Source: Rhizobium sp.
GTDB taxonomy: Bacteria; Pseudomonadota; Gammaproteobacteria; Burkholderiales; Thiobacillaceae
Reading direction: 5' to 3'
Length of the DNA stretch: 64,000 bases
NCBI GenBank assembly: GCA_019459285.1
Contig: JAIBEL010000068.1
Span: 1 to 64,000 of the forward strand
The notes under the pieces are model-generated. The model did no database searches, was not told the origin of the DNA, and saw only the letters and a program-made list of their open reading frames with translations. Position numbers and translations under genes: made by a program. Shown here one piece after another: positions 1 through 64,000 of the stretch (its first letter is position 1; each line of letters starts with the position of its first letter).

Positions 1-1959
<1,959 letters not shown>

Positions 1960-1995
1960 AAGTAACCTCGTGCTGGGTTATATTCAATGGCAACC

Positions 1996-2024
1996 AAATA
2001 GAGGCGTTTCCGCCCATTTCAACC
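1996..2024 (-). promoter_or_regulatory. Sigma-32-like heat-shock promoter of clpB
   Basis: On the minus strand the -35 reads GGTTGAAA (2017-2024) and the -10 reads CCTCTATTT (1996-2004), with a 12-nt spacer. This resembles the known RpoH pattern CTTGAAA and CCCCATNT. It lies 37 nt upstream of the clpB start, which fits heat-shock control. Identified by eye. Confidence 0.6.
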
Positions 2025-2050
2025 CGTCATGTCTTAATTAAAGACCAGTC

Positions 2051-2893
2051 ATGTCCGATTTGCTTGCTTCCGCCGTCGAAACCGATGTGAACCGCGCGCT
2101 GGCCGAGGATGTCGGCAGTGGCGACCTCACCGCCCTGCTCATCCCGGCGACGCAGACCGCCCGTGCCCGCGTCATCACCCGCGAACCCGCCGTGATCGCC
2201 GGCCGGCCCTGGTTCGACGCCTGCTTCCGGGCGCTCGACCTCGGCTGCGTCATCGACTGGCGCGTCAACGAGGGCGCCCTGGTCGCGGCCGGCAGCGTGC
2301 TGGTCGAGCTCAGCGGCAATGCGCGCGCGCTGCTCACTGCCGAGCGCCCGGCGCTGAATTTCCTGCAGACCCTGTCGGCGGTGGCCACCGCGACGCGACC
2401 CTACGTCGAGGCCGTGCGCGGCACCCATGCCGCCATCCTCGACACCCGCAAAACCCTGCCCGGCCTGCGCATGGCCGAGAAATACGCGGTGCGGGTGGGT
2501 GGCGGGCAGAACCAGCGCGTGGGGCTGTACGACGGCATCCTGATCAAGGAAAACCACATTGCTGCGGCGGGCGGCATCGCGCAGGTGCTCGACGCCGCAT
2601 TCAAGCTGGCAGAAGGCAAAACCAGCGTGCAGATCGAGGTGGAAAACCTCGACGAACTCGGCCAGGCGCTGGCAGCCGGCGCATCGCTGATCCTGCTCGA
2701 CAATTTCAGCCTAGACGACATGCGCCGCGCGGTTGGGCTCGTCCACGACCGCGCCCTGCTCGAAGCCTCCGGCAACATCACGCTGGACACCGTGCGCGCA
2801 GTGGCCGAGACCGGCGTCGACCGCATTTCCGTCGGCAGCCTGACCAAGCATATCCGCGCGGTGGACCTGTCGATGCGCATCGATACCCTGTGA
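2051..2893 (+). CDS. nadC: Nicotinate-nucleotide pyrophosphorylase (carboxylating)
   Basis: Converts quinolinate and PRPP to nicotinate mononucleotide, CO2 and PPi in de novo NAD synthesis. The 280 residues match the usual family length. Visible motifs are EDVGSGDLT near the N-terminus, AERPALNFLQ, DTRKTLPGLR, and the active-site region GGGQNQRVGLYDGILIKENH. It is divergent from clpB across a 91-bp spacer with an AT-rich dyad (2031-2045). The stop overlaps the next ATG by one base, so the acetyltransferase is probably co-transcribed. No strong ribosome-binding site precedes the ATG. Confidence 0.96.
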   Translation: MSDLLASAVETDVNRALAEDVGSGDLTALLIPATQTARARVITREPAVIAGRPWFDACFRALDLGCVIDWRVNEGALVAAGSVLVELSGNARALLTAERPALNFLQTLSAVATATRPYVEAVRGTHAAILDTRKTLPGLRMAEKYAVRVGGGQNQRVGLYDGILIKENHIAAAGGIAQVLDAAFKLAEGKTSVQIEVENLDELGQALAAGASLILLDNFSLDDMRRAVGLVHDRALLEASGNITLDTVRAVAETGVDRISVGSLTKHIRAVDLSMRIDTL

Positions 2894-3387
2894 TGGCACC
2901 GTTTTCAATCCGCATCGTGCGCGTCCGCTACGACGATCCGGCGCATGCCGCGGCGCTGGTTGGCCTGCTGGACGCCTACGCGCGCGACCCGGCAGGCGGC
3001 GGCGAACCGCTGGGCGACTTCGTCCGCGCCAACCTGGTCGACGAACTTGCCGCGCGACCCTTCATCTTCAGCGTGCTGGCCTTCGACGGCGATACCCCGG
3101 TCGGCCTCGTCAACGCCATCGAAGGCTTTTCCACCTTCGCCTGCCGGCCGCTGGTCAACGTGCACGATGTCGTCGTGCTGCCCGGCCATCGCGGCCGCGG
3201 CATCGCCGCACGGCTATTCGCCGAGACGGAAGCCATCGCGCGTGAACGCGGCGCCTGCAAGCTGACGCTGGAAGTGCTCTCCGGCAACCACGCCGCACGC
3301 GGGCTCTACGAAAAGCTGGGCTTCGACGACTACCAGCTCGATCCGGCCATGGGCCACGCGCAGTTCCTGCAGAAGTGGCTGGACTGA
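2893..3387 (+). CDS. GNAT family N-acetyltransferase
   Basis: A 164-residue protein with the GNAT fold. The acetyl-CoA binding motif appears as VVVLPGHRGRGIAARLF, followed by the C-terminal GNAT pattern ending GLYEKLGFDDYQ. The substrate cannot be told from sequence. The start used is the ATG at 2893, overlapping the nadC stop (TGATG); a GTG one codon upstream is possible. Its 3' end overlaps the exported ligase gene by 13 nt, so nadC, this gene and the ligase look like one transcript. Confidence 0.85.
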   Translation: MAPFSIRIVRVRYDDPAHAAALVGLLDAYARDPAGGGEPLGDFVRANLVDELAARPFIFSVLAFDGDTPVGLVNAIEGFSTFACRPLVNVHDVVVLPGHRGRGIAARLFAETEAIARERGACKLTLEVLSGNHAARGLYEKLGFDDYQLDPAMGHAQFLQKWLD

Positions 3388-4241
3388 GCCGCATCCTGTC
3401 CGCGCTGTGGCTGGCGCTATGGCTGCCGGTCTCGACGCCGGCCTGGAGCGACCCCGCTCCGGCGATGCTGCTGGCCGAGGTCTACACCGCCGACGTCGAT
3501 GTCACGCAATACTGGGTAAGCGAGAAATACGACGGCGTGCGCGCCCAGTGGGACGGCGAGGCACTGCGCTTTCGCGGCGGCGGCCGCGTACCGGCGCCGG
3601 CATGGTTCACGGCCGGCTTCCCGGTGACACCGCTGGATGGCGAACTCTGGATCGGCCGCGGGCGCTTCGACGCGCTGTCGGGCATCGTGCGCAGGATCGA
3701 GCCGGTGGACGCCGAATGGCGGCAGGTGCGCTATCTGGTTTTCGAATTACCTGGCGCAGCCGGCGATTTCAGCGCGCGTGCCCGGCAGATACGGACGCTC
3801 GTCGCGCAGGCCGGCGTGCCCTGGCTGCAGGCCGTCGAACAGACGCGCGTGGCCGACCGGGCCGCGCTGATGAAGCAACTCGATACCGTGGTACGGACAG
3901 GCGGCGAAGGCCTGATGCTGCATCGCGCCGACGCACCCTATCTCACCGGACGCCGCGACGTGCTGCTGAAGCTGAAACCCTGGCTGGACGCCGAGGCCGT
4001 CATCGTCGGACACATCCCTGGCAAGGGGAAGTACCAGGGTCTGACCGGCGCGCTCCTGATGGAAATGCCGGACGGCCAACGCTTCCGCCTCGGCAGCGGC
4101 CTCTCCGATTCATTGCGCCGCCAGCCCCCGCCCGTCGGCACGCGCATCACCTATCGCTACCAGCACCTGACGAAACACGGCGTGCCGCGCTTTCCACGCT
4201 ACCTGCGCGTGCGCGAGGATTTCCCGGGAGTGCCCGAGTAG
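3375..4241 (+). CDS. Exported ATP-dependent DNA ligase (Lig E type)
   Basis: Small ATP-dependent DNA ligase of 288 residues. The nucleotidyl-transfer motif is SEKYDGVRAQWDG with the adenylated lysine at residue 51. Later motifs include PLDGELWIGRGRFD, a GGEGLMLHR segment (motif IV) and DVLLKLKPWLDAEAVIVG (motif V region), then a compact OB-fold. Residues about 5-25 form a signal peptide ending ...STPAWS, so the enzyme should act in the periplasm, as known for the Lig E group. The start is a GTG overlapping the upstream gene. A role in repair or uptake of extracellular DNA is inference. A 16-nt tandem duplication spans its stop codon. Confidence 0.88.
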   Translation: MAGLSRILSALWLALWLPVSTPAWSDPAPAMLLAEVYTADVDVTQYWVSEKYDGVRAQWDGEALRFRGGGRVPAPAWFTAGFPVTPLDGELWIGRGRFDALSGIVRRIEPVDAEWRQVRYLVFELPGAAGDFSARARQIRTLVAQAGVPWLQAVEQTRVADRAALMKQLDTVVRTGGEGLMLHRADAPYLTGRRDVLLKLKPWLDAEAVIVGHIPGKGKYQGLTGALLMEMPDGQRFRLGSGLSDSLRRQPPPVGTRITYRYQHLTKHGVPRFPRYLRVREDFPGVPE

Positions 4242-4259
4242 GGGAATGCCCGAGTAGGG
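4228..4259 (+). repeat. 16-nt tandem duplication over the ligase stop codon
   Basis: Two adjacent copies of GARTGCCCGAGTAGGG (4228-4243 and 4244-4259) differ at one base. The first contains the ligase TAG stop (4239-4241). It looks like a recent slippage duplication. Confidence 0.85.
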
Positions 4260-4303
4260 TAACAACATGAACCGGAGCGCCGGACTGGATGGCGCAATGC
4301 GAT

Positions 4304-4708
4304 TCAGTATTGTGCGATGAACGTACCGACCACGGCGCCCATGCCCTGACGCCAGCGCGCGATCAACTGGGGGGTCGCCTCGGGATCCATTTCGCTGACG
4401 GCCTGGACCAGACTGTCCACCCAATAACGATAAAGCTCGGGCGGCACCGGCGCATGGCCTGCGCGGGAATGGGTGCTGGCCATTTGATCGATCGTGCGCT
4501 GGGTCAGCGAACTGCCTGCCGCATGCGAGATCGCCGCGCTGATGCCCCGGCGCAAGGCCATGCGCTGCTTCTGGAAGTCGGTCGCGGCAAACATTGGCGC
4601 GATGTCCGGGTGGCTGGCCAGAAAGATCTCGTAGAAACGCTCGATGAAATGCTTCCCGCGCAGGCAGCGCCCGTAACTCTGTTGCAAATCGTCGTACTGA
4701 TCGGCCAT
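4304..4708 (-). CDS. Single-domain globin
   Basis: A 134-residue haem globin starting MADQYDDLQQSYGRCL. The expected CD1 phenylalanine is in HPDIAPMF (residue 40), and the likely proximal F8 histidine is H80 in ASTHSRAG, before PPELYRYWVDSLVQAV. Its length fits a stand-alone globin without a reductase or sensor domain. Possible roles are NO or O2 handling, which is inference. The ATG at 4706-4708 is preferred to an in-frame TTG two codons upstream. The 49-nt upstream gap holds AATACCT repeats that may be an operator. Confidence 0.78.
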   Translation of the reverse strand: MADQYDDLQQSYGRCLRGKHFIERFYEIFLASHPDIAPMFAATDFQKQRMALRRGISAAISHAAGSSLTQRTIDQMASTHSRAGHAPVPPELYRYWVDSLVQAVSEMDPEATPQLIARWRQGMGAVVGTFIAQY

Positions 4709-4757
4709 CGCCAAAATTCAAGGTATTAGGATATGCAGGTATTCTATTACAACTTCC

Positions 4758-5342
4758 TCAAACATTCTCGCGGTGAAGCGTGCGTTCGATACGCGGGTCT
4801 GGCACCAACCATAAAATCGCAACCAGGACGTAGATCACCTGCGCCACCCAGGGCACCCGGAACGTCGCGGCAATGGCGATGGCATAGAGCACGGGCGAAA
4901 GCTTGCCTTTCCAGTCCCGGCCCACAGCGCGCTTGAGCACCGAAGCGGGCCCTTCCGACGCGATGATCGTCTGCTCCAGCAGCCAGTAGGCGATTGCCGC
5001 CATCAGCAGCACCAGGCCATACAGCGCCGAAGGCATGGCGGCGAAGTGGTTCTCGCCCATCCAGCCCGTGGCAAACGGAAACAGCGACAGCCAGAACAAG
5101 AGGTGCAGATTCGCCCACAGCATCGGCCCGCTGACGCGGGTGGCGACATGCAGCATGTGGTGATGGTTGTTCCAGTAGATGCCGATGTAGACGAAGCTCA
5201 GCACATAGCTGAGGAAGGCCGGCAGCAGCGGAAGCAGGGCATCCGGCGTCTCGCCATGCGGCACTTTCAACTCCAGCACCATGATGGTGATGATGATGGC
5301 CAGTACGCCGTCGCTGAAGGCTTCTAATCTATTTTTCCCCAT
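4758..5342 (-). CDS. TMEM175 family (DUF1211) putative potassium channel
   Basis: A 194-residue integral membrane protein. The N-terminus carries the family signature RLEAFSDGVLAIIITI in its first membrane helix. About five more hydrophobic segments follow, for example AFLSYVLSFVYIGIYW, NLHLLFWLSLFPFATGW and ALYGLVLLMAAIAYWLL. Bacterial TMEM175 homologues are known as K+ leak channels; the role here is inferred. The start is the ATG at 5340-5342, directly before MGKNRLEAF. The neighbouring globin may be co-transcribed from the same strand. Confidence 0.85.
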   Translation of the reverse strand: MGKNRLEAFSDGVLAIIITIMVLELKVPHGETPDALLPLLPAFLSYVLSFVYIGIYWNNHHHMLHVATRVSGPMLWANLHLLFWLSLFPFATGWMGENHFAAMPSALYGLVLLMAAIAYWLLEQTIIASEGPASVLKRAVGRDWKGKLSPVLYAIAIAATFRVPWVAQVIYVLVAILWLVPDPRIERTLHRENV

Positions 5343-5410
5343 GGACCCCCCTAGCCAGGCATTTTTTCCATCGTAGCGCAGGACGGCCCCGGCTAGCCAG
5401 GACGCGTCGT

Positions 5411-6130
5411 TCAGCTCCGCCAGATCAGTGAGGCCATGCGCCCGGTCACGCCGTCGCGGCGATAGGAATAAAAGCGGTCCGCTTCGCCGAAGGTGCAGCG
5501 CCCTCCCCCATAGACATCCTGCACGCCAGCGTGCTGGAGTCGGATGCGCGCCAGCCGGTAGATGTCGGCCAGCCATTTGCCTGGCGCATGCGGCGCGAAG
5601 GCGGCGGCGGCTTCGGGATGCGACGCCACGAAGATCTCGCGCACGTCATCGCCCACCTCGAACGCGTGCGGACCGATGGCGGGCCCCATCCAGGCCAGAA
5701 TGTCTCCCGGTGCCGTCCGCATCGCAGCGACTGTGGATTCCAGCACGCCGCCAGCCAGGCCGCGCCAGCCGGCATGGGCGGCAGCCACGACGCTGCCGGC
5801 ACGGTCGCAGAACAGCACCGGCAGGCAGTCCGCAGTCAGCACCGCGCAGACCTGCCCGGGTTCACGCGTGAACGCCGCATCGGCTTCGGGATTCGTCTCG
5901 TGCCCGAGCTCGACCACCCGGGCGCTGTGCACCTGCCTGAGCCAGCCCGGCTCAGCGGGTAGCTGCTGGCGAAGGTACGCACGGTTGGCGGCGACGTGAT
6001 CCGGATCGTCGCCGACATGGTCGCCGAGATTGAAGCTGGCCCAGGGGGCCCGGCTCACGCCGCCAGCACGGGTGGTCATAAGACTCTTGACCCGCGAGGG
6101 CACGGGCCAGTCGGGGACGATCAGGTTCAC
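5411..6130 (-). CDS. pgeF: Peptidoglycan editing factor / multicopper polyphenol oxidase family
   Basis: YfiH/PgeF family protein of 239 residues, known to hydrolyse mis-incorporated amino acids in peptidoglycan precursors; related proteins oxidise phenols. Metal-ligand motifs are seen: a His in WLRQVHSARV, the cysteine in VLTADCLPVLF, and a His in AAAHAGWRGLAGG. The start is a GTG at 6128-6130 whose GTGA overlaps the rluD stop, so translation is coupled to rluD, a common pairing in proteobacteria. It ends ...VTGRMASLIWRS. Confidence 0.9.
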   Translation of the reverse strand: MNLIVPDWPVPSRVKSLMTTRAGGVSRAPWASFNLGDHVGDDPDHVAANRAYLRQQLPAEPGWLRQVHSARVVELGHETNPEADAAFTREPGQVCAVLTADCLPVLFCDRAGSVVAAAHAGWRGLAGGVLESTVAAMRTAPGDILAWMGPAIGPHAFEVGDDVREIFVASHPEAAAAFAPHAPGKWLADIYRLARIRLQHAGVQDVYGGGRCTFGEADRFYSYRRDGVTGRMASLIWRS

Positions 6131-7104
6131 TTGACCCAGTCGGTGTTTGCCCGCAGCGCCGCCAGGAGCGAGGCGAAGTCGGGCGGCAGCGGGCATTCCC
6201 ACTGCATGAATTCCTGGGTAACCGGATGGATCAGGCCCAGTCTTTCCGCATGCAGTGCCTGGCGCGGGAAGGGAATCTTGAGGTGACTGCGGCGGCTGGC
6301 GCTGTAGACCGATTCGCCCACCAGCGGATGGCCGATGTGCTGCATGTGTACACGGATCTGGTGGGTGCGTCCGGTTTCGAGCTTGCAGCGCAGCAGGGTG
6401 ATCCCGGGGAAGCGCTCGACCACGTCGTAGTGCGTGACCGCCTCCTTGCCCATGGTATGCACGGTGCGCTTGGTGCGGTTGTGCGGATCGCGCGCCAGCG
6501 GCGCGTCGACCGTGCCTGCGTGGTCGACCTCGCCGTAGACCAGGGCGAGGTATTCGCGCTTGACGGTGCGTGCCTGCAGCTGGCGCACCAGGTCGGTATG
6601 GGCCCTGAGCGTTTTGGCGACCACCAGCAGACCCGAGGTGTCCTTGTCGAGCCGGTGCACGATGCCGGCGCGCGGCAGTTCGGCCACCTGCGGCACGCGA
6701 TGCAGGAGGGCATTGAGCAGCGTGCCATGACGGTTGCCGCTGCCGGGATGGACCACCAGGCCGACCGGCTTGTTGATCACCATCAGCATGGCGTCCTCGA
6801 ACACCACGTCGAGCGGGATCGCCTCGGGCGCATCGGGCGTGGCGTTCGGGTCGGGCTCGATCTCGACCCGTACCGACTCGCCGCCGCTGACTTTCATCTT
6901 GGTCGTGGCCCAGCCGTCGTCCACCGCGATCTTGCGGGCACGGATCCAGTTCTGGATGCGGTTGCGCGAAAATTCCGGCAGCAGGGCCGACAGGGCCTGA
7001 TCCAGGCGCTGGCCACCCTGCTCGTCGGGGATTACCAGCTCGCGGACGCCGTCCCCGGTATTTCCCTTATAATCGTCCGACAAATTTTCTGTGTCTTTTC
7101 CCAT
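6127..7104 (-). CDS. rluD: 23S rRNA pseudouridine(1911/1915/1917) synthase RluD
   Basis: Pseudouridine synthase of 325 residues. An N-terminal S4-like RNA-binding domain (QRLDQALSALLPEFSRNRIQNWI) precedes the catalytic domain, where the aspartate lies in AGIVHRLDKDTSGLLVVAKT. RTHQIRVHMQHIGHPLVGE also fits the RluA/RluD family. The start ATG (7102-7104) shares the palindrome CATG with the divergent bamD ATG. No clear ribosome-binding site is seen. Confidence 0.94.
   Translation of the reverse strand: MGKDTENLSDDYKGNTGDGVRELVIPDEQGGQRLDQALSALLPEFSRNRIQNWIRARKIAVDDGWATTKMKVSGGESVRVEIEPDPNATPDAPEAIPLDVVFEDAMLMVINKPVGLVVHPGSGNRHGTLLNALLHRVPQVAELPRAGIVHRLDKDTSGLLVVAKTLRAHTDLVRQLQARTVKREYLALVYGEVDHAGTVDAPLARDPHNRTKRTVHTMGKEAVTHYDVVERFPGITLLRCKLETGRTHQIRVHMQHIGHPLVGESVYSASRRSHLKIPFPRQALHAERLGLIHPVTQEFMQWECPLPPDFASLLAALRANTDWVK
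7068..7073 (+). promoter_or_regulatory. Candidate -10 element (TATAAT) for bamD
   Basis: A perfect TATAAT lies 29 nt upstream of the bamD ATG, inside the rluD N-terminal coding region. No convincing -35 is visible at the standard distance, so this is tentative. Confidence 0.45.
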
Positions 7105-7930
7105 GCTTAAGCAATGTTCATCCGGTTCCACCGCATTCAATCGGGTTTTGGGTTGTGTGCTGCTCGCTGCCACGCTCACCCTGGGCGGCTGCGGCCTGTT
7201 GCCCGCGGTCAAGGACGAAACCTCGGGTTGGTCGGCGCAAAAACTCTACTCCGAAGCCAAGGATAATCTCAACAGCGGCAACTACGAACGCGCGGTCAAA
7301 CTGTTCGAGACGCTGGAAGCGCGCTATCCATTCGGACGCTATGCACAGCAGGCGCAACTGGAAGTGGGTTACGCCTACTACAAGGACAACGAACCGATTT
7401 CGGCCATCGCCGCATGCGACCGTTTCATCAAGCTGCACCCCAATCACCCTAACGTCGATTACGCCTACTATCTGAAGGGCCTGGCGAATTTTAACGACGA
7501 TCTGGGACTGCTCGGCAACCTGGTCGACCAGGACATGAGCGAACGCGATCCCAAGGCTGCGCGCGATGCGTTCCTGGCATTCAAGGAACTGGTCACCCGC
7601 TTCCCCGACAGCAAATATGCCGAGGACTCGACCGCTCGCATGAAATACCTGGTCAACGCGCTGGCTGGCAACGAGGTCCACGTCGCCCGGTATTACCTGA
7701 AACGCAAAGCCTGGGTGGCTGCCGCCAACCGTGCCAAGGTCGTGCTGACTGACTACCCTCAGGCTCCCGCGCTGGAAGAGGCGTTGGGCATCATGGTCGT
7801 GGCCTACGACAATCTGCACCTCACGGGGCCGCGCGACGATGCGCTGCGGGTGCTGAAGCTCAACTTCCCCCACAGCAAGTATCTCAAGGGCGTGAACGTC
7901 AAGGAAAAAGCCTGGTACCGCTTCTGGTGA
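7103..7930 (+). CDS. bamD: Outer membrane assembly lipoprotein BamD
   Basis: TPR lipoprotein of the BAM complex that inserts beta-barrel proteins with BamA. The 275-residue product has a signal peptide with lipobox TLGGC near residue 30, then TPR-like repeats such as SGNYERAVKLFETLEARYPFG and DNEPISAIAACDRFIKLHPN. Length and pattern match BamD (YfiO). The ATG used overlaps the rluD start as CATG. The partner bamA lies elsewhere in this window (21.3-23.6 kb). Confidence 0.94.
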   Translation: MLKQCSSGSTAFNRVLGCVLLAATLTLGGCGLLPAVKDETSGWSAQKLYSEAKDNLNSGNYERAVKLFETLEARYPFGRYAQQAQLEVGYAYYKDNEPISAIAACDRFIKLHPNHPNVDYAYYLKGLANFNDDLGLLGNLVDQDMSERDPKAARDAFLAFKELVTRFPDSKYAEDSTARMKYLVNALAGNEVHVARYYLKRKAWVAAANRAKVVLTDYPQAPALEEALGIMVVAYDNLHLTGPRDDALRVLKLNFPHSKYLKGVNVKEKAWYRFW

Positions 7931-7964
7931 ACCGGAATCCGGATTGAGTCCAGCTGATTCCGGT
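7931..7964. terminator. Inverted repeat between convergent bamD and glnB
   Basis: A perfect 9-bp inverted repeat, ACCGGAATC (7931-7939) and GATTCCGGT (7956-7964), fills the convergent gap. No T-run follows on either strand, so it may act as a 3'-end stabiliser or weak terminator rather than a strong intrinsic one. Confidence 0.45.
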
Positions 7965-7981
7965 CCGTGTTCGGATCGGGA

Positions 7982-9930
<1,949 letters not shown>

Positions 9931-9940
9931 CGGATGGGTT

Positions 9941-10812
9941 TCATCGCGCCGCGAGTGCCTGTTGCACCGCTTCGCCCAGCGCGGCAGGGCTGAGCGCAAC
10001 GACGACGCCCGCCGCTTCCAGCGCGCGGATCTTGGCATCGGCCGTGCCGGCGCTGCCGGCGATGATCGCACCCGCATGGCCCATGCGCTTGCCCTTGGGC
10101 GCGGTGCGGCCGGCGATGTAGGCCGCCACGGGTTTCTTCATGTGGGAACGGATGTATTCGGCCGCCTCTTCCTCGCGGCTGCCGCCGATTTCGCCGACCA
10201 GGATCACCGCCTCGGTCTGTGGATCGGCCTCGAACAGTTCAAGGCAGTCGATGAAATCCATCCCCTTGATCGGGTCGCCGCCGATGCCGACGCAGGTGGA
10301 CTGGCCCAGCCCCAGTCGGGTCGTCTGGTGCACCGCTTCGTAGGTGAGCGTGCCGGAGCGCGAGACGATGCCGACCTTGCCTTTCTGGTGGATCACGCCG
10401 GGCATGATGCCGATCTTGCATTCGCCCGAGGTGATGATGCCGGGGCAGTTGGGGCCGATCAACCTGGCGCCGCTGGCGCGCAGTGCGGCTTTCACGTTCA
10501 GCATGTCGAGCACCGGGATGCCTTCGGTGATGCAGACGATGATCTCGATGCCGGCGTCGGCCGCCTCCAGGATCGAATCGGCGGCGAACGCCGCCGGCAC
10601 GTAGATCATCGTCGCCTGCGCGCCGGTCTCGCGCACCGCATCGCGCACGGTGTTGAACACGGGCAGGTCCAGATGCGTCTGTCCGCCCTTGCCCGGCGTC
10701 ACGCCGCCGACCATCTGCGTGCCGTAGGCGAGCGCCTGCTCGGAATGGAAACTGCCCTGCCTGCCGGTGAAGCCCTGGCAGATGACTTTGGTGTCCTTGT
10801 TGACGAGGATAC

Positions 10813-10816
<4 letters not shown>
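9941..10816 (-). CDS. sucD: Succinate-CoA ligase, alpha subunit
   Basis: CoA-binding and phosphohistidine subunit of the TCA enzyme that interconverts succinyl-CoA and succinate with ATP/ADP. The 291-residue protein starts [18 protein letters not shown]. It has the CoA-binding Rossmann region, [13 protein letters not shown], and the phosphorylated histidine in [12 protein letters not shown]. Its ATG overlaps the sucC stop (ATGA), which should keep the subunits stoichiometric. Confidence 0.97.
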
Positions 10817-11973
<1,157 letters not shown>

Positions 11974-11999
11974 TTGTTTTTCGATGGAAGCGCCAAAAC

Positions 12000-13265
12000 G
12001 TGCATTTTGAAGCAAAGCCCCCCGCGACGGAAGCTGAAGCCGCAGAAACAGTCGTCCGCGTCGTGACAAACATTGCGGAGTTGCCGGCCGATTCCTGGAA
12101 TACCCTGGCTGGCGATTCGCCTTTCCTGCAGCATGCCTTTTTGCATGCCCTGGAAGCCACCGGCTGCGTCGGGCCCGACATCGGTTGGGAGCCGGTGCAC
12201 CTGGCGCTGTTCCGCAACGGCCATCTCGACGCCGCGATGCCGCTTTACGTCAAGCACCACTCCTGGGGCGAGTTCGTGTTCGACTGGGCATGGGCCGACG
12301 CCTACCGCCGGCATGGCTTGAATTATTACCCCAAGCTGGTGTGCTGCGTCCCCTTCTCGCCGGTCCCCGGACCGCGCCTGCTGGCAGGCAACGATGCTGA
12401 CCGCACGACGCTGATCCAGGCAGCCTTGAAACTCACCCGTGACCTGGGATTTTCATCCTTTCACATCCTCTTCCCGACCGCGCCGGACCACGCTGCGCTC
12501 GAAGCGACCCCACTCGCTCCGCTCGGGGACTCCGACTTGTTAGGGGCTGAACCCCCTGCAAGATCGTATGCGCCGCTCATGCACCGCAGCGGCTTCCAGT
12601 TCCACTGGCACAACGTGGGGTACAACAGCTTCGACGACTTTCTGATGGCGATGACGCACGACAAGCGCAAGAAAATCCGCCAGGAAAGAAAGAAGCTCGC
12701 CCACCTAGGCGTGACGTTCCGCTGGGTCGATGGTGCGGAGAGCACGGATGCCGACTGGGACCATTTCTATCGCTGCTATGCCGACACCTACGCCCGCCAT
12801 CGCAGCGAGCCGCACCTCAACCGGGCTTTCTTTGCCGGACTGCGCGCGACCCTACCCGACAATCTGGTGCTCATCATTGCCGACAAGGACGGCGAGCCTG
12901 TCGCCTGCTCGTTCTGCATGAAAGATGGCCAGCGCCTGTACGGCCGCCACTGGGGCACGCTGGAATACGTGCCCGGACTGCATTTCGAGACCTGCTATCA
13001 GCAGGGCATCGAATATGCCATCGCGCACGGGCTTTCGGTATTCGAAGGCGGCGCACAGGGCGAACACAAGCTCGCGCGCGGCCTTGTCCCCACTGCCACG
13101 CATTCCTGGCACTGGCTGGAGAATGCCGAATTCCGCGAGGCGGTCGATCGCTTCCTGGAACGCGAAACCGATGCCATCAGCCACTACATGGACGAACTCG
13201 AAACCCCGTTCCGCCGCGAGCCGCCGGCCGCCACTGCGCCGAAAGACGCATCATCGGGCCGCTGA
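12000..13265 (+). CDS. FemAB-like / GNAT-fold protein (DUF482 family)
   Basis: A 421-residue protein of the FemAB_like (DUF482) family, which has tandem GNAT-like folds and no settled substrate; aminoacyl or acyl transfer is plausible. Family-typical segments are DSPFLQHAFLHALEATGCVG, QFHWHNVGYNSFDDFLMAM, HDKRKKIRQERKKL and GAQGEHKLARGLVPT. The GTG at 12000 is the furthest upstream start, only 26 nt from the divergent sucC start; a GTG at 12063 is an alternative. Residues about 168-193 are a likely insertion encoded by GC-rich palindromic DNA. Confidence 0.8.
   Translation: MHFEAKPPATEAEAAETVVRVVTNIAELPADSWNTLAGDSPFLQHAFLHALEATGCVGPDIGWEPVHLALFRNGHLDAAMPLYVKHHSWGEFVFDWAWADAYRRHGLNYYPKLVCCVPFSPVPGPRLLAGNDADRTTLIQAALKLTRDLGFSSFHILFPTAPDHAALEATPLAPLGDSDLLGAEPPARSYAPLMHRSGFQFHWHNVGYNSFDDFLMAMTHDKRKKIRQERKKLAHLGVTFRWVDGAESTDADWDHFYRCYADTYARHRSEPHLNRAFFAGLRATLPDNLVLIIADKDGEPVACSFCMKDGQRLYGRHWGTLEYVPGLHFETCYQQGIEYAIAHGLSVFEGGAQGEHKLARGLVPTATHSWHWLENAEFREAVDRFLERETDAISHYMDELETPFRREPPAATAPKDASSGR
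12508..12557. repeat. Palindromic insertion-like segment inside the FemAB-like gene
   Basis: This in-frame stretch contains CCCC...CGGGG arms (12508-12528) and a second hairpin AGGGG-CTGAAC-CCCCT (12542-12557). It encodes a Pro/Gly-rich loop between two conserved blocks and looks like a small REP-like element absorbed into the coding frame. Based on visual inspection only. Confidence 0.4.
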
Positions 13266-13351
13266 ATCGCTAGTCGGTCTCCTGCACTTGTTTTACACTC
13301 GCGGAAAACGATAAGCGGATGTGTATCAACCGATCCACCCGAGGGGGAAAC

Positions 13352-14278
13352 ATGCTTACAAGAACCTTGGCCAGCCTGAGCCTGCTGGCCGCCGCGCAAC
13401 CTGCGCTGGCGAATATCGATATCCAGTTCGACTTCAGCTACGACACGTCCAATTTCTTTTCGTCCAACCCCGACAGCGTCGCCACGCTGAATGCCGCCGC
13501 ATCCGTGTTCGAGACACGTTTTGCGGACAACCTGACCGCAATCACGTCGTCCGGGCCCAACCATTTCAGTACGGTATTCTTCAATCCTTCCACGCCCGGG
13601 GCCGATGTCACGCTGAACAATCAGAGCGTGGCCACCGATGTCATCCGCATCTATGCCGGCGCCGCCAACCTGGGCGGCTCGACCCTGGGAATCGGCGGGC
13701 CGGGCGGATACAACTGCTCCGGCTTCAGCAGTTTCTGCAACACCGACACGCAACGTGGGCAGGGCGAAACGCAGAACCTATACGACAGCAACGGCGCCTT
13801 GCTGTCCCGCGACGCCGTCGATGTCGCGCCGTGGGGCGGCTCGATCAGCTTCGATAACGCTTCGACCAACTGGTACTTCGGCCAGACCACGGCCGGCCTC
13901 AATTCATCCGAATACGACTTCTACTCGGTTGCCGTGCACGAACTGGCCCACGTCCTCGGATTCGGCACCTCCGATTCCTTCGAAGCCCTGACGTTCGGCA
14001 CCGACTTCATTGGCTCAAGCACAGGCTCGGTCGCGCTGTCCGCCGATCTCGGCCACTGGGCGGACGGCACGCTCAGCACCGTCAATGGCGTCAGCCAGGA
14101 AACCGCGATGAGCCCCGCCATCTACAACGGTCAGCGCAAATACTTCACTGACCTCGACTTCGCCGCCATGCAGGACATCGGCTGGCAGGTCACCGCCGTG
14201 CCGGAAGCCGATACCTGGGCGATGCTGCTGGCCGGACTGGGACTGGTCGGGTTCGCCGCACGCCGGCGAACGGTGTGA
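13352..14278 (+). CDS. Secreted matrixin-like metalloprotease with PEP-CTERM anchor
   Basis: A 308-residue exported protein. The signal peptide is MLTRTLASLSLLAAAQPALA. A zinc-protease motif, VHELAHVLGFGT, lies near residue 200 and gives HEXXH plus the following glycine; a later histidine in LGHWADG may be the third ligand. The C-terminus has the PEP-CTERM sorting signal: VPEADTW, a hydrophobic helix and AARRR, which predicts processing by an exosortase. ATG 13352 follows a strong GAGGGGG site and is preferred to an ATG 33 nt upstream. A rho-independent terminator follows. The substrate is unknown. Confidence 0.82.
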   Translation: MLTRTLASLSLLAAAQPALANIDIQFDFSYDTSNFFSSNPDSVATLNAAASVFETRFADNLTAITSSGPNHFSTVFFNPSTPGADVTLNNQSVATDVIRIYAGAANLGGSTLGIGGPGGYNCSGFSSFCNTDTQRGQGETQNLYDSNGALLSRDAVDVAPWGGSISFDNASTNWYFGQTTAGLNSSEYDFYSVAVHELAHVLGFGTSDSFEALTFGTDFIGSSTGSVALSADLGHWADGTLSTVNGVSQETAMSPAIYNGQRKYFTDLDFAAMQDIGWQVTAVPEADTWAMLLAGLGLVGFAARRRTV

Positions 14279-14301
14279 GCGTCGGTTGCAACCAATGAAC
14301 A

Positions 14302-14327
14302 ACGGCGGGGAGTCCCGCCGTTTTTTT
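14302..14327 (+). terminator. Rho-independent terminator after the metalloprotease
   Basis: Stem ACGGCGGG, loop GAGT, stem CCCGCCGT, then a run of seven T. It ends the metalloprotease transcript and separates it from the convergent antiporter gene. Confidence 0.9.
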
Positions 14328-14345
14328 ATTGCACGCGCCGATTTC

Positions 14346-15347
14346 TCAGACCAGCACCGCCGTCAAATAGGCGACATACAGCGCGCCGTTGACAAACAGG
14401 TGCCACACGCGCAAGCCGCCGTTCAAGGCAGCCCAGCGCAGCCAGAATGCCGCGACCAGCGTGATCACCACACCCAGCAGGACTTCCTTTTGCGGCGCCC
14501 ATGGCGTCAGCGAAATCCCGATGGCGGGCAGCAGCGTGCCCTGGAACACCATGGCGCCGGTGATGTTGCCAAACGCCAGCGTGTCCTTGCGCTTGCGTAT
14601 CCACAGGATCGAATTCACCTTCTCCGGCAACTCGGTCGCGATCGGGATGATCATCAGCGACAGCAGTAGCGCGGAGATGCCGATGATGGGTGCGGCCAGC
14701 TCGACGCCGTGGATGAAACCCTTGGCCCCCCCGACCAGCAGCGCCAGCCCCAGCGCCAATTGCACCACGATGAAGAACAGGTTCTGCGGAAAACCCAGGC
14801 GCGACAGCAGCATCGGCGACCCCGCCTCGGTCGCATGCCCGTCTTCGACCAGTTTGGCCGATGCGCGCAGGGTCAGCATCACGTAGACGAAATAGATCAT
14901 CACCATGACGAAGGCGAGTGCAACGCGCACCCAGCCGCCATCATGCGGTACGAACATGGCGGCAAACGCCAGCAGGAAGGCCATCAGGAAGAAATCCAGG
15001 TCGCGCTTGAGTCCGGTCTTCTCGGGCGTGAGATGGCCCTGGATACCGCGGCGTTTCAGCACCGCCACGCTCATCAGCGACAGCGACAGGGTCGACAGCA
15101 TCAGCGGCGCGCCCAGGATGGCGCCAACGCCGATTTCTTCGTTGGTAACGGTGTTCCCGGTGCCGGCGAAGATCGCCAGCAGCGGCACCAGGGTTTCCGG
15201 CATGGCGGTGCCGATCGCGGCGAACAGCGAACCGGTCACGCCTTCCGAGATGTGCAGCTTCTCGCCCAGGTGTTCGAGCGCGTTGACAAAGACTTCCGCC
15301 GCCACCAGGATGAGCAGCAGATAACCGAAGAGTTCGAGAAACAGCAT
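14346..15347 (-). CDS. CaCA family sodium/calcium antiporter-like protein
   Basis: A roughly 333-residue membrane protein with about ten helices in two inverted halves. The alpha-repeat motifs are LFAAIGTAMPETLVPLLAIF in the first half and PIATELPEKVNSILW in the second, both with the acidic ion-binding residue typical of Ca2+/cation exchangers. The ion and direction are inferred from the family. The ATG at 15345-15347 shares CATG with the divergent thioredoxin-like gene; an upstream TTG (15362) is a weaker alternative. Confidence 0.87.
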   Translation of the reverse strand: MLFLELFGYLLLILVAAEVFVNALEHLGEKLHISEGVTGSLFAAIGTAMPETLVPLLAIFAGTGNTVTNEEIGVGAILGAPLMLSTLSLSLMSVAVLKRRGIQGHLTPEKTGLKRDLDFFLMAFLLAFAAMFVPHDGGWVRVALAFVMVMIYFVYVMLTLRASAKLVEDGHATEAGSPMLLSRLGFPQNLFFIVVQLALGLALLVGGAKGFIHGVELAAPIIGISALLLSLMIIPIATELPEKVNSILWIRKRKDTLAFGNITGAMVFQGTLLPAIGISLTPWAPQKEVLLGVVITLVAAFWLRWAALNGGLRVWHLFVNGALYVAYLTAVLV

Positions 15348-15741
15348 GAGCGTCAGCCGCAAGGAAAACCGCGATTCTACCAGTCGGGACCTGCTTGCCG
15401 CGGCTGGGTTTTCACGCCTGGCCGAAGGCAGTTACCACGCTCGTCTCGCCGGCTCTTCCGGTGTCGGGATCGTATTGTTCACCTCGCCGCACTGCGGCAC
15501 ATGCCGGGCATGGAAACAATTGTTGCCGCAGGCGCTCGCCGGCTTGGCCGCCGAATTTCACGAAGTCGACGTCAGCGAGGCCACCGGGGTGGCGCGCTAC
15601 TTCGGCATCTTTCACCTGCCCACGATCTATCTCTATCGCGACGGCCGGTTCCACGCCGAATTGCAGTGCGAGGCGCGACCCGAAACCATCCGGAAGGTTG
15701 CGCAACAACTGCTCGCAGCACCACCGCAGGACGAGCCCTGA
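15346..15741 (+). CDS. Thioredoxin-like protein
   Basis: A 131-residue thioredoxin-fold protein. The redox motif is CGTC in VLFTSPHCGTCRAWKQ, followed by the cis-proline region FHLPTIYLYRDGRFHAE. No signal peptide is seen, so it is probably cytoplasmic. The active-site sequence differs from the CGPC of housekeeping thioredoxins, suggesting a special partner. Its ATG overlaps the divergent antiporter ATG in CATG (15345-15348). Confidence 0.82.
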   Translation: MSVSRKENRDSTSRDLLAAAGFSRLAEGSYHARLAGSSGVGIVLFTSPHCGTCRAWKQLLPQALAGLAAEFHEVDVSEATGVARYFGIFHLPTIYLYRDGRFHAELQCEARPETIRKVAQQLLAAPPQDEP

Positions 15742-15744
15742 AAA

Positions 15745-15769
15745 CCACGACGTACCGAAGTACGCGTGG
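15745..15769. terminator. Hairpin between convergent thioredoxin-like and CopD-like genes
   Basis: Arms CCACG-A-CGTAC (15745-15755) and GTACG-CGTGG (15760-15769) enclose a CGAA tetraloop. No T-run follows, so termination strength is uncertain. Confidence 0.45.
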
Positions 15770-15779
15770 AATCCCATGT

Positions 15780-16238
15780 CTAGTTCAACATCAGCGCGCG
15801 CCCGACAAACACGACCGCAATCGTCAGCAGCCCGATGGCGAGATTGATACCGATCAGCTTGCGGATCTGCGCCAGCGCCGCACCGCCCGCTTTCCAGTCC
15901 TGGGCGCCCACCGCACGCTTGAGTTTCTTGTAGGGCGCGAAGAATACATGCGCGAAAATCAGCATCATCGCCACGCCCAATACCAGCATGGTCAGCGCAT
16001 AGTGCGGCGCTGCGGCACCGCCGAGCTTCACCAGCATGTGCAGGCCGCTCAGCAGGATCAGAACTACCGAACCCCACACCCACGGAAAGAACTTGCCGAA
16101 CACGCCGGCCCACAGCGTCAGGCGTTGCGGCGGCTCCAGCACACTGGCCGCCACCGGGCGCAGCGCCATGTAGGCGAAAAACATGCCGCCCACCCAGACG
16201 ACGATGCCTAGAACATGCAACAACAAGGTCAGGTTCAC
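15780..16238 (-). CDS. CopD-like integral membrane protein
   Basis: A 152-residue protein with four hydrophobic segments and the pattern LHVLGIVVWVGGMFFAYMALRP, resembling the CopD/putative-copper-export membrane family. Conserved histidines occur in the first helix (LLLHVLG), in SGLHMLV and in IFAHVFFAPYKKL. The start is GTG at 16236-16238, after a GAAAGGAAAT site. It follows rnhB by 22 nt on the same strand and may be the last gene of the lpx cluster. Copper transport is not demonstrated. Confidence 0.7.
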   Translation of the reverse strand: MNLTLLLHVLGIVVWVGGMFFAYMALRPVAASVLEPPQRLTLWAGVFGKFFPWVWGSVVLILLSGLHMLVKLGGAAAPHYALTMLVLGVAMMLIFAHVFFAPYKKLKRAVGAQDWKAGGAALAQIRKLIGINLAIGLLTIAVVFVGRALMLN

Positions 16239-16260
16239 GCGATTTCCTTTCAGAACAGGT

Positions 16261-16875
16261 TCAAAACAAAGTTGCCTGGTCGAGCACGAGCTTGACCGGC
16301 GCGAAGCTCCTGCGGTGTTGCGGGCAGGCGCCGTGAGCCTTCAATGCATCGAGATGGACGACGGTGCCGTAGCCCATGTGGCGGGCAAAGCCATAGACGG
16401 GATATTCGTCATGCAGGCTACACATGAATTGATCGCGCGCAGTCTTGGCGAGAATCGAGGCTGCGGCGATCGCCGCCACCTTGTCGTCGCCCTTGACCAC
16501 GGCTTGCGAACGCCACGGCCACTCGGGACAGCGGTTGCCATCGACAAGCACCTCATCCGGCGTGCGGCCCAACCCGGACACGGCACGTTGCATCGCCAGC
16601 ATGGTGGCATGCAGGATGTTGAGCGTGTCGATTTCGGCGACACTGGCTTCGGCCACGCACCAGGCAATGGCCCGTTTGCGAATCTCGTCGGCCAGGCGTT
16701 CGCGCGCGGCGGCGGACAGTTTCTTGGAATCGCGCAGGCCCGCTATGGGGTTGTCAGGATCGAGCATGACGGCGGCGGCCATCACGGGGCCCGCCAGCGG
16801 CCCACGGCCCGCCTCATCGACGCCGCACAGGCCAAGCGGGCCGACATGCAGAACGACGGATGAACGCGGTTTCAT
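16261..16875 (-). CDS. rnhB: Ribonuclease HII
   Basis: Endonuclease that removes ribonucleotides from RNA-DNA hybrids. The 204-residue product has the catalytic motif [18 protein letters not shown] with the DEAGRG acidic pair, plus [24 protein letters not shown] and [13 protein letters not shown]. Its ATG overlaps the lpxB stop (ATGA). The lpxA-lpxB-rnhB order is widely conserved in proteobacteria. Confidence 0.96.
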
Positions 16876-18020
16876 GTCCCCCCCGCCAGATAAGGTGCAA
16901 CCGCCTCGGCAATGCGTGCGCTGGCATCCTGCCTCAGGCTCAAGTGGATGCCGCGAAACGTCTCGACGACGGCACGCCGACGCGGCGCATCGTCGAGCCA
17001 CGCCAGGGCGTCGTTTGCCAGGTTTTCGGGCGTCGCGTCTTCCTGCACCCGTTCCGGCACCACGAAATCGTGCGCGAGGATGTTCGGCAGCCCGATCCAG
17101 GGCAGTAGCGCCTTTTTCCGCATCAGGTGCGCGGTCAGCGCGGGTACGCGGTAGGTGATGACCATCGGTTTCTTGAACAATGCGGCTTCGAGCGTGGCCG
17201 TACCCGACGCCACCAGCGCCACGTCGCAGGCCGCCAGCGCGGCATGAGACTGTCCGGCCAGAATATGCAGCGGCACGTCCAGTCCTTGCCCGGCCTGTCG
17301 TATCAGCCGGCTGGCCGCTTCGCTTGCGGCAGGCAGCACGAACTGTGCATCGGGATGATGGCGCAGGATGCGCACGGCGGCCTCCAGCATCAGCCGTGCA
17401 TGACGCGTCACCTCGGACAGCCGGCTGCCCGGCAGCAGCGCGACGACCGGCCCCGCCTGCAGGCCCAGCGCTGCACGTGCGTCGGCGGTATCGGGTTCCA
17501 ACGGAATGACGTCGGCCAACGGATGGCCCACATAGCTGACAGGTATGCCCGCACCCCGATAGATTTCCTCCTCGAACGGAAATACCACCAGCATGTGCGA
17601 CACCGCCTGCTTGATGCGATGAATCCGCTCGGGTCGCCACGCCCAGATCGACGGGCTGACGAAATGCACGGTGGGGATACCGGCCTGCTTGAGCTTCGCT
17701 TCCAGCGTGAAATTGAAGTCCGGCGCGTCGATGCCGACGAACACGCGCGGCCGTTCGTTCAGGAAATAACGCGTGATGCGCGAACGGATCCACAGCAGTT
17801 CCGGCAGATGGCGCAGTACCTCGACATAGCCGTTGACCGCCAGTTTCTCGCTCGGGTAGATCGCCTTGACGCCGGCCTCGATCATGCGCGGGCCGGCGAT
17901 GCCGGCAGCCTGCAAATCGGGGCGGCTTTGCTGCAGCGCGGCAATGAAGTGCGCCCCCAGGAGATCGCCGGACGCTTCACCGGCGACCACGCCGAGCTTG
18001 GGGACATCATGAATTCGCAC
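16872..18020 (-). CDS. lpxB: Lipid-A-disaccharide synthase
   Basis: Glycosyltransferase joining UDP-2,3-diacylglucosamine and lipid X to form the lipid A disaccharide at the inner membrane. The 382-residue enzyme has the N-terminal [41 protein letters not shown] and [13 protein letters not shown]. Start is GTG at 18018-18020 with no strong ribosome-binding site. The first 25 nt of the gene recur inverted (two mismatches) at 18133-18157 in the upstream gap. Confidence 0.95.
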
Positions 18021-18157
18021 GATGATCGCGCAGGATTTGGGTTGATAGGGACATTTTGAGAAGGAGAGGCGTAGCCGACCCTACGTCCGACTGAACAAAA
18101 TCGTTCATATCAGCCAAAAGACAAGCGAGGGCGTGTGAATTCATGATGTCGCCAAGC
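17996..18157. repeat. Inverted repeat flanking the lpxB-lpxA gap
   Basis: Arms are 17996-18020 (minus strand GTGCGAATTCATGATGTC, continuing CCCAAGC) and 18133-18157 (plus strand GTGTGAATTCATGATGTC, continuing GCCAAGC). They match at 23 of 25 positions. The left arm contains the lpxB start codon. The loop includes smaller hairpins: TGAAC/GTTCA, and a CGTAG/CTACG pair. Confidence 0.8.
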
Positions 18158-18162
18158 GGACA

Positions 18163-18939
18163 TCACCGGATGATGCCGCGCTCGGCGCGTGCGAGGAAAT
18201 CGAGCAGCTGCTGCACTTCGGCATGCTTCACGCCTTCTGGTGCGAGCTTGGCCTGCGCTTCGGCCAGGGTGTTGCCTTCTCGGTAGAGCGTCTTGTAGGC
18301 GCGCTTGAGAGCGGCCAGCGCTTCGGCGGAAAATCCGCGCCGCTTGAGGCCTTCGCTGTTGAGTCCGTGCGGTGCGGCCGGCTGGCCCGACGCCATGACG
18401 AAGGGTGGAATGTCCTTGAACACCACGCTGGAGATGCCGGTCATCACATGCGCGCCGATCTTGCAGAACTGGTGCACGCCGGTGAAGCCGCCGAGGATCA
18501 CCCAGTCGCCGACTTCGGCATGGCCCGCCAGCGAGGCATTGTTGGCGAAGATGGTGCGGTCGCCCACCACGCAGTCATGCGCGATGTGGACGTAGGCCAT
18601 GATCCAGTTGTGGCTGCCGATGGTGGTGACGCCGCGATCCTGCACGGTACCGGTGTTGAAGGTACAGAACTCGCGGATCACGTTGTCGTCGCCGATTTCC
18701 AGGCGGGTCGGTTCGCCGGCGTATTTCTTGTCCTGCGGCGCCTCGCCGAGCGAGACGAAATGGAAGATCGTGTTGCGTGCGCCGATCCGGGTGTGGCCGG
18801 TGATGACGGCATGGGCGCCGACCGTGGTGCCGGCACCGATCTCGACGTGCTCGCCGATGATCGTGTAGGGACCGATGTCGACATCGTCGGCAAGCCGTGC
18901 GCCCGGCGCGACCAGCGCGGTGGGATGGATCGTCGCCAT
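18163..18939 (-). CDS. lpxA: Acyl-ACP--UDP-N-acetylglucosamine O-acyltransferase
   Basis: First step of lipid A synthesis. The 258-residue protein is built of left-handed beta-helix hexapeptide repeats through about residue 190 (for example IGPYTIIGEHVEIGAGTTVG). The catalytic histidine sits in AYVHIAHDCVVGD, and the C-terminal helical domain includes GLNSEGLKRRGFSAEAL. Its ATG lies 1 nt after the fabZ stop. Confidence 0.96.
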   Translation of the reverse strand: MATIHPTALVAPGARLADDVDIGPYTIIGEHVEIGAGTTVGAHAVITGHTRIGARNTIFHFVSLGEAPQDKKYAGEPTRLEIGDDNVIREFCTFNTGTVQDRGVTTIGSHNWIMAYVHIAHDCVVGDRTIFANNASLAGHAEVGDWVILGGFTGVHQFCKIGAHVMTGISSVVFKDIPPFVMASGQPAAPHGLNSEGLKRRGFSAEALAALKRAYKTLYREGNTLAEAQAKLAPEGVKHAEVQQLLDFLARAERGIIR

Positions 18940-18940
18940 G

Positions 18941-19380
<440 letters not shown>

Positions 19381-19384
<4 letters not shown>

Positions 19385-20412
19385 GATTTGCTTTCCAGTT
19401 CGGTTAGGCGTTTTTCGAGCTGCTTGATGCGGTTCACCAGCTTGTCGAGATTGCGCATGTGGACGGCGTTCTTCTGCCAGACCTCGTGCTCGGAGAACGG
19501 CAGCGCGGAAGTGTAGGTGCCCGCCTTCGGCAGCGATTTGGTGATCAGCGTATTGGTCGAGATGCGGGTGCCGTCTGCGATCTCGATGTGGCCGAAGATC
19601 ATCGCCGCACCGCCGATGGTGCAGTGGCGGCCGATCTTCGCGCTGCCGGCGATACCGGTACAGGCGGCGATCGCCGTATGCGCACCGATCGTCACGTTGT
19701 GCGCGACCTGGATCAGGTTGTCGAGCTTGACGCCCTCCTCGATTACCGTGTCCTCCAGGGCGCCGCGATCGATGGTGGTGCAGGCGCCGACTTCGACGTC
19801 GTCGCCGATCAGCACGCGGCCAATCTGCGGGATTTTCTCCCAGCGGCCGTCGTTCGGCGCAAAACCGAAGCCGTCCGCACCGATCACGCAGCCCGCATGC
19901 AGGATGGCCCGGTCGCCCACTTCGCAGCGGTGATACAACGTGACGTTGGCGTGCAGCAGGCAGTCGTCGCCGATGCGCGCATGGTCGCCGACGACGCAGT
20001 TGGGGCCGACCACCGTGCGTGCACCAACCACGGCCCCGGCACCGATCACCGCGCCGGGGCCTATGCTGGCGTCGGCGGCAATCCTGGCGTCACCGGCAAC
20101 CGTCGCCGCGGGATGGATGCCCGCAGGCGGGCGCGGCGGCGGATTCAGCAGGGCCGAGACACGCGCGAAATACAGGTAAGGGTTGGGCGTGAGGATGCGG
20201 GGGAGCGTCGTCGCGTCGCGCGCCTCCAGCGGCAGGATCACAGCGCCGGCATGCGTGTCGGCTAGTTGAGCCAAATACTTGCCTTGCGAGACAAAGCCGA
20301 TCTCGTCCGCCTGCGCCTGGTCCAGCGGCGCAACCTGGCGAATCGTGATACTGCCCTCGCCCAGCAACTCCCCGCCAAAACGCGCAACCAGTTCGGTCAG
20401 CGTAGAGGCCAT
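19381..20412 (-). CDS. lpxD: UDP-3-O-acylglucosamine N-acyltransferase
   Basis: Third lipid A enzyme, adding the N-linked acyl chain. The 343-residue protein has the N-terminal uridine-binding domain ([19 protein letters not shown]), a hexapeptide-repeat beta-helix, and the catalytic histidine in [20 protein letters not shown]-terminal helix ([18 protein letters not shown]) completes the trimer. Starts at ATG 20410-20412, after the skp stop. Confidence 0.96.
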
Positions 20413-20430
20413 TGGCTACTTAGCTTCCGC

Positions 20431-20468
20431 GGCCGAGTTTATTTTCCACGGCCACGTTTATTTTCCAC
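20431..20468. repeat. 19-nt tandem duplication over the skp stop codon
   Basis: Two adjacent copies of GGCCNNGTTTATTTTCCAC (20431-20449 and 20450-20468) agree at 17 of 19 positions. The second copy contains the skp TAA stop on the minus strand. Confidence 0.8.
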
Positions 20469-20961
20469 CCAGGGCCTTCATCACGCGATCGGTGATGTCG
20501 TTTTTTGGATCGACGTATACGGCCTGCTCGACGATCAGGTCGAATTTCTCCGTCTTGGCGATGTCCTGGATCGCCTTGCGTGCGCGTTCCTGGATCTGGC
20601 CCAATTCTTCGTTGCGGCGCAGGTTGAGGTCTTCGCGGAATTCGCGCCCCTTGCGCTGCAGTTCGAGGTTGAGATTGTTGAGATCGCGCTCCTTCGACTT
20701 GCGGTCGTTGTCCGACATGGTCACGCCATCCTTGTCGAGCTGCGCCTGCAGGTCACGGGCCTGCTTGGCCAGTTTCTGCAGTTCCTGGTCGCGTCCGGCA
20801 AATTCGCGCTCCAGCTTTTTCTGCGCGGCAATCGACAGAGGCGCCTCGCGCAGCAGCCTCTCGGTGTTGACGAAGCCGATCTTGGTGTCGGCCAGGACGG
20901 GCGCGGCCGCGAACGCAGACGCAAGGATCAGGGAAACTGCCAGCTGCTTGAACTTCATCAT
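20458..20961 (-). CDS. skp: Periplasmic chaperone Skp/OmpH
   Basis: Periplasmic holdase that carries unfolded outer-membrane proteins to BamA. The 167-residue precursor has a signal peptide (MMKFKQLAVSLILASAFAAA, cleaved near PVLA) and a long charged coiled coil with LAKQARDLQAQLDKDGVTM and ELQRKGREFREDLNLRRN. The C-terminal segment FDLIVEQAVYVDPKNDITD is typical. Two adjacent ATGs follow a GGAG site; the upstream one is used. A 265-bp structured element separates it from bamA. Confidence 0.92.
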   Translation of the reverse strand: MMKFKQLAVSLILASAFAAAPVLADTKIGFVNTERLLREAPLSIAAQKKLEREFAGRDQELQKLAKQARDLQAQLDKDGVTMSDNDRKSKERDLNNLNLELQRKGREFREDLNLRRNEELGQIQERARKAIQDIAKTEKFDLIVEQAVYVDPKNDITDRVMKALGGK

Positions 20962-20982
20962 GAATACTCCAGTAACGGCCTA

Positions 20983-21247
20983 GGGCGTATTAACACTAAT
21001 TTCGCGCCCACGTTGCCGTGAGAAAGCGATGGATGCAAGGCGCGGCGCGCAGGCAAGGGCCATCCCTTGCCAAGCGGCGCAACGCTGCAGACGCGCTTTC
21101 TCGCAGCAACCCGAAGGGACGGGCCGATTAGGGTGCATCCCTTTGTCGCGTACCGCTTGCAGTGAACGACACTGCGGCGCGGTCCGCTTCGCGGGCTGCA
21201 CCCCGAATCGACCTCGTCGCGGACGTGAAATTAGTGTTAACACGCCC
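20983..21247. mobile_element. 265-bp structured element with terminal inverted repeats
   Basis: Terminal repeats of about 23 nt contain GTATTAACACTAATTTC on the left (20987-21003) and GAAATTAGTGTTAACAC on the right (21227-21243). The inside folds into two lobes. Lobe one has GAGAAAGCG (21020-21028) with CGCTTTCTC (21094-21102), enclosing GGCAAGGG/CCCTTGCC (21052-21071). Lobe two has GGGTGCATCCC (21131-21141) with GGGCTGCACCC (21193-21203), enclosing GCAGTG/CACTGC (21159-21175). No credible gene lies inside and no target duplication is clear. It resembles a MITE or structured intergenic repeat; I do not recognise a named family. Confidence 0.7.
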
Positions 21248-21253
21248 CAGCCC

Positions 21254-23566
21254 TTAGAACACATTGCCAAGGGTGAATTGAAACATTTCAGCTTTGTCGC
21301 CCGTCTTCTTGACGATCGGCTGCGCCAGGCTGAATTTGAGCGGGCCGAGCGGCGAAACCCAGAGTACGGCAATCCCCGCCGAATAGCGCAAGTCGCCGAA
21401 CGCGAATGTCTTGTACAGGTTGTCCTTGTCGTCGGGACCGAAGGTGGCACCCGCATCGACAAACGCCGACATACGCAGCGACTGGTCATCCTTGAGACCC
21501 GGCAGCGGGAAGAAGACTTCCGCATTGCCAACCACGCGCTTGTCGCCGCCCAGCGCGTCTCCGTTCGCGTCCTTGGGCCCCAGGGTGCCCGTCTTGAAGC
21601 CGCGCACCGAGCTGTTGCCGCCCGCATAGAAGTTCTTGAAGAACGGCAAGGGCTTGCCGGACAGGCCGTCGCCTATCCCCACCTCGCCATTCAGCATCAG
21701 GGTGAAGCTCTTGCCCAGCGGGATATATTGCTGGTGCTGGAACGACAGCTTGTAGTACTGCAGGCTGCCGCCCGGCGTGCCCACCTCGGCCGCCACCCGC
21801 TGCATCAAGCCCTTGGTCGGGAACAGGTAGCTGTTGCGGGTATCGCGCGCCCAGGACGTATCCAGACGCACGGTATCGTTGTCCTTGCCGAACTCGTTGA
21901 CGAATCGCGTGTACTGCACCGGACTGTCCGAATAGGTGGTGAGCGAAGTCTGCTCGTAGGTCAGGCCGAGCGAGAGGAAATCGCGCTCGTTCACCGGCAG
22001 GCCGAATCGCACGCCGGCGCCATAGGTCGAGGTCTTGTAGGCGCCGACATTGGAAAGCGAGGTGGCATCGACGTCGCGGCGATACAGGTCATAGCCCAGG
22101 CTGACGCCATCGATGGTGTAGTAGGGATTGGTGAACGACAGCGCATACACGGTGTTGACGCTGCCCGAGTTGATCTGCGCCGACAGCCGGTTGCCGGTGC
22201 CGAACACGTTGCTCTGCGAGACCGAGCCCGACAGCACCAGTCCCTCGGACGACGAGAAGCCGGCACCCAGCATGATGCTGCCGGTGGATTTCTCGGCCAC
22301 GCTCACATTGACGTCGACCTGGTCGGTGGTGCCCTGCACCGCCGGGGTCTCGATATTCACTTCGTTGAAGTAGCCCAGGCGATTGAGGCGGTCGCGCGAC
22401 AGGTTGATCTTCTCGGCGTCGTAATACGCGCCTTCCATCTGGCGCACTTCGCGGCGCACCACTTCATCGCGAGTCTTGGTGTTGCCCGAGACGTTGACGC
22501 GGTTCACGTACACGCGGCGGCCCGGATCGACGAACAGCGTGAACGCGACCGTGCGCTTCTCCTTGTCGAGGTCGGGCACCGCGTTGACGTTGGCGAAAGC
22601 ATAGCCGTCGTTGCCGAGACGGTCGCCAATGGCCTTGGTGGTCTCGGTCAGGCGGTCGCGCGCAAACACCTCGCCCGGCTTGATGGTGATAAGCTTTTTC
22701 AGTTGGGCTTCCGGTACCAGCATCTGCCCGGCCAGCTTGACGTCAGACACCTTGTACTGGGGTCCCTCGGTCACGTTGACGGTGATGTAGATACCCTGCT
22801 TGTCCGGCGAGATCGACACCTGGGTGGAATCGACGTTGAACTCGAGGTAGCCGCGGTTGAGGTAGAACGAGCGCAGGGCTTCGATATCTCCGGCCAGCCG
22901 CGTCTTGGAATACTGGTCGTTCTTGGTATACCAGGTCAGCCAGCCCGGCGTGGTCGAGGTGAACTGCTTCAGCAGTTCCTTCTCCTTGAATGCCTGGTTG
23001 CCGACGATGTTGATCTGCTGGATCTTTGCGCTGCTGCCTTCCACCACGTCGAACTGCACGGCGACCCGGTTGCGCTCCAGCGGCGTCAGGGTGGACTTGA
23101 TCTCGACGGCATACTTGCCGCGGTTGAAGTATTGCCGCTGCAATTCCTGCTCGGCCTTGTCGAGGAGGGAGCGGTCGAGTACGCGGCCCTCGGCCAGCCC
23201 GGTCTCCTTGAGCCCCTTCTTCAGGTCATCCTCGGAAAACTCCTTGATGCCGGTCAGGGTGATCTTGGCGATCGACGGACGCTCCTCGACGGTGACAATC
23301 ACCACGCCGTCGCGCGCTTCCAGCCGCACATCCTTGAAGAAGCCGGTGGCATACAGCGCCTTGATCGCCGCGGCGGTCTTCTCGTCGGTCATCGTATCGC
23401 CGACCTTGACCGGCAGGTAGCTGAACACCGTGCCCGCCTCGGTGCGCTGGATCCCTTCGACCCGGATGTCCTTGACGACAAAGGGCTCCGCGGCAAACAC
23501 GGGCTGCGCGGCGAATACGACGGCAAGGGCAAGCGTCAAACGGTTCAGGATCATGGTTGTTATCAT
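21254..23566 (-). CDS. bamA: Outer membrane protein assembly factor BamA
   Basis: Central beta-barrel of the BAM machine. The product is about 770 residues: a signal peptide (ALAVVFAAQPVFA), five POTRA domains over roughly residues 30-430 (first FVVKDIRVEGIQRTEAGTVF), and a C-terminal 16-strand barrel. The conserved loop-6 type segment SSVRGFKTGTLGPKD and the terminal phenylalanine (FQFTLGNVF) are present. The ATG at 23564-23566 overlaps the rseP stop (ATGA); an ATG four codons later is an alternative. It lies between rseP and skp as in most proteobacteria. Confidence 0.97.
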   Translation of the reverse strand: MITTMILNRLTLALAVVFAAQPVFAAEPFVVKDIRVEGIQRTEAGTVFSYLPVKVGDTMTDEKTAAAIKALYATGFFKDVRLEARDGVVIVTVEERPSIAKITLTGIKEFSEDDLKKGLKETGLAEGRVLDRSLLDKAEQELQRQYFNRGKYAVEIKSTLTPLERNRVAVQFDVVEGSSAKIQQINIVGNQAFKEKELLKQFTSTTPGWLTWYTKNDQYSKTRLAGDIEALRSFYLNRGYLEFNVDSTQVSISPDKQGIYITVNVTEGPQYKVSDVKLAGQMLVPEAQLKKLITIKPGEVFARDRLTETTKAIGDRLGNDGYAFANVNAVPDLDKEKRTVAFTLFVDPGRRVYVNRVNVSGNTKTRDEVVRREVRQMEGAYYDAEKINLSRDRLNRLGYFNEVNIETPAVQGTTDQVDVNVSVAEKSTGSIMLGAGFSSSEGLVLSGSVSQSNVFGTGNRLSAQINSGSVNTVYALSFTNPYYTIDGVSLGYDLYRRDVDATSLSNVGAYKTSTYGAGVRFGLPVNERDFLSLGLTYEQTSLTTYSDSPVQYTRFVNEFGKDNDTVRLDTSWARDTRNSYLFPTKGLMQRVAAEVGTPGGSLQYYKLSFQHQQYIPLGKSFTLMLNGEVGIGDGLSGKPLPFFKNFYAGGNSSVRGFKTGTLGPKDANGDALGGDKRVVGNAEVFFPLPGLKDDQSLRMSAFVDAGATFGPDDKDNLYKTFAFGDLRYSAGIAVLWVSPLGPLKFSLAQPIVKKTGDKAEMFQFTLGNVF

Positions 23567-24915
23567 CCGCCTATCAGGCGTTGCAAATCGTTGAACAGGG
23601 CAAACGACATCAGCAGGAGCAGGAGCGTCATGCCGATCCGGCTCCCTATTTCCATGGTGCGTTCGGACACCGGGCGACCGGTCAAAACTTCGGCAACATA
23701 ATACATGAGGTGTCCCCCATCCAACAGCGGGACGGGCAGCAGATTCAGCACCCCCAGGCTCACGCTCACCAGCGCCAAAAAACCGACGAAACTGATCCAC
23801 CCGAGCGTGGCACTCTGGCCGGCATAGTCGGCAATGGTCAGCGGGCCCGACAGGTTTTTCCAGGATACCTGCCCCACTACCATACGCCCCATCATCTCCA
23901 GCGTGAACAGGCTCATGTCCCAGGTTTTTTCTGCACCGCGTCCCAGCGCCTCGACCGGTCCGTAACGCACCTCGGTCATCAGGTCGTCCATCAACGAGGG
24001 ATCGATCTTGGGACCGGCCCCGATCTTGCCGATACGCTGGCCATTTTCATCCACCGTATCGGGCACGACCGTCAATTCGCGCATTTGCCCCTCGCGTTCG
24101 TATTCGATACGCAAGGATTGCGACGGATGCTGGCGAATCAGTTTCACCCAGTCCTGCCAGGTCGTCACGGCTTTTCCATTGGCGGCGACCAGCCGGTCTC
24201 CGCTCTGGAAGCCTGCGCGCGCCGCCGCGCCGCCGGGCAGCACCTCGCCGATGACTGGATCGATCGCGGGGGCGTAACCTACGATCCCGAGCGGGCGCAG
24301 CGTGTCCCGTTCCAGGTTCTCGGTATCCATCGGCGGTGCGGCGAGCTGCACGCTACGGCCATCGGCCAGCTCCAGCACAAGCGGGTCACCCGCCACACCG
24401 GCGCGTAGCAATTCCAGCCTCAGATCCTGGAATGACGGGGTGTCGGCGCCATTGACACGGCGGATTTCATCCCCTGACACCAGTCCCGCCTGCGCGGCCG
24501 GCGTACCGGCTGGCGGCTCGCCGATCAGCGGCTTCATCGCAGGCATGCCGTGCAGGAACAGCGCCCAGTAGAACACGATGGCCAGCAGGAAATTGGCGAT
24601 CGGGCCCGCCGCGACGATGCCGATGCGGCGCCAGACACTCGCCCGATTGAAGCTGCGATGCGCCTCTGCGGCCGGGACCTCGCCTTCGCGTTCGTCGAGC
24701 ATCTTCACGTAGCCGCCAAAGGGCAACGCGGCCAGCACCCATTCGGTCTGGTCGCGGCCGAAACGGCGACTGAACAGGGGTTTGCCGAATCCGAGCGAAA
24801 AACGCAACACCTTGACGCCGGCCAATCGGGCCGCCAGATAGTGGCCGAATTCGTGTATCACCACCAGAATGGCGATGGCGACCAAAAACCAGACGACGGT
24901 ATGCAGCACGCTCAT
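23563..24915 (-). CDS. rseP: Site-2 protease RseP
   Basis: Membrane-embedded zinc protease that cleaves anti-sigma factor RseA to release sigma-E. The 450-residue protein has the HEXXH motif in [14 protein letters not shown], the [14 protein letters not shown] membrane-associated loop, two PDZ domains in the middle ([14 protein letters not shown] and [14 protein letters not shown]) and the second metal motif [16 protein letters not shown]. The ATG overlaps the dxr stop (ATGA). Adjacency to bamA fits its envelope-stress role. Confidence 0.96.
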
Positions 24916-26108
24916 GCGCAAGTCTCCAGATAGGCGCCCGCCACACGGCGTGCCTGGCGGTCGGCCTCGAGCAGGTCGTCCAGCGTGGCGGCCGGACCAC
25001 CCGCCAGCGTGTCCAGCGCGTGGGCAATACTGGCGGCGATGGCGTTGAACGGAACCGCGTTATCGAGGAAACGCGCCACCGCGACCTCGTTGGCCGCATT
25101 CAGCACGGCCGCGGCATTGCCCCCCGCGGACAAGGCATCGAATGCCAGTTGCAGACAGGGGAAGCGCGTCGTGTCGGGCGCCTCGAAGCTCAGCTGCCTG
25201 CCTATCAGTTCGAGCGGCGACACGCCAGCTTCGATCCGTTCAGGGAAGCCCAAGGCGTAGGCAATCGGCGTGCGCATGTCGGGCGTGCCCATCTGCGCGA
25301 TCACCGAGCCGTCGGCGTACTCGACCATCGAATGCACAATGCTCTGCGGATGCACCACCACCTTGATCTGCTCCGGGCGCGCGTTGAACAGCCAGCGCGC
25401 CTCAATCACCTCGAGGCCCTTGTTCATCAGACTCGCCGAATCGACCGAAATCTTCCTGCCCATCACCCAGTTGGGATGGGCCACCGCCTGTGCGGGCGTG
25501 GCGGCGGCGATCGCCTCGGCCGACAACGTACGGAACGGGCCGCCGGATGCGGTCAGCCACAGCGCCTTCACACCGGCACGCTGGAAGTCGCCGTCGAAGT
25601 TGCGCGGCAATGCCTGGAAGATGGCGTTATGCTCGGAGTCGATCGGCAGCAGTTCGGCGCCGCTGGCGGCAATGGCGTCCATGAACAGCTGGCCCGACAC
25701 CACCAGGGTCTCCTTGTTGGCCAGCAGTATCCGCTTGCCGGCCTGGGCCGCTGCCAGCGTCGCCGGCAGGCCTGCCGCGCCCACGATCGCCGCCATCACG
25801 GTGTCGACCTCGGGTGCGGTCGACACCTCGGTCAGCGCGGTCGCGCCCCCGAGCACCTCGACCGCCAAGCCTTCGGCTGCCACCCGATCGCGCAGCGCAG
25901 CAGCGGCGGCTGGCTCGCTCATCACCGCGAAACGCGGGCGGTGCGTGCGGATCTGCTCAACCATGCGTTCGACCTGGGTCGCGCCGCTGAGGGCGAACAC
26001 CCTGAAACGATCGGGGTGGCGCGCCACGACATCGAGCGTATTGACGCCGATGGTGCCGGTGGCGCCCAGGATGGTGAGGACACGCGGTTTCATGCCGCTT
26101 TCATTCAT
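24912..26108 (-). CDS. dxr: 1-deoxy-D-xylulose 5-phosphate reductoisomerase
   Basis: Second step of the MEP isoprenoid pathway, converting DXP to MEP with NADPH. The roughly 398-residue product has the dinucleotide motif [18 protein letters not shown], the active-site stretch [13 protein letters not shown] and [19 protein letters not shown]. The ATG at 26106-26108 overlaps the cdsA stop (ATGA); an ATG five codons later (MKPRVLT) is the alternative. Its products feed uppS in the same cluster. Confidence 0.96.
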
Positions 26109-26911
26109 GCGGAATGCTCCAGCCACATCCACATGCCCGTGGCGATCGGCAGGGTGGACGTCAGTGCATCGATCCGGTCGAGCACGCCGCCGTGCCCCGG
26201 CAACGTGTCACCGCTGTCCTTCATGCCCGACACACGCTTGATCCACGACTCGAACAGATCGCCCAGTACCGACAGGTAGAGCAGCCCACACACCATGAAA
26301 AGCAGCGGCCGCATAGGCAGGGCGCTCCACAGACTCAAGACGACGGCGTACACGGCCAGCGCCACGAGCGCCCCTGCCACGCCTTCCCAGGTCTTGCCGG
26401 GACTGATGGCGGGGGCGAGCTTGTGACGCCCGAACAGGCGCCCGGAGAAATAGGCAGCGGTATCGGCGATCCAGACGACCGCCATCACGCCCAGCAGTAC
26501 GGCAGGCCCGCGCGCATGCAGATAGAGCAACGCCGCCCAGGTCGGCAGCAGGATCACGACCCCGATCGCGGCACGCACGAATACGCGGGATGCCTCCCAG
26601 CGTCCCAACAGCCACAGGGGGGCAACCAGCAACCAGAAGACGATGGCCAGAACAATCAGGGCGGTCTGGAAAGCTGGCCACCCTCCGGCCAGTCCATATG
26701 GCAACACCAGTGTGCACAGCGTCAGCAGGATGGCATAGACGCGCTCAGACAGCGGCGGAAAATGGCTCAGGCGCGCCCATTCGTAAGCCGCCATGCCCAC
26801 CACGCCCGCCATCAGGATCCCCCACAACCATGCAGGCGCCCACAATGCGGCCGGCACGAACACGGCCAGCAGCAATACGGCGGTGCCTATCCGTCTGAGG
26901 AGCGGCGTCAT
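26105..26911 (-). CDS. cdsA: Phosphatidate cytidylyltransferase
   Basis: Makes CDP-diacylglycerol from phosphatidate and CTP in the inner membrane. The 268-residue protein has about seven hydrophobic helices and the CDP-diglyceride synthase signature [20 protein letters not shown] followed by GVLDRIDAL. Start is ATG at 26909-26911, 22 nt from uppS. The product is the precursor of all glycerophospholipids, including cardiolipin. Confidence 0.95.
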
Positions 26912-26933
26912 GGATGGCGTCTCCGGAATGCCG

Positions 26934-27704
26934 TCACGACGCGGATCGCACCTGCTCGCTGGTGCGGCCAAAACGGCGTTCACGGGTTCGATAGGAGGCG
27001 ATCGCTTCGTCCAGCGCCGCCGGATCGAAGTCAGGCCACAGCGCATCAGTGAAATAAAGTTCCGTGTAGGCCAACTGCCACAGCAGGAAATTGCTGATGC
27101 GCTGCTCGCCTCCGGTGCGGATGAACAGGTCTGGCTCGGGCATGTCGGCGATACTGAGTTTCTGCGCCAGCGCCGCTTCATCCACCTCGTCCGGCGACAG
27201 GCCGGCCGCCATCAATTTCTTCATCGCCTGCACGATGTCCCAGCGTCCGCCGTAATTGGCCGCGACGGTGAAGGTGAGGCGGGTATTGCCGCGCGTCAGC
27301 GCTTCCGCATCGCGGATCAGGGTCTGGATACGCTCGGAAAAGCCCGTCAGGTCGCCGATGACACGGAAACGGATACCGTTTTCGTGCAAACGCGCGACCT
27401 CATTTTCCAGCGCACGCATGAACAGTTCCATCAACAGGGTGACTTCTTCCTGCGGACGTCGCCAATTCTCGGAACTGAAGGCAAACACGGTGAGATGCGA
27501 CACGCCGCGCTCGGCGCAGGCACGAATCACCCCGCGTAGCGCCTCGACCCCCTTGCGATGTCCGGCGACGCGCGGCATAAGCCGGCGCTTCGCCCAGCGA
27601 CCGTTGCCATCCATGATGATGGCAATGTGCCGCGGCACGTCTGTGCCTGCCGGAATCGCTTGCTTGGTGCGGGTAGACACGCCGGATGTGCTCGCCAGTC
27701 TCAC
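26934..27704 (-). CDS. uppS: Polyprenyl/undecaprenyl diphosphate synthase (cis)
   Basis: Condenses isopentenyl diphosphate onto farnesyl diphosphate to make the undecaprenyl carrier for cell-wall and LPS sugars. The 256-residue enzyme has [15 protein letters not shown] near the N-terminus, [14 protein letters not shown] and the C-terminal [20 protein letters not shown]. The GTG at 27702-27704 abuts the frr TAA stop. A GTG eight codons downstream (27680) would shorten the unusual N-terminal extension. Confidence 0.95.
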
Positions 27705-28274
27705 TTAGACTGCGAGCAGCTCTTTCTCTTTGTCGGCCAGCATCTTGTCGATCTCGCCGATGAACTTGTCGGTCAGCTTCTGCACCTCGTCCTGAGTGCG
27801 GCGCTCTTCGTCTTCGGTCGCGGTCTTGGCCTTGACCATGTCCTTCAGGGTGCCGTTGGCGTCACGACGGACGTTGCGCACCGCGACGCGTGCGTTTTCC
27901 GCCTCACCACGCACGACCTTGATCAGATCCTTGCGGCGTTCCTCGGTCAGCGCAGGCATGGGCACGCGGATGATGTCGCCGTGCGTCGCCGGATTCAGGC
28001 CCAGATCGCCATCGCGAATCGCTTTCTCGATCTTGCCGACCATGTTCTTTTCGTAAGGCTGCACACCCAGCGTGCGTGAATCGACCAGCGAAACGTTCGC
28101 CACCTGCGGAACCGGCGTCGGGTTGCCGTAGTAGTCGACCATCACGTGGTCGAGAATGCCGGTGTGGGCGCGTCCGGTGCGCACCTTGGCAAGATCGGTC
28201 TTCAGCGCTTCCAGCGTCTTGCCCATTTTCTGCTCGGCAGACTGCTTGATTTCGGTGATGGTGGTTTCAGCCAT
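27705..28274 (-). CDS. frr: Ribosome recycling factor
   Basis: Splits post-termination ribosomes with EF-G. The 189-residue protein is slightly longer than the usual 185 because of the N-terminal [11 protein letters not shown]. Signatures are [40 protein letters not shown] and [29 protein letters not shown] ribosome-binding site precedes ATG 28272-28274. pyrH lies 10 nt upstream. Confidence 0.97.
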
Positions 28275-28283
28275 TTCAACTCC

Positions 28284-28997
28284 TCAATGGTTGCTTACCC
28301 GCGTGCCCTCGTCCTCACCCATCACGACGCGTTTCAGTGCGCCGGGTTTGAAGACGTTGAACACGACGAGCGACAGTTTCTGTTCGCGACACAGGGCGAA
28401 GGCGGCGGTATCGAGCACGCCGAGATTTTTGGCGATCGCCTCGTCGAAGCTCAGCGCCTCGTAGCGTTTGGCGCCCGGATCCTTCTTGGGGTCAGCGGTA
28501 TAGACGCCGTCGACCTTGGTCGCCTTCAGCAACAGGTCGGCGCCGATCTCGGCCGCGCGCAGGGCAGCGGCGGTATCCGTGGTGAAAAACGGATTGCCCG
28601 TGCCACCGCCGAAAATCACCACCCGTCCGGCTTCCAGATCACGCACCGCCGCATCGCGTTCGAAATCCTCGCCCAGGTGGGCAATGTGCACGGCCGTCTG
28701 CACGCGTGCCTCGACCCCGGCCTGCTGCAGCGCATCCTTCAGCGCCAGCGCATTCATCACCGTCGCCAGCATGCCCATCGAGTCGGCGGTGGCCCGGTTC
28801 ATTCCGGACAGCGCGCCGGTGGCGCCGCGGAACAGGTTGCCGCCGCCGACCACGATGCCGACCTGCACACCCAGCGCAACGACTTCACGAATCTGGCCGA
28901 CGAAGCCGGCCATGGTCTCGGCGTGATAACCGAAGCTGTCCGGCCCCATCAGGGCCTCGCCGGACAGCTTCAGCAGGATGCGTCGCACCGGCGCCAT
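28284..28997 (-). CDS. pyrH: UMP kinase
   Basis: Amino-acid-kinase-fold enzyme that phosphorylates UMP to UDP. The 237-residue protein has [18 protein letters not shown] at the N-terminus, [35 protein letters not shown] and [19 protein letters not shown], all standard for bacterial PyrH. It lies between tsf (7 nt) and frr (10 nt) in the conserved translation operon. Confidence 0.97.
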
Positions 28998-29003
28998 GCC
29001 TGG

Positions 29004-29876
29004 TCAGACCTTGGAGGCGGCCGCGACTTCAGCGGCGAAGTCGGACACCTTCTTCTCGATGCCCTCGCCCACCACGTACATCACGAAGCCGTGGCACTGC
29101 GAGTTCTTCGACTTCAGCACCTGCTCGACGGTCTGCTTGTCGTCCTTGACGAAGGGCTGCGACAGCAGCGTGACTTCCTTGAGGAACTTCTGCACCGTGC
29201 CTTCGGCAATCTTTTCCAGCATGGCTTCCGGCTTGCCGGCTTCCTTGGCCTTTTCGATCGCGACGCGACGTTCCGTCTCGATCAACTCCTGCGAGACGCC
29301 CGAGGCATCCAGCGACTTCGGCTTGGACGCCGCGATATGCATCGCGATGTCGCGCGCCAGCGCTTCGTCGCCGGTCACGTCGACCAGCACGCCGATCTTG
29401 CCGCCATGGATGTAGCTGGCGAACTTGCCCTGGCCGTTCAGGCGCACGAAGCGGCGCACCGACATGTTCTCGCCGATCTTGCCGACCAGTTCGGTGCGGA
29501 AGGCTTCCACCGTAGCGCCCTTGTAGGGCAGAGCGGACAGCGCGGCGACGTCGGCCGGATTCTGTTCCAGCACCATGCCGGCGAGCGCGTTGGACAGCGC
29601 CATGAAGTCGTCGTTCTTGGCCACGAAGTCGGTTTCGCAGTTGACTTCGACCATGGCGGCCGACTTGCCGTCGGCACTGATGGCAATGGTCACGATCCCT
29701 TCGGCGGCCACGCGGCCGGCGCTCTTGGCGGCCTTGTTACCGAAGCGTACGCGCAGGATTTCCTCCGCCTTCTGCATGTCGCCGCCGGCTTCCGACAGCG
29801 CCTTCTTGCAGTCCATCATCGGCGCATCGGTTTTCTCGCGCAGATCCTTGACCATGCTTGCAGTGATTTCAGCCAT
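29004..29876 (-). CDS. tsf: Elongation factor Ts
   Basis: Guanine-nucleotide exchange factor for EF-Tu, 290 residues. The N-terminal UBA-like domain and EF-Ts signatures [20 protein letters not shown] and [20 protein letters not shown] are present, as is [12 protein letters not shown] in the core. Start ATG 29874-29876 follows a GGAGTT site. A 118-nt spacer with two hairpins separates it from rpsB, probably setting the S2 to EF-Ts ratio. Confidence 0.97.
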
Positions 29877-29925
29877 TTCGAACTCCTATCCCAAATTACT
29901 CGATTAAATTCAGCCAATACAGAAA

Positions 29926-29976
29926 GAGGGGCCAACGCCCCTCCTCGAATACGTTCGCCGGGAATGCCTCCCGGCG
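29926..29976 (-). terminator. Tandem hairpins (attenuator) between rpsB and tsf
   Basis: In the transcription direction, CGCCGGGA/TCCCGGCG (29956-29976) precedes GAGGGGC-GTTG-GCCCCTC (29926-29943), which is followed by TTTCTGT. The weak T-tract suggests partial termination. A leaky terminator between rpsB and tsf is known in enterobacteria. Confidence 0.65.
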
Positions 29977-29994
29977 ATAGTGAGCACGTCGCGT

Positions 29995-30738
29995 TTACTC
30001 AGCGGCGACGCCACCCTCTTCTTCCACCTCGACGAACTCCTCGCCACCGACGATTTCGCTGATGACCTGGGCGCGGCCTTCCAGTGCCGCATCGGCCATG
30101 CCACGGGCGTACAGGCGAATCGCCCGTGCCGAGTCGTCATTGCCGGGAACGATGTAGTCCACGCCTTCCGGGCTGTTGTTGGTGTCGACCACGCCGATCA
30201 CCGGAATGCCCAGCTTCTTGGCCTCGACCACGGCGCCCTTCTGGTAGCCGACGTCGATGATAAAAATCGCATCAGGCAGGCCGCCCATTTCGCGGATGCC
30301 GCCCAGGCTGCGGTTCAGCTTGTCGACTTCGCGCTGCACCGTGAGGATTTCCTTCTTCGACAGACGGCCCGGTTCGGCCAGCGAGGCTTCCAGTTCGTTC
30401 AGGCGCTTGATCGACTGCTTGACCGTCTTGAAGTTCGTCAGCATGCCGCCGAGCCAGCGCTGGTCGACATAAGGCATGCCGGCGCGCTGCGCCTCTTCGC
30501 GCACGATGTCACGTGCGGCGCGCTTGGTGCCGACGAACAGCACGTTGCCCTTGTTGGCGGCCAGCTGGCGCACGAACTTCTGTGCTTCCTGGAACATCGG
30601 CAGCGACTTTTCCAGGTTGACGATATGGATCTTGTTGCGATGGCCGAAAATGAACGGGGCCATCTTGGGATTCCAGAAGCGGGTCTGGTGGCCGAAATGG
30701 ACACCGGCTTCCAGCATTTGGCGCATGGTGACAGACAT
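29995..30738 (-). CDS. rpsB: 30S ribosomal protein S2
   Basis: S2 of the small ribosomal subunit, 247 residues. Signatures are [20 protein letters not shown] at the start, [20 protein letters not shown] and [20 protein letters not shown]. The acidic C-terminal tail ([14 protein letters not shown]) is usual. It heads the rpsB-tsf-pyrH-frr-uppS supercluster. The start is preceded by an AGGAG site and a roughly 114-nt leader. Confidence 0.98.
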
Positions 30739-30852
30739 GAAAATCTCCTAAAGGGTTGAGCCTCCACCCGTCAGCAGCCGCGTGTATACGTTTGAACACG
30801 CCGCCACCCTTTAATGACAGGTGTGCGAATTTGTCCGAACCATTTCGGACAG
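30739..30852 (-). promoter_or_regulatory. rpsB 5' leader with structure next to the ribosome-binding site
   Basis: The segment 30806-30813 is perfectly complementary (8 nt) to 30749-30756, which directly abuts the AGGAG site. A 7-bp hairpin GTCCGAA/TTCGGAC lies at 30833-30850, and a CGTGT/ACACG stem at 30781-30800. Such an arrangement fits autogenous control by S2, as known in other bacteria; here it is inference. Confidence 0.5.
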
Positions 30853-30858
30853 CCCGCG

Positions 30859-30887
30859 ATTCTAATTCGAACGGACACTTATATCAA
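30859..30887 (-). promoter_or_regulatory. Sigma-70 promoter of the rpsB operon
   Basis: Minus strand -35 TTGATA (30882-30887), 17-nt spacer, -10 TAGAAT (30859-30864). Each box has one mismatch to consensus. The -35 box is also the final Leu-Ile codon pair of the upstream histidine kinase gene. The predicted transcript start is near 30852. Confidence 0.75.
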
Positions 30888-32210
30888 GGCGCCCGGCTGC
30901 GGCAGCGCAATCTGCAGCCACACCGCCAACCCGCCGCCGGGCCGGTCCTGCAGGCTGACCTCCCAGCCTTGCGCCGCCGCCAGCTGGCGCACGATCGCCA
31001 GCCCCAGCCCGGAGCCGCCGGTGCCGACGTTGCGCGAGGCTTCGAGCCGGTAGAACGGGCGGAACACGGCTTCCTGTTCCGCCACAGGAATCCCGGGGCC
31101 GCGGTCGAGCACGCCGATGCGGCATAGCCCGTCCCCCATCACGGCCTGCAGGGTCACGGGCTGGCCGCCGCCATAGCGCAGGGCATTTTCCAGCAGATTG
31201 GCCAGAATGCGGCGCAAGGCGCCGGTCGGCACATCGAGCGTGATAGCCGCCGCCTCGATCTGAACGTGCGCCGCCGCGCCGGGCGTGGACCGCACCAGAT
31301 CGGCCAGCAGATCGGCCAGCGCCACCCGCCGGGCAGCCTCATGACCGAAGCCGCGCGCCAGCGTCAGCACATCGCCGATCAGGCGGTCCATCGCCTCGAT
31401 GTCGCGCTCCACCTGCGCCGCCAGTTCCGCGCTCGGCCTGCGCACCAGCATTTCCACCGCCAGCCGCAGCCGTGCCAGCGGCGTGCGCAGGTCGTGCGAC
31501 ACGCCGGCCAACAGCACGGTACGGGCAGCCAGCAGGTCCTCCACCTGTTTCGCCATCTCGTTGAAGCGGCGGCTGAGGGCGGCGATTTCACGCGGCCCGG
31601 TTTCGGGCAGACGCTCCGGCGTCTGTCCGCGGCCCAGGGAAGTGACCGCCTGCTGCAGCCGTTGCAGCGGCCTGGTGGTCCGACGGGCCAGCCACCAAGC
31701 GGCAAGCAAAGTCAGCAACGTGCCGCCGGCCAGCGAGGCCAGCACGGCATGGATCGGACGCGGACCGATGCGGCTGTGGGGAAATCCCACCGACAGATGC
31801 CCGTCGCCGGCGGGCAGCGACACCCAGAACCATTCCTGCCCCCGGATTTCCTCGCGCGAAGTCGTGACCGACTCGCCCGCCCGCGCGCTCAGGGACGCCA
31901 CCAGAAAGCGCAGATAGGGTTCCCGCCACGAGGGCGGCGCGGCATTGTGCGGCGGCTCGGCGCGCAGCGCCAGCGCGTGCGAACGCGCCAGTTCGATTTC
32001 GAAAGCGGGACGGGTGACGGGCGGCAGTTCGCTCCAGGTCTGCGCCGACAGCGTCATCAGGCCCGCGAGGTCGGCCGCCGAACGGCGCGCCATCGGCAAC
32101 ATCAAAAAGTAGGTGATGGTCGATGCCACCAGCAATTCGAAAAGGATGAAGAACGCCAGCAGCAGCAAGGCATTCTGCTGCGTCAGGCTCAGGCGCGACG
32201 ACAGTTTCAC
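30879..32210 (-). CDS. EnvZ-like sensor histidine kinase
   Basis: A 443-residue inner-membrane sensor: TM1 about residues 16-38, a periplasmic domain of about 115 residues, TM2 about 157-175, HAMP about 176-228, then a HisKA/HATPase core. The phosphoacceptor is H239 in LLAGVSHDLRTPLARL. The N box is NLLENALRYGGG, with DRGPGIP and GTGGSGLGLAIVRQL as G boxes. The GTG at 32208-32210 overlaps the regulator's stop (GTGA). The stimulus is unknown. Two small secreted proteins encoded divergently next to the pair may be targets. Confidence 0.93.
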   Translation of the reverse strand: MKLSSRLSLTQQNALLLLAFFILFELLVASTITYFLMLPMARRSAADLAGLMTLSAQTWSELPPVTRPAFEIELARSHALALRAEPPHNAAPPSWREPYLRFLVASLSARAGESVTTSREEIRGQEWFWVSLPAGDGHLSVGFPHSRIGPRPIHAVLASLAGGTLLTLLAAWWLARRTTRPLQRLQQAVTSLGRGQTPERLPETGPREIAALSRRFNEMAKQVEDLLAARTVLLAGVSHDLRTPLARLRLAVEMLVRRPSAELAAQVERDIEAMDRLIGDVLTLARGFGHEAARRVALADLLADLVRSTPGAAAHVQIEAAAITLDVPTGALRRILANLLENALRYGGGQPVTLQAVMGDGLCRIGVLDRGPGIPVAEQEAVFRPFYRLEASRNVGTGGSGLGLAIVRQLAAAQGWEVSLQDRPGGGLAVWLQIALPQPGALI

Positions 32211-32920
32211 GCCTCGCCGCCGCGCGGATTGAACAGGTAGCCCTCGCCGCGCACGGTGCGGATGTAGACGGGCTCGACGGAATCGGGCTCGATCTTGCGG
32301 CGCAGCCGGGTGACGCGGGTATCGACGCTGCGGTCGAACGGATCGCGCTCGTAGCCTTTCAGCATGTCGATCAGCGTGTCGCGCGACAGCACTCGCAGCG
32401 GGTGTTCGATGAAGATGCGCAACAGGGCGAATTCGGCGGTCGACAGTTTCACCTCGACGCCGTCGCGAGTGAGCCGGTGGCTGGCCGCATCCAGCCGATA
32501 CGGCCCGAAGCTGGGCAGCGCCGGCTGCGGGACAGGCTCGGCCTGTCCCTGGCTGCGCCGCAGCAGGGCACGCAGGCGGGCCAGCAGTTCGCGTGGACTG
32601 AAAGGCTTGGCCAGGTAATCGTCGGCCCCCATTTCCAGGCCCACCACGCGATCGATTTCCTCGCCGCGCGCCGACAGCATGAGAATCGGTACGTTCGACT
32701 GGCTGCGCAGACGGCGCGCCAGCGACAGTCCGTCCTCGCCGGGCATCATCAGGTCGAGCACGATGGCATCCGGCATGCCACGCTCCAGCGCCTGCCACAT
32801 GGCCGTTCCGTCCATTGCCGTCTCCACCGCAAACCCGCTGTCGCCCAGGTAGGCCTCCAGCAGGGTGCGCAGCCCCGGGTCGTCGTCCACCACCAGGATG
32901 CGTGCGGCGGCCACCGTCAC
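32207..32920 (-). CDS. OmpR family response regulator
   Basis: A 237-residue DNA-binding regulator. The receiver domain has ILVVDDDPGLRTLLEAYL, the phosphorylated aspartate D56 in AIVLDLMMPGEDG, and the conserved lysine in DDYLAKPFSPRELL. The C-terminal winged helix has LSTAEFALLRIFIEHP and RTVRGEGYLFNPRG. Start GTG 32918-32920 follows a GGAG site. It is the first gene of the two-gene operon with the sensor kinase. It resembles OmpR in domain plan, but an osmotic role is not established. Confidence 0.93.
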   Translation of the reverse strand: MTVAAARILVVDDDPGLRTLLEAYLGDSGFAVETAMDGTAMWQALERGMPDAIVLDLMMPGEDGLSLARRLRSQSNVPILMLSARGEEIDRVVGLEMGADDYLAKPFSPRELLARLRALLRRSQGQAEPVPQPALPSFGPYRLDAASHRLTRDGVEVKLSTAEFALLRIFIEHPLRVLSRDTLIDMLKGYERDPFDRSVDTRVTRLRRKIEPDSVEPVYIRTVRGEGYLFNPRGGEA

Positions 32921-33181
32921 AACGCACTCCGGGCAGGGTTGGGCACAACAGGCTTGAACGATTGCATCATGCGGGGTCCGGATTGGATGGCGGGTTACGG
33001 TTTTCGGGCCTTGCGCCCGATGTTTTTATCCTACTCCACAACAGGGCCTTTCCGGCCCGCCTGTCACAAACGGACACACACTGGCACGCAGTGCCATCCA
33101 GCCGACATCGCACAGCGACACCACCGGCCCACACTGCATTCCAACCGCAATCCCGCGGTCTCAACGAAACCCGAACCGCAC
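32921..33181. other. Intergenic region between the response regulator and secreted-protein genes
   Basis: This 261-bp divergent spacer contains two hairpins: CGGGC-CTTGC-GCCCG (about 33005-33019), followed by ATGTTTTTA on the plus strand, and GGGCC-TTTCC-GGCCC (about 33046-33060). It should contain promoters for both directions. I see no gene and no clear operator. Confidence 0.4.
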
Positions 33182-33526
33182 ATGACCCTGCTCCGCCTGA
33201 GCCTGCTTCTTGTCCCGTCCGTCCTGGCCCTTGCCATGCCTGCACTGGCCGAGGCACGCCAGGGCAACGCGAACATCGTGCAGCCTCGTCCCCTCAACCT
33301 GTCGTTGCCGCGCGATCTCCCGCCTCCTCCCGGTGCCAGTCAGGTCGACGAGGCGGTACAGCGTAATCTGCGCGCGCCAGCACCCACCCAGGACAGTCAG
33401 CAGGCTCCGGCCCGCCTGCCTTATGGCGCGGGCTACGAGCATCGCCATCCGGAAATAGGCGGCGCGGCGCCAGGCGGCAGCCCCGGTACCGCCCCCGGTG
33501 CCGGCGCCGGGCGACGGGGTCGTTAA
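33182..33526 (+). CDS. Small secreted proline-rich hypothetical protein
   Basis: A 114-residue protein with a clear signal peptide (MTLLRLSLLLVPSVLALAMP, cleavage near ALAEA). The mature part is Pro/Ala/Gly-rich and probably disordered, with NLSLPRDLPPPPGASQVDEA and the C-terminal GTAPGAGAGRRGR. I do not recognise a family. It is divergent from the two-component pair and precedes a second small secreted protein by 24 nt. No strong ribosome-binding site is visible. Expression control by the neighbouring regulator is a guess. Confidence 0.6.
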   Translation: MTLLRLSLLLVPSVLALAMPALAEARQGNANIVQPRPLNLSLPRDLPPPPGASQVDEAVQRNLRAPAPTQDSQQAPARLPYGAGYEHRHPEIGGAAPGGSPGTAPGAGAGRRGR

Positions 33527-33550
33527 TCCCACCCTCTTTAGGAGCGCACC

Positions 33551-33853
33551 ATGAAATCGACAAAAATTCTTTCTGTCATCCTGCTTGCCGCCGGCCTGGC
33601 CAGCGGCACAGTCCACGCCAAGGGCGGCCACGCCGGCATGGGGGGCGGCATGGGAATGGGCAATACCGGCCTGTCCCCCCCTGATTCGGCGCAACGCAAG
33701 GAAACACGCACCCAAATCCGCGATGAAAAGCGCATCCAGACGCGCGATGGCGCCCAGACCAACAGTGCGCAGCGCAACCAGAACCGCGACCACATCCGCA
33801 CCGAAACCAGCGAGCAGATTCGTAGCAGCGGCGCGTCCCCCGCGGGCCAGTAG
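33551..33853 (+). CDS. Small secreted charged hypothetical protein
   Basis: A 100-residue protein with signal peptide MKSTKILSVILLAAGLASGT, cleavage near VHA. A Gly/Met-rich stretch (GGHAGMGGGMGMGNTG) follows, then a highly charged Gln/Arg-rich helix with the recurring pattern RTQIRDEKRIQTRD. The ATG follows a GGAG site at good spacing, so the gene is believable. No family is recognised. The Met/His-rich part might bind metal, which is speculation. Confidence 0.65.
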   Translation: MKSTKILSVILLAAGLASGTVHAKGGHAGMGGGMGMGNTGLSPPDSAQRKETRTQIRDEKRIQTRDGAQTNSAQRNQNRDHIRTETSEQIRSSGASPAGQ

Positions 33854-34013
33854 GGACGGCGCAGACAGCCGGCGCAGTGTCCGGCCAGACATGCAAGCTG
33901 GAATGCAGCCGTGCGTCCCCGCTTGCATGCGCCCATAACATAAGTATGGTTTTTCCGGCGCCTGCCGGGCGCGCTAGAATGCTGCTTTAAGCCCCGCATC
34001 TAGCCCAAACATC

Positions 34014-34823
34014 ATGACTGTCACCATCAAAACCGGCGCCGAAATCGAAGGCATGCGCGTCGCCGGACGACTTGCTTCGGAAGTGCTCGACTACATCACG
34101 CCCTTCGTCAAACCCGGCGTCACCACGGGCGAGCTCGACCGTCTGTGCCACGACTACATGGTCAACGTGCAGGGCACGATCCCGGCGCCGCTGAACTATG
34201 CGCCGTCCGGCCACACCCCCTACCCCAAGTCGATCTGCACCTCGGTCAACAACCAGGTGTGCCACGGCGTGCCGGGCGACAAGGTGCTGAAGAACGGCGA
34301 CGTCGTGAACCTCGACATCACGGTGATCAAGAATGGCTGGCACGGCGACACCAGCCGCATGTTCGCGGTGGGCGAGGCGTCGATCCAGGCCAAGCGCCTG
34401 ATCCAGATCACCTACGAAGCCATGTGGGTCGGCATCGATCACGTCAAGCCGGGCGCCCGCCTGGGCGACATCGGCCACGCCATCCAGCGCTTCGCCGAAA
34501 ACCATGGCTACAGCGTGGTACGCGAGTTCTGCGGCCACGGCATCGGTCTCAATTTCCACGAGGACCCGCAGGTGCTGCACTATGGCAAGCCCGGCACCGG
34601 CCTCGTGCTGGAACCTGGCATGACCTTCACCATCGAGCCGATGATCAACGCCGGTCGCCGCGACATCCGCCAGATGCCCGACGGCTGGACCATCGTCACC
34701 AAGGACCGCAGCCTCTCTGCGCAGTGGGAACACACGATCCTGGTGACCGACAACGGCTATGAAGTCCTGACCGTCTCGGCCGGCACCCCGGCCGTTCCCG
34801 ACCACATCCGTCACGCTGCGTGA
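34014..34823 (+). CDS. map: Methionine aminopeptidase, type I
   Basis: Removes N-terminal methionine after deformylation. The 269-residue enzyme shows the five metal ligands: two aspartates in VVNLDITVIKNGWHGDTSRM, the histidine in EFCGHGIGLNFHEDP, and the glutamates in GMTFTIEPMIN and in WEHTILVTDNGYE. A TAGAAT box lies 32 nt upstream, and the leader can form a GCTAG/CTAGC stem. Peptide deformylase, the preceding step, is encoded at 38102-38635. Confidence 0.97.
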   Translation: MTVTIKTGAEIEGMRVAGRLASEVLDYITPFVKPGVTTGELDRLCHDYMVNVQGTIPAPLNYAPSGHTPYPKSICTSVNNQVCHGVPGDKVLKNGDVVNLDITVIKNGWHGDTSRMFAVGEASIQAKRLIQITYEAMWVGIDHVKPGARLGDIGHAIQRFAENHGYSVVREFCGHGIGLNFHEDPQVLHYGKPGTGLVLEPGMTFTIEPMINAGRRDIRQMPDGWTIVTKDRSLSAQWEHTILVTDNGYEVLTVSAGTPAVPDHIRHAA

Positions 34824-37366
34824 GCAAACCGCCGTTCGCCGATCTTCGCGAGCGGCTCAAATCGGGCCGCGCCGATCTGGCTGCGGCCTTTCTACGCAAA
34901 TCCACCGCCCACTACTTGAGCCGCCACGCTGCGCTGGTCGACAGCGTGCTGATCGAGCTCTCGGCCCGGCTCGCCCTGCCCTCCACCTTCTGTCTCGCGG
35001 CCGTCGGCGGCTACGGACGCGGCGAACTGTTCCCCGGGTCCGACGTGGACGTACTGATGGTACTGCCCCATGACCCCACCCCCGACCAGCAGGCCACGCT
35101 GGAAAACTGGGTGCAGGCCTGCTGGGACGTCGGGCTGGAGATCGGTCATAGCGTGCGCACGGTCGACGCCTGCCTGGCCGAAGCCGCGGACATCACGGTG
35201 GAAACCAACCTGCTGGAGGCGCGCTTCGTGTGCGGGGCTGCGGACCTGTTCGACGAATTCGGCCGCCGCTTCCAGGCACGTTTCGACCCCCAGCATTTTT
35301 TCGACGGCAAACTGGCCGAGCAGCAGGCGCGCCACGCACGTTTCGACGACAGCGCCTACAAGCTCGAACCGAACCTGAAGGACAGCCCCGGCGGCCTGCG
35401 CGACCTGCACACCGTCCACTGGCTGGCACAGGCCTGCGGCATCCTGGGCGGCTGGAGCGGTATCGCGCGCGCCGGCCTGCTCACCCACGCCGAAGCGCGC
35501 CGCATCGCGCACGAGGAACGCACCCTGTCGGCGCTGCGGATTCATCTGCACCTCCTGGCGAGGCGGCGCGAAGACCGCCTCGCCTTCGATTACCAGACCG
35601 AACTGGCCGCCCGCCTCGGGCTGGCCGCCACGCCCCATCGCCGCCCCGGCGAGCGCCTGATGCAGCGCTATTACCGCGCCGCCAAGCTGATCCAGCGCGT
35701 CAACGACATCCTCATCCAGTCGCTGCGCGTACGGCTGTTCCCGGTGACCGCGCCGCCGCAGCCGATCGACGCCGATTTCCAGGTGCGTGCCAATCTGCTC
35801 GAAGCGCGCGCCGCCGACCTGTTCGAACGCAAGCCGGATGCCCTGCTGCGCGCCTTCATAGTGTATGCCCAGCACCCTGCACTCGCCGGATTCGAGCCGG
35901 CGACGCTGCGCGCCCTGTGGCGCGGCAGCACGCGCATCGATGCGGCATTTCGCGTTGATCCGCTGCATCGCGCCCTGTTCATGACGCTGCTGCGCCAGCC
36001 GCTGGGCATCACCCGGGCGCTGCGCGCGATGCATCGCTATGGCCTGCTCGGTCGCTACATCCCGGCATTCGGCCGCGTCGTCGGGCAGATGCAGCACGAC
36101 CTCTTCCACGTCTACACGGTCGATGAGCACATCCTCACCGTGCTCCGCAACATGCGGCGCTTCACCGTGCCGGGCCTTGGGCACGAGTTCCCGCTTGCCA
36201 GCCGGTTGATTGCCGCGTTCGACAAGTCTGAGCTGCTATACTTGGCCGCCCTGTTCCACGACATCGCCAAAGGGCGCGGCGGCGACCATTCCGAACTCGG
36301 TGCCGTCGATGCGCGACGGTTCTGCCGCCAGCACCAGCTCGACAAGGCGGACAGCGAGCTGGTCGCCTGGCTCGTGGACATGCATCTGGTGATGTCGCGC
36401 ACCTCGCAAAAAGAAGACATCAGCGACCCCGGGGTCATCGCCGCCTTCGCCGCCCGGATCGGCGACACGCGCCGGCTGGCCGCCCTGTACCTGCTGACCG
36501 TGGCCGATATCCGCGGCACCAGCCCGAAAGTGTGGAACGCCTGGAAAGGCAAACTGCTGGAAGACCTGTACCACGCCACCCATGCCCGGCTGGCGGGCAG
36601 CGATGCCGCGGTGGCGGACATTGCTGCCCGGCAGAACGAAACACGGGTCAATCTCGCCCTGTATGGCCTGCCGGCCAGCGCCGCCGATGCGCTATGGGCG
36701 CATCTCGACGAACGCTATTTCGTCCGCTTCGACGCCCGCGACATGGCCTGGCAGGCGCGCATGCTGTGGCGCCGCACCGACAGTGCCGACGCCGTCGTGC
36801 GGGCGCGGCTGTCGCCAGCCGGCGAGGGTATACAGGTGCTGGTCTACGCGCCCGACCGAGCCGACATCTTCGCCCGTATCTGCGGCTTTTTCGCCCGCAT
36901 CCAGTACACCATTCTCGAGGCCAAGATCCACACCACGCGCAATGGGTATGCCCTGGACAGTTTCCAGGTGATGGACCTGGCCAATCGCGGCATCCATTAC
37001 CGCGATTTCCTGAATTTCGTGGAATACGAACTGGCGCGCGACCTCGACCCCACGCGTTCGATACAGCCTGTGCCACGCGGCCGCCTGTCACGCCATCAGC
37101 GCCACCACCCCTACCCCACCACGGTACGGCTGGAAGCCGACGCACAGGGTCACGGCCATATGCTGTCGATCACCTGCGCGGATCGCGGGGGCTTGCTGTT
37201 CGCAGTGGCGGAAGTGCTGATGCGGCATGACGTGAACGTCTATGCCGCCAAGATCGACACCCTGGGCGAGCGGGTGGAAGATACGTTTCTGATCCGGGGC
37301 ACGGCCTTGCAGACGCCCGCGGGCCGCGAGGCGCTGGAAGCGGAGACGATCGAAGTGCTGAAGTGA
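34820..37366 (+). CDS. glnD: [Protein-PII] uridylyltransferase
   Basis: Bifunctional sensor that uridylylates PII under nitrogen limitation and removes UMP when glutamine is high. The 848-residue protein has the nucleotidyltransferase motif AVGGYGRGELFPGSDVDVLM near residue 60, a PII-UTase helical domain, an HD domain with LAALFHDIAKGRGGDHSE near residue 480, and two C-terminal ACT domains. The GTG start overlaps the map stop (GTGA). It probably modifies the GlnB encoded at 7982-8320. Confidence 0.97.
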   Translation: MSKPPFADLRERLKSGRADLAAAFLRKSTAHYLSRHAALVDSVLIELSARLALPSTFCLAAVGGYGRGELFPGSDVDVLMVLPHDPTPDQQATLENWVQACWDVGLEIGHSVRTVDACLAEAADITVETNLLEARFVCGAADLFDEFGRRFQARFDPQHFFDGKLAEQQARHARFDDSAYKLEPNLKDSPGGLRDLHTVHWLAQACGILGGWSGIARAGLLTHAEARRIAHEERTLSALRIHLHLLARRREDRLAFDYQTELAARLGLAATPHRRPGERLMQRYYRAAKLIQRVNDILIQSLRVRLFPVTAPPQPIDADFQVRANLLEARAADLFERKPDALLRAFIVYAQHPALAGFEPATLRALWRGSTRIDAAFRVDPLHRALFMTLLRQPLGITRALRAMHRYGLLGRYIPAFGRVVGQMQHDLFHVYTVDEHILTVLRNMRRFTVPGLGHEFPLASRLIAAFDKSELLYLAALFHDIAKGRGGDHSELGAVDARRFCRQHQLDKADSELVAWLVDMHLVMSRTSQKEDISDPGVIAAFAARIGDTRRLAALYLLTVADIRGTSPKVWNAWKGKLLEDLYHATHARLAGSDAAVADIAARQNETRVNLALYGLPASAADALWAHLDERYFVRFDARDMAWQARMLWRRTDSADAVVRARLSPAGEGIQVLVYAPDRADIFARICGFFARIQYTILEAKIHTTRNGYALDSFQVMDLANRGIHYRDFLNFVEYELARDLDPTRSIQPVPRGRLSRHQRHHPYPTTVRLEADAQGHGHMLSITCADRGGLLFAVAEVLMRHDVNVYAAKIDTLGERVEDTFLIRGTALQTPAGREALEAETIEVLK

Positions 37367-37379
37367 CCTGCGTCAGGCC

Positions 37380-37604
37380 CTAGACGGCCGGGCGCGCGTA
37401 CTCGTCGACGTAACGACCACGCGACGGCGTTTTGCGGGCAGGCGGTGATTTCTTGCGGACGCCGTCGGCCGGTTTCTTGACCTTTTCCTCCACCTCGGTC
37501 TTGACGCGATTGCGCCCGCGCCCCGGACGAACTGACGTACTGACCCCCGCCACGTCGGCGAGATTCAGACCGGAATACCGTTCGTAATCCTGGAACACAC
37601 TCAT
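37380..37604 (-). CDS. Small basic hypothetical protein
   Basis: A 74-residue protein starting MSVFQDYERYSGLNLADVAG and ending in a Lys/Arg-rich tail (KVKKPADGVRKKSPPARKTP). No family recognised. The ATG overlaps the stop of the FlaF-like gene (ATGA), so it is probably translated with it. The gap to the convergent glnD is only 13 nt, with no terminator. Confidence 0.55.
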   Translation of the reverse strand: MSVFQDYERYSGLNLADVAGVSTSVRPGRGRNRVKTEVEEKVKKPADGVRKKSPPARKTPSRGRYVDEYARPAV

Positions 37605-37984
37605 GCCGCCTCCCGCCATTCCTTGAGGCTGCCGGCCAGCGTGCGCGTCAAGGCGATGAGGCTGCCCAGGGTATCCACGTCGGGCGTGGCCTCGCACAAA
37701 CTGATCTTGCTGTCGGCATACACCGACAGGATCAGCAGGTTGTGCTGCACGTCCAACGGCAGCGCCAACGTGCCTTCGGCCAGTCCGGCCTGGATCGCAT
37801 GCCAGACGCCGCGGCTGGCCTCCAATGCGGCCATGAGACGCAGCGGGCGATTGGGATCGGTCCAGTGCCGCTGCACGGCCATCAACTGGGCGGCAATGTC
37901 GTCGAGCTGGGCTGCTTCGTCCATCATCACGTCGGCGTGGTGGATATGACGCTGGGCTTGCTGGATCTGATGTTCCGGGATCAT
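37601..37984 (-). CDS. FlaF-like protein
   Basis: A 127-residue all-helical protein. The central block LMAALEASRGVWHAIQAGLA, followed by LPLDVQHNLLILSVYADSKI, resembles the flagellin regulator FlaF, where a similar N-x-x-LW...L-P-x-x-L-R-x-N-L-L-x-L pattern occurs. No flagellar genes lie nearby, so a flagellar role is only a suggestion. It starts at ATG 37982-37984 and overlaps the following small basic gene. Confidence 0.5.
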   Translation of the reverse strand: MIPEHQIQQAQRHIHHADVMMDEAAQLDDIAAQLMAVQRHWTDPNRPLRLMAALEASRGVWHAIQAGLAEGTLALPLDVQHNLLILSVYADSKISLCEATPDVDTLGSLIALTRTLAGSLKEWREAA

Positions 37985-38101
37985 GGGTGTCCTTGCTGCG
38001 TGTGCCGGGGCACATCGCCCACGGTTACGCTACAAGTTAGCGGCGCGGACCGTCGCAACTTTAGGCTAGCTAATTGCATGCCCGAAAGCGTCGAAAACCC
38101 G

Positions 38102-38635
38102 TCAATCGTCCTGCAAGGTTTGTCCCGGAAACAGGGTCTCGGTGAAACCGAAATCGCGCAGATCGCGAATCCGCATCGGATAGAGAATGCCGCGCAGATG
38201 GTCGACCTCGTGCTGCACCACGCGGGCATGGAAATCGCTCACGCTGCGATCGATCGGCTGCCCCGTGGCGTCGAAGCCCTGGTAGCGCAGGGATACGTGG
38301 CGCGGCACGAGGCCGCGCATGCCCGGCACCGACAGGCAGCCTTCCCAGCCCTCTTCCATGACATCGGACAGGGGCGTCAGCACGGGGTTGATCAGCACCG
38401 TGAAAGGAACGTTCTCGGCCTCTGGATAACGCGGATTGGCGGCAACTTCGAATATCACCACCTGGAGGCCGATGCCGATCTGCGGCGCCGCCAGCCCGGC
38501 CCCGTTCAGCGAGTGCATGGTGTCCTGCATATCGACGATCAATTGCGTCAGTTCGGGCGAGGAAAAATCCTCCACCGGATGCGCCTGCGCAAGCAAGCGC
38601 GGATCACCCATTTTCAGGACCTCGCGGATGGCCAT
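38102..38635 (-). CDS. def: Peptide deformylase
   Basis: Removes the formyl group from nascent proteins. The 177-residue enzyme has all three motifs: [25 protein letters not shown] with the metal-binding cysteine, and [12 protein letters not shown] with the HEXXH histidines. Its start lies 22 nt inside the end of the rsuA-like gene. It appears to be the last gene of hpt-mtnP-rsuA-def. Confidence 0.96.
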
Positions 38636-39348
38636 GGCTGCTCCAGCTGTTGCAGGTCGGCGGACTCCAGCCAGCGCCAGTCGCCGGGCGGCAGGTCTGC
38701 GGGGAGGGCGTGACTGCCGATGACTTCGCGATGCAGCGTCTCGACCCGGTTACCCGTCGCCGCGATCATGCGTTTGACCTGATGGTATTTGCCTTCGGCG
38801 AGCGTCAGGCGCAGCGTGTGCGCATCGAGTTTGTCGCAGGCCAGCGCGGCGATCGGCGCCGGTTCGTCGTTCAATGCCACGCCTTGACGCAAGGCGTCCA
38901 GCATGGCGTCGGTCACGGACTCGACACAGGTGGCGCGGTAGATTTTGGCGATGCCCTTTCTGGGCGAGATCATGCGGTGGATGAACTGGCCATCATCGGA
39001 AAACAGCAGCAGGCCGGTGGTGTCCTGGTCGAGCCGTCCCACGCACTGCACCCCGCGCTGCAGCAACGGCACCGGCAACAGGGAAAACACGCTGGGGTGA
39101 TGGCTGGGATGATGCGAGCACTCGTAGCCGGCCGGTTTGTGCATCAGCACATAGACTTGCTCGCGAAACGTCCAGGTCACGCCGTCCAGGGTCAGTTCCA
39201 GCCCCCCGGGATCGACCTCGGTCTCCGGATCGTCGCAGACCACGCCGTTGACCCCGACTGCGCCCGCACGCACCTGGGCCACGCAGTTCTTGCGTGAACC
39301 GAATCCTTGCGACTGCAGGGCGCGATAGAGTTTCATGCGATACGCCAT
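38614..39348 (-). CDS. rsuA: 16S rRNA pseudouridine(516) synthase RsuA
   Basis: A 244-residue pseudouridine synthase. The N-terminal S4 domain ([20 protein letters not shown]) precedes the catalytic motif [40 protein letters not shown] and LHREVIG are typical of RsuA-class enzymes. Target position is inferred from similarity to RsuA. Start is taken at ATG 39346-39348; an ATG four codons later (MKLYRAL) is possible. Confidence 0.88.
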
Positions 39349-39355
39349 TCCCTGC

Positions 39356-40117
39356 TCAGTACGTGCACAAGCCAGCCGCGTCGTCGGTCACCAGCTGTTC
39401 CAGCAGATGCCGTACCTGCAGCATCACTTCGCCCAGCACGGCCTGGATTTCACCCATCTGGATGCCCTCGGACGATAGCCCGCGGCCGGCCGCATGATTG
39501 ACCACTGCGCCCACCGTCGCGTAGCAGAGCGCCAATTCGCGCGCCAAATAGGCTTCCGGCATGCCGGTCATGCCCACCATGTCGGCGCCATCGCGCTCCA
39601 TGCGGTTGATTTCGGCCGCCGTTTCCAGGCGCGGCCCCTGCACCGCGCCGTAGACGCCGCCGTCGCGCAGGCTGATGCCGGCGCGGGTGGCGGCTCGCAG
39701 CAGCGCCGTGCGCATGGCGCCGCAATAGGGCGTCGTGAAATCGAGATGGGTCACCGGCTTGTCGCTGCCGACAAAATACGTGGCGGCACGGCTGTGCGTG
39801 TAGTCGATGATCTGGTCGGGGATAGCCAGCGTACCGGGAATCAGTTCGGGGTGGATGCCGCCGACCGTGGCCACCGACACCACGCGGTCGACACCATGTT
39901 CCTTCAGCGCCCACAGGTTGGCGCGATAGTTCACCTCGTGCGGCGGGATGGTATGGCCGTAGCCGTGGCGCGCCAGGAAGATCACCTCCTGCCCGCAGAT
40001 GCGGCCGAATGTGAGTGCGCCCGAGGGTTCCCCGTAGGGCGTACGCGCCACCTGACGATGGGTGATTTCCAGATTGGCCAGTTGCGTAAGACCGGTACCG
40101 CCGATGATGCCCAGCAT
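39356..40117 (-). CDS. S-methyl-5'-thioinosine / methylthioadenosine phosphorylase family
   Basis: A 253-residue nucleoside phosphorylase of the MTAP/PNP family. It starts MLGIIGGTGLTQLANLEI and has FLARHGYGHTIPPHEVNYRA for phosphate and ribose binding, plus MVGMTGMPEAYLARELALCY. The TGMPEA variant and association with hpt suggest the S-methyl-5'-thioinosine phosphorylase branch known from Pseudomonas, yielding hypoxanthine that Hpt can salvage. The exact substrate is inferred. It begins 1 nt after the hpt stop. Confidence 0.82.
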   Translation of the reverse strand: MLGIIGGTGLTQLANLEITHRQVARTPYGEPSGALTFGRICGQEVIFLARHGYGHTIPPHEVNYRANLWALKEHGVDRVVSVATVGGIHPELIPGTLAIPDQIIDYTHSRAATYFVGSDKPVTHLDFTTPYCGAMRTALLRAATRAGISLRDGGVYGAVQGPRLETAAEINRMERDGADMVGMTGMPEAYLARELALCYATVGAVVNHAAGRGLSSEGIQMGEIQAVLGEVMLQVRHLLEQLVTDDAAGLCTY

Positions 40118-40118
40118 G

Positions 40119-40664
40119 TTATTTGTCCTTTAAAGCGTAAATGGCCGGCAGATTGCGCCACAATCCATACGCATCCATGCCACAGCCGAACACGTAGCGA
40201 TTGGGCACGTCCAGCCCCACAAAATCAGCCCGGATCGGCTTGGCCAAACCGTTGTCCTTGTTGGTCAGCACCGCCGACCAGACATGTACCGCGCCCATGT
40301 CGACGAGTTTGTCGCGGATCGCTGCCAGGGTTTCGCCTTCGTCCAGGATATCGTCCAGCACCAGCACGTTGCGGCCGACCACGTTCTGCCCCGGCAACAC
40401 CCGCCACTCCACCTCGCCCCCCTCGGTCTTGCCGCGATAGCGGGTGACATGCAGGTAATCGAACTCCAGCGGAAAGCGCAGCCGCGGCAGCAACTGGCCG
40501 GCGAATACCACCGCCCCGCCCATGACGGCCAGCACCAGCGGGAACGTGTCCCGCAGTCCCAGCGCGATCTCGCCTGCCAGGCGGTCGAGCACGGCCTGCA
40601 CTTCGTCCTCCGATGCGATGCACTCGGAGTGGTCCAGCAGTTGTTGCGCGTCCAAGCTTGTCAT
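40119..40664 (-). CDS. hpt: Hypoxanthine-guanine phosphoribosyltransferase
   Basis: Purine salvage enzyme of 181 residues. The PRPP-binding motif is VLVLDDILDEGETLAAIRDK, and MGGAVVFAGQLLPRL and the C-terminal GLDVPNRYVFGCGMDAYGLW fit type I HPRT. Start is the ATG at 40662-40664 (MTSLDAQQLL). It leads the hpt-mtnP-rsuA-def run, giving a coherent salvage pair with the following phosphorylase. Confidence 0.92.
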   Translation of the reverse strand: MTSLDAQQLLDHSECIASEDEVQAVLDRLAGEIALGLRDTFPLVLAVMGGAVVFAGQLLPRLRFPLEFDYLHVTRYRGKTEGGEVEWRVLPGQNVVGRNVLVLDDILDEGETLAAIRDKLVDMGAVHVWSAVLTNKDNGLAKPIRADFVGLDVPNRYVFGCGMDAYGLWRNLPAIYALKDK

Positions 40665-40715
40665 GTCGCACCGGGATTCCTGGAAAGTCGGCAGTCTACC
40701 CGCAAGAGGCAGGCC

Positions 40716-40762
40716 GTGGCTGTAAGCCACTAAAGTGGCAACACCCACGCTCTAAGGGGTGT
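40716..40762 (+). repeat. Overlapping hairpins upstream of ampD
   Basis: GTGGCT-GTA-AGCCAC (40716-40730) and GCCAC-TAAA-GTGGC (40726-40739) share one arm and cannot form together. ACACCC...GGGTGT (40741-40762) follows. The compact stem-loop series recalls an IS200/IS605-type end, but no transposase gene is present. Confidence 0.5.
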
Positions 40763-40807
40763 CAGCCGATGTTTCCAGACTTTGCACGGGTCGAGTAAGC
40801 TTGCGCC

Positions 40808-41368
40808 ATGTCGATTTCCGCTCCACTTCCCCGCGACCTGGACGCCACCGGCTGGCTGCTCGGCGCGCGCCACCTGCCTTCGCCCAATTGCGATGCGCGG
40901 CCGGAAGGTGCGGCGATCGAACTCATCGTCATCCACAATATCTCGCTGCCGCCAGGCGTATTCGACGGAGACGCGGTGATCGACCTCTTCACCAACCGGC
41001 TCGACTGGGATGCCCATCCTTATTACCATGGCATCCGCGGTCTCGAGGTATCGGCCCACTTCTTCATCCGCCGCGACGGCAGCCTGATCCAGTTCGTGCC
41101 GTGCGCGCTGCGCGCCTGGCACGCAGGTGCATCGAGCTGGCAGGGGCGCGAGCGCTGCAATGACTTCTCCATCGGCATCGAACTGGAAGGCAGTGACGAC
41201 CTGCCTTTTACCGAAGTCCAGTACGCGACCCTGATCCCGCTGCTGGCCACACTGAAAACGGCCTACCCGATCCAGGCGGTCGTGGGCCACAGCGACATCG
41301 CGCCGGGCCGCAAGACCGATCCCGGCCCCCATTTCGCCTGGCATCGGCTGGATGCGCATACGGCCTGA
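40808..41368 (+). CDS. ampD: 1,6-anhydro-N-acetylmuramyl-L-alanine amidase AmpD
   Basis: Cytoplasmic zinc amidase that recycles anhydromuropeptides. The 186-residue protein has the zinc histidine in ELIVIHNISLPPG, SAHFFIRRDGSLIQFVPCAL, and the C-terminal VVGHSDIAPGRKTDPGPHF with the second histidine and the aspartate ligand. Length and motifs match AmpD. It overlaps the next gene by 17 nt. Confidence 0.95.
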   Translation: MSISAPLPRDLDATGWLLGARHLPSPNCDARPEGAAIELIVIHNISLPPGVFDGDAVIDLFTNRLDWDAHPYYHGIRGLEVSAHFFIRRDGSLIQFVPCALRAWHAGASSWQGRERCNDFSIGIELEGSDDLPFTEVQYATLIPLLATLKTAYPIQAVVGHSDIAPGRKTDPGPHFAWHRLDAHTA

Positions 41369-42932
41369 TCCGTTCGTCTGCATCGGCCTGCTTGCACTGC
41401 TGCTTGCCGGCTGTGCGCCCACACTCAATCTCGATGCCCGACGCCTGCCCTCGCAGGCACTGTCCAGCCACGCCGACAGTCCCCTGAAAACCCAACTGGC
41501 GGCCTGGATTCCACCCGGCGAATCGGGCTTTCACCTGCTGCAGGGCAGCCAGGCGGCACTGGCGGCCCGCCTGGCGCTGGCACAACGCGCCACCCGCACG
41601 CTGGACGTGCAGTACTACCTGTTCCACAACGACACCACCGGCAAGATGGTCGCCGCTTCGCTGCTGGCCGCAGCCGACCGCGGCGTGCGCGTGCGCCTGC
41701 TGATCGACGACATCGACACCGCCGACAAGGAACTGGGGCTCGCCACGCTGAATGCCCATCCCAATATCCAGGTGCGGCTGTTCAACCCCTTCCACACCCG
41801 CAGCACCAGCCTGCTGGTCAAGGGCTGGCAGGCATTGCGCGAAAGCGTCCGCCTCAACCGCCGCATGCACAACAAGGTCTTCATCGCCGACACCCAGGTC
41901 GGCATCACCGGCGGGCGCAACATCGGAGACGAATATTTCGGTGCCGACCATGACCTCGCCTTCATCGACCTCGACGTCGTCGCTGCCGGCGCCATCGTCA
42001 ACGCACTGGCGCAGTCGTTCGACACCTACTGGAACAGCGAGGCCGCCGTACCCGCCTCCGCCCTGCCGATCACGCCCAGCGACAAGCGGCTGCAGCGCAC
42101 CGCCCGGCGTTTGTATGAATTCCGTGCCCGGCAGCTCGACAATGCGTATGGCCACGCCCTGACCGCGGCCGATCCGATTCCCGGACTGTTGAAAGGCGAT
42201 ACGCCTTGGCGCATTGCGCCCGCGGATCTCATCGTCGACCCGCCGGAAAAAGTGCTCAAACGCAGCAAATCGCCGTCCAAACTGCTGATCGGACAACTCG
42301 CCGGACTAGGGGTCAACCCCACCCGGCATGCCCTCATCGTGTCGCCCTATTTCGTGCCCGGCGCCGCGGGCATGGCCTATTTCGAATACTGGCGCAGCCA
42401 GGGCGTGCAGGTCGACGTCCTGACCAACGCCTACGCCGCCAGCGACGTACCGATCGTGCACGCCGGCTATGCCAACTACCGTATTCCGTTGCTGGAGGCC
42501 GGCGTCAATCTCTACGAACTGAAACCGGTGGCCGAACCCATCGGCGGCCGCCTGCGCGACCTGCGCAGCGGCTCGTCGCGCGCCAGCCTGCACGCCAAGA
42601 CCTTCGTATTCGACGACGAAAACGTGTTCATCGGCAGCTTCAACTTCGACCCGCGTTCGACCCTGCTCAACACCGAAATGGGCCTGGTGATCCATTCGCC
42701 CGAACTTGCCCGCGAGGTCACCGACATGGCCAAAGACGCGATGCGGCCCGAACGCAGCTTCCAGCCCCGACTCGTCGTCGAAACCGTCAACGGAAAGATC
42801 GAGAGACGCCTGCAATGGACCGACGTGCACCAGGGCAAGCCGCGCACGTTCGACCGCGAACCCGACACCACCCCGATCCAGCGCGGCCTGCTGCGCGTGT
42901 TGCAGGCACTGCCGATCGAGGAATATCTGTAA
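41352..42932 (+). CDS. Phospholipase D-family lipoprotein, cardiolipin synthase C-like
   Basis: A 526-residue protein with a lipoprotein signal ([13 protein letters not shown], lipid-modified Cys near residue 21). Two HKD motifs mark the PLD superfamily: [20 protein letters not shown] in the first half and [20 protein letters not shown] in the second. The domain plan matches ClsC/YmdC-type cardiolipin synthases, though ClsC itself is not always a lipoprotein. A phosphatidyltransferase role is likely. It overlaps the ampD end. Confidence 0.85.
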
Positions 42933-42973
42933 GCCACGGTAAAATCGGTTTTTCTGGTTTTACTGGATTGACT

Positions 42974-44170
42974 ATGCGACTCGGTACCCCGCTTTCCCCT
43001 TCCGCTACCCGTGTCATGCTCCTGGGCGCAGGCGAACTCGGCAAGGAAGTCATCATCGCCCTGCAGCGCCTGGGCGTCGAAGTCATCGCCGTCGACCGCT
43101 ACGTCAATGCGCCCGGCCACCAGGTCGCGCATCGGGCCTATGTGACCGACATGAGCGACCGCTCGGCGCTGCGCGCGCTGATCGAGGCCGAGAAGCCGCA
43201 ACTGGTCGTGCCCGAAATCGAGGCCATCGCCACCGAGACCCTGCTGGAGGTCGAGATCGAGGGGCTGGCCGAGATCATTCCCACCGCACGTGCCGCCAAC
43301 CTCACCATGAACCGCGAGGGCATCCGCCGGCTCGCCGCCGAGACCCTGAACCTGCCAACCTCGCCCTATGTCTTCGCCGACAGCATGGCAGAGATGTCGG
43401 CCGCCGCGGAAAAGCTGGGCTACCCGGTGATCGTCAAGCCGGTGATGTCGTCGTCCGGCAAGGGGCAGTCGCGGGTGGACGACGCCAGCCAGTTGCAGGC
43501 GGCCTGGGAGTATGCCGCCAGCGGCGGCCGGGTGGACAAGGGTCGCGTCATCGTCGAGGGCGTGATCGACTTCGATTACGAAATCACGCTGCTGACCGTG
43601 CGTGCACGCGGACCTTCGGGCGAGATCGAGACCCATTTCTGCGCACCCATCGGCCATGTACAGGTAAAAGGCGACTACGTCGAATCGTGGCAGCCGCAGG
43701 CGATGTCCACCGCCGCGCTGCAACGTGCCCAGGAGATCGCCGCCGCCGTCACCGGCAACCTCGGCGGGCGCGGGCTTTTCGGGGTGGAACTGTTCGTCAA
43801 GGGCGACATGGTGTGGTTCTCCGAAGTCAGCCCGCGCCCGCACGACACCGGCATGGTGACGATGGCGACGCAGCGGCAGAACGAATTCGAACTGCACGCG
43901 CGTGCCATCCTCGGCCTGCCGGTCGACGTCAGCCTGCGCGAGCCCGGGGCCTCGGCGGTGATTTACGGCGGCTTGGAGGCGACAGGCATTGTGTTCGATG
44001 GCGTCGCCGATGCGCTCGCCATGCCCGGTGTCGATATCCGGCTGTTCGGCAAGCCGCAGGCCTTCGTCCGCCGCCGCATGGGCGTGGCGCTTGCCACGGC
44101 CAAGACCACTGACAGTGCCCGCGACCGCGCCAAGGCGGCCGCCGCCGCGGTCAAACCCGCGAAAGGCTGA
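42974..44170 (+). CDS. purT: Formate-dependent phosphoribosylglycinamide formyltransferase
   Basis: ATP-grasp enzyme that makes formyl-GAR from GAR, formate and ATP in purine synthesis. The 398-residue protein has [36 protein letters not shown] (ATP-grasp loop), [20 protein letters not shown] and [26 protein letters not shown] box lies 27 nt before the ATG. It is followed after 3 nt by a truncated globin gene. Confidence 0.96.
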
Positions 44171-44173
44171 ACG

Positions 44174-44554
44174 ATGCAAACGCATTACAAACGCCTTGGC
44201 GGCAGCGAGACCATTCGCCGCCTGGTCGATCGATTTTACGACCTGATGGACGAAGATCCGGACTACTACGGCATCCGCAAGCTGCATCCGGCCGATCTCA
44301 CCGAGTCGCGCAACAAGCTGTTCTGGTTCCTGTCAGGCTGGACCGGCGGTCCGCCGGAATACATCGACCGTTTCGGCCATCCCTTCCTGCGCCGCCGCCA
44401 TATGCCCTTTGCCATCGGCGAGGCCGAGCGCGACCAGTGGATGGGCTGCATGATCCGTGCCATGCAGGACGTGGGCGTGGATGCCGCCATGCAGCAGGAA
44501 CTGACGGCCGCATTCTTCAAGACGGCCGACTTCATGCGCAACCAGCCTGGATGA
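44174..44554 (+). CDS. Group II truncated haemoglobin
   Basis: A 126-residue 2/2 globin. The proximal histidine is H76 in FLRRRHMPFAIGEAERDQWM, with the group-II tryptophan W89 at position G8. The N-terminal LGGSETIRRLVDRFYDLM and GWTGGPPEYIDRFGHPFLR are family hallmarks. It probably handles O2 or NO. It is 3 nt after purT, and its stop overlaps the following unknown gene (ATGA). It is the second globin in the window and is not closely related to the one at 4.3 kb. Confidence 0.92.
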   Translation: MQTHYKRLGGSETIRRLVDRFYDLMDEDPDYYGIRKLHPADLTESRNKLFWFLSGWTGGPPEYIDRFGHPFLRRRHMPFAIGEAERDQWMGCMIRAMQDVGVDAAMQQELTAAFFKTADFMRNQPG

Positions 44555-45813
44555 ACATGAAGCGGCTGATCGGCTGGGGAGGCCTGTTCGTTGTGCTGGC
44601 CGCACTTACCCTGCTGCCCTGGCTGGCGCTGGATGACGCACCCGCCATCGAGCCGCCGGCGCAGTTCCGCCGCACCGACCTTGCCTGGATCAAATCGCTT
44701 TTCGAAAAGCACGACCCACGCGGGCAGACGCCCGACGTCGTCCAGAGCATCCAGCTCGACGAGGCCGAACTCGACCGGTTGCTCAACTATGCCGTCGAAC
44801 TGCGCCGCGTCAGCGGCATTGCCGCCGAACTCACCCCGGGACTGGCCACGCTTACTGCCACGCTCACCGTCCCGCCCAATCCGTTTGGGCGCTATCTCAA
44901 CATCACCGCCGAAGTGGCCGATGTTCCCGGCGGCATCCGTATCCGGAGCCTCCAGCTCGGCAGCCTGCCGCTGCCTGGGGCGCTGGCCGACTGGACGGCA
45001 CGTCTGGCGCATCGCTGGCTGCGGCGTGACAAAACCTATGCCGCGCTGGCCGATGCGTTTTCCCAGGTAAGCTTCGACGAGAACCAGGCCACGCTGGATT
45101 ACCGCTGGCGTCCCGAACTGCTGACCCGGATCGAACGCAAGAGCGCCGAACTGCTGATCGCACCGGAAGATCAGGCCCGCATGCTGGCCTATGCCGAGCA
45201 GCTGGATAAGCTGTTGAAGCCGCACCCGCGCGGCAGTACCGTGCCGCTGGTGAGCATCATGGGCCCGCTGTTTACGTACGCCCTGCAAACCGGCAACGAT
45301 GCACGCGAGGAAAACCGCGCCGCCCTCACCGCACTGGCGGCGTACCTGGGGGGGATCAGCCTGCCCAAGTTGCTGGAAGGCGACAGCCATTCGATCCGCC
45401 GGGCGCCGCGTGTACTGCTATCGATCCACGGACGGCGCGACTTTGCCGAGCATTTCGTGATTTCCGCCGCGCTGTCGGCCAACGGCGGCAGCCGCCTGGC
45501 CAATGCCATCGGCCTGATGAAGGAAGAAGAAGACGCAGACCGGGGCTCGGGCTTCAGTTTTACCGACCTGGCCAACGATCGTGCCGGCGTGAAGCTCGGC
45601 ACCCACGCGACCGGCGATGCTGCGGACCGGGTGCGACAACTGCTGGCTGTCTCCCACAGCGACACCGACCTGCTGCCCGATTTCCGCAACCTGCCGGAAT
45701 TCATGCCGCAGACCGAATTCGACCGCCGTTTCGGGCCTATCGGCGGCGCCCGCTACCAGCGGGTGATCCGGGGCATCGACGCCCGGCTGGCCGCGCATCC
45801 CCTCGCCCAATAA
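44551..45813 (+). CDS. Membrane-anchored hypothetical protein
   Basis: A 420-residue protein with one N-terminal hydrophobic segment ([20 protein letters not shown]) and a soluble part that is probably periplasmic. Recognisable pieces are [40 protein letters not shown] and a C-terminal [20 protein letters not shown] do not recognise a named family. Its ATG overlaps the truncated globin stop, so the two are probably coupled. It ends 60 nt before typA. Confidence 0.75.
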
Positions 45814-45834
45814 GCGGGCTTCGTCACAAAACCC

Positions 45835-45843
45835 TGTTATAAT
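45835..45843 (+). promoter_or_regulatory. Extended -10 promoter for typA
   Basis: TGTTATAAT, a perfect -10 with the TGn extension, lies 30 nt upstream of the typA ATG. No good -35 is needed or seen. Confidence 0.6.
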
Positions 45844-45873
45844 GCCGGGTTTCCCCGAATCCAGACCCCCATC

Positions 45874-47706
<1,833 letters not shown>

Positions 47707-47744
47707 ATCCATCCGGCCTTGCGCCGGGGTTGCGTTAGAAAAAG

Positions 47745-47768
47745 CCCGGCTTCGCGCCGGGTTTTTTT
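47745..47768 (+). terminator. Rho-independent terminator after typA
   Basis: CCCGGC-TTCGC-GCCGGG followed by seven T residues. A smaller CCGGC/GCCGG hairpin precedes it. Confidence 0.9.
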
Positions 47769-47781
47769 ATGTCGGCGCGGG

Positions 47782-47787
47782 TAAAAT
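47782..47787 (+). promoter_or_regulatory. Candidate -10 (TAAAAT) just upstream of rmuC
   Basis: TAAAAT lies 8 nt from the rmuC ATG. If used, the transcript would be leaderless or nearly so. Tentative. Confidence 0.35.
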
Positions 47788-47794
47788 CGCCGCC

Positions 47795-49087
47795 ATGCAA
47801 CCTGTCGAAATCGGCCTCCTCGTCGGCCTTGCCGTCCTCATCCTCATGATCGCCGTCCTGCTGCTGCGCCTGGGCACGTTGCGTCGGGAGCAACACGGCC
47901 TGCCCGCGCTGCTGGCGCAAGACATGGAGGCCCGCCACCGCGCGGTGCTGACCGACCTGCACGCGGGCCTGGCGCAGCAGTCCGACCGCATGCAGACCCA
48001 GCTCTCATCCCTCCAGGTGGCCCAGGCCGAGCGGCTGGCCGAAACGCGCGAGACCGTGACTGGCCAGTTCGGCCAGTTCCAGACTGCGATGCTGGAAAAG
48101 CTGATCGAGCAGGGACGCGCCGAGCAGAGTCTGCTGCAGGACACGCTCAAAGGCATGACCGCGCACTTCAACGAGCGCGTGCAGCAACTGTCGCAGACCG
48201 TCGACGGCCGGCTCAACGAAATCTCCGGCAAGGTCGCGGAGCGGCTTGACGAAGGCTTCAAGAAGACCAACGAGACCTTCACCTCGGTGATGTCGCGCCT
48301 GGCAGTGATCGACGAGGCGCAGAAAAAGATCGAGGGTCTCGCATCCAACGTCGTCTCGCTGCAGGAAATACTGGGCGACAAGCGTTCGCGCGGCGCGTTC
48401 GGCGAAGTCCAGCTGGAAGCGTTGGTGCGGAACAGCCTGCCGCCGGACGCCTATGCCTTCCAGCACACGCTGAAGAGCGGCGCCCGCGCCGACTGCGTGC
48501 TGATCCTGCCCGCCCCGACCGGCACGGTCTGCGTCGATTCTAAGTTCCCGCTGGAAAACTACAGCCGCATGTTCGACGACAGCCTGCCGCCGGCCGAGCG
48601 CGACGCCTCGCGGCGGCAGTTCAAGGCCGACGTCAGGAAGCACGTCGACGACATCGCCGCCAAGTACATCGTCGAAGGCGAAACCTCCGACGGGGCCGTA
48701 ATGTTCCTGCCGGCCGAAGCGGTGTTCGCCGAAATCCACGCCTACCATCCCGACCTGGTCGAGCATGCGCAGAAGAAGCGTGTCTGGCTGACCTCGCCGA
48801 CCACGCTGATGGCGGTGCTCAACACCGCGCGCGCGGTGATTCGCGATTCGGAAACGCGGCGCATGGCCCACGTCATCAAGGACGAACTGGGCAAGTTGGC
48901 AAAGGACTTTTCCCGCTTCGACGAGCGCATGAAAAAACTCGCCTCCCACATCGAGCAGGCCAACAAGGATGTCAGCGAGGTGCGCATTTCCAGCGACAAG
49001 ATCAGCCGCCGCTTCCAGCAGATCGAGCGGGTCGAGCTCGAACACCCGGACACGGCCAGCGCGCACCTGCTCGACGTCGACGAGTGA
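47795..49087 (+). CDS. rmuC: DNA recombination protein RmuC
   Basis: RmuC family protein of 430 residues, thought to limit DNA inversions at short inverted repeats. It has an N-terminal membrane helix (IGLLVGLAVLILMIAVLLLR), a long coiled coil over about residues 30-190, and the RmuC domain with LGDKRSRGAFGEVQLEALVR, VCVDSKFPLENYSRMF and AEIHAYHPDLVEHAQKKRVW. No ribosome-binding site is visible; a TAAAAT box sits only 8 nt upstream. Confidence 0.93.
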   Translation: MQPVEIGLLVGLAVLILMIAVLLLRLGTLRREQHGLPALLAQDMEARHRAVLTDLHAGLAQQSDRMQTQLSSLQVAQAERLAETRETVTGQFGQFQTAMLEKLIEQGRAEQSLLQDTLKGMTAHFNERVQQLSQTVDGRLNEISGKVAERLDEGFKKTNETFTSVMSRLAVIDEAQKKIEGLASNVVSLQEILGDKRSRGAFGEVQLEALVRNSLPPDAYAFQHTLKSGARADCVLILPAPTGTVCVDSKFPLENYSRMFDDSLPPAERDASRRQFKADVRKHVDDIAAKYIVEGETSDGAVMFLPAEAVFAEIHAYHPDLVEHAQKKRVWLTSPTTLMAVLNTARAVIRDSETRRMAHVIKDELGKLAKDFSRFDERMKKLASHIEQANKDVSEVRISSDKISRRFQQIERVELEHPDTASAHLLDVDE

Positions 49088-49097
49088 GGACGGGTGG

Positions 49098-49871
49098 ATG
49101 AACTGGTTTGGCCGCTGGCGCCGTGCCCGCATCCTCGAGCGGCATGCCATCCCCGTCTGGGATTTCGATGCTGCGCTCGCCCGCCTGCCGATCCTGCAAC
49201 GGCTGGATGCCTCGGAACGGGCGCGCCTGCACGAGGCCGCCAGCCTGTTCATCCACGACAAGACGTTTTCCGCGGCAGGCGGCGCCGAGGTCGATTCGGT
49301 CATCCGGCTTGCCATCGCCCTGCAAGCCTGCCTGCTGACGCTCAACCTCGGCGAGGACAGCTACCGTGGTTGGAGCGAAATCATTCTCTATCCCGATGAG
49401 TTCCTGCGCGCTCGCGAGGAAGTGGACGAGGCCGGAGTGGTGCACCATACGCGCGACATCCTGGCCGGCGAATCCTGGCACGGCGGCCCGCTGGTCCTGT
49501 CGCTCGCGGACGTCGAGACCAGCGGCCAGGCCGACGGCGTCAACGTCGTGCTGCACGAGTTCGCCCACAAGCTCGACATGCTGAACGGCGACGCCAACGG
49601 GTTTCCGCCGCTGCATCGCGGCATGGATTCAAGCGCCTGGGCACGCGATTTCAGCACGGCCTACGCGGATCTGTGCAGCCGCGTCGACGCCGGCGAGGAC
49701 ACGGCGATCGATCCCTATGCCACGGCCGATCCCGCCGAGTTCTTTGCGGTGCTCACCGAGGTGTTTTTCGAAACGCCGGCGCTGCTCGATACGGAGTACC
49801 CGACCGTCTACCGGCAGTTGCAGCAGTTCTATCGCCAGCATCCGCTGCACCCTCGGAGAGAGGACGCATGA
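49098..49871 (+). CDS. mtfA: Zinc peptidase MtfA
   Basis: MtfA family aminopeptidase, 257 residues, known in E. coli to bind the Mlc repressor and so affect sugar uptake. The zinc motif is NVVLHEFAHKLDMLNG (HEXXH), with the downstream glutamate region DPAEFFAVLTEVFFE. The N-terminal GEDSYRGWSEIILYPDEF is typical. The start ATG is 10 nt after rmuC; the stop overlaps the next gene (ATGA). Confidence 0.92.
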   Translation: MNWFGRWRRARILERHAIPVWDFDAALARLPILQRLDASERARLHEAASLFIHDKTFSAAGGAEVDSVIRLAIALQACLLTLNLGEDSYRGWSEIILYPDEFLRAREEVDEAGVVHHTRDILAGESWHGGPLVLSLADVETSGQADGVNVVLHEFAHKLDMLNGDANGFPPLHRGMDSSAWARDFSTAYADLCSRVDAGEDTAIDPYATADPAEFFAVLTEVFFETPALLDTEYPTVYRQLQQFYRQHPLHPRREDA

Positions 49872-51037
49872 ATTCGAAACGGCCGGGAACGGCCGCGCGT
49901 GTCGACGACATCGCACCCTTTCACGTCATGGATATCCTGGCACGGGCACAGGCCCTGGAAGCAGCCGGCCACGACATCATCCATCTCGAAATCGGCGAAC
50001 CCGACTTCGCCACGCCATCTCCCATCGTCGAGGCCGGCATAGCCGCGCTGCGTGCCGGCCATACGCACTACACCGGCGCACTGGGCCTGCCTGAACTGCG
50101 CGCGGCCATCGCCGGGTTGTATGCCTCGCGCTGGCAGGCTTCGGTCGAACCCGGGCGCATCGTCGTCACCCCCGGCGCATCCGGCGCATTGCTGCTCGCG
50201 CTGGGATTGCTGGCCGGGCCCGGCGACGCCGTATTGATGGCCGACCCCGGCTATCCGTGCAACCGCCACTTCGCCCGCTTCTGCGAAGCACACGCGGTAA
50301 ACGTGCCGGTCGACGCCAGCAGCGGCTTCCAGCTCACGCTCGAACTGATCGAGCGTCACGCCACCGTAGCCACGCGTGCGGTGCTGATCGCCAGCCCGTC
50401 CAACCCCACCGGCACTGCCATGGCAGCGGATGAGCTCGAACGCATCCACGATTGGTGCGCTGCGCATGGCATCGCCCTGATCGTCGACGAGATCTATCTG
50501 GCGCTGACCTACGACGGTGCCGAACACAGCGCCGCCCGCTGGGACGACGTATTTGTCGTCAACAGTTTCTCGAAGTTCTTCCTGATGACCGGCTGGCGGC
50601 TTGGCTGGCTCGCGGCCCCAGCCTGGGCCATGCCGGCGCTGGAACGACTCTCGCAGAACCTGTTCCTGGCCGCCCCCACGCCAGCGCAGCATGCCGCGCT
50701 GGCGGCATTCGCTCCCGCGACCCTGGACATGCTCGAAGTCTGCAAGGCCGAGTTGCGCGCCCGCCGCGATTATCTGCTGCCGGCCTTGCGTGAGCGCGGC
50801 TTCGTCATTCCGGTCATCCCGCAGGGTGCGTTTTACCTGTATGCCGATTGCAGCCGCCTGGCCCCGGACAGCCAGGTATTGGCCAACCGCCTGCTCGAGG
50901 AGGCAGGCATCGCCACGACGCCCGGGGTCGATTTCGGCACCTATCAGCCGGCACGCCATATCCGCTTCGCCTACACGCAGCCGCTGCCACGCCTGGCCGA
51001 AGCCATGGCGCGGCTCGATCGTTTCTTGCAGGCATAA
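49868..51037 (+). CDS. PLP-dependent class I aminotransferase
   Basis: Fold-type I aminotransferase of 389 residues. Motifs are HLEIGEPDFATPSPIVEA, TPGASGALLLALGLLAGPGD, SPSNPTGTAM, VDEIYLALTY and the PLP lysine in NSFSKFFLMTGWRLGW. The conserved arginine near the C-terminus is in HIRFAYTQ. Substrate cannot be assigned; alanine or aromatic amino acids are possible. The ATG overlaps the mtfA stop, and a bidirectional terminator follows. Confidence 0.9.
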   Translation: MNSKRPGTAARVDDIAPFHVMDILARAQALEAAGHDIIHLEIGEPDFATPSPIVEAGIAALRAGHTHYTGALGLPELRAAIAGLYASRWQASVEPGRIVVTPGASGALLLALGLLAGPGDAVLMADPGYPCNRHFARFCEAHAVNVPVDASSGFQLTLELIERHATVATRAVLIASPSNPTGTAMAADELERIHDWCAAHGIALIVDEIYLALTYDGAEHSAARWDDVFVVNSFSKFFLMTGWRLGWLAAPAWAMPALERLSQNLFLAAPTPAQHAALAAFAPATLDMLEVCKAELRARRDYLLPALRERGFVIPVIPQGAFYLYADCSRLAPDSQVLANRLLEEAGIATTPGVDFGTYQPARHIRFAYTQPLPRLAEAMARLDRFLQA

Positions 51038-51040
51038 AAA

Positions 51041-51060
51041 AACCGGCCCGAAGGCCGGTT
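51041..51060. terminator. Bidirectional rho-independent terminator
   Basis: AACCGGCC-CGAA-GGCCGGTT. On the minus strand it is followed by a run of seven T, giving strong termination for the Ala/Pro-rich lipoprotein gene. The plus-strand T-tract is short. Confidence 0.85.
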
Positions 51061-51078
51061 TCGTTCCTGAGCCAGGAA

Positions 51079-51327
51079 TTACTTGGCAGGAGCTTCAGCA
51101 GGCGCAGCAGCAGGAGCGGCAGCGTCAGCAGCAGGTGCAGCAGCGTCAGCAGCGGGAGCAGCAGCTTCCGGAGCAGCAGGAGCAGGAGCAGCTTCCATCG
51201 GAGCAGCAGCTTCCGGAGCCGGCGCAGCAGCAGCGGGAGCTTCAGCAGGAGCAGCGGCTTCTTCTTTTTTGCCACAAGCAGTCATGGAAACAGCCAGCAG
51301 AGCAGCCAGGAGAACGGAATATTTCAT
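51079..51327 (-). CDS. Ala/Pro-rich small lipoprotein
   Basis: An 82-residue lipoprotein. The signal is MKYSVLLAALLAVSMTACGKK with lipobox SMTAC. The mature part is a low-complexity Ala/Pro/Glu chain containing repeated PAADAAA units, so it is probably an extended, disordered linker or spacer anchored in the envelope. The ATG follows a GGGAAAT ribosome-binding site. An extended -10 promoter (51405-51413) and a strong terminator flank it, so it is monocistronic and probably well expressed. Confidence 0.75.
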   Translation of the reverse strand: MKYSVLLAALLAVSMTACGKKEEAAAPAEAPAAAAPAPEAAAPMEAAPAPAAPEAAAPAADAAAPAADAAAPAAAPAEAPAK

Positions 51328-51404
51328 TTGATTTCCCTTTATTACGAATATAAAAACCCACACCAGAGATCGGTCCGGGACTTGAGATCCAGCCGACGCG
51401 CGGA

Positions 51405-51413
51405 ATTCTAACA
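51405..51413 (-). promoter_or_regulatory. Extended -10 promoter of the small lipoprotein gene
   Basis: Minus strand TGTTAGAAT, a TGn-extended -10 with one mismatch, about 78 nt upstream of the ATG. The long leader shows no obvious structure. The rest of the gap up to mshN (51414-51558) holds nothing I can name. Confidence 0.55.
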
Positions 51414-51558
51414 AATCGGCAAAAGAAAACCACAATCTATTAATTTTCTTCCATTGCGGAAAATTTGCGTTGTGTAATTACCACACGCCGTGCACCGCGT
51501 CCTGGTTGCGTTCGCGCGCCCCTTGTGATTTCAAGGTATTCACCGCGCCAGCCGATTG

Positions 51559-52590
51559 CTAGTCGGCGAGTTTGGCGCGGACAAATTCTTCGAGCGTATC
51601 CGGCAGGTTGCCTGCCATGCGCGCGCGCCGGTAGGCGGAACGCGCTTCGTCGTTTTTTCCCTGGGCAGCCAGGGCGAGGCCCAAGCCCACCCACCAGGTT
51701 CCCGGGCCCGGTTGCATCTCAAGCGCCTGTTCGTATTGCCGCACGGCATCGGGATATTGCTTGAGCTGCACCAGCAGCGCCGCCAGCGTCGCATGGTAAT
51801 CGGCATCGACCCCACGCCCGCCCATCCCGCTCTGCAAGCTTGCGACGGCGCCTTCCGTATCACCGCGCGCCGCCTGCAGGCGGGCGAGGCTGAGTGCAAA
51901 CCACGCATGCTCGGGGCTCGCTGCACGCCCGATGCGCAAGACCTTCTCGGCTTCCTGGTTGCGGCCGGCATCGCTCAACAACGCGGCCAACGCCTCGCGC
52001 GCCGCGACATGCCCTGGCGACAATGTGAGCGCCTCTTCCAGCAGCGCCCGGGCCCGATCCGCCTGCCCTGCCCGGATGAACGTCAATGCCTTGCGATAGC
52101 CCTCGTCGGCAGCTTCACGGGGAGTGGGTTGGCTGGCTTCCTTGCGAATGGCTGGTTGCTGCGCCACAGCGTGCCCCGACATACTCACCGTCGCGATCGC
52201 CGCGGCAGGTTCGGGCTGCTTGGGCGGATTGGCCGATGCCAACCGTTTCTTTTCTCTTTCCGCATCCGCCGGCCCGGCCTGGTGTACAACGACGACGGGG
52301 GCGGCGGGCGCCTTGACGGGAGGTTGCGCTGAGGACACGGCAGGCCTTGGCACACACACGGCCACAGACCGCATCTCGACACGCCGCTCGCCCGCCGCAT
52401 GCGGCGGCTGGAGGCGTACGGCAACCAGCCAGATCCCCAGTCCGGCAAGCGGCAATAGCAGGGCAACGGCGCCCCATAGCGGCGTCCTGCGCTGCTTCGT
52501 CCCGACGGGTGGAGGCGGCGGCGCCCGGCGGGACGCGCGATCGGTCTGGCGCGCGTCCAGCGCACGCAATGTCTGGTTGATGATACTCAT
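51559..52590 (-). CDS. mshN: MSHA biogenesis protein MshN-like, TPR
   Basis: A 343-residue protein with a short cytoplasmic N-terminus (MSIINQTLRALDARQTDRAS), one membrane helix (GAVALLLPLAGLGIWLVAV), a Pro/Ala-rich periplasmic linker, and a C-terminal TPR domain with ADEGYRKALTFIRAGQADRA and PGPGTWWVGLGLALAAQGKN. This plan matches MshN. It is the last gene of the MSHA run in this window, 30 nt after mshM. Confidence 0.85.
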   Translation of the reverse strand: MSIINQTLRALDARQTDRASRRAPPPPPVGTKQRRTPLWGAVALLLPLAGLGIWLVAVRLQPPHAAGERRVEMRSVAVCVPRPAVSSAQPPVKAPAAPVVVVHQAGPADAEREKKRLASANPPKQPEPAAAIATVSMSGHAVAQQPAIRKEASQPTPREAADEGYRKALTFIRAGQADRARALLEEALTLSPGHVAAREALAALLSDAGRNQEAEKVLRIGRAASPEHAWFALSLARLQAARGDTEGAVASLQSGMGGRGVDADYHATLAALLVQLKQYPDAVRQYEQALEMQPGPGTWWVGLGLALAAQGKNDEARSAYRRARMAGNLPDTLEEFVRAKLAD

Positions 52591-52620
52591 ACGTTCATTC
52601 GAAATCCGGCATGGAACGGT

Positions 52621-53625
52621 CTACGTAATCAGGTACAACCAGCCTGCGGCCGCGGCGCCCGCTCCGAGCGCCGCCAGAACGAACAGCACCCATCGTGCAG
52701 TGCGATTGACCCCCTTCGCCGCCAGGGTGTCGCGTGCAGCCTCGCGCATCTCGCGCCCGCCGACACGATGCAGGCCTTTTCCATACGCCAGCATGAGCGC
52801 CTTGTGGGCAATGATATTGACGACGCGCGGAACGCCGGCGCTGGCCTCGTACAAGAATCCGACGGCACGCGGGCTGAACAGCAAGGCGGCGGGCTCGAAA
52901 CCCGCGCGCGCCAGGCGATGGGACAGATAGGCAACGAGTTCCTCGCGCTGCAGGGGGCGCAGGCGATCATGAAAACTGATCCGGGTCTTGAGTTGCGGAA
53001 TGGCCTGCAGCCGCGCATCCAGTTCCGGCTGGCCGAACAGCACGATCGTCAGCAATTTCCGCTTCTCGGTTTCCAGGTTGGACAGCAGCCGGATCGTTTC
53101 CAGGCTCTCCAGCGAGATCGCCTGGGCCTCGTCGAGAATCAGCACCACGCGGGTGCCACGCCTGGCCAGCGCGATCAACCGCGACTGGATCGCCTTGTGG
53201 ACGCGGTAATAGCTTTCCTGTCCCGTCAGCTTGAGGCCCAGTTCCTCGGCGACGGCACACAGGATCCCGAGCGGATCGAGCGCGGGGTTGGGGAGATAGA
53301 GCGCGCGGCAGCGCCTGGGCAACTCGGCCAGCAGGGTCCGGCACAGCAGGGTTTTCCCGGTTCCGACCGCGCCGACGATCTTGATGAAGCCCTCGCCGCT
53401 TTCCAGCGCATGGAGGAGCGTGTCCAGCGCTTCCTGATGCGGTGGCGAGGCAAAAAAGAAATCGGTATCCGGGGTCAGTCCGAAAGGCGCTTCGGCAAGC
53501 CCGAAATGGGCAAGATAGGAGAGGGAATGGCGGCTGCCGGTCGGGGGAATCGGCTTTCCGCCACTCGAAGGCTCACCGGCTTTATCCAGCGAATTTTCGG
53601 GATTGAAGAAAGCCGCTGCCGTCAT
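52621..53625 (-). CDS. mshM: MSHA biogenesis ATPase MshM
   Basis: A 334-residue AAA ATPase of the ExeA/GspA-like group. It has FGLAEAPFGLTPDTDFFFAS at the start of the ATPase domain, Walker A VGAVGTGKTLLCRTLL, Walker B VVLILDEAQAISLE, and a C-terminal membrane helix (WVLFVLAALGAGAAAAGWLY). It probably helps assemble or position the MshL secretin. The ATG overlaps the mshL stop (ATGA). Confidence 0.9.
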   Translation of the reverse strand: MTAAAFFNPENSLDKAGEPSSGGKPIPPTGSRHSLSYLAHFGLAEAPFGLTPDTDFFFASPPHQEALDTLLHALESGEGFIKIVGAVGTGKTLLCRTLLAELPRRCRALYLPNPALDPLGILCAVAEELGLKLTGQESYYRVHKAIQSRLIALARRGTRVVLILDEAQAISLESLETIRLLSNLETEKRKLLTIVLFGQPELDARLQAIPQLKTRISFHDRLRPLQREELVAYLSHRLARAGFEPAALLFSPRAVGFLYEASAGVPRVVNIIAHKALMLAYGKGLHRVGGREMREAARDTLAAKGVNRTARWVLFVLAALGAGAAAAGWLYLIT

Positions 53626-55286
53626 GGCGTGGCCGGTTGTCGCTCGATCTTGTCGAGGCGCGCCTGAGTCGCCTCCGCATCCGCCTGCCAGTCTGCCTGA
53701 CTGTCGATGACGGTCGGCTTGAGGAGAATCACCAGCTCGCTCTTCTTCGAACTCTGGTTGGTATTGCCGAAGAAGTATCCCAGCAGCGGCACCTGGCCCA
53801 GCCCGGGCACACGATTGGCGCTGCCGTCGAAGGACTGCTTCATCATTCCGCCGATGGCGACGATGCGCCCATCCTCCACCTGCACGACGCTGTCCGTTTC
53901 CGAGACCGCGCTGGACGCAAGCGGCAGCGTCAGTTTTCCGGCCTGGCCGGCGTCGATGTTCTTGATTTTCTCCGTCACCACGCTCACCGAAGGACGGATG
54001 TGCAGCGTGATGCGGCCCTTTTCGTCGATCTGCGGCGTGACATCGAGCGCGATGCCCGAGAAGAAGGGCTGCAGCGTCACGCTGGGCGTGGTCGTGGTGC
54101 CGGCACCGCCGGTATTGCTGGTGGTCGAGACGTCGGTGACGAAGAAATCGTCGGTGCCGACCTTGAGTACGGCCTGCTGGTTGTTCAGTGCCGCGATGCG
54201 CGGGCTGGACAGCACATGCACCGATCCCTGGGTTTCGAGGAAATTGATCAACGCAGCAAAGCTCTTGGTCTGGAACGCAAGGCCGAAGATACCGGACGAC
54301 GTACCGGCCGCCGCGGGCAACCCGCTGCCGAGCACATCCGCCAGCGAGCCGCTGGCGGCGCCTGTCAATAAATCGAAATTGCCGGTATTGGCGCCCGAGG
54401 AGTATTTATGCTGGCCGTTGTGTAGCACTGACCAGTTGATGCCGGTCTGATAGCCGTCGTTCAGCTGCACCTCGAGTATTTTCGCCTCCAGCATGACCTG
54501 GCGTTCGACCGCCGAAGCGGTGGCCTTGAGGAAGTGCTCGACATCCCGCATCGTGCGCGGCGTGGTCTTGACCACCACGATCCCCGACTGCGGGCTGAGG
54601 ATCACCTTGCCGGACTCGCCGACGATGGTGTCCAGCGCTGCCTTCAATTCGCCCCAGAAGTCCGAATTGAGCTTCGTGTCGATCCTGCTGGTTTCCAGCG
54701 ACTGTTGCGTGGAGCCACCTCCGGTTACGCCGCTCGTGCCGCCGGTGCCCTTGGAACTGACGGATCCGGAAATCACGCGCATGTCCGACGAACCGGTGCG
54801 GGTCCCTGCCAAGTAGTTCACCTTGAAGATGCGGGTCTGCGGCGTCAGCGGCCGTACCACGATGCGGTGCCCTTCCATCGTGTAGTCGTAGCCGTACAGT
54901 TCGCGTATGGCGGACATCGCCTCGGGCACGGTGACGTTCTTGAGGTTGGCGGAAATCGTGCCCGCCACCTCGGGATGCACCAGCATGCTGTAGCGCGTGC
55001 CGGAGACGATCGCCATGAACACATCCTGCGCAGGCGCACCGTTGACGACCAGGTCGAAACGCGACTCGGCCGGCTCGGCTGCACCCTTGGGCAGTTCCAG
55101 CTTGAGCGGGGGCAGCAGCGCAGCCTGGGCCTGTGCGTCTGTCATCGCGTGCGGCGCGGGCTGCGCCTGGGCCGCCTGGGCAATTTCCTGACGGATCGCC
55201 TGCTGCGTATCGCGCGGCGTCAGGGGGCCGGCGCACCCCAGCAGAACCAGCGGACCGGCAACAATCATGGTGTAGCGCTTCATCAT
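53622..55286 (-). CDS. mshL: MSHA pilus secretin MshL
   Basis: Outer-membrane secretin of about 554 residues through which the pilus exits. A lipoprotein-like signal (TMIVAGPLVLLGCAGPL) is followed by a periplasmic N-domain region (LKNVTVPEAMSAIRELYGYD), then the secretin core with VLSSPRIAALNNQQAVLKVG and, near the C-terminus, GQVPLLGYFFGNTNQSSKKS. The first of two adjacent ATGs (55284-55286) is used. MshM and MshK flank it as in Vibrio. Confidence 0.93.
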   Translation of the reverse strand: MMKRYTMIVAGPLVLLGCAGPLTPRDTQQAIRQEIAQAAQAQPAPHAMTDAQAQAALLPPLKLELPKGAAEPAESRFDLVVNGAPAQDVFMAIVSGTRYSMLVHPEVAGTISANLKNVTVPEAMSAIRELYGYDYTMEGHRIVVRPLTPQTRIFKVNYLAGTRTGSSDMRVISGSVSSKGTGGTSGVTGGGSTQQSLETSRIDTKLNSDFWGELKAALDTIVGESGKVILSPQSGIVVVKTTPRTMRDVEHFLKATASAVERQVMLEAKILEVQLNDGYQTGINWSVLHNGQHKYSSGANTGNFDLLTGAASGSLADVLGSGLPAAAGTSSGIFGLAFQTKSFAALINFLETQGSVHVLSSPRIAALNNQQAVLKVGTDDFFVTDVSTTSNTGGAGTTTTPSVTLQPFFSGIALDVTPQIDEKGRITLHIRPSVSVVTEKIKNIDAGQAGKLTLPLASSAVSETDSVVQVEDGRIVAIGGMMKQSFDGSANRVPGLGQVPLLGYFFGNTNQSSKKSELVILLKPTVIDSQADWQADAEATQARLDKIERQPATP

Positions 55287-55305
55287 CCGCAATGTCTCCC
55301 TTTTC

Positions 55306-55629
55306 TTATTTGCCGCGCAGTCGTTTCTCGACGTGCGGATACAGTTCGAGCACCGTGACGTCCGCGCCCCGGCGCAGCACCACCTCGCTTTCGGTGATGC
55401 GCACCACGCGGGCCCCCTGATAGCGCTCGCCCACCGCCACCTCCTGGCCGCCGATGACGGCCAGCCTCTGCGTGCCGCGCCGCTTGATGGCCGTGAGTGA
55501 AATGCCCGGGCTGGCGCTGCCTTCTGCGGCAGGTGCAGCCGGCGGCGCCGTGGGATCCGGCAGGTCTGCCCAGACGCCGGGGGACGCCAGCAACGCAATC
55601 GCGGCACACAGCATCATACGCGCAGCCAT
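55306..55629 (-). CDS. mshK: MSHA biogenesis protein MshK-like
   Basis: A 107-residue periplasmic protein with signal peptide MLCAAIALLASPGVWADLPD. The mature part has the DPTAPP start and LTAIKRRGTQRLAVIGGQEV, similar to MshK/PilP-type proteins that link the inner complex to the secretin. The ATG at 55627-55629 follows GGAGGAAGC; an ATGA-coupled ATG at 55617 is the alternative. It overlaps mshJ by 16 nt. Confidence 0.82.
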   Translation of the reverse strand: MAARMMLCAAIALLASPGVWADLPDPTAPPAAPAAEGSASPGISLTAIKRRGTQRLAVIGGQEVAVGERYQGARVVRITESEVVLRRGADVTVLELYPHVEKRLRGK

Positions 55630-56270
55630 GCTTCCTCCAGGCTCAGGGTGTGGACGACGAGGGTCAGTTTCAGGTCGGGGCGGGCGGTCGTGTCGAGCGT
55701 CGCCTCGATCCAGTTGAGGCGCCAGGGCAAGGCTTCCAGGCGCTCGAGATAGGCGACCAGGTCGGAATAGGATCCGCTCACCGTGATCTCGAAACCGTGC
55801 CGATAAAATCCCGGCGGACTTCCTTCGGCCGCATCAGGCAGCGATACGGGGCGCGGGCTGAGCGTCTTGAACCCGACGATCCGGATACCGGCCTGACTGC
55901 GCACCACATCCTTCAACACCTGGGCCATCCGCTCAGGCGGAATCAGCACGCGCTCGCGAGTTGCAAGCTCCGCATTCAATGCGGACAGGCGCGCTTCCTG
56001 TGCAGCGAGCGCCTCCCGCATCGCCCGGTCGGGGTCCCTTCCCCCCTGGCTGGCCAGCAGCGTCTGCTGCTGCCCGATCTGCACCAGTGCCGCCCGGGCG
56101 CCTTGCAGACGATCGTCGGCATTCTGCACGCGCCGCTGCGCCGCATCGATCAGCAGGGTCTGCACCAGCGCCCCCGTCACCACCACCGCAGCAGCAAAGA
56201 CGAACAGGCGCTCCCGCAGACTCATCGCGCCGATGCGCACGCCGATCTCGCGCCATTTTTCAGCGTTCAT
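55614..56270 (-). CDS. mshJ: MSHA biogenesis protein MshJ (PilO-like)
   Basis: A 218-residue inner-membrane protein with one helix (ERLFVFAAAVVVTGALVQTL), a coiled coil (RRVQNADDRLQGARAALVQI) and a periplasmic ferredoxin-like domain containing YSDLVAYLERLEALPWRLNW. This matches the PilO/MshJ group of the alignment complex. The ATG at 56268-56270 lies inside the 3' end of the upstream gene (11-nt overlap), with GGAG before it. Confidence 0.87.
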   Translation of the reverse strand: MNAEKWREIGVRIGAMSLRERLFVFAAAVVVTGALVQTLLIDAAQRRVQNADDRLQGARAALVQIGQQQTLLASQGGRDPDRAMREALAAQEARLSALNAELATRERVLIPPERMAQVLKDVVRSQAGIRIVGFKTLSPRPVSLPDAAEGSPPGFYRHGFEITVSGSYSDLVAYLERLEALPWRLNWIEATLDTTARPDLKLTLVVHTLSLEEAWLRV

Positions 56271-56910
56271 CGGATTCTCCCTTGTCCGCCAGGTTCTTCC
56301 GGCTGCCCGCATACAGAGCGAAGTCGATGTGCTCGGGGACGTCGGAGCGAACCTGGCTATCCCCTGCGGCCTGCGCAAGTTCGGCATTCATGCCCGTGAA
56401 CTTCATACCGGAAAAAGCCGCCTGCTTGCCGAGCCGATCCATATAGGTCGTCACCAGGCCGGCATTCAGCGCCGATCCTTCGAGCGCCACGTAGTCCGGC
56501 GAGAGGGTAAAGCCGTTCAGCCAGACACCTTCGGTGCTGCTTTGCGCGAGCGCGCGCAGACGGGGAGAAAATCCCGTTGACGTACTTTCAATGGTGCGGC
56601 TCATCGACGCCAGCAGCGCCTCGCGCTGCGCCACCTGGGCCTGCGTTGCCTTGACGCGCCCGGACAGGAGCGCGCTCGCCGGCCGGGTCGCGGCAGCCCC
56701 CGATTGATCGAGTTGGTGTTGCGGGGTTTCCTGCGGGCTTTCCAGTTCGGCCGCCGTTTTTTCCAGCGTGTTCGCCCGGTAGGTCAGATACCCCGACCAG
56801 GCCAGCGCAGCCGCAAGGACCAGTCCCAGCCCCAACCCCATTTCCCGCACGCCGAACGCATAGCGCTGCTTGAGCAGCAACGGGCTGATCAGGTTGACCT
56901 GCTGGCTCAT
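56260..56910 (-). CDS. PilN-like MSHA biogenesis protein
   Basis: A 216-residue membrane protein of the PilN family. It begins MSQQVNLISPLLLKQRYAFG, where the NLI/NLL motif is the known PilM-binding site in PilN. A membrane helix (GLGLVLAAALAWSGYLTY) and a coiled coil follow, then a periplasmic domain with GVWLNGFTLSPDYVALEGSA. It is the expected partner of MshI, whose stop it overlaps (ATGA). Confidence 0.85.
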   Translation of the reverse strand: MSQQVNLISPLLLKQRYAFGVREMGLGLGLVLAAALAWSGYLTYRANTLEKTAAELESPQETPQHQLDQSGAAATRPASALLSGRVKATQAQVAQREALLASMSRTIESTSTGFSPRLRALAQSSTEGVWLNGFTLSPDYVALEGSALNAGLVTTYMDRLGKQAAFSGMKFTGMNAELAQAAGDSQVRSDVPEHIDFALYAGSRKNLADKGESDER

Positions 56911-57815
56911 GGCTTGGTCTCTTCCATCCGCAAGGCGGCGCCGATGGCATGGAAACAGTGCGGCGGCAGTGCGTTCGCTTCCGGCAAGGCGGCGATATCC
57001 AGCACTTCCGCCAGGTCGAGCGGCTTGACCGGCAAGGCAAGATTGCCGGCCAGGCCGTTACACAGGCCTTCGACATTCTCCATCGGCGCCAGCAGCAGAC
57101 GGTCGACGGGAATCCCGCCGAACTGGCGGTCGAAATGATCGAGGCTGCGCTGGATTTCCAGCGTCAGACGTTCGAGCACGCTCTCCAGACCTTCGATGTC
57201 CAGCACCGTCTGATTCACGCCCAGCGTGCGCGCCATGCACAATTCGCCGTCCAGCGTGAGCGTCAGCAGGCCGCCGGTTTCGATGAACGAGAAGAGCGCC
57301 AGTGCGCGCCCCGGGGTTTCCAGCCGGGTAGCCACGTTGCGCTGGGCGGTTTCCATGATGTCGATGATGGTGAGATTCAGCCCGGCGTTGGTCGCGAGTA
57401 CGGCTTCTTCGGCCAGCAGGCTGTTTTTTGCCGCCACGGCGAAAATCTGCTTCGCATGGCTCACATGCTCGGGATGCGGCACTTCAAGCACGTCCACCGT
57501 GCCGTCGTCGGCATGGAAATCGAGCATGTCCTGGATCTGCCAGCGCACCGCGGACTTGAGTTCATCGGCGGGCACGTTCGGCGCATCGAGCAAACGCAGC
57601 CTGTAATCGGCCGGCTTCAACACGAGGCTGACCGGCCCCTTGCCGTGTAGCCGGGCCAGCGCCTCGCCCCAGTTGTCGCCCTTGACCGCCGCCACGCCGG
57701 CGGCAAGCAATCTGGGGACGGCCACCCTGCGGTCGACGCGCGCATACGCAATGCGTCCCGGAAGACGCAGATACGCAGTTAAGCCCTGTTCGCTCGTTCG
57801 ACGGAAAAGCTGCAT
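56907..57815 (-). CDS. mshI: MSHA biogenesis protein MshI (PilM-like)
   Basis: A 302-residue actin-like cytoplasmic protein resembling PilM. Segments are DELKSAVRWQIQDMLDFHAD, ILDIMETAQ-like IIDIMETAQRNVATRL, and LERLTLEIQRSLDHFDRQFG. It should recruit the PilN-like protein and form the inner ring of the pilus machine. A sigma-70-like promoter in the 67-nt gap after mshQ may start an assembly-gene transcript here. Confidence 0.87.
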   Translation of the reverse strand: MQLFRRTSEQGLTAYLRLPGRIAYARVDRRVAVPRLLAAGVAAVKGDNWGEALARLHGKGPVSLVLKPADYRLRLLDAPNVPADELKSAVRWQIQDMLDFHADDGTVDVLEVPHPEHVSHAKQIFAVAAKNSLLAEEAVLATNAGLNLTIIDIMETAQRNVATRLETPGRALALFSFIETGGLLTLTLDGELCMARTLGVNQTVLDIEGLESVLERLTLEIQRSLDHFDRQFGGIPVDRLLLAPMENVEGLCNGLAGNLALPVKPLDLAEVLDIAALPEANALPPHCFHAIGAALRMEETKP

Positions 57816-57839
57816 GGGTCGGACCTGAAAATTTTTCTG

Positions 57840-57868
57840 AACTTAAATAAATAAGCCGTTGTTGTCAA
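57840..57868 (-). promoter_or_regulatory. Candidate sigma-70 promoter for mshI-N
   Basis: Minus strand perfect -35 TTGACA (57863-57868), 17-nt spacer and a weak -10 TAAGTT (57840-57845), 25 nt before the mshI ATG. It would allow assembly genes to be expressed apart from the pilin block. Confidence 0.5.
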
Positions 57869-57882
57869 AGGGTTTAATCGGA

Positions 57883-60800
57883 TCAGTACATCTCGCGCAG
57901 GTAGATCAGCGGTTTGCTGTCACGATGCAGGCCGAAACTGGCCCGCGCCGCGGGATCCTGATCGTATTGCACAGGCGTGCCGCTCCAGTGGCCTTGCAGC
58001 CAGCTTTGCGAGGCCGCCACGGCGGGTGTCACCACCCCCGCCACGCACGTGCTGCCGCTGGCCACGGCGCCTAGCTGCACAGTGAGATCGGCACTGCCGG
58101 TGTTGTTCACACCCGGCGCGGACAAGCGCAGGCTGCCGCGGCCCTTATTGAAACGGCCCGACAAGCTCACCGAGGTCTCGCAGGCATTGAGATTGCGTCG
58201 CCAGTTAGTGAGTGACACATTGGAAGCAGAAAGCTGAGTACAGAAGTCTGTCGTGTTGAGGGCAAACCCGCTGCCATTCCAGTAGCGCGTCTCGATCGGC
58301 ACCGGCAGGCCGAGCAGTTCCGAGCCGAGGGCATTGCTCATGACCAGTTGGCCGAAGCGGATTTGGTTACCTGCATCAAAGGCGATGTTCGAAAACAGCG
58401 CAGGCGTGAGGGTGTCGACGGTGCCGTTGCCGGACACGCCGGATTCGGCGATGTCCTGGATGGCCATCGATAGGCCGATATCCGCTGTGAAGGGTGCAAC
58501 CGGCGTGGCGCGCACAAATGCAATCGCGTCATTTGTATTGGCCACCAGGGCTCCCGCGCCACCGCCGCTGGCAGCGACAGTCGGCGCCAATAGCAAACCG
58601 ATATCCAGATTGCCGGTCACCGAAGTATAGGTTTGCACAGCACCGGCGGCCACGAGCTTCCACAGCGCTCCCGCGTAGTTGATCGTGATGGCGCCAGCGG
58701 CATTCTTCGCCGTGATCGTGGCCTGCGGCAGCGTGAGATAGCCGAAGGGCTGGCCAGCATAGGTGAACGAGCGCGTGGCGCAGGTGGTGTCGTTGAAGGT
58801 CTTGAACACCGGCATGCTGACAGCTGCCAGCTCGAAATGGTCGGGCACGAAACGGCCGACGTTGAAGGCCGCCGATTCGATCGTGCGTTCGACTGTGGTG
58901 GAGCCGTCTGCGGCATCCACCGCCGCGAAGCTGGCGTCCGAGAGCTTCGCGGCGAAGGCGCCGACCTCGGAATAGCGGGCGCCGGTGGTCGTCACCGTGC
59001 CTGTACCGGCGGCGGCCGACCAGGTACCGGTCGCGAGCGTACCCAGGGTGCAGCCCGTGGCGGGCAGCACGCAGGCCGTGAGGCTGGCCGCGGGATTGCC
59101 ACTGTAGTTCGAGGTGGGGGCGCCGGCCGCGTTGACGGCCGTCGCGACGATCTGGAACGGCTGCCCGGCCTTGTGGACGTTGCCGCCGGACACCGCGGTA
59201 TTGGCAAGCGTGCGCGTGGCTCCGGCGCTGACACTGTCGGCATCGCTCACCGTCACATTGCCGAAGCTCGCCGGCCGGATGGCGAAGTTGTCGGTCGAGC
59301 AGGCGACGATCGTCGGCGCGCCAGTCGCCGGATACGTCATGCGGATGCGCGCGTTGGGCCATGCATTCGGTTCGACGATACCAGCCAGCGTCTTGCGCCC
59401 CGCGTCGCCTGCGGCGAACGTCAGCGTGCCCAGGCTGCGGATCAGGCCAAAGGCTCCGCAACTGGCGCCCACCGACGCGTCGACGAGTTCCAGCTTCACA
59501 TTGCCGGTGAAGGCGGTTTCCACGGCCGCGCCGCCGCTCTTGAGAGCGACCACGGCCAGGTTGAACGCGCTGGCGGACACCTTGGTATGGATCACGCCGC
59601 TTGCGCTGCCCGCCGGCGTGCCGGTCTCGAATGCGTTGAATCCGGCGGGCGCGATCACCGTGACGATGCTGCACGGCCGTTTCTGGCTCATCACCTGGCT
59701 CAGCTGCGCCGCGTTCATCGCGCCCTTGTACACGCCGACCTCGTCCAGGTTGCCGCTGAACCTGAAGCTCGAACCGTTTTCCGTGGAGGCATTGTTCTCG
59801 CCACCGATCGACGCCGCGCCAGTATCGGCACCCCAGGTACCGGTGTAGGTTTGGGTGACGTAGGCAAGCTGCGCGCCGGCCTGATTGTAGACATAGAGGC
59901 TCTTGGTCTTGGCCCCGAGATCCGCCACCGCCGCGACGAAATACCAGGTGTTGTTCTGGATGACGTTGGGCGTATCCAGAATGATCGGATTGACCGCTCG
60001 CGTGTAGAAACGCAGCCTGCCGGCACCGCCATCGCCCAGGCTGAAGCCGAAGCCGCCGGTATTGTTCTGGTCGTCGATGAAAATGCGCTGGCCGCTCTTG
60101 GCATTGTTAGTGGTGCGTATCCACGCGGTCAAGGTGAAGTCCGTGGCGAGGTTGGGAAAGCTTGCGGGGAGCGCGACATAGTCGTTGCTGCCGTCGAACA
60201 CGCCGTAGCCGCAGGTGCCCGGCGTGCCCGCAATCGCCGGTGCGGCACTGCTGGTGACCGCACCGTTGGCCGCCGTCGCGTCGTAGCCGTGGCCGGCGCT
60301 GTCCAGCACCTCGCCTGCCGCACCCGACCAGATCGGCTCGTCCATGTGGAATTCGGCGATCGGTCCCGGTACGTAGAACCGCACCGCCGAATTGGCGGGC
60401 GGCACGACGGGCGTGGACCACACCGCATAATCCGTCGGGCTCAACTGCCAGCCGATTTGCGCGGAGCCGCCGGTGGGATGGCTGCTCGGGCCGAACTGAT
60501 AGACGAACTCGTTGGTCGTTTCCTCGAGAATGACCTGCAGGTTGAAGCTGCCGGTACGCGTGGTGGAACTCCACTCCGGGACGTTCACCCAGGTCACGAC
60601 AAAACGCCGATTGGGCGCAGTCCCCTCGGTGGCGTAGCTCACATAGCAGGTCGCGGTGGGACACACACCCGACGTCCCGCTCGGCGTGGCATCCAGGTCC
60701 ACGCCATAGATGCGCATGGTCCTGGACACGCTGGCGGTGGGATACGGATAGGTATAGGTCGGCGGCGACCCGGTCGTCTGGGTGCCATAGCCACAGTAGC

Positions 60801-61155
60801 CGTTGTTGAATTGCAGGCGGCCGTTGCTCATGATCTGCACCTGCGTGTAGTTCACGCCGCCAAAATTGAACGTGAACCCCAGCGGAAGCTGCGCCGTGAT
60901 GTCGTCGTCGACGGGAGCGCCCGCGTAACCCGAACTGCACGCAGCGCCGTTCGACCACACCGCGCGCGTATGCGCGGCCGGGTTGACCCAGTTCGAGGTC
61001 GTCGCCATGCTCGTATACGTGGCCGCCTGGGCCGATGCGGCCGGCAAGGCCACGGCCAGCGGATCAGCGAGCACCCCGACGATCAGGGTGCGCCAGCTGA
61101 GGCGGCCGAAGTGTCGGCCGGCCCAGGTCAGGAGATGGGTGATGAGGCTGTTCAT
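57883..61155 (-). CDS. mshQ: MshQ-like large adhesin/surface protein
   Basis: The largest protein here, 1090 residues. An N-terminal hydrophobic signal region ends near AASAQA. A nidogen-like segment (about residues 60-265) has LGFTFNFGGVNYTQVQIMSN. A LamG/concanavalin-like domain (about 268-500) has FTLTAWIRTTNNAKSGQRIF and FSGNLDEVGVYKGAM. The C-terminal half (about 520-1090) matches the MshQ/DUF6701 pattern, with CSTDNFAIRPASFGNVTVSD and RFVPDHFELA. It probably sits at the pilus tip or cell surface. The ATG overlaps the mshP stop. Confidence 0.85.
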   Translation of the reverse strand: MNSLITHLLTWAGRHFGRLSWRTLIVGVLADPLAVALPAASAQAATYTSMATTSNWVNPAAHTRAVWSNGAACSSGYAGAPVDDDITAQLPLGFTFNFGGVNYTQVQIMSNGRLQFNNGYCGYGTQTTGSPPTYTYPYPTASVSRTMRIYGVDLDATPSGTSGVCPTATCYVSYATEGTAPNRRFVVTWVNVPEWSSTTRTGSFNLQVILEETTNEFVYQFGPSSHPTGGSAQIGWQLSPTDYAVWSTPVVPPANSAVRFYVPGPIAEFHMDEPIWSGAAGEVLDSAGHGYDATAANGAVTSSAAPAIAGTPGTCGYGVFDGSNDYVALPASFPNLATDFTLTAWIRTTNNAKSGQRIFIDDQNNTGGFGFSLGDGGAGRLRFYTRAVNPIILDTPNVIQNNTWYFVAAVADLGAKTKSLYVYNQAGAQLAYVTQTYTGTWGADTGAASIGGENNASTENGSSFRFSGNLDEVGVYKGAMNAAQLSQVMSQKRPCSIVTVIAPAGFNAFETGTPAGSASGVIHTKVSASAFNLAVVALKSGGAAVETAFTGNVKLELVDASVGASCGAFGLIRSLGTLTFAAGDAGRKTLAGIVEPNAWPNARIRMTYPATGAPTIVACSTDNFAIRPASFGNVTVSDADSVSAGATRTLANTAVSGGNVHKAGQPFQIVATAVNAAGAPTSNYSGNPAASLTACVLPATGCTLGTLATGTWSAAAGTGTVTTTGARYSEVGAFAAKLSDASFAAVDAADGSTTVERTIESAAFNVGRFVPDHFELAAVSMPVFKTFNDTTCATRSFTYAGQPFGYLTLPQATITAKNAAGAITINYAGALWKLVAAGAVQTYTSVTGNLDIGLLLAPTVAASGGGAGALVANTNDAIAFVRATPVAPFTADIGLSMAIQDIAESGVSGNGTVDTLTPALFSNIAFDAGNQIRFGQLVMSNALGSELLGLPVPIETRYWNGSGFALNTTDFCTQLSASNVSLTNWRRNLNACETSVSLSGRFNKGRGSLRLSAPGVNNTGSADLTVQLGAVASGSTCVAGVVTPAVAASQSWLQGHWSGTPVQYDQDPAARASFGLHRDSKPLIYLREMY

Positions 61156-61562
61156 TTCGAGAAGTCCGCCTGCATCTGGCGCTCGACGTAATCCACCTCA
61201 TTGGATGCGCCCGACTTCGCGATCGAGGTGACGCGGTATACGTCGACCGCATCGGCGCCGTCGGTGTATGAACCGGACAGCTGGCAGCTCACATTCACCT
61301 TAAACGTGGCGAGCGTTCCGGTCAGCGCCACGGCGCTCGGGCCGGCGTTACAGGTGTTGTTGCGCAGCAATTGGTACGCGCCCCATTCGATCCCTGCGCG
61401 CGCCGCGAGATACGCGCGCGTCCCCTGGACATCGAGCGCGCTGCTGATGTGGCTGGTACGCGACAGCGACACCATGTAGGTCGCCAGCGCGGCCAGCACG
61501 ACCAGCAGGAAGATCGCGGTCGGCAGGACAAAACCGGACTCGGTGCGCGGCACGCGGCTCAT
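61152..61562 (-). CDS. mshP: MSHA biogenesis protein MshP
   Basis: A 136-residue minor-pilin-like protein. The prepilin segment is ESGFVLPTAIFLLVVLAALA, lacking the usual Glu at position 5 and so resembling PilX/MshP. The rest has SALDVQGTRAYLAARAGIEW and two cysteines. It overlaps mshO upstream and mshQ downstream by ATGA junctions. Confidence 0.87.
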   Translation of the reverse strand: MSRVPRTESGFVLPTAIFLLVVLAALATYMVSLSRTSHISSALDVQGTRAYLAARAGIEWGAYQLLRNNTCNAGPSAVALTGTLATFKVNVSCQLSGSYTDGADAVDVYRVTSIAKSGASNEVDYVERQMQADFSK

Positions 61563-62368
61563 GGCTGGTTGCTCACCTGGGTCGTGACATACAGGCGCAC
61601 GGTTTCGCCCGCCTGGCTCAGGTTCAGCGTCATGCTAACCAGCCCGCCGCGCTCGGTGGCGCCGGGCTGGTACGTAAAGCTGCATGCGCTGACGTTGGTC
61701 GCCAGCAGCGCGCTCGATGCGGGCGCGGGCGGCGTGGACTGAGCCGCGACGATGGCATACCCCCAGTAGCGTGTGAGCGTACCCAGCGTGGGATTCGCCG
61801 GGTTCGGCGCGCACGCATAAGTCACCGGCCCCTCGACGACCTGGAAGCGGTTGCCGGGCGAGGCCAGCGGAAACTGCTTGGACGCGATGGCGATATGGGT
61901 CACGTTAGCGGGCGCACCCGCATAGGCCGCGAGCGTGTTACCCGCCCAGGCGTCGGCCCCGGTGATGCCGAGGTTGTACACGGCGATCAGGTCGCCGGCC
62001 TGCATCGCGATGGCCGGGCCGAGCACGTCGAAACCATTGTCGGGCACGGTGAAATCGAGGATGTCGCCGCCGCCCTGGGCGCGGTAGCGCCCGCCGCTGC
62101 GGGTGCCGAGGAACTCCAGGTACACCACGCCGGCCGCATCCGTGGTGACGCGCACGCTGTTGGGCAGCGCCAGCCGGATGTCCCGCCCCATGCGGCGCAG
62201 CGCGGTGTCGGCCGCGTCGGCGAGGCGGGCGCGGCGGTCTTGGGCCACGTAGCTCTCCAGCGGCGCGCGCAGGAACACCGCCACCATCGAACCGACGATG
62301 GCGGTGATCGCGATGACGATGATCATCTCGATCAGGGTGAAGCCGGCGTGGTCAGAGGTTCGGCGCAT
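61559..62368 (-). CDS. mshO: MSHA minor prepilin MshO
   Basis: A 269-residue type IV minor prepilin. The cleavage/methylation site is HAGFTLIEMIIVIAITAIVG, followed by ALRRMGRDIRLALPNSVRVT typical of MshO/PilW-like proteins. A cysteine pair lies in the C-terminal half (VTYACAPNP and NVSACSFTY). It overlaps mshD by 17 nt and mshP by 4. Confidence 0.9.
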   Translation of the reverse strand: MRRTSDHAGFTLIEMIIVIAITAIVGSMVAVFLRAPLESYVAQDRRARLADAADTALRRMGRDIRLALPNSVRVTTDAAGVVYLEFLGTRSGGRYRAQGGGDILDFTVPDNGFDVLGPAIAMQAGDLIAVYNLGITGADAWAGNTLAAYAGAPANVTHIAIASKQFPLASPGNRFQVVEGPVTYACAPNPANPTLGTLTRYWGYAIVAAQSTPPAPASSALLATNVSACSFTYQPGATERGGLVSMTLNLSQAGETVRLYVTTQVSNQP

Positions 62369-62918
62369 AGCGCGTGCGGTAGCCGGACAAGGTGACGCTG
62401 TGGTTGCCGGGACCGGTGACGGTCACGGTGACGAGCAGGGTTTCGCCGGCGGGGATATTCGTTAGGGGAACGGGCGGCGTCTGCACCTGGACCAAGGCTG
62501 AATAGCCGTTCAGATCCGGAACCGCATTGCCGCTGGGGTCGACGATTCCGTTCAGCATCTGAAAATTGTTGTAATCGTTGACGTTGTCGAACGGCGTGAG
62601 GTTGGCATTGCGCGACTCACCTTGGGCCACCTCACGCCCCATGCCTTCCGGAGTCGTGGCGCAACCCAATGGACCCACCAATGCATTTTGTGCCGTTTCC
62701 ACATTGGCATCGTCGGGATCGCAATAGGTGTAGGGCTTGGCCAGCACTTCCTCGAGCAGCGAGTCGGCGATGGCGAGCGCCTGTTTCTGCACCACCGGAT
62801 CGGCGCTGGTCCGCGCGTTCAGACTGAAGACCGACAGCACCCCGGTCACCGCGATGCCCACCACCACGATGAACACCAGCAGCTCGATCAGGCTGAGGCC
62901 GCGTTCGTCAGTGGACAT
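62352..62918 (-). CDS. mshD: MSHA minor prepilin MshD
   Basis: A 188-residue prepilin with the cleavage site ERGLSLIELLVFIVVVGIAV and a following LLEEVLAKPYTYCDPDDAN. Cysteines C (YTYCDP) and C (LGCATT) may pair. The ATG at 62916-62918 (MSTDERG) is used, overlapping mshC by 11 nt. Confidence 0.88.
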   Translation of the reverse strand: MSTDERGLSLIELLVFIVVVGIAVTGVLSVFSLNARTSADPVVQKQALAIADSLLEEVLAKPYTYCDPDDANVETAQNALVGPLGCATTPEGMGREVAQGESRNANLTPFDNVNDYNNFQMLNGIVDPSGNAVPDLNGYSALVQVQTPPVPLTNIPAGETLLVTVTVTGPGNHSVTLSGYRTRYAPNL

Positions 62919-63375
62919 AGCCGGTCTCCTGCTCGACGAACACATGATGCGTCCCGTTGCCGTTGACCTGGATGTCGAGCCGGGCAGCGAGGTTCACGGG
63001 GCGCCCGCCGGCATCGAAGTGGAGCGTTGTGGCCGGGCTGACGGCCACGCCGCTTGGCACGCTGACGGTGTAGGGCTTTTCGCCGCCCGGCCCCGGCGCC
63101 AGGGTGGCGCAGGCGGCGTCATAGCACAGCGTGCCATCGCTGGCGGTCAGGCGGACATAGACATCGGTGTGCTGGGCGACGGCCAGTTTCTGTGCAAAGC
63201 GCACCGTGGCGGCCAGCTGGTCGGCAAAACCGCGGGTATCGAAGCCGGTCCGGCCCAGCATGCGCGGCGCGGCCACTGAAGCGAGGATGCCGGCGACGAC
63301 GATCACCAGGATCAGTTCCACCATGGTAAAACCGCCGCAAAAGCGGCGGTTTCTAGTGGCGCTTAATGCACTCAT
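62908..63375 (-). CDS. mshC: MSHA minor prepilin MshC
   Basis: A 155-residue prepilin. The leader peptide is MSALSATRNRRFCGG, cleaved before FTMVELILVIVVAGILASVA. GH-type minor-pilin features follow (FADQLAATVRFAQKLAVAQH), with cysteines in TLCYDAACATL. The leader is encoded by a terminator-like hairpin (63331-63350), which may lower expression relative to mshA 9 nt upstream. Confidence 0.9.
   Translation of the reverse strand: MSALSATRNRRFCGGFTMVELILVIVVAGILASVAAPRMLGRTGFDTRGFADQLAATVRFAQKLAVAQHTDVYVRLTASDGTLCYDAACATLAPGPGGEKPYTVSVPSGVAVSPATTLHFDAGGRPVNLAARLDIQVNGNGTHHVFVEQETGYVH
63331..63350 (-). terminator. Terminator-like hairpin inside mshC leader coding sequence
   Basis: Minus strand ACCGCCGC-TTTT-GCGGCGGT followed by TTTACC. 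Perfect 8-bp GC-rich stem, short T-tract. It lies just downstream of mshA within the first codons of mshC, so it could trim transcription after the major pilin gene. Confidence 0.6.
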
Positions 63376-63384
63376 TACACAGGA

Positions 63385-63978
63385 TTAGCAGCCCGCGGTC
63401 ACGGCCGCGGTGATCAAAGCGGCGCCGCCGGTTGCGGTGGTAGACGGACGGTAGGTAAACACACAGTTGGCTGGAGTCGGTGCGCCTGTAAGGCCAATGG
63501 TCAGCACCGAACCAATCAGGGCACCACCGCCAGAGACGGTATAACCTTCAGCGGCGAGCGCGGTGTTTGCTTGTGCGATTGTCGTGGCGGAGGGGAAAAA
63601 GGCGGAGCTCAGCCCGGCCGCGTTGATGATGCCGGGCGCATCGGCAGTGGGGTAGCCGTTGATGATGTTGACCAGACCGTTTTCGGTACAGACCGTGCCT
63701 GCGGCGGTGACGGTGTTGGTCGCATTGGTGGCAGCACCTGCGCAACCGCCTGTATCAGCCACGCCGCCGCGAACCAGCACCACGCCATGGACCATCCCTG
63801 ACGCCGCCTGCACCGCCCCGCGCGCCGCATTCAGCTTGGCGATACGCGCATCGCGCTGGATGTTGGTGAAGCGCGGCAGCGCCACCGCGGCGAGGATGCC
63901 GAGGATGACGATGACGACGATGAGTTCGATCATGGTGAAGCCGTGCTGCCTGGTTTTCATGTCCTTCAGGGTGTGCAT
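63385..63978 (-). CDS. mshA: Major MSHA-type pilin
   Basis: A 197-residue type IV pilin. The short leader (MHTLKDMKTRQHG) precedes FTMIELIVVIVILGILAAVA with the conserved Glu5. The globular domain has four cysteines, two of them in ANCVFTYRPS and the C-terminal TAGC, able to form the pilin D-loop disulfide. The ATG at 63976-63978 follows AGGAG. mshA is assigned from its place before mshC-D-O-P; an mshB-like paralogue could lie just outside the window. Confidence 0.9.
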   Translation of the reverse strand: MHTLKDMKTRQHGFTMIELIVVIVILGILAAVALPRFTNIQRDARIAKLNAARGAVQAASGMVHGVVLVRGGVADTGGCAGAATNATNTVTAAGTVCTENGLVNIINGYPTADAPGIINAAGLSSAFFPSATTIAQANTALAAEGYTVSGGGALIGSVLTIGLTGAPTPANCVFTYRPSTTATGGAALITAAVTAGC

Positions 63979-64000
63979 AGTGTTCTCCTGCTTATTCGAA

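Follow-up and report, generated by a model that had tools for sequence, protein, structure and literature searches.

We consider it likely that the 265-bp element between bamA and skp, in the 64,000-nt stretch of DNA analysed here (the window), is one copy of a widespread proteobacterial MITE-like family, which probably inserts at TA and is mobilised in trans. A full copy measures about 270 bp: two hairpin lobes of about 100 nt each, inverted relative to each other, are linked by a joint that is usually 7 nt long and enclosed by a pair of terminal arms of about 30 nt. The family has many copies of constant anatomy, the insertion at bamA–skp is absent from the relatives read, and the two arms change jointly. 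As in MITEs, the element is shorter than 500 bp and gene-less, has terminal inverted repeats, and occurs in many dispersed copies with insertion polymorphism. A MITE had been suggested in the earlier note, and the many copies, the conserved architecture, the paired-base covariation, and the empty site in the 29 relatives read bear this out.

Transposases normally read the letters of transposon ends, and such variability of the arms as we found here is odd for a transposon because most MITE-moving enzymes read the terminal repeats. We tentatively speculate that a trans-acting recombinase might read the DNA by its three-part fold, made up of two lobes and a closing stem with TA at its end, and not by the letters of the arms, with the arms drifting freely while being copied from each other, and with one architecture found across several proteobacterial classes. 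The family looks like a mobile element set by shape more than by sequence. If this is true, a fold that is kept across classes while its end letters change would offer a natural way of testing recognition by shape.

Anatomy of the element and its insertion between bamA and skp

The whole element is an imperfect palindrome without a gene (Table 1). The inverted-repeat search and the comparison of the fold with shuffled sequences confirmed the two-lobed element of 265 bp with terminal inverted repeats that the earlier note had described. Both terminal arms fall within one inverted repeat (36 nt, 83%, flank counted in), and a second inverted repeat (17 nt, 88%) is the foot of lobe X. The fold energy of 311 nt gave z-scores of -10.2 and -12.5 on the + and - strands, respectively, and 0 of 100 shuffles were as good on either strand. 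With up to 3 mismatches allowed, the two arms are the only sites of the end motif GTGTTAACACTAATTT in the window, where 0.03 occurrences would be expected. A chance palindrome is ruled out by the z-scores, the shuffles, and this count. Both arms had been said to end in palindromes; this is right for one arm, on which the motif is perfect, and wrong for the other, which reads GTATTAACAC.

By Pfam, the neighbours are skp (OmpH; Skp/OmpH) and bamA (Omp85 and POTRA; BamA/Omp85), both on the - strand. The gap between the element and the skp ATG (20961) is 21 nt, and the 22 nt given previously should be corrected. Mechanical open reading frames run across the region with no sign of being real genes, in agreement with the earlier view that the element holds none. 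No promoter- or terminator-like site was found in 20900–21330, and the signature of an intrinsic terminator or attenuator, a GC stem followed by a T run, was absent from the element.

Table 1. Features of the element in the window
Feature	Position	Strand	Basis or context
Whole element	20983..21247	.	intergenic, between skp (20458-20961, -) and bamA (reading frame 21254-23800, -)
Terminal arm, skp side, 29 nt	20983..21011	+	sequence, inverted-repeat search, fold
Lobe X, 99-nt hairpin, core CAAGGCGCG ... CGCAACGC	21012..21110	+	match to covariance model R1 (this is one of the 15 lobes used to build R1); covariation
Joint CCGAAGG, 7 nt (family pattern CCNNNGG)	21111..21117	.	sequence, fold, family alignment
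Lobe Y, 101-nt hairpin, related motif inverted relative to X	21118..21218	-	fold, covariation
Terminal arm, bamA side, 29 nt	21219..21247	-	sequence, inverted-repeat search, fold
TA flank at skp-side end, inside CCTAGG; possible target dinucleotide	20981..20982	.	sequence; compare empty site
CA flank at bamA-side end (TG on - strand); possibly a decayed TA	21248..21249	.	sequence; inference

The skp gene was located in 38 of 40 genomes of the genus, and the bamA–skp spacer was read in 30, the genome of the window included. The spacer of this genome is 292 nt between the matched coding ends, whereas it is 20–28 nt and without the element in all 29 other genomes read. These short element-free spacers show that the element at bamA–skp is an insertion. 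The closest relative, whose skp is 99% identical, has the empty spacer GGGTAGGCCGTTACTGGAGTATTC; the genome of the window retains GGCCGTTACTGGAGTATTC beside skp, and the ribosome site of skp is therefore intact. For comparison with the TA flank at 20981–20982, the empty site in genome G015 (L060) reads GGGTAGGCC.

Copies within the genome, the order, and several classes

In the genome of the window, BLAST found a second near-full copy (84%) and several partial copies. Four of the partial copies (L004, L006, L007, and L009) proved to be full elements once they were folded to their ends, with the same anatomy and other arm and stem letters, and three further ones end at contig ends. Nine lobe matches at seven places were found in this genome at E<=1e-9. 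Model R1 matched lobes in 37 of 60 relatives, of which 30 are among the 36 genomes of the genus and 7 among the 24 that belong to other families of the order. Several contigs end within copies of the element (C62:1 and the ends of C41 and C6 in the genome of the window, and several contig ends in G024, G260, and G130), so copies are probably undercounted in draft genomes. Element-free alleles were aligned for eight copies besides that at bamA–skp. The search for copies in this genome and its relatives, which the earlier note had proposed, returned multiple copies with covarying pairs and not a single copy or copies without covariation.

Shortened forms were also found. In two genomes of another family, pairs of arms lie about 270 nt, about 180 nt (the size left by one lobe), or less than 100 nt apart, together with many lone arms. 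One locus of the genus (L156 1897-1942) is a lobe-less near-perfect palindrome of two arms with few bases between them, and one genome of another family holds three derivatives of about 72 nt of similar make-up (L412, L415, and L419). The derivatives of about 72 nt are apparently deletions between short direct repeats within the element.

At the level of the class, the covariance model of the lobe matched 76 of 274 genomes at E<=1e-4. The matches in 21 genomes were near the scoring ceiling; this survey scored 14 candidates per genome, and the copy numbers are floors in the 21 genomes with 13 or 14 matches. The lobe X pattern was found in at least 118 stretches of named genomes, and the matches listed include Thiobacillus, Pseudomonas, Stutzerimonas, Azotobacter, Acidovorax, Herbaspirillum, Salinisphaera, Nitrosomonas, and Gallionellaceae, and further Halothiobacillus, Hyphomicrobiales, Desulfovibrionaceae, and Myxococcota. 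The element finder recovered a full element, with its arms and both lobes, in 62 of all 118 stretches and at 40 of the 80 loci listed, with some of the misses sitting at contig ends. Full elements were recovered in isolates of Alphaproteobacteria (Roseibium album L257 and Rhodobacterales strain L274), and in Hyphomicrobiales bins and one Desulfovibrionaceae bin, bearing in mind that bins can be misassigned; the finder recovered none at the Myxococcota (L188, L189) and Acidobacteria (L283) loci. A looser fold scan found the two-lobed fold at 51 of 81 places, 40 of which had at least 20 arm pairs. The same anatomy with quite different arm and stem letters was seen in the genome of the window, in Beta-, Gamma-, and Alphaproteobacteria, and in the Desulfovibrionaceae bin.

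The 162 distinct elements are 246–304 bp long (the limits of the finder were 245–310). The joint is 7 nt in 129 of them, and 127 of these 129 read CCNNNGG. The conservation of the lobe core is inflated for the named loci, which were fetched by a pattern inside lobe X. Among the 100 of 162 copies not fetched by this pattern, both core motifs are present in the X-like lobe of 86 and in the other lobe of 38, and these copies were still found through queries or a model containing the core motif.

No family match was found in 20,395 E. coli records, which should presumably hold copies of ERIC. The phages gave no match, and three plasmid records matched. An insertion in a P. aeruginosa plasmid was matched by four records; the site was covered only by the plasmid itself, with no strain-level empty site. 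No Rfam RNA family scored above its curated threshold, and the best below it was MIR1151 (E 0.43). The literature searched, which lacks most subscription papers, gave no description of this two-lobed family. Together with the Rfam result, this is in line with the earlier note, in which no named family was recognised. As far as we found, the family is nameless, and the two-lobe anatomy across several classes with free turnover of arm letters is what makes it distinctive.

Several known repeats resemble it in part. ERIC, Correia/NEMIS, and RUP are described as short mobile intergenic repeats with 5'-TA-3' termini and long base-paired transcripts (PMC2229807), and the present family is likewise short, mobile, intergenic, and often TA-ended. 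According to the part of that source consulted, these repeats are about 100–200 bp long and belong to named taxa, whereas the two-lobed family is about 270 bp long and spans several proteobacterial classes. It also differs from ERIC, NEMIS, and RUP in its two internal lobes, its usually fixed joint, and arm letters that are wholly different between subfamilies. REPINs, which are REP doublets linked to RAYTs, are similar in being non-autonomous mobile units that consist of two inverted parts and form a hairpin (PMC3116915). In contrast, the lobes here are about 100 nt long and not short REPs, there are extra outer arms of about 30 nt and TA-type ends, and no Y1 gene flanked the elements in the neighbourhoods examined. 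TIRtrons and TIRYT repeats are described beside Y1-type genes with long terminal inverted repeats, some of them partly self-complementary (PMC3733652). The TIRs of TIRtrons flank transposase genes in that description, whereas two of 20 chosen Y1 neighbourhoods contained a lobe match of the present family, neither of them flanking the gene. CIR elements of Caulobacter have two hairpin arms and a linker, and the part of the review consulted contrasts them with elements closed by end pairing (PMC2229807); the two-lobed element has paired ends. Chunjie, QMITE, and other prokaryotic MITEs share the size range, the truncated derivatives, and the intergenic position (PMC10969869), but a related IS was not found for the present family, and the part of that source consulted describes neither lobes nor covarying arms for them.

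Joint change of the arms and lobes, and the ends of the copies

In the alignments of the lobes, 29 of 38 pairs in X (15 sequences) and 22 of 32 in Y (13 sequences) had changes on both sides. For both lobes, all five measures of covariation beat 500 of 500 shuffles and six slid versions. In the arms of 72 nearest-neighbour pairs of elements, 216 positions were changed on both arms, against 47.7 expected if the arms were independent, and 99 on one arm; in these counts, the copies were chosen for complementary arms and are mutually related, hence they are not independent.

On the X-first strand, the mismatched pairs G·T and A·C numbered 131 and 107 in the arms (p 0.14), 34 and 53 in the X stem (p 0.05), and 94 and 92 in the Y stem (p 0.94), respectively. 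The 22 copies of ambiguous orientation were kept apart in these strand tests (9 and 12 in the arms). There was no excess of G·T over A·C, and selection on an RNA strand is therefore disfavoured, since G·U should be favoured, with the proviso that such a bias would also be masked if both strands served as RNA. Arm-to-arm copying in folded DNA fits the wobble symmetry better. Such copying in palindromes has been proposed as a means to create and keep hairpins, and the part of that work consulted argues it for RNA hairpins (PMC8794818). The arms of the present family would stay complementary through one arm being copied from the other in the folded strand, by template switching or mismatch correction, and the lobe cores would be held by selection. 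The family would then be a natural record of arm-to-arm copying in palindromes.

By eye, the arms of 35 copies from five many-copy genomes often start with TA or CTAG, and the flanks show no duplication of greater length. TA was found at the same offset at both ends in 18 of the 25 copies from these five genomes that passed the finder, and in 19 of 55 copies from loci of the genus and order. Among the 162 distinct elements, the dinucleotides at the same offset at both ends were TA in 77, GC in 74, CG in 19, and AT in 4; 24 elements have CTAG at both ends, and 85 are without TA at both ends. The high GC count probably stems from the arm sequences, in which GGGC or GAGCC is frequent. Taken as an internal control, it means that the TA count is not far above the control. 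As for the target-site duplications that the earlier note had proposed to look for, none of the 22 empty-site alignments at eight sites had a clean one. The empty-site junctions are continuous but untidy, with a few target bases changed or missing at several sites; at gatC, all four aligned relatives lack a TA. We believe that TA targeting by this family is likely, judging from the letters at the ends of the copies. Because the GC control nearly equals the TA count and TA is weak in the genus, our confidence in the reading as a TA-inserting, trans-mobilised family was trimmed slightly.

Candidate enzymes and possible effects on neighbouring genes

No gene was seen inside any full element, and the length leaves little room for one. 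The copies would be moved in trans by an enzyme that they do not carry, which would depend more on a TA-type end and the folded lobes than on the letters of the arms, and would insert them at TA or close to it, often at CTAG. The arm matches examined in 12 genomes, with one subfamily probed per genome set, included no autonomous version. One arm pattern was used in 10 genomes of the genus (15 stretches looked at), and another in two genomes of another family (20 stretches fetched, and 17 lone arms inspected). Among these matches, a single pair of arms stood wide apart in inverted orientation (L401); by eye, the reading frames between them are of Nif3 and DegP type and do not resemble a transposase. 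For the driver, we rank another trans-acting enzyme first, a Y1 transposase second, and an IS630 transposase third.

Movement as folded single-stranded DNA by a Y1 (HUH, IS200/RAYT-like) transposase, as has been proposed for REPINs, is a rather unlikely reading. Y1_Tnp (PF01797) occurred in 25 of the 27 genomes that had 10 or more element matches, compared with 121 of 198 without a match (Fisher p 0.0009), the two many-match genomes lacking it are only 73% and 86% complete, and the pairing signal without wobble bias also agrees with this reading. However, both genome size and ancestry are confounders here, the genome of the window is 100% complete and has no Y1_Tnp match, and the lobe matches in two of the 20 chosen Y1 neighbourhoods (some cut by contig ends) lie 1–2 kb off on one side, so that none flanks the gene.

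A conventional MITE of an IS630 (Tc1/mariner-like DDE) transposon, whose transposase would read the terminal repeats, is improbable. IS630 targets TA or CTAG, and many copies of the family end in one or the other. The source cited for RUP connects that repeat with IS630-Spn1 (PMC2229807). In two Azotobacter plasmids (L355 2350-2640 and L356 2380-3840), the element abuts IS630-type sequence with a CTAG common to both, and the adjoining gene in L356 is annotated as IS630-family; this may be an IS630 using the CTAG at the edge of the element, or a coincidence. Against this, DDE_3 (PF13358) is absent from seven of eight element-bearing genomes, including that of the window, and it is not enriched, its frequency being 7 of the 27 genomes with 10 or more matches and 49 of the 198 without one; the genes enclosed by L401, the only wide inverted pair among the arm matches examined, do not look like a transposase either. 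As a general driver, IS630 was rejected by its presence and absence across genomes.

The view that the element evolved as a structured RNA, for instance as an attenuator or a site of processing by which skp is lowered relative to bamA, has very little probability. The fold is very stable, and a transcript must traverse the element if bamA and skp are cotranscribed. However, all 29 other genomes of the genus that were read lack the element here, and there is no wobble bias, no terminator tail, and no Rfam match. In particular, the attenuator for skp that the earlier note had considered is unlikely as an evolved role, given the missing insertion in the 29 genomes, the lack of a terminator-like tail, and the intact ribosome site of skp. 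A retro-type spread through a folded transcript and a reverse transcriptase is the least probable reading of all. Gene-less structured copies in spacers that are probably transcribed would fit it, and nothing specific was found against it apart from the wobble symmetry, which speaks against selection at the RNA level.

The bamA–skp messenger would carry a long hairpin, a likely substrate of RNase III, with the ribosome site of skp untouched. RNase III cutting has been proposed for NEMIS (PMC2229807), and by analogy the transcript of the bamA–skp element may be cut in the same way, so that a putative processing of the mRNA is possible as a side effect of the insertion. Another copy in the same genome (contig C4, L004 1453-1722) is inserted within the first codons of gatC. 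Its arm contributes a GGGAG resembling a ribosome site and an in-frame ATG, and the protein would begin with MRQALSPDDV in place of MSLSPDDV; judging from these letters, this copy appears to have given gatC a new start codon. With 76 of 274 class genomes matched, the family is common enough to influence the spacers within operons, the start codons, and the points at which assemblies break in many environmental genomes.

At the uvrC start, the topA start, and the fliP–fliQ junction, inspection by eye showed the element in some genomes and unrelated inverted repeats of about 100–180 nt in others (L336-L339 and L342). It seems that palindromic inserts of several kinds can settle in these short spacers.
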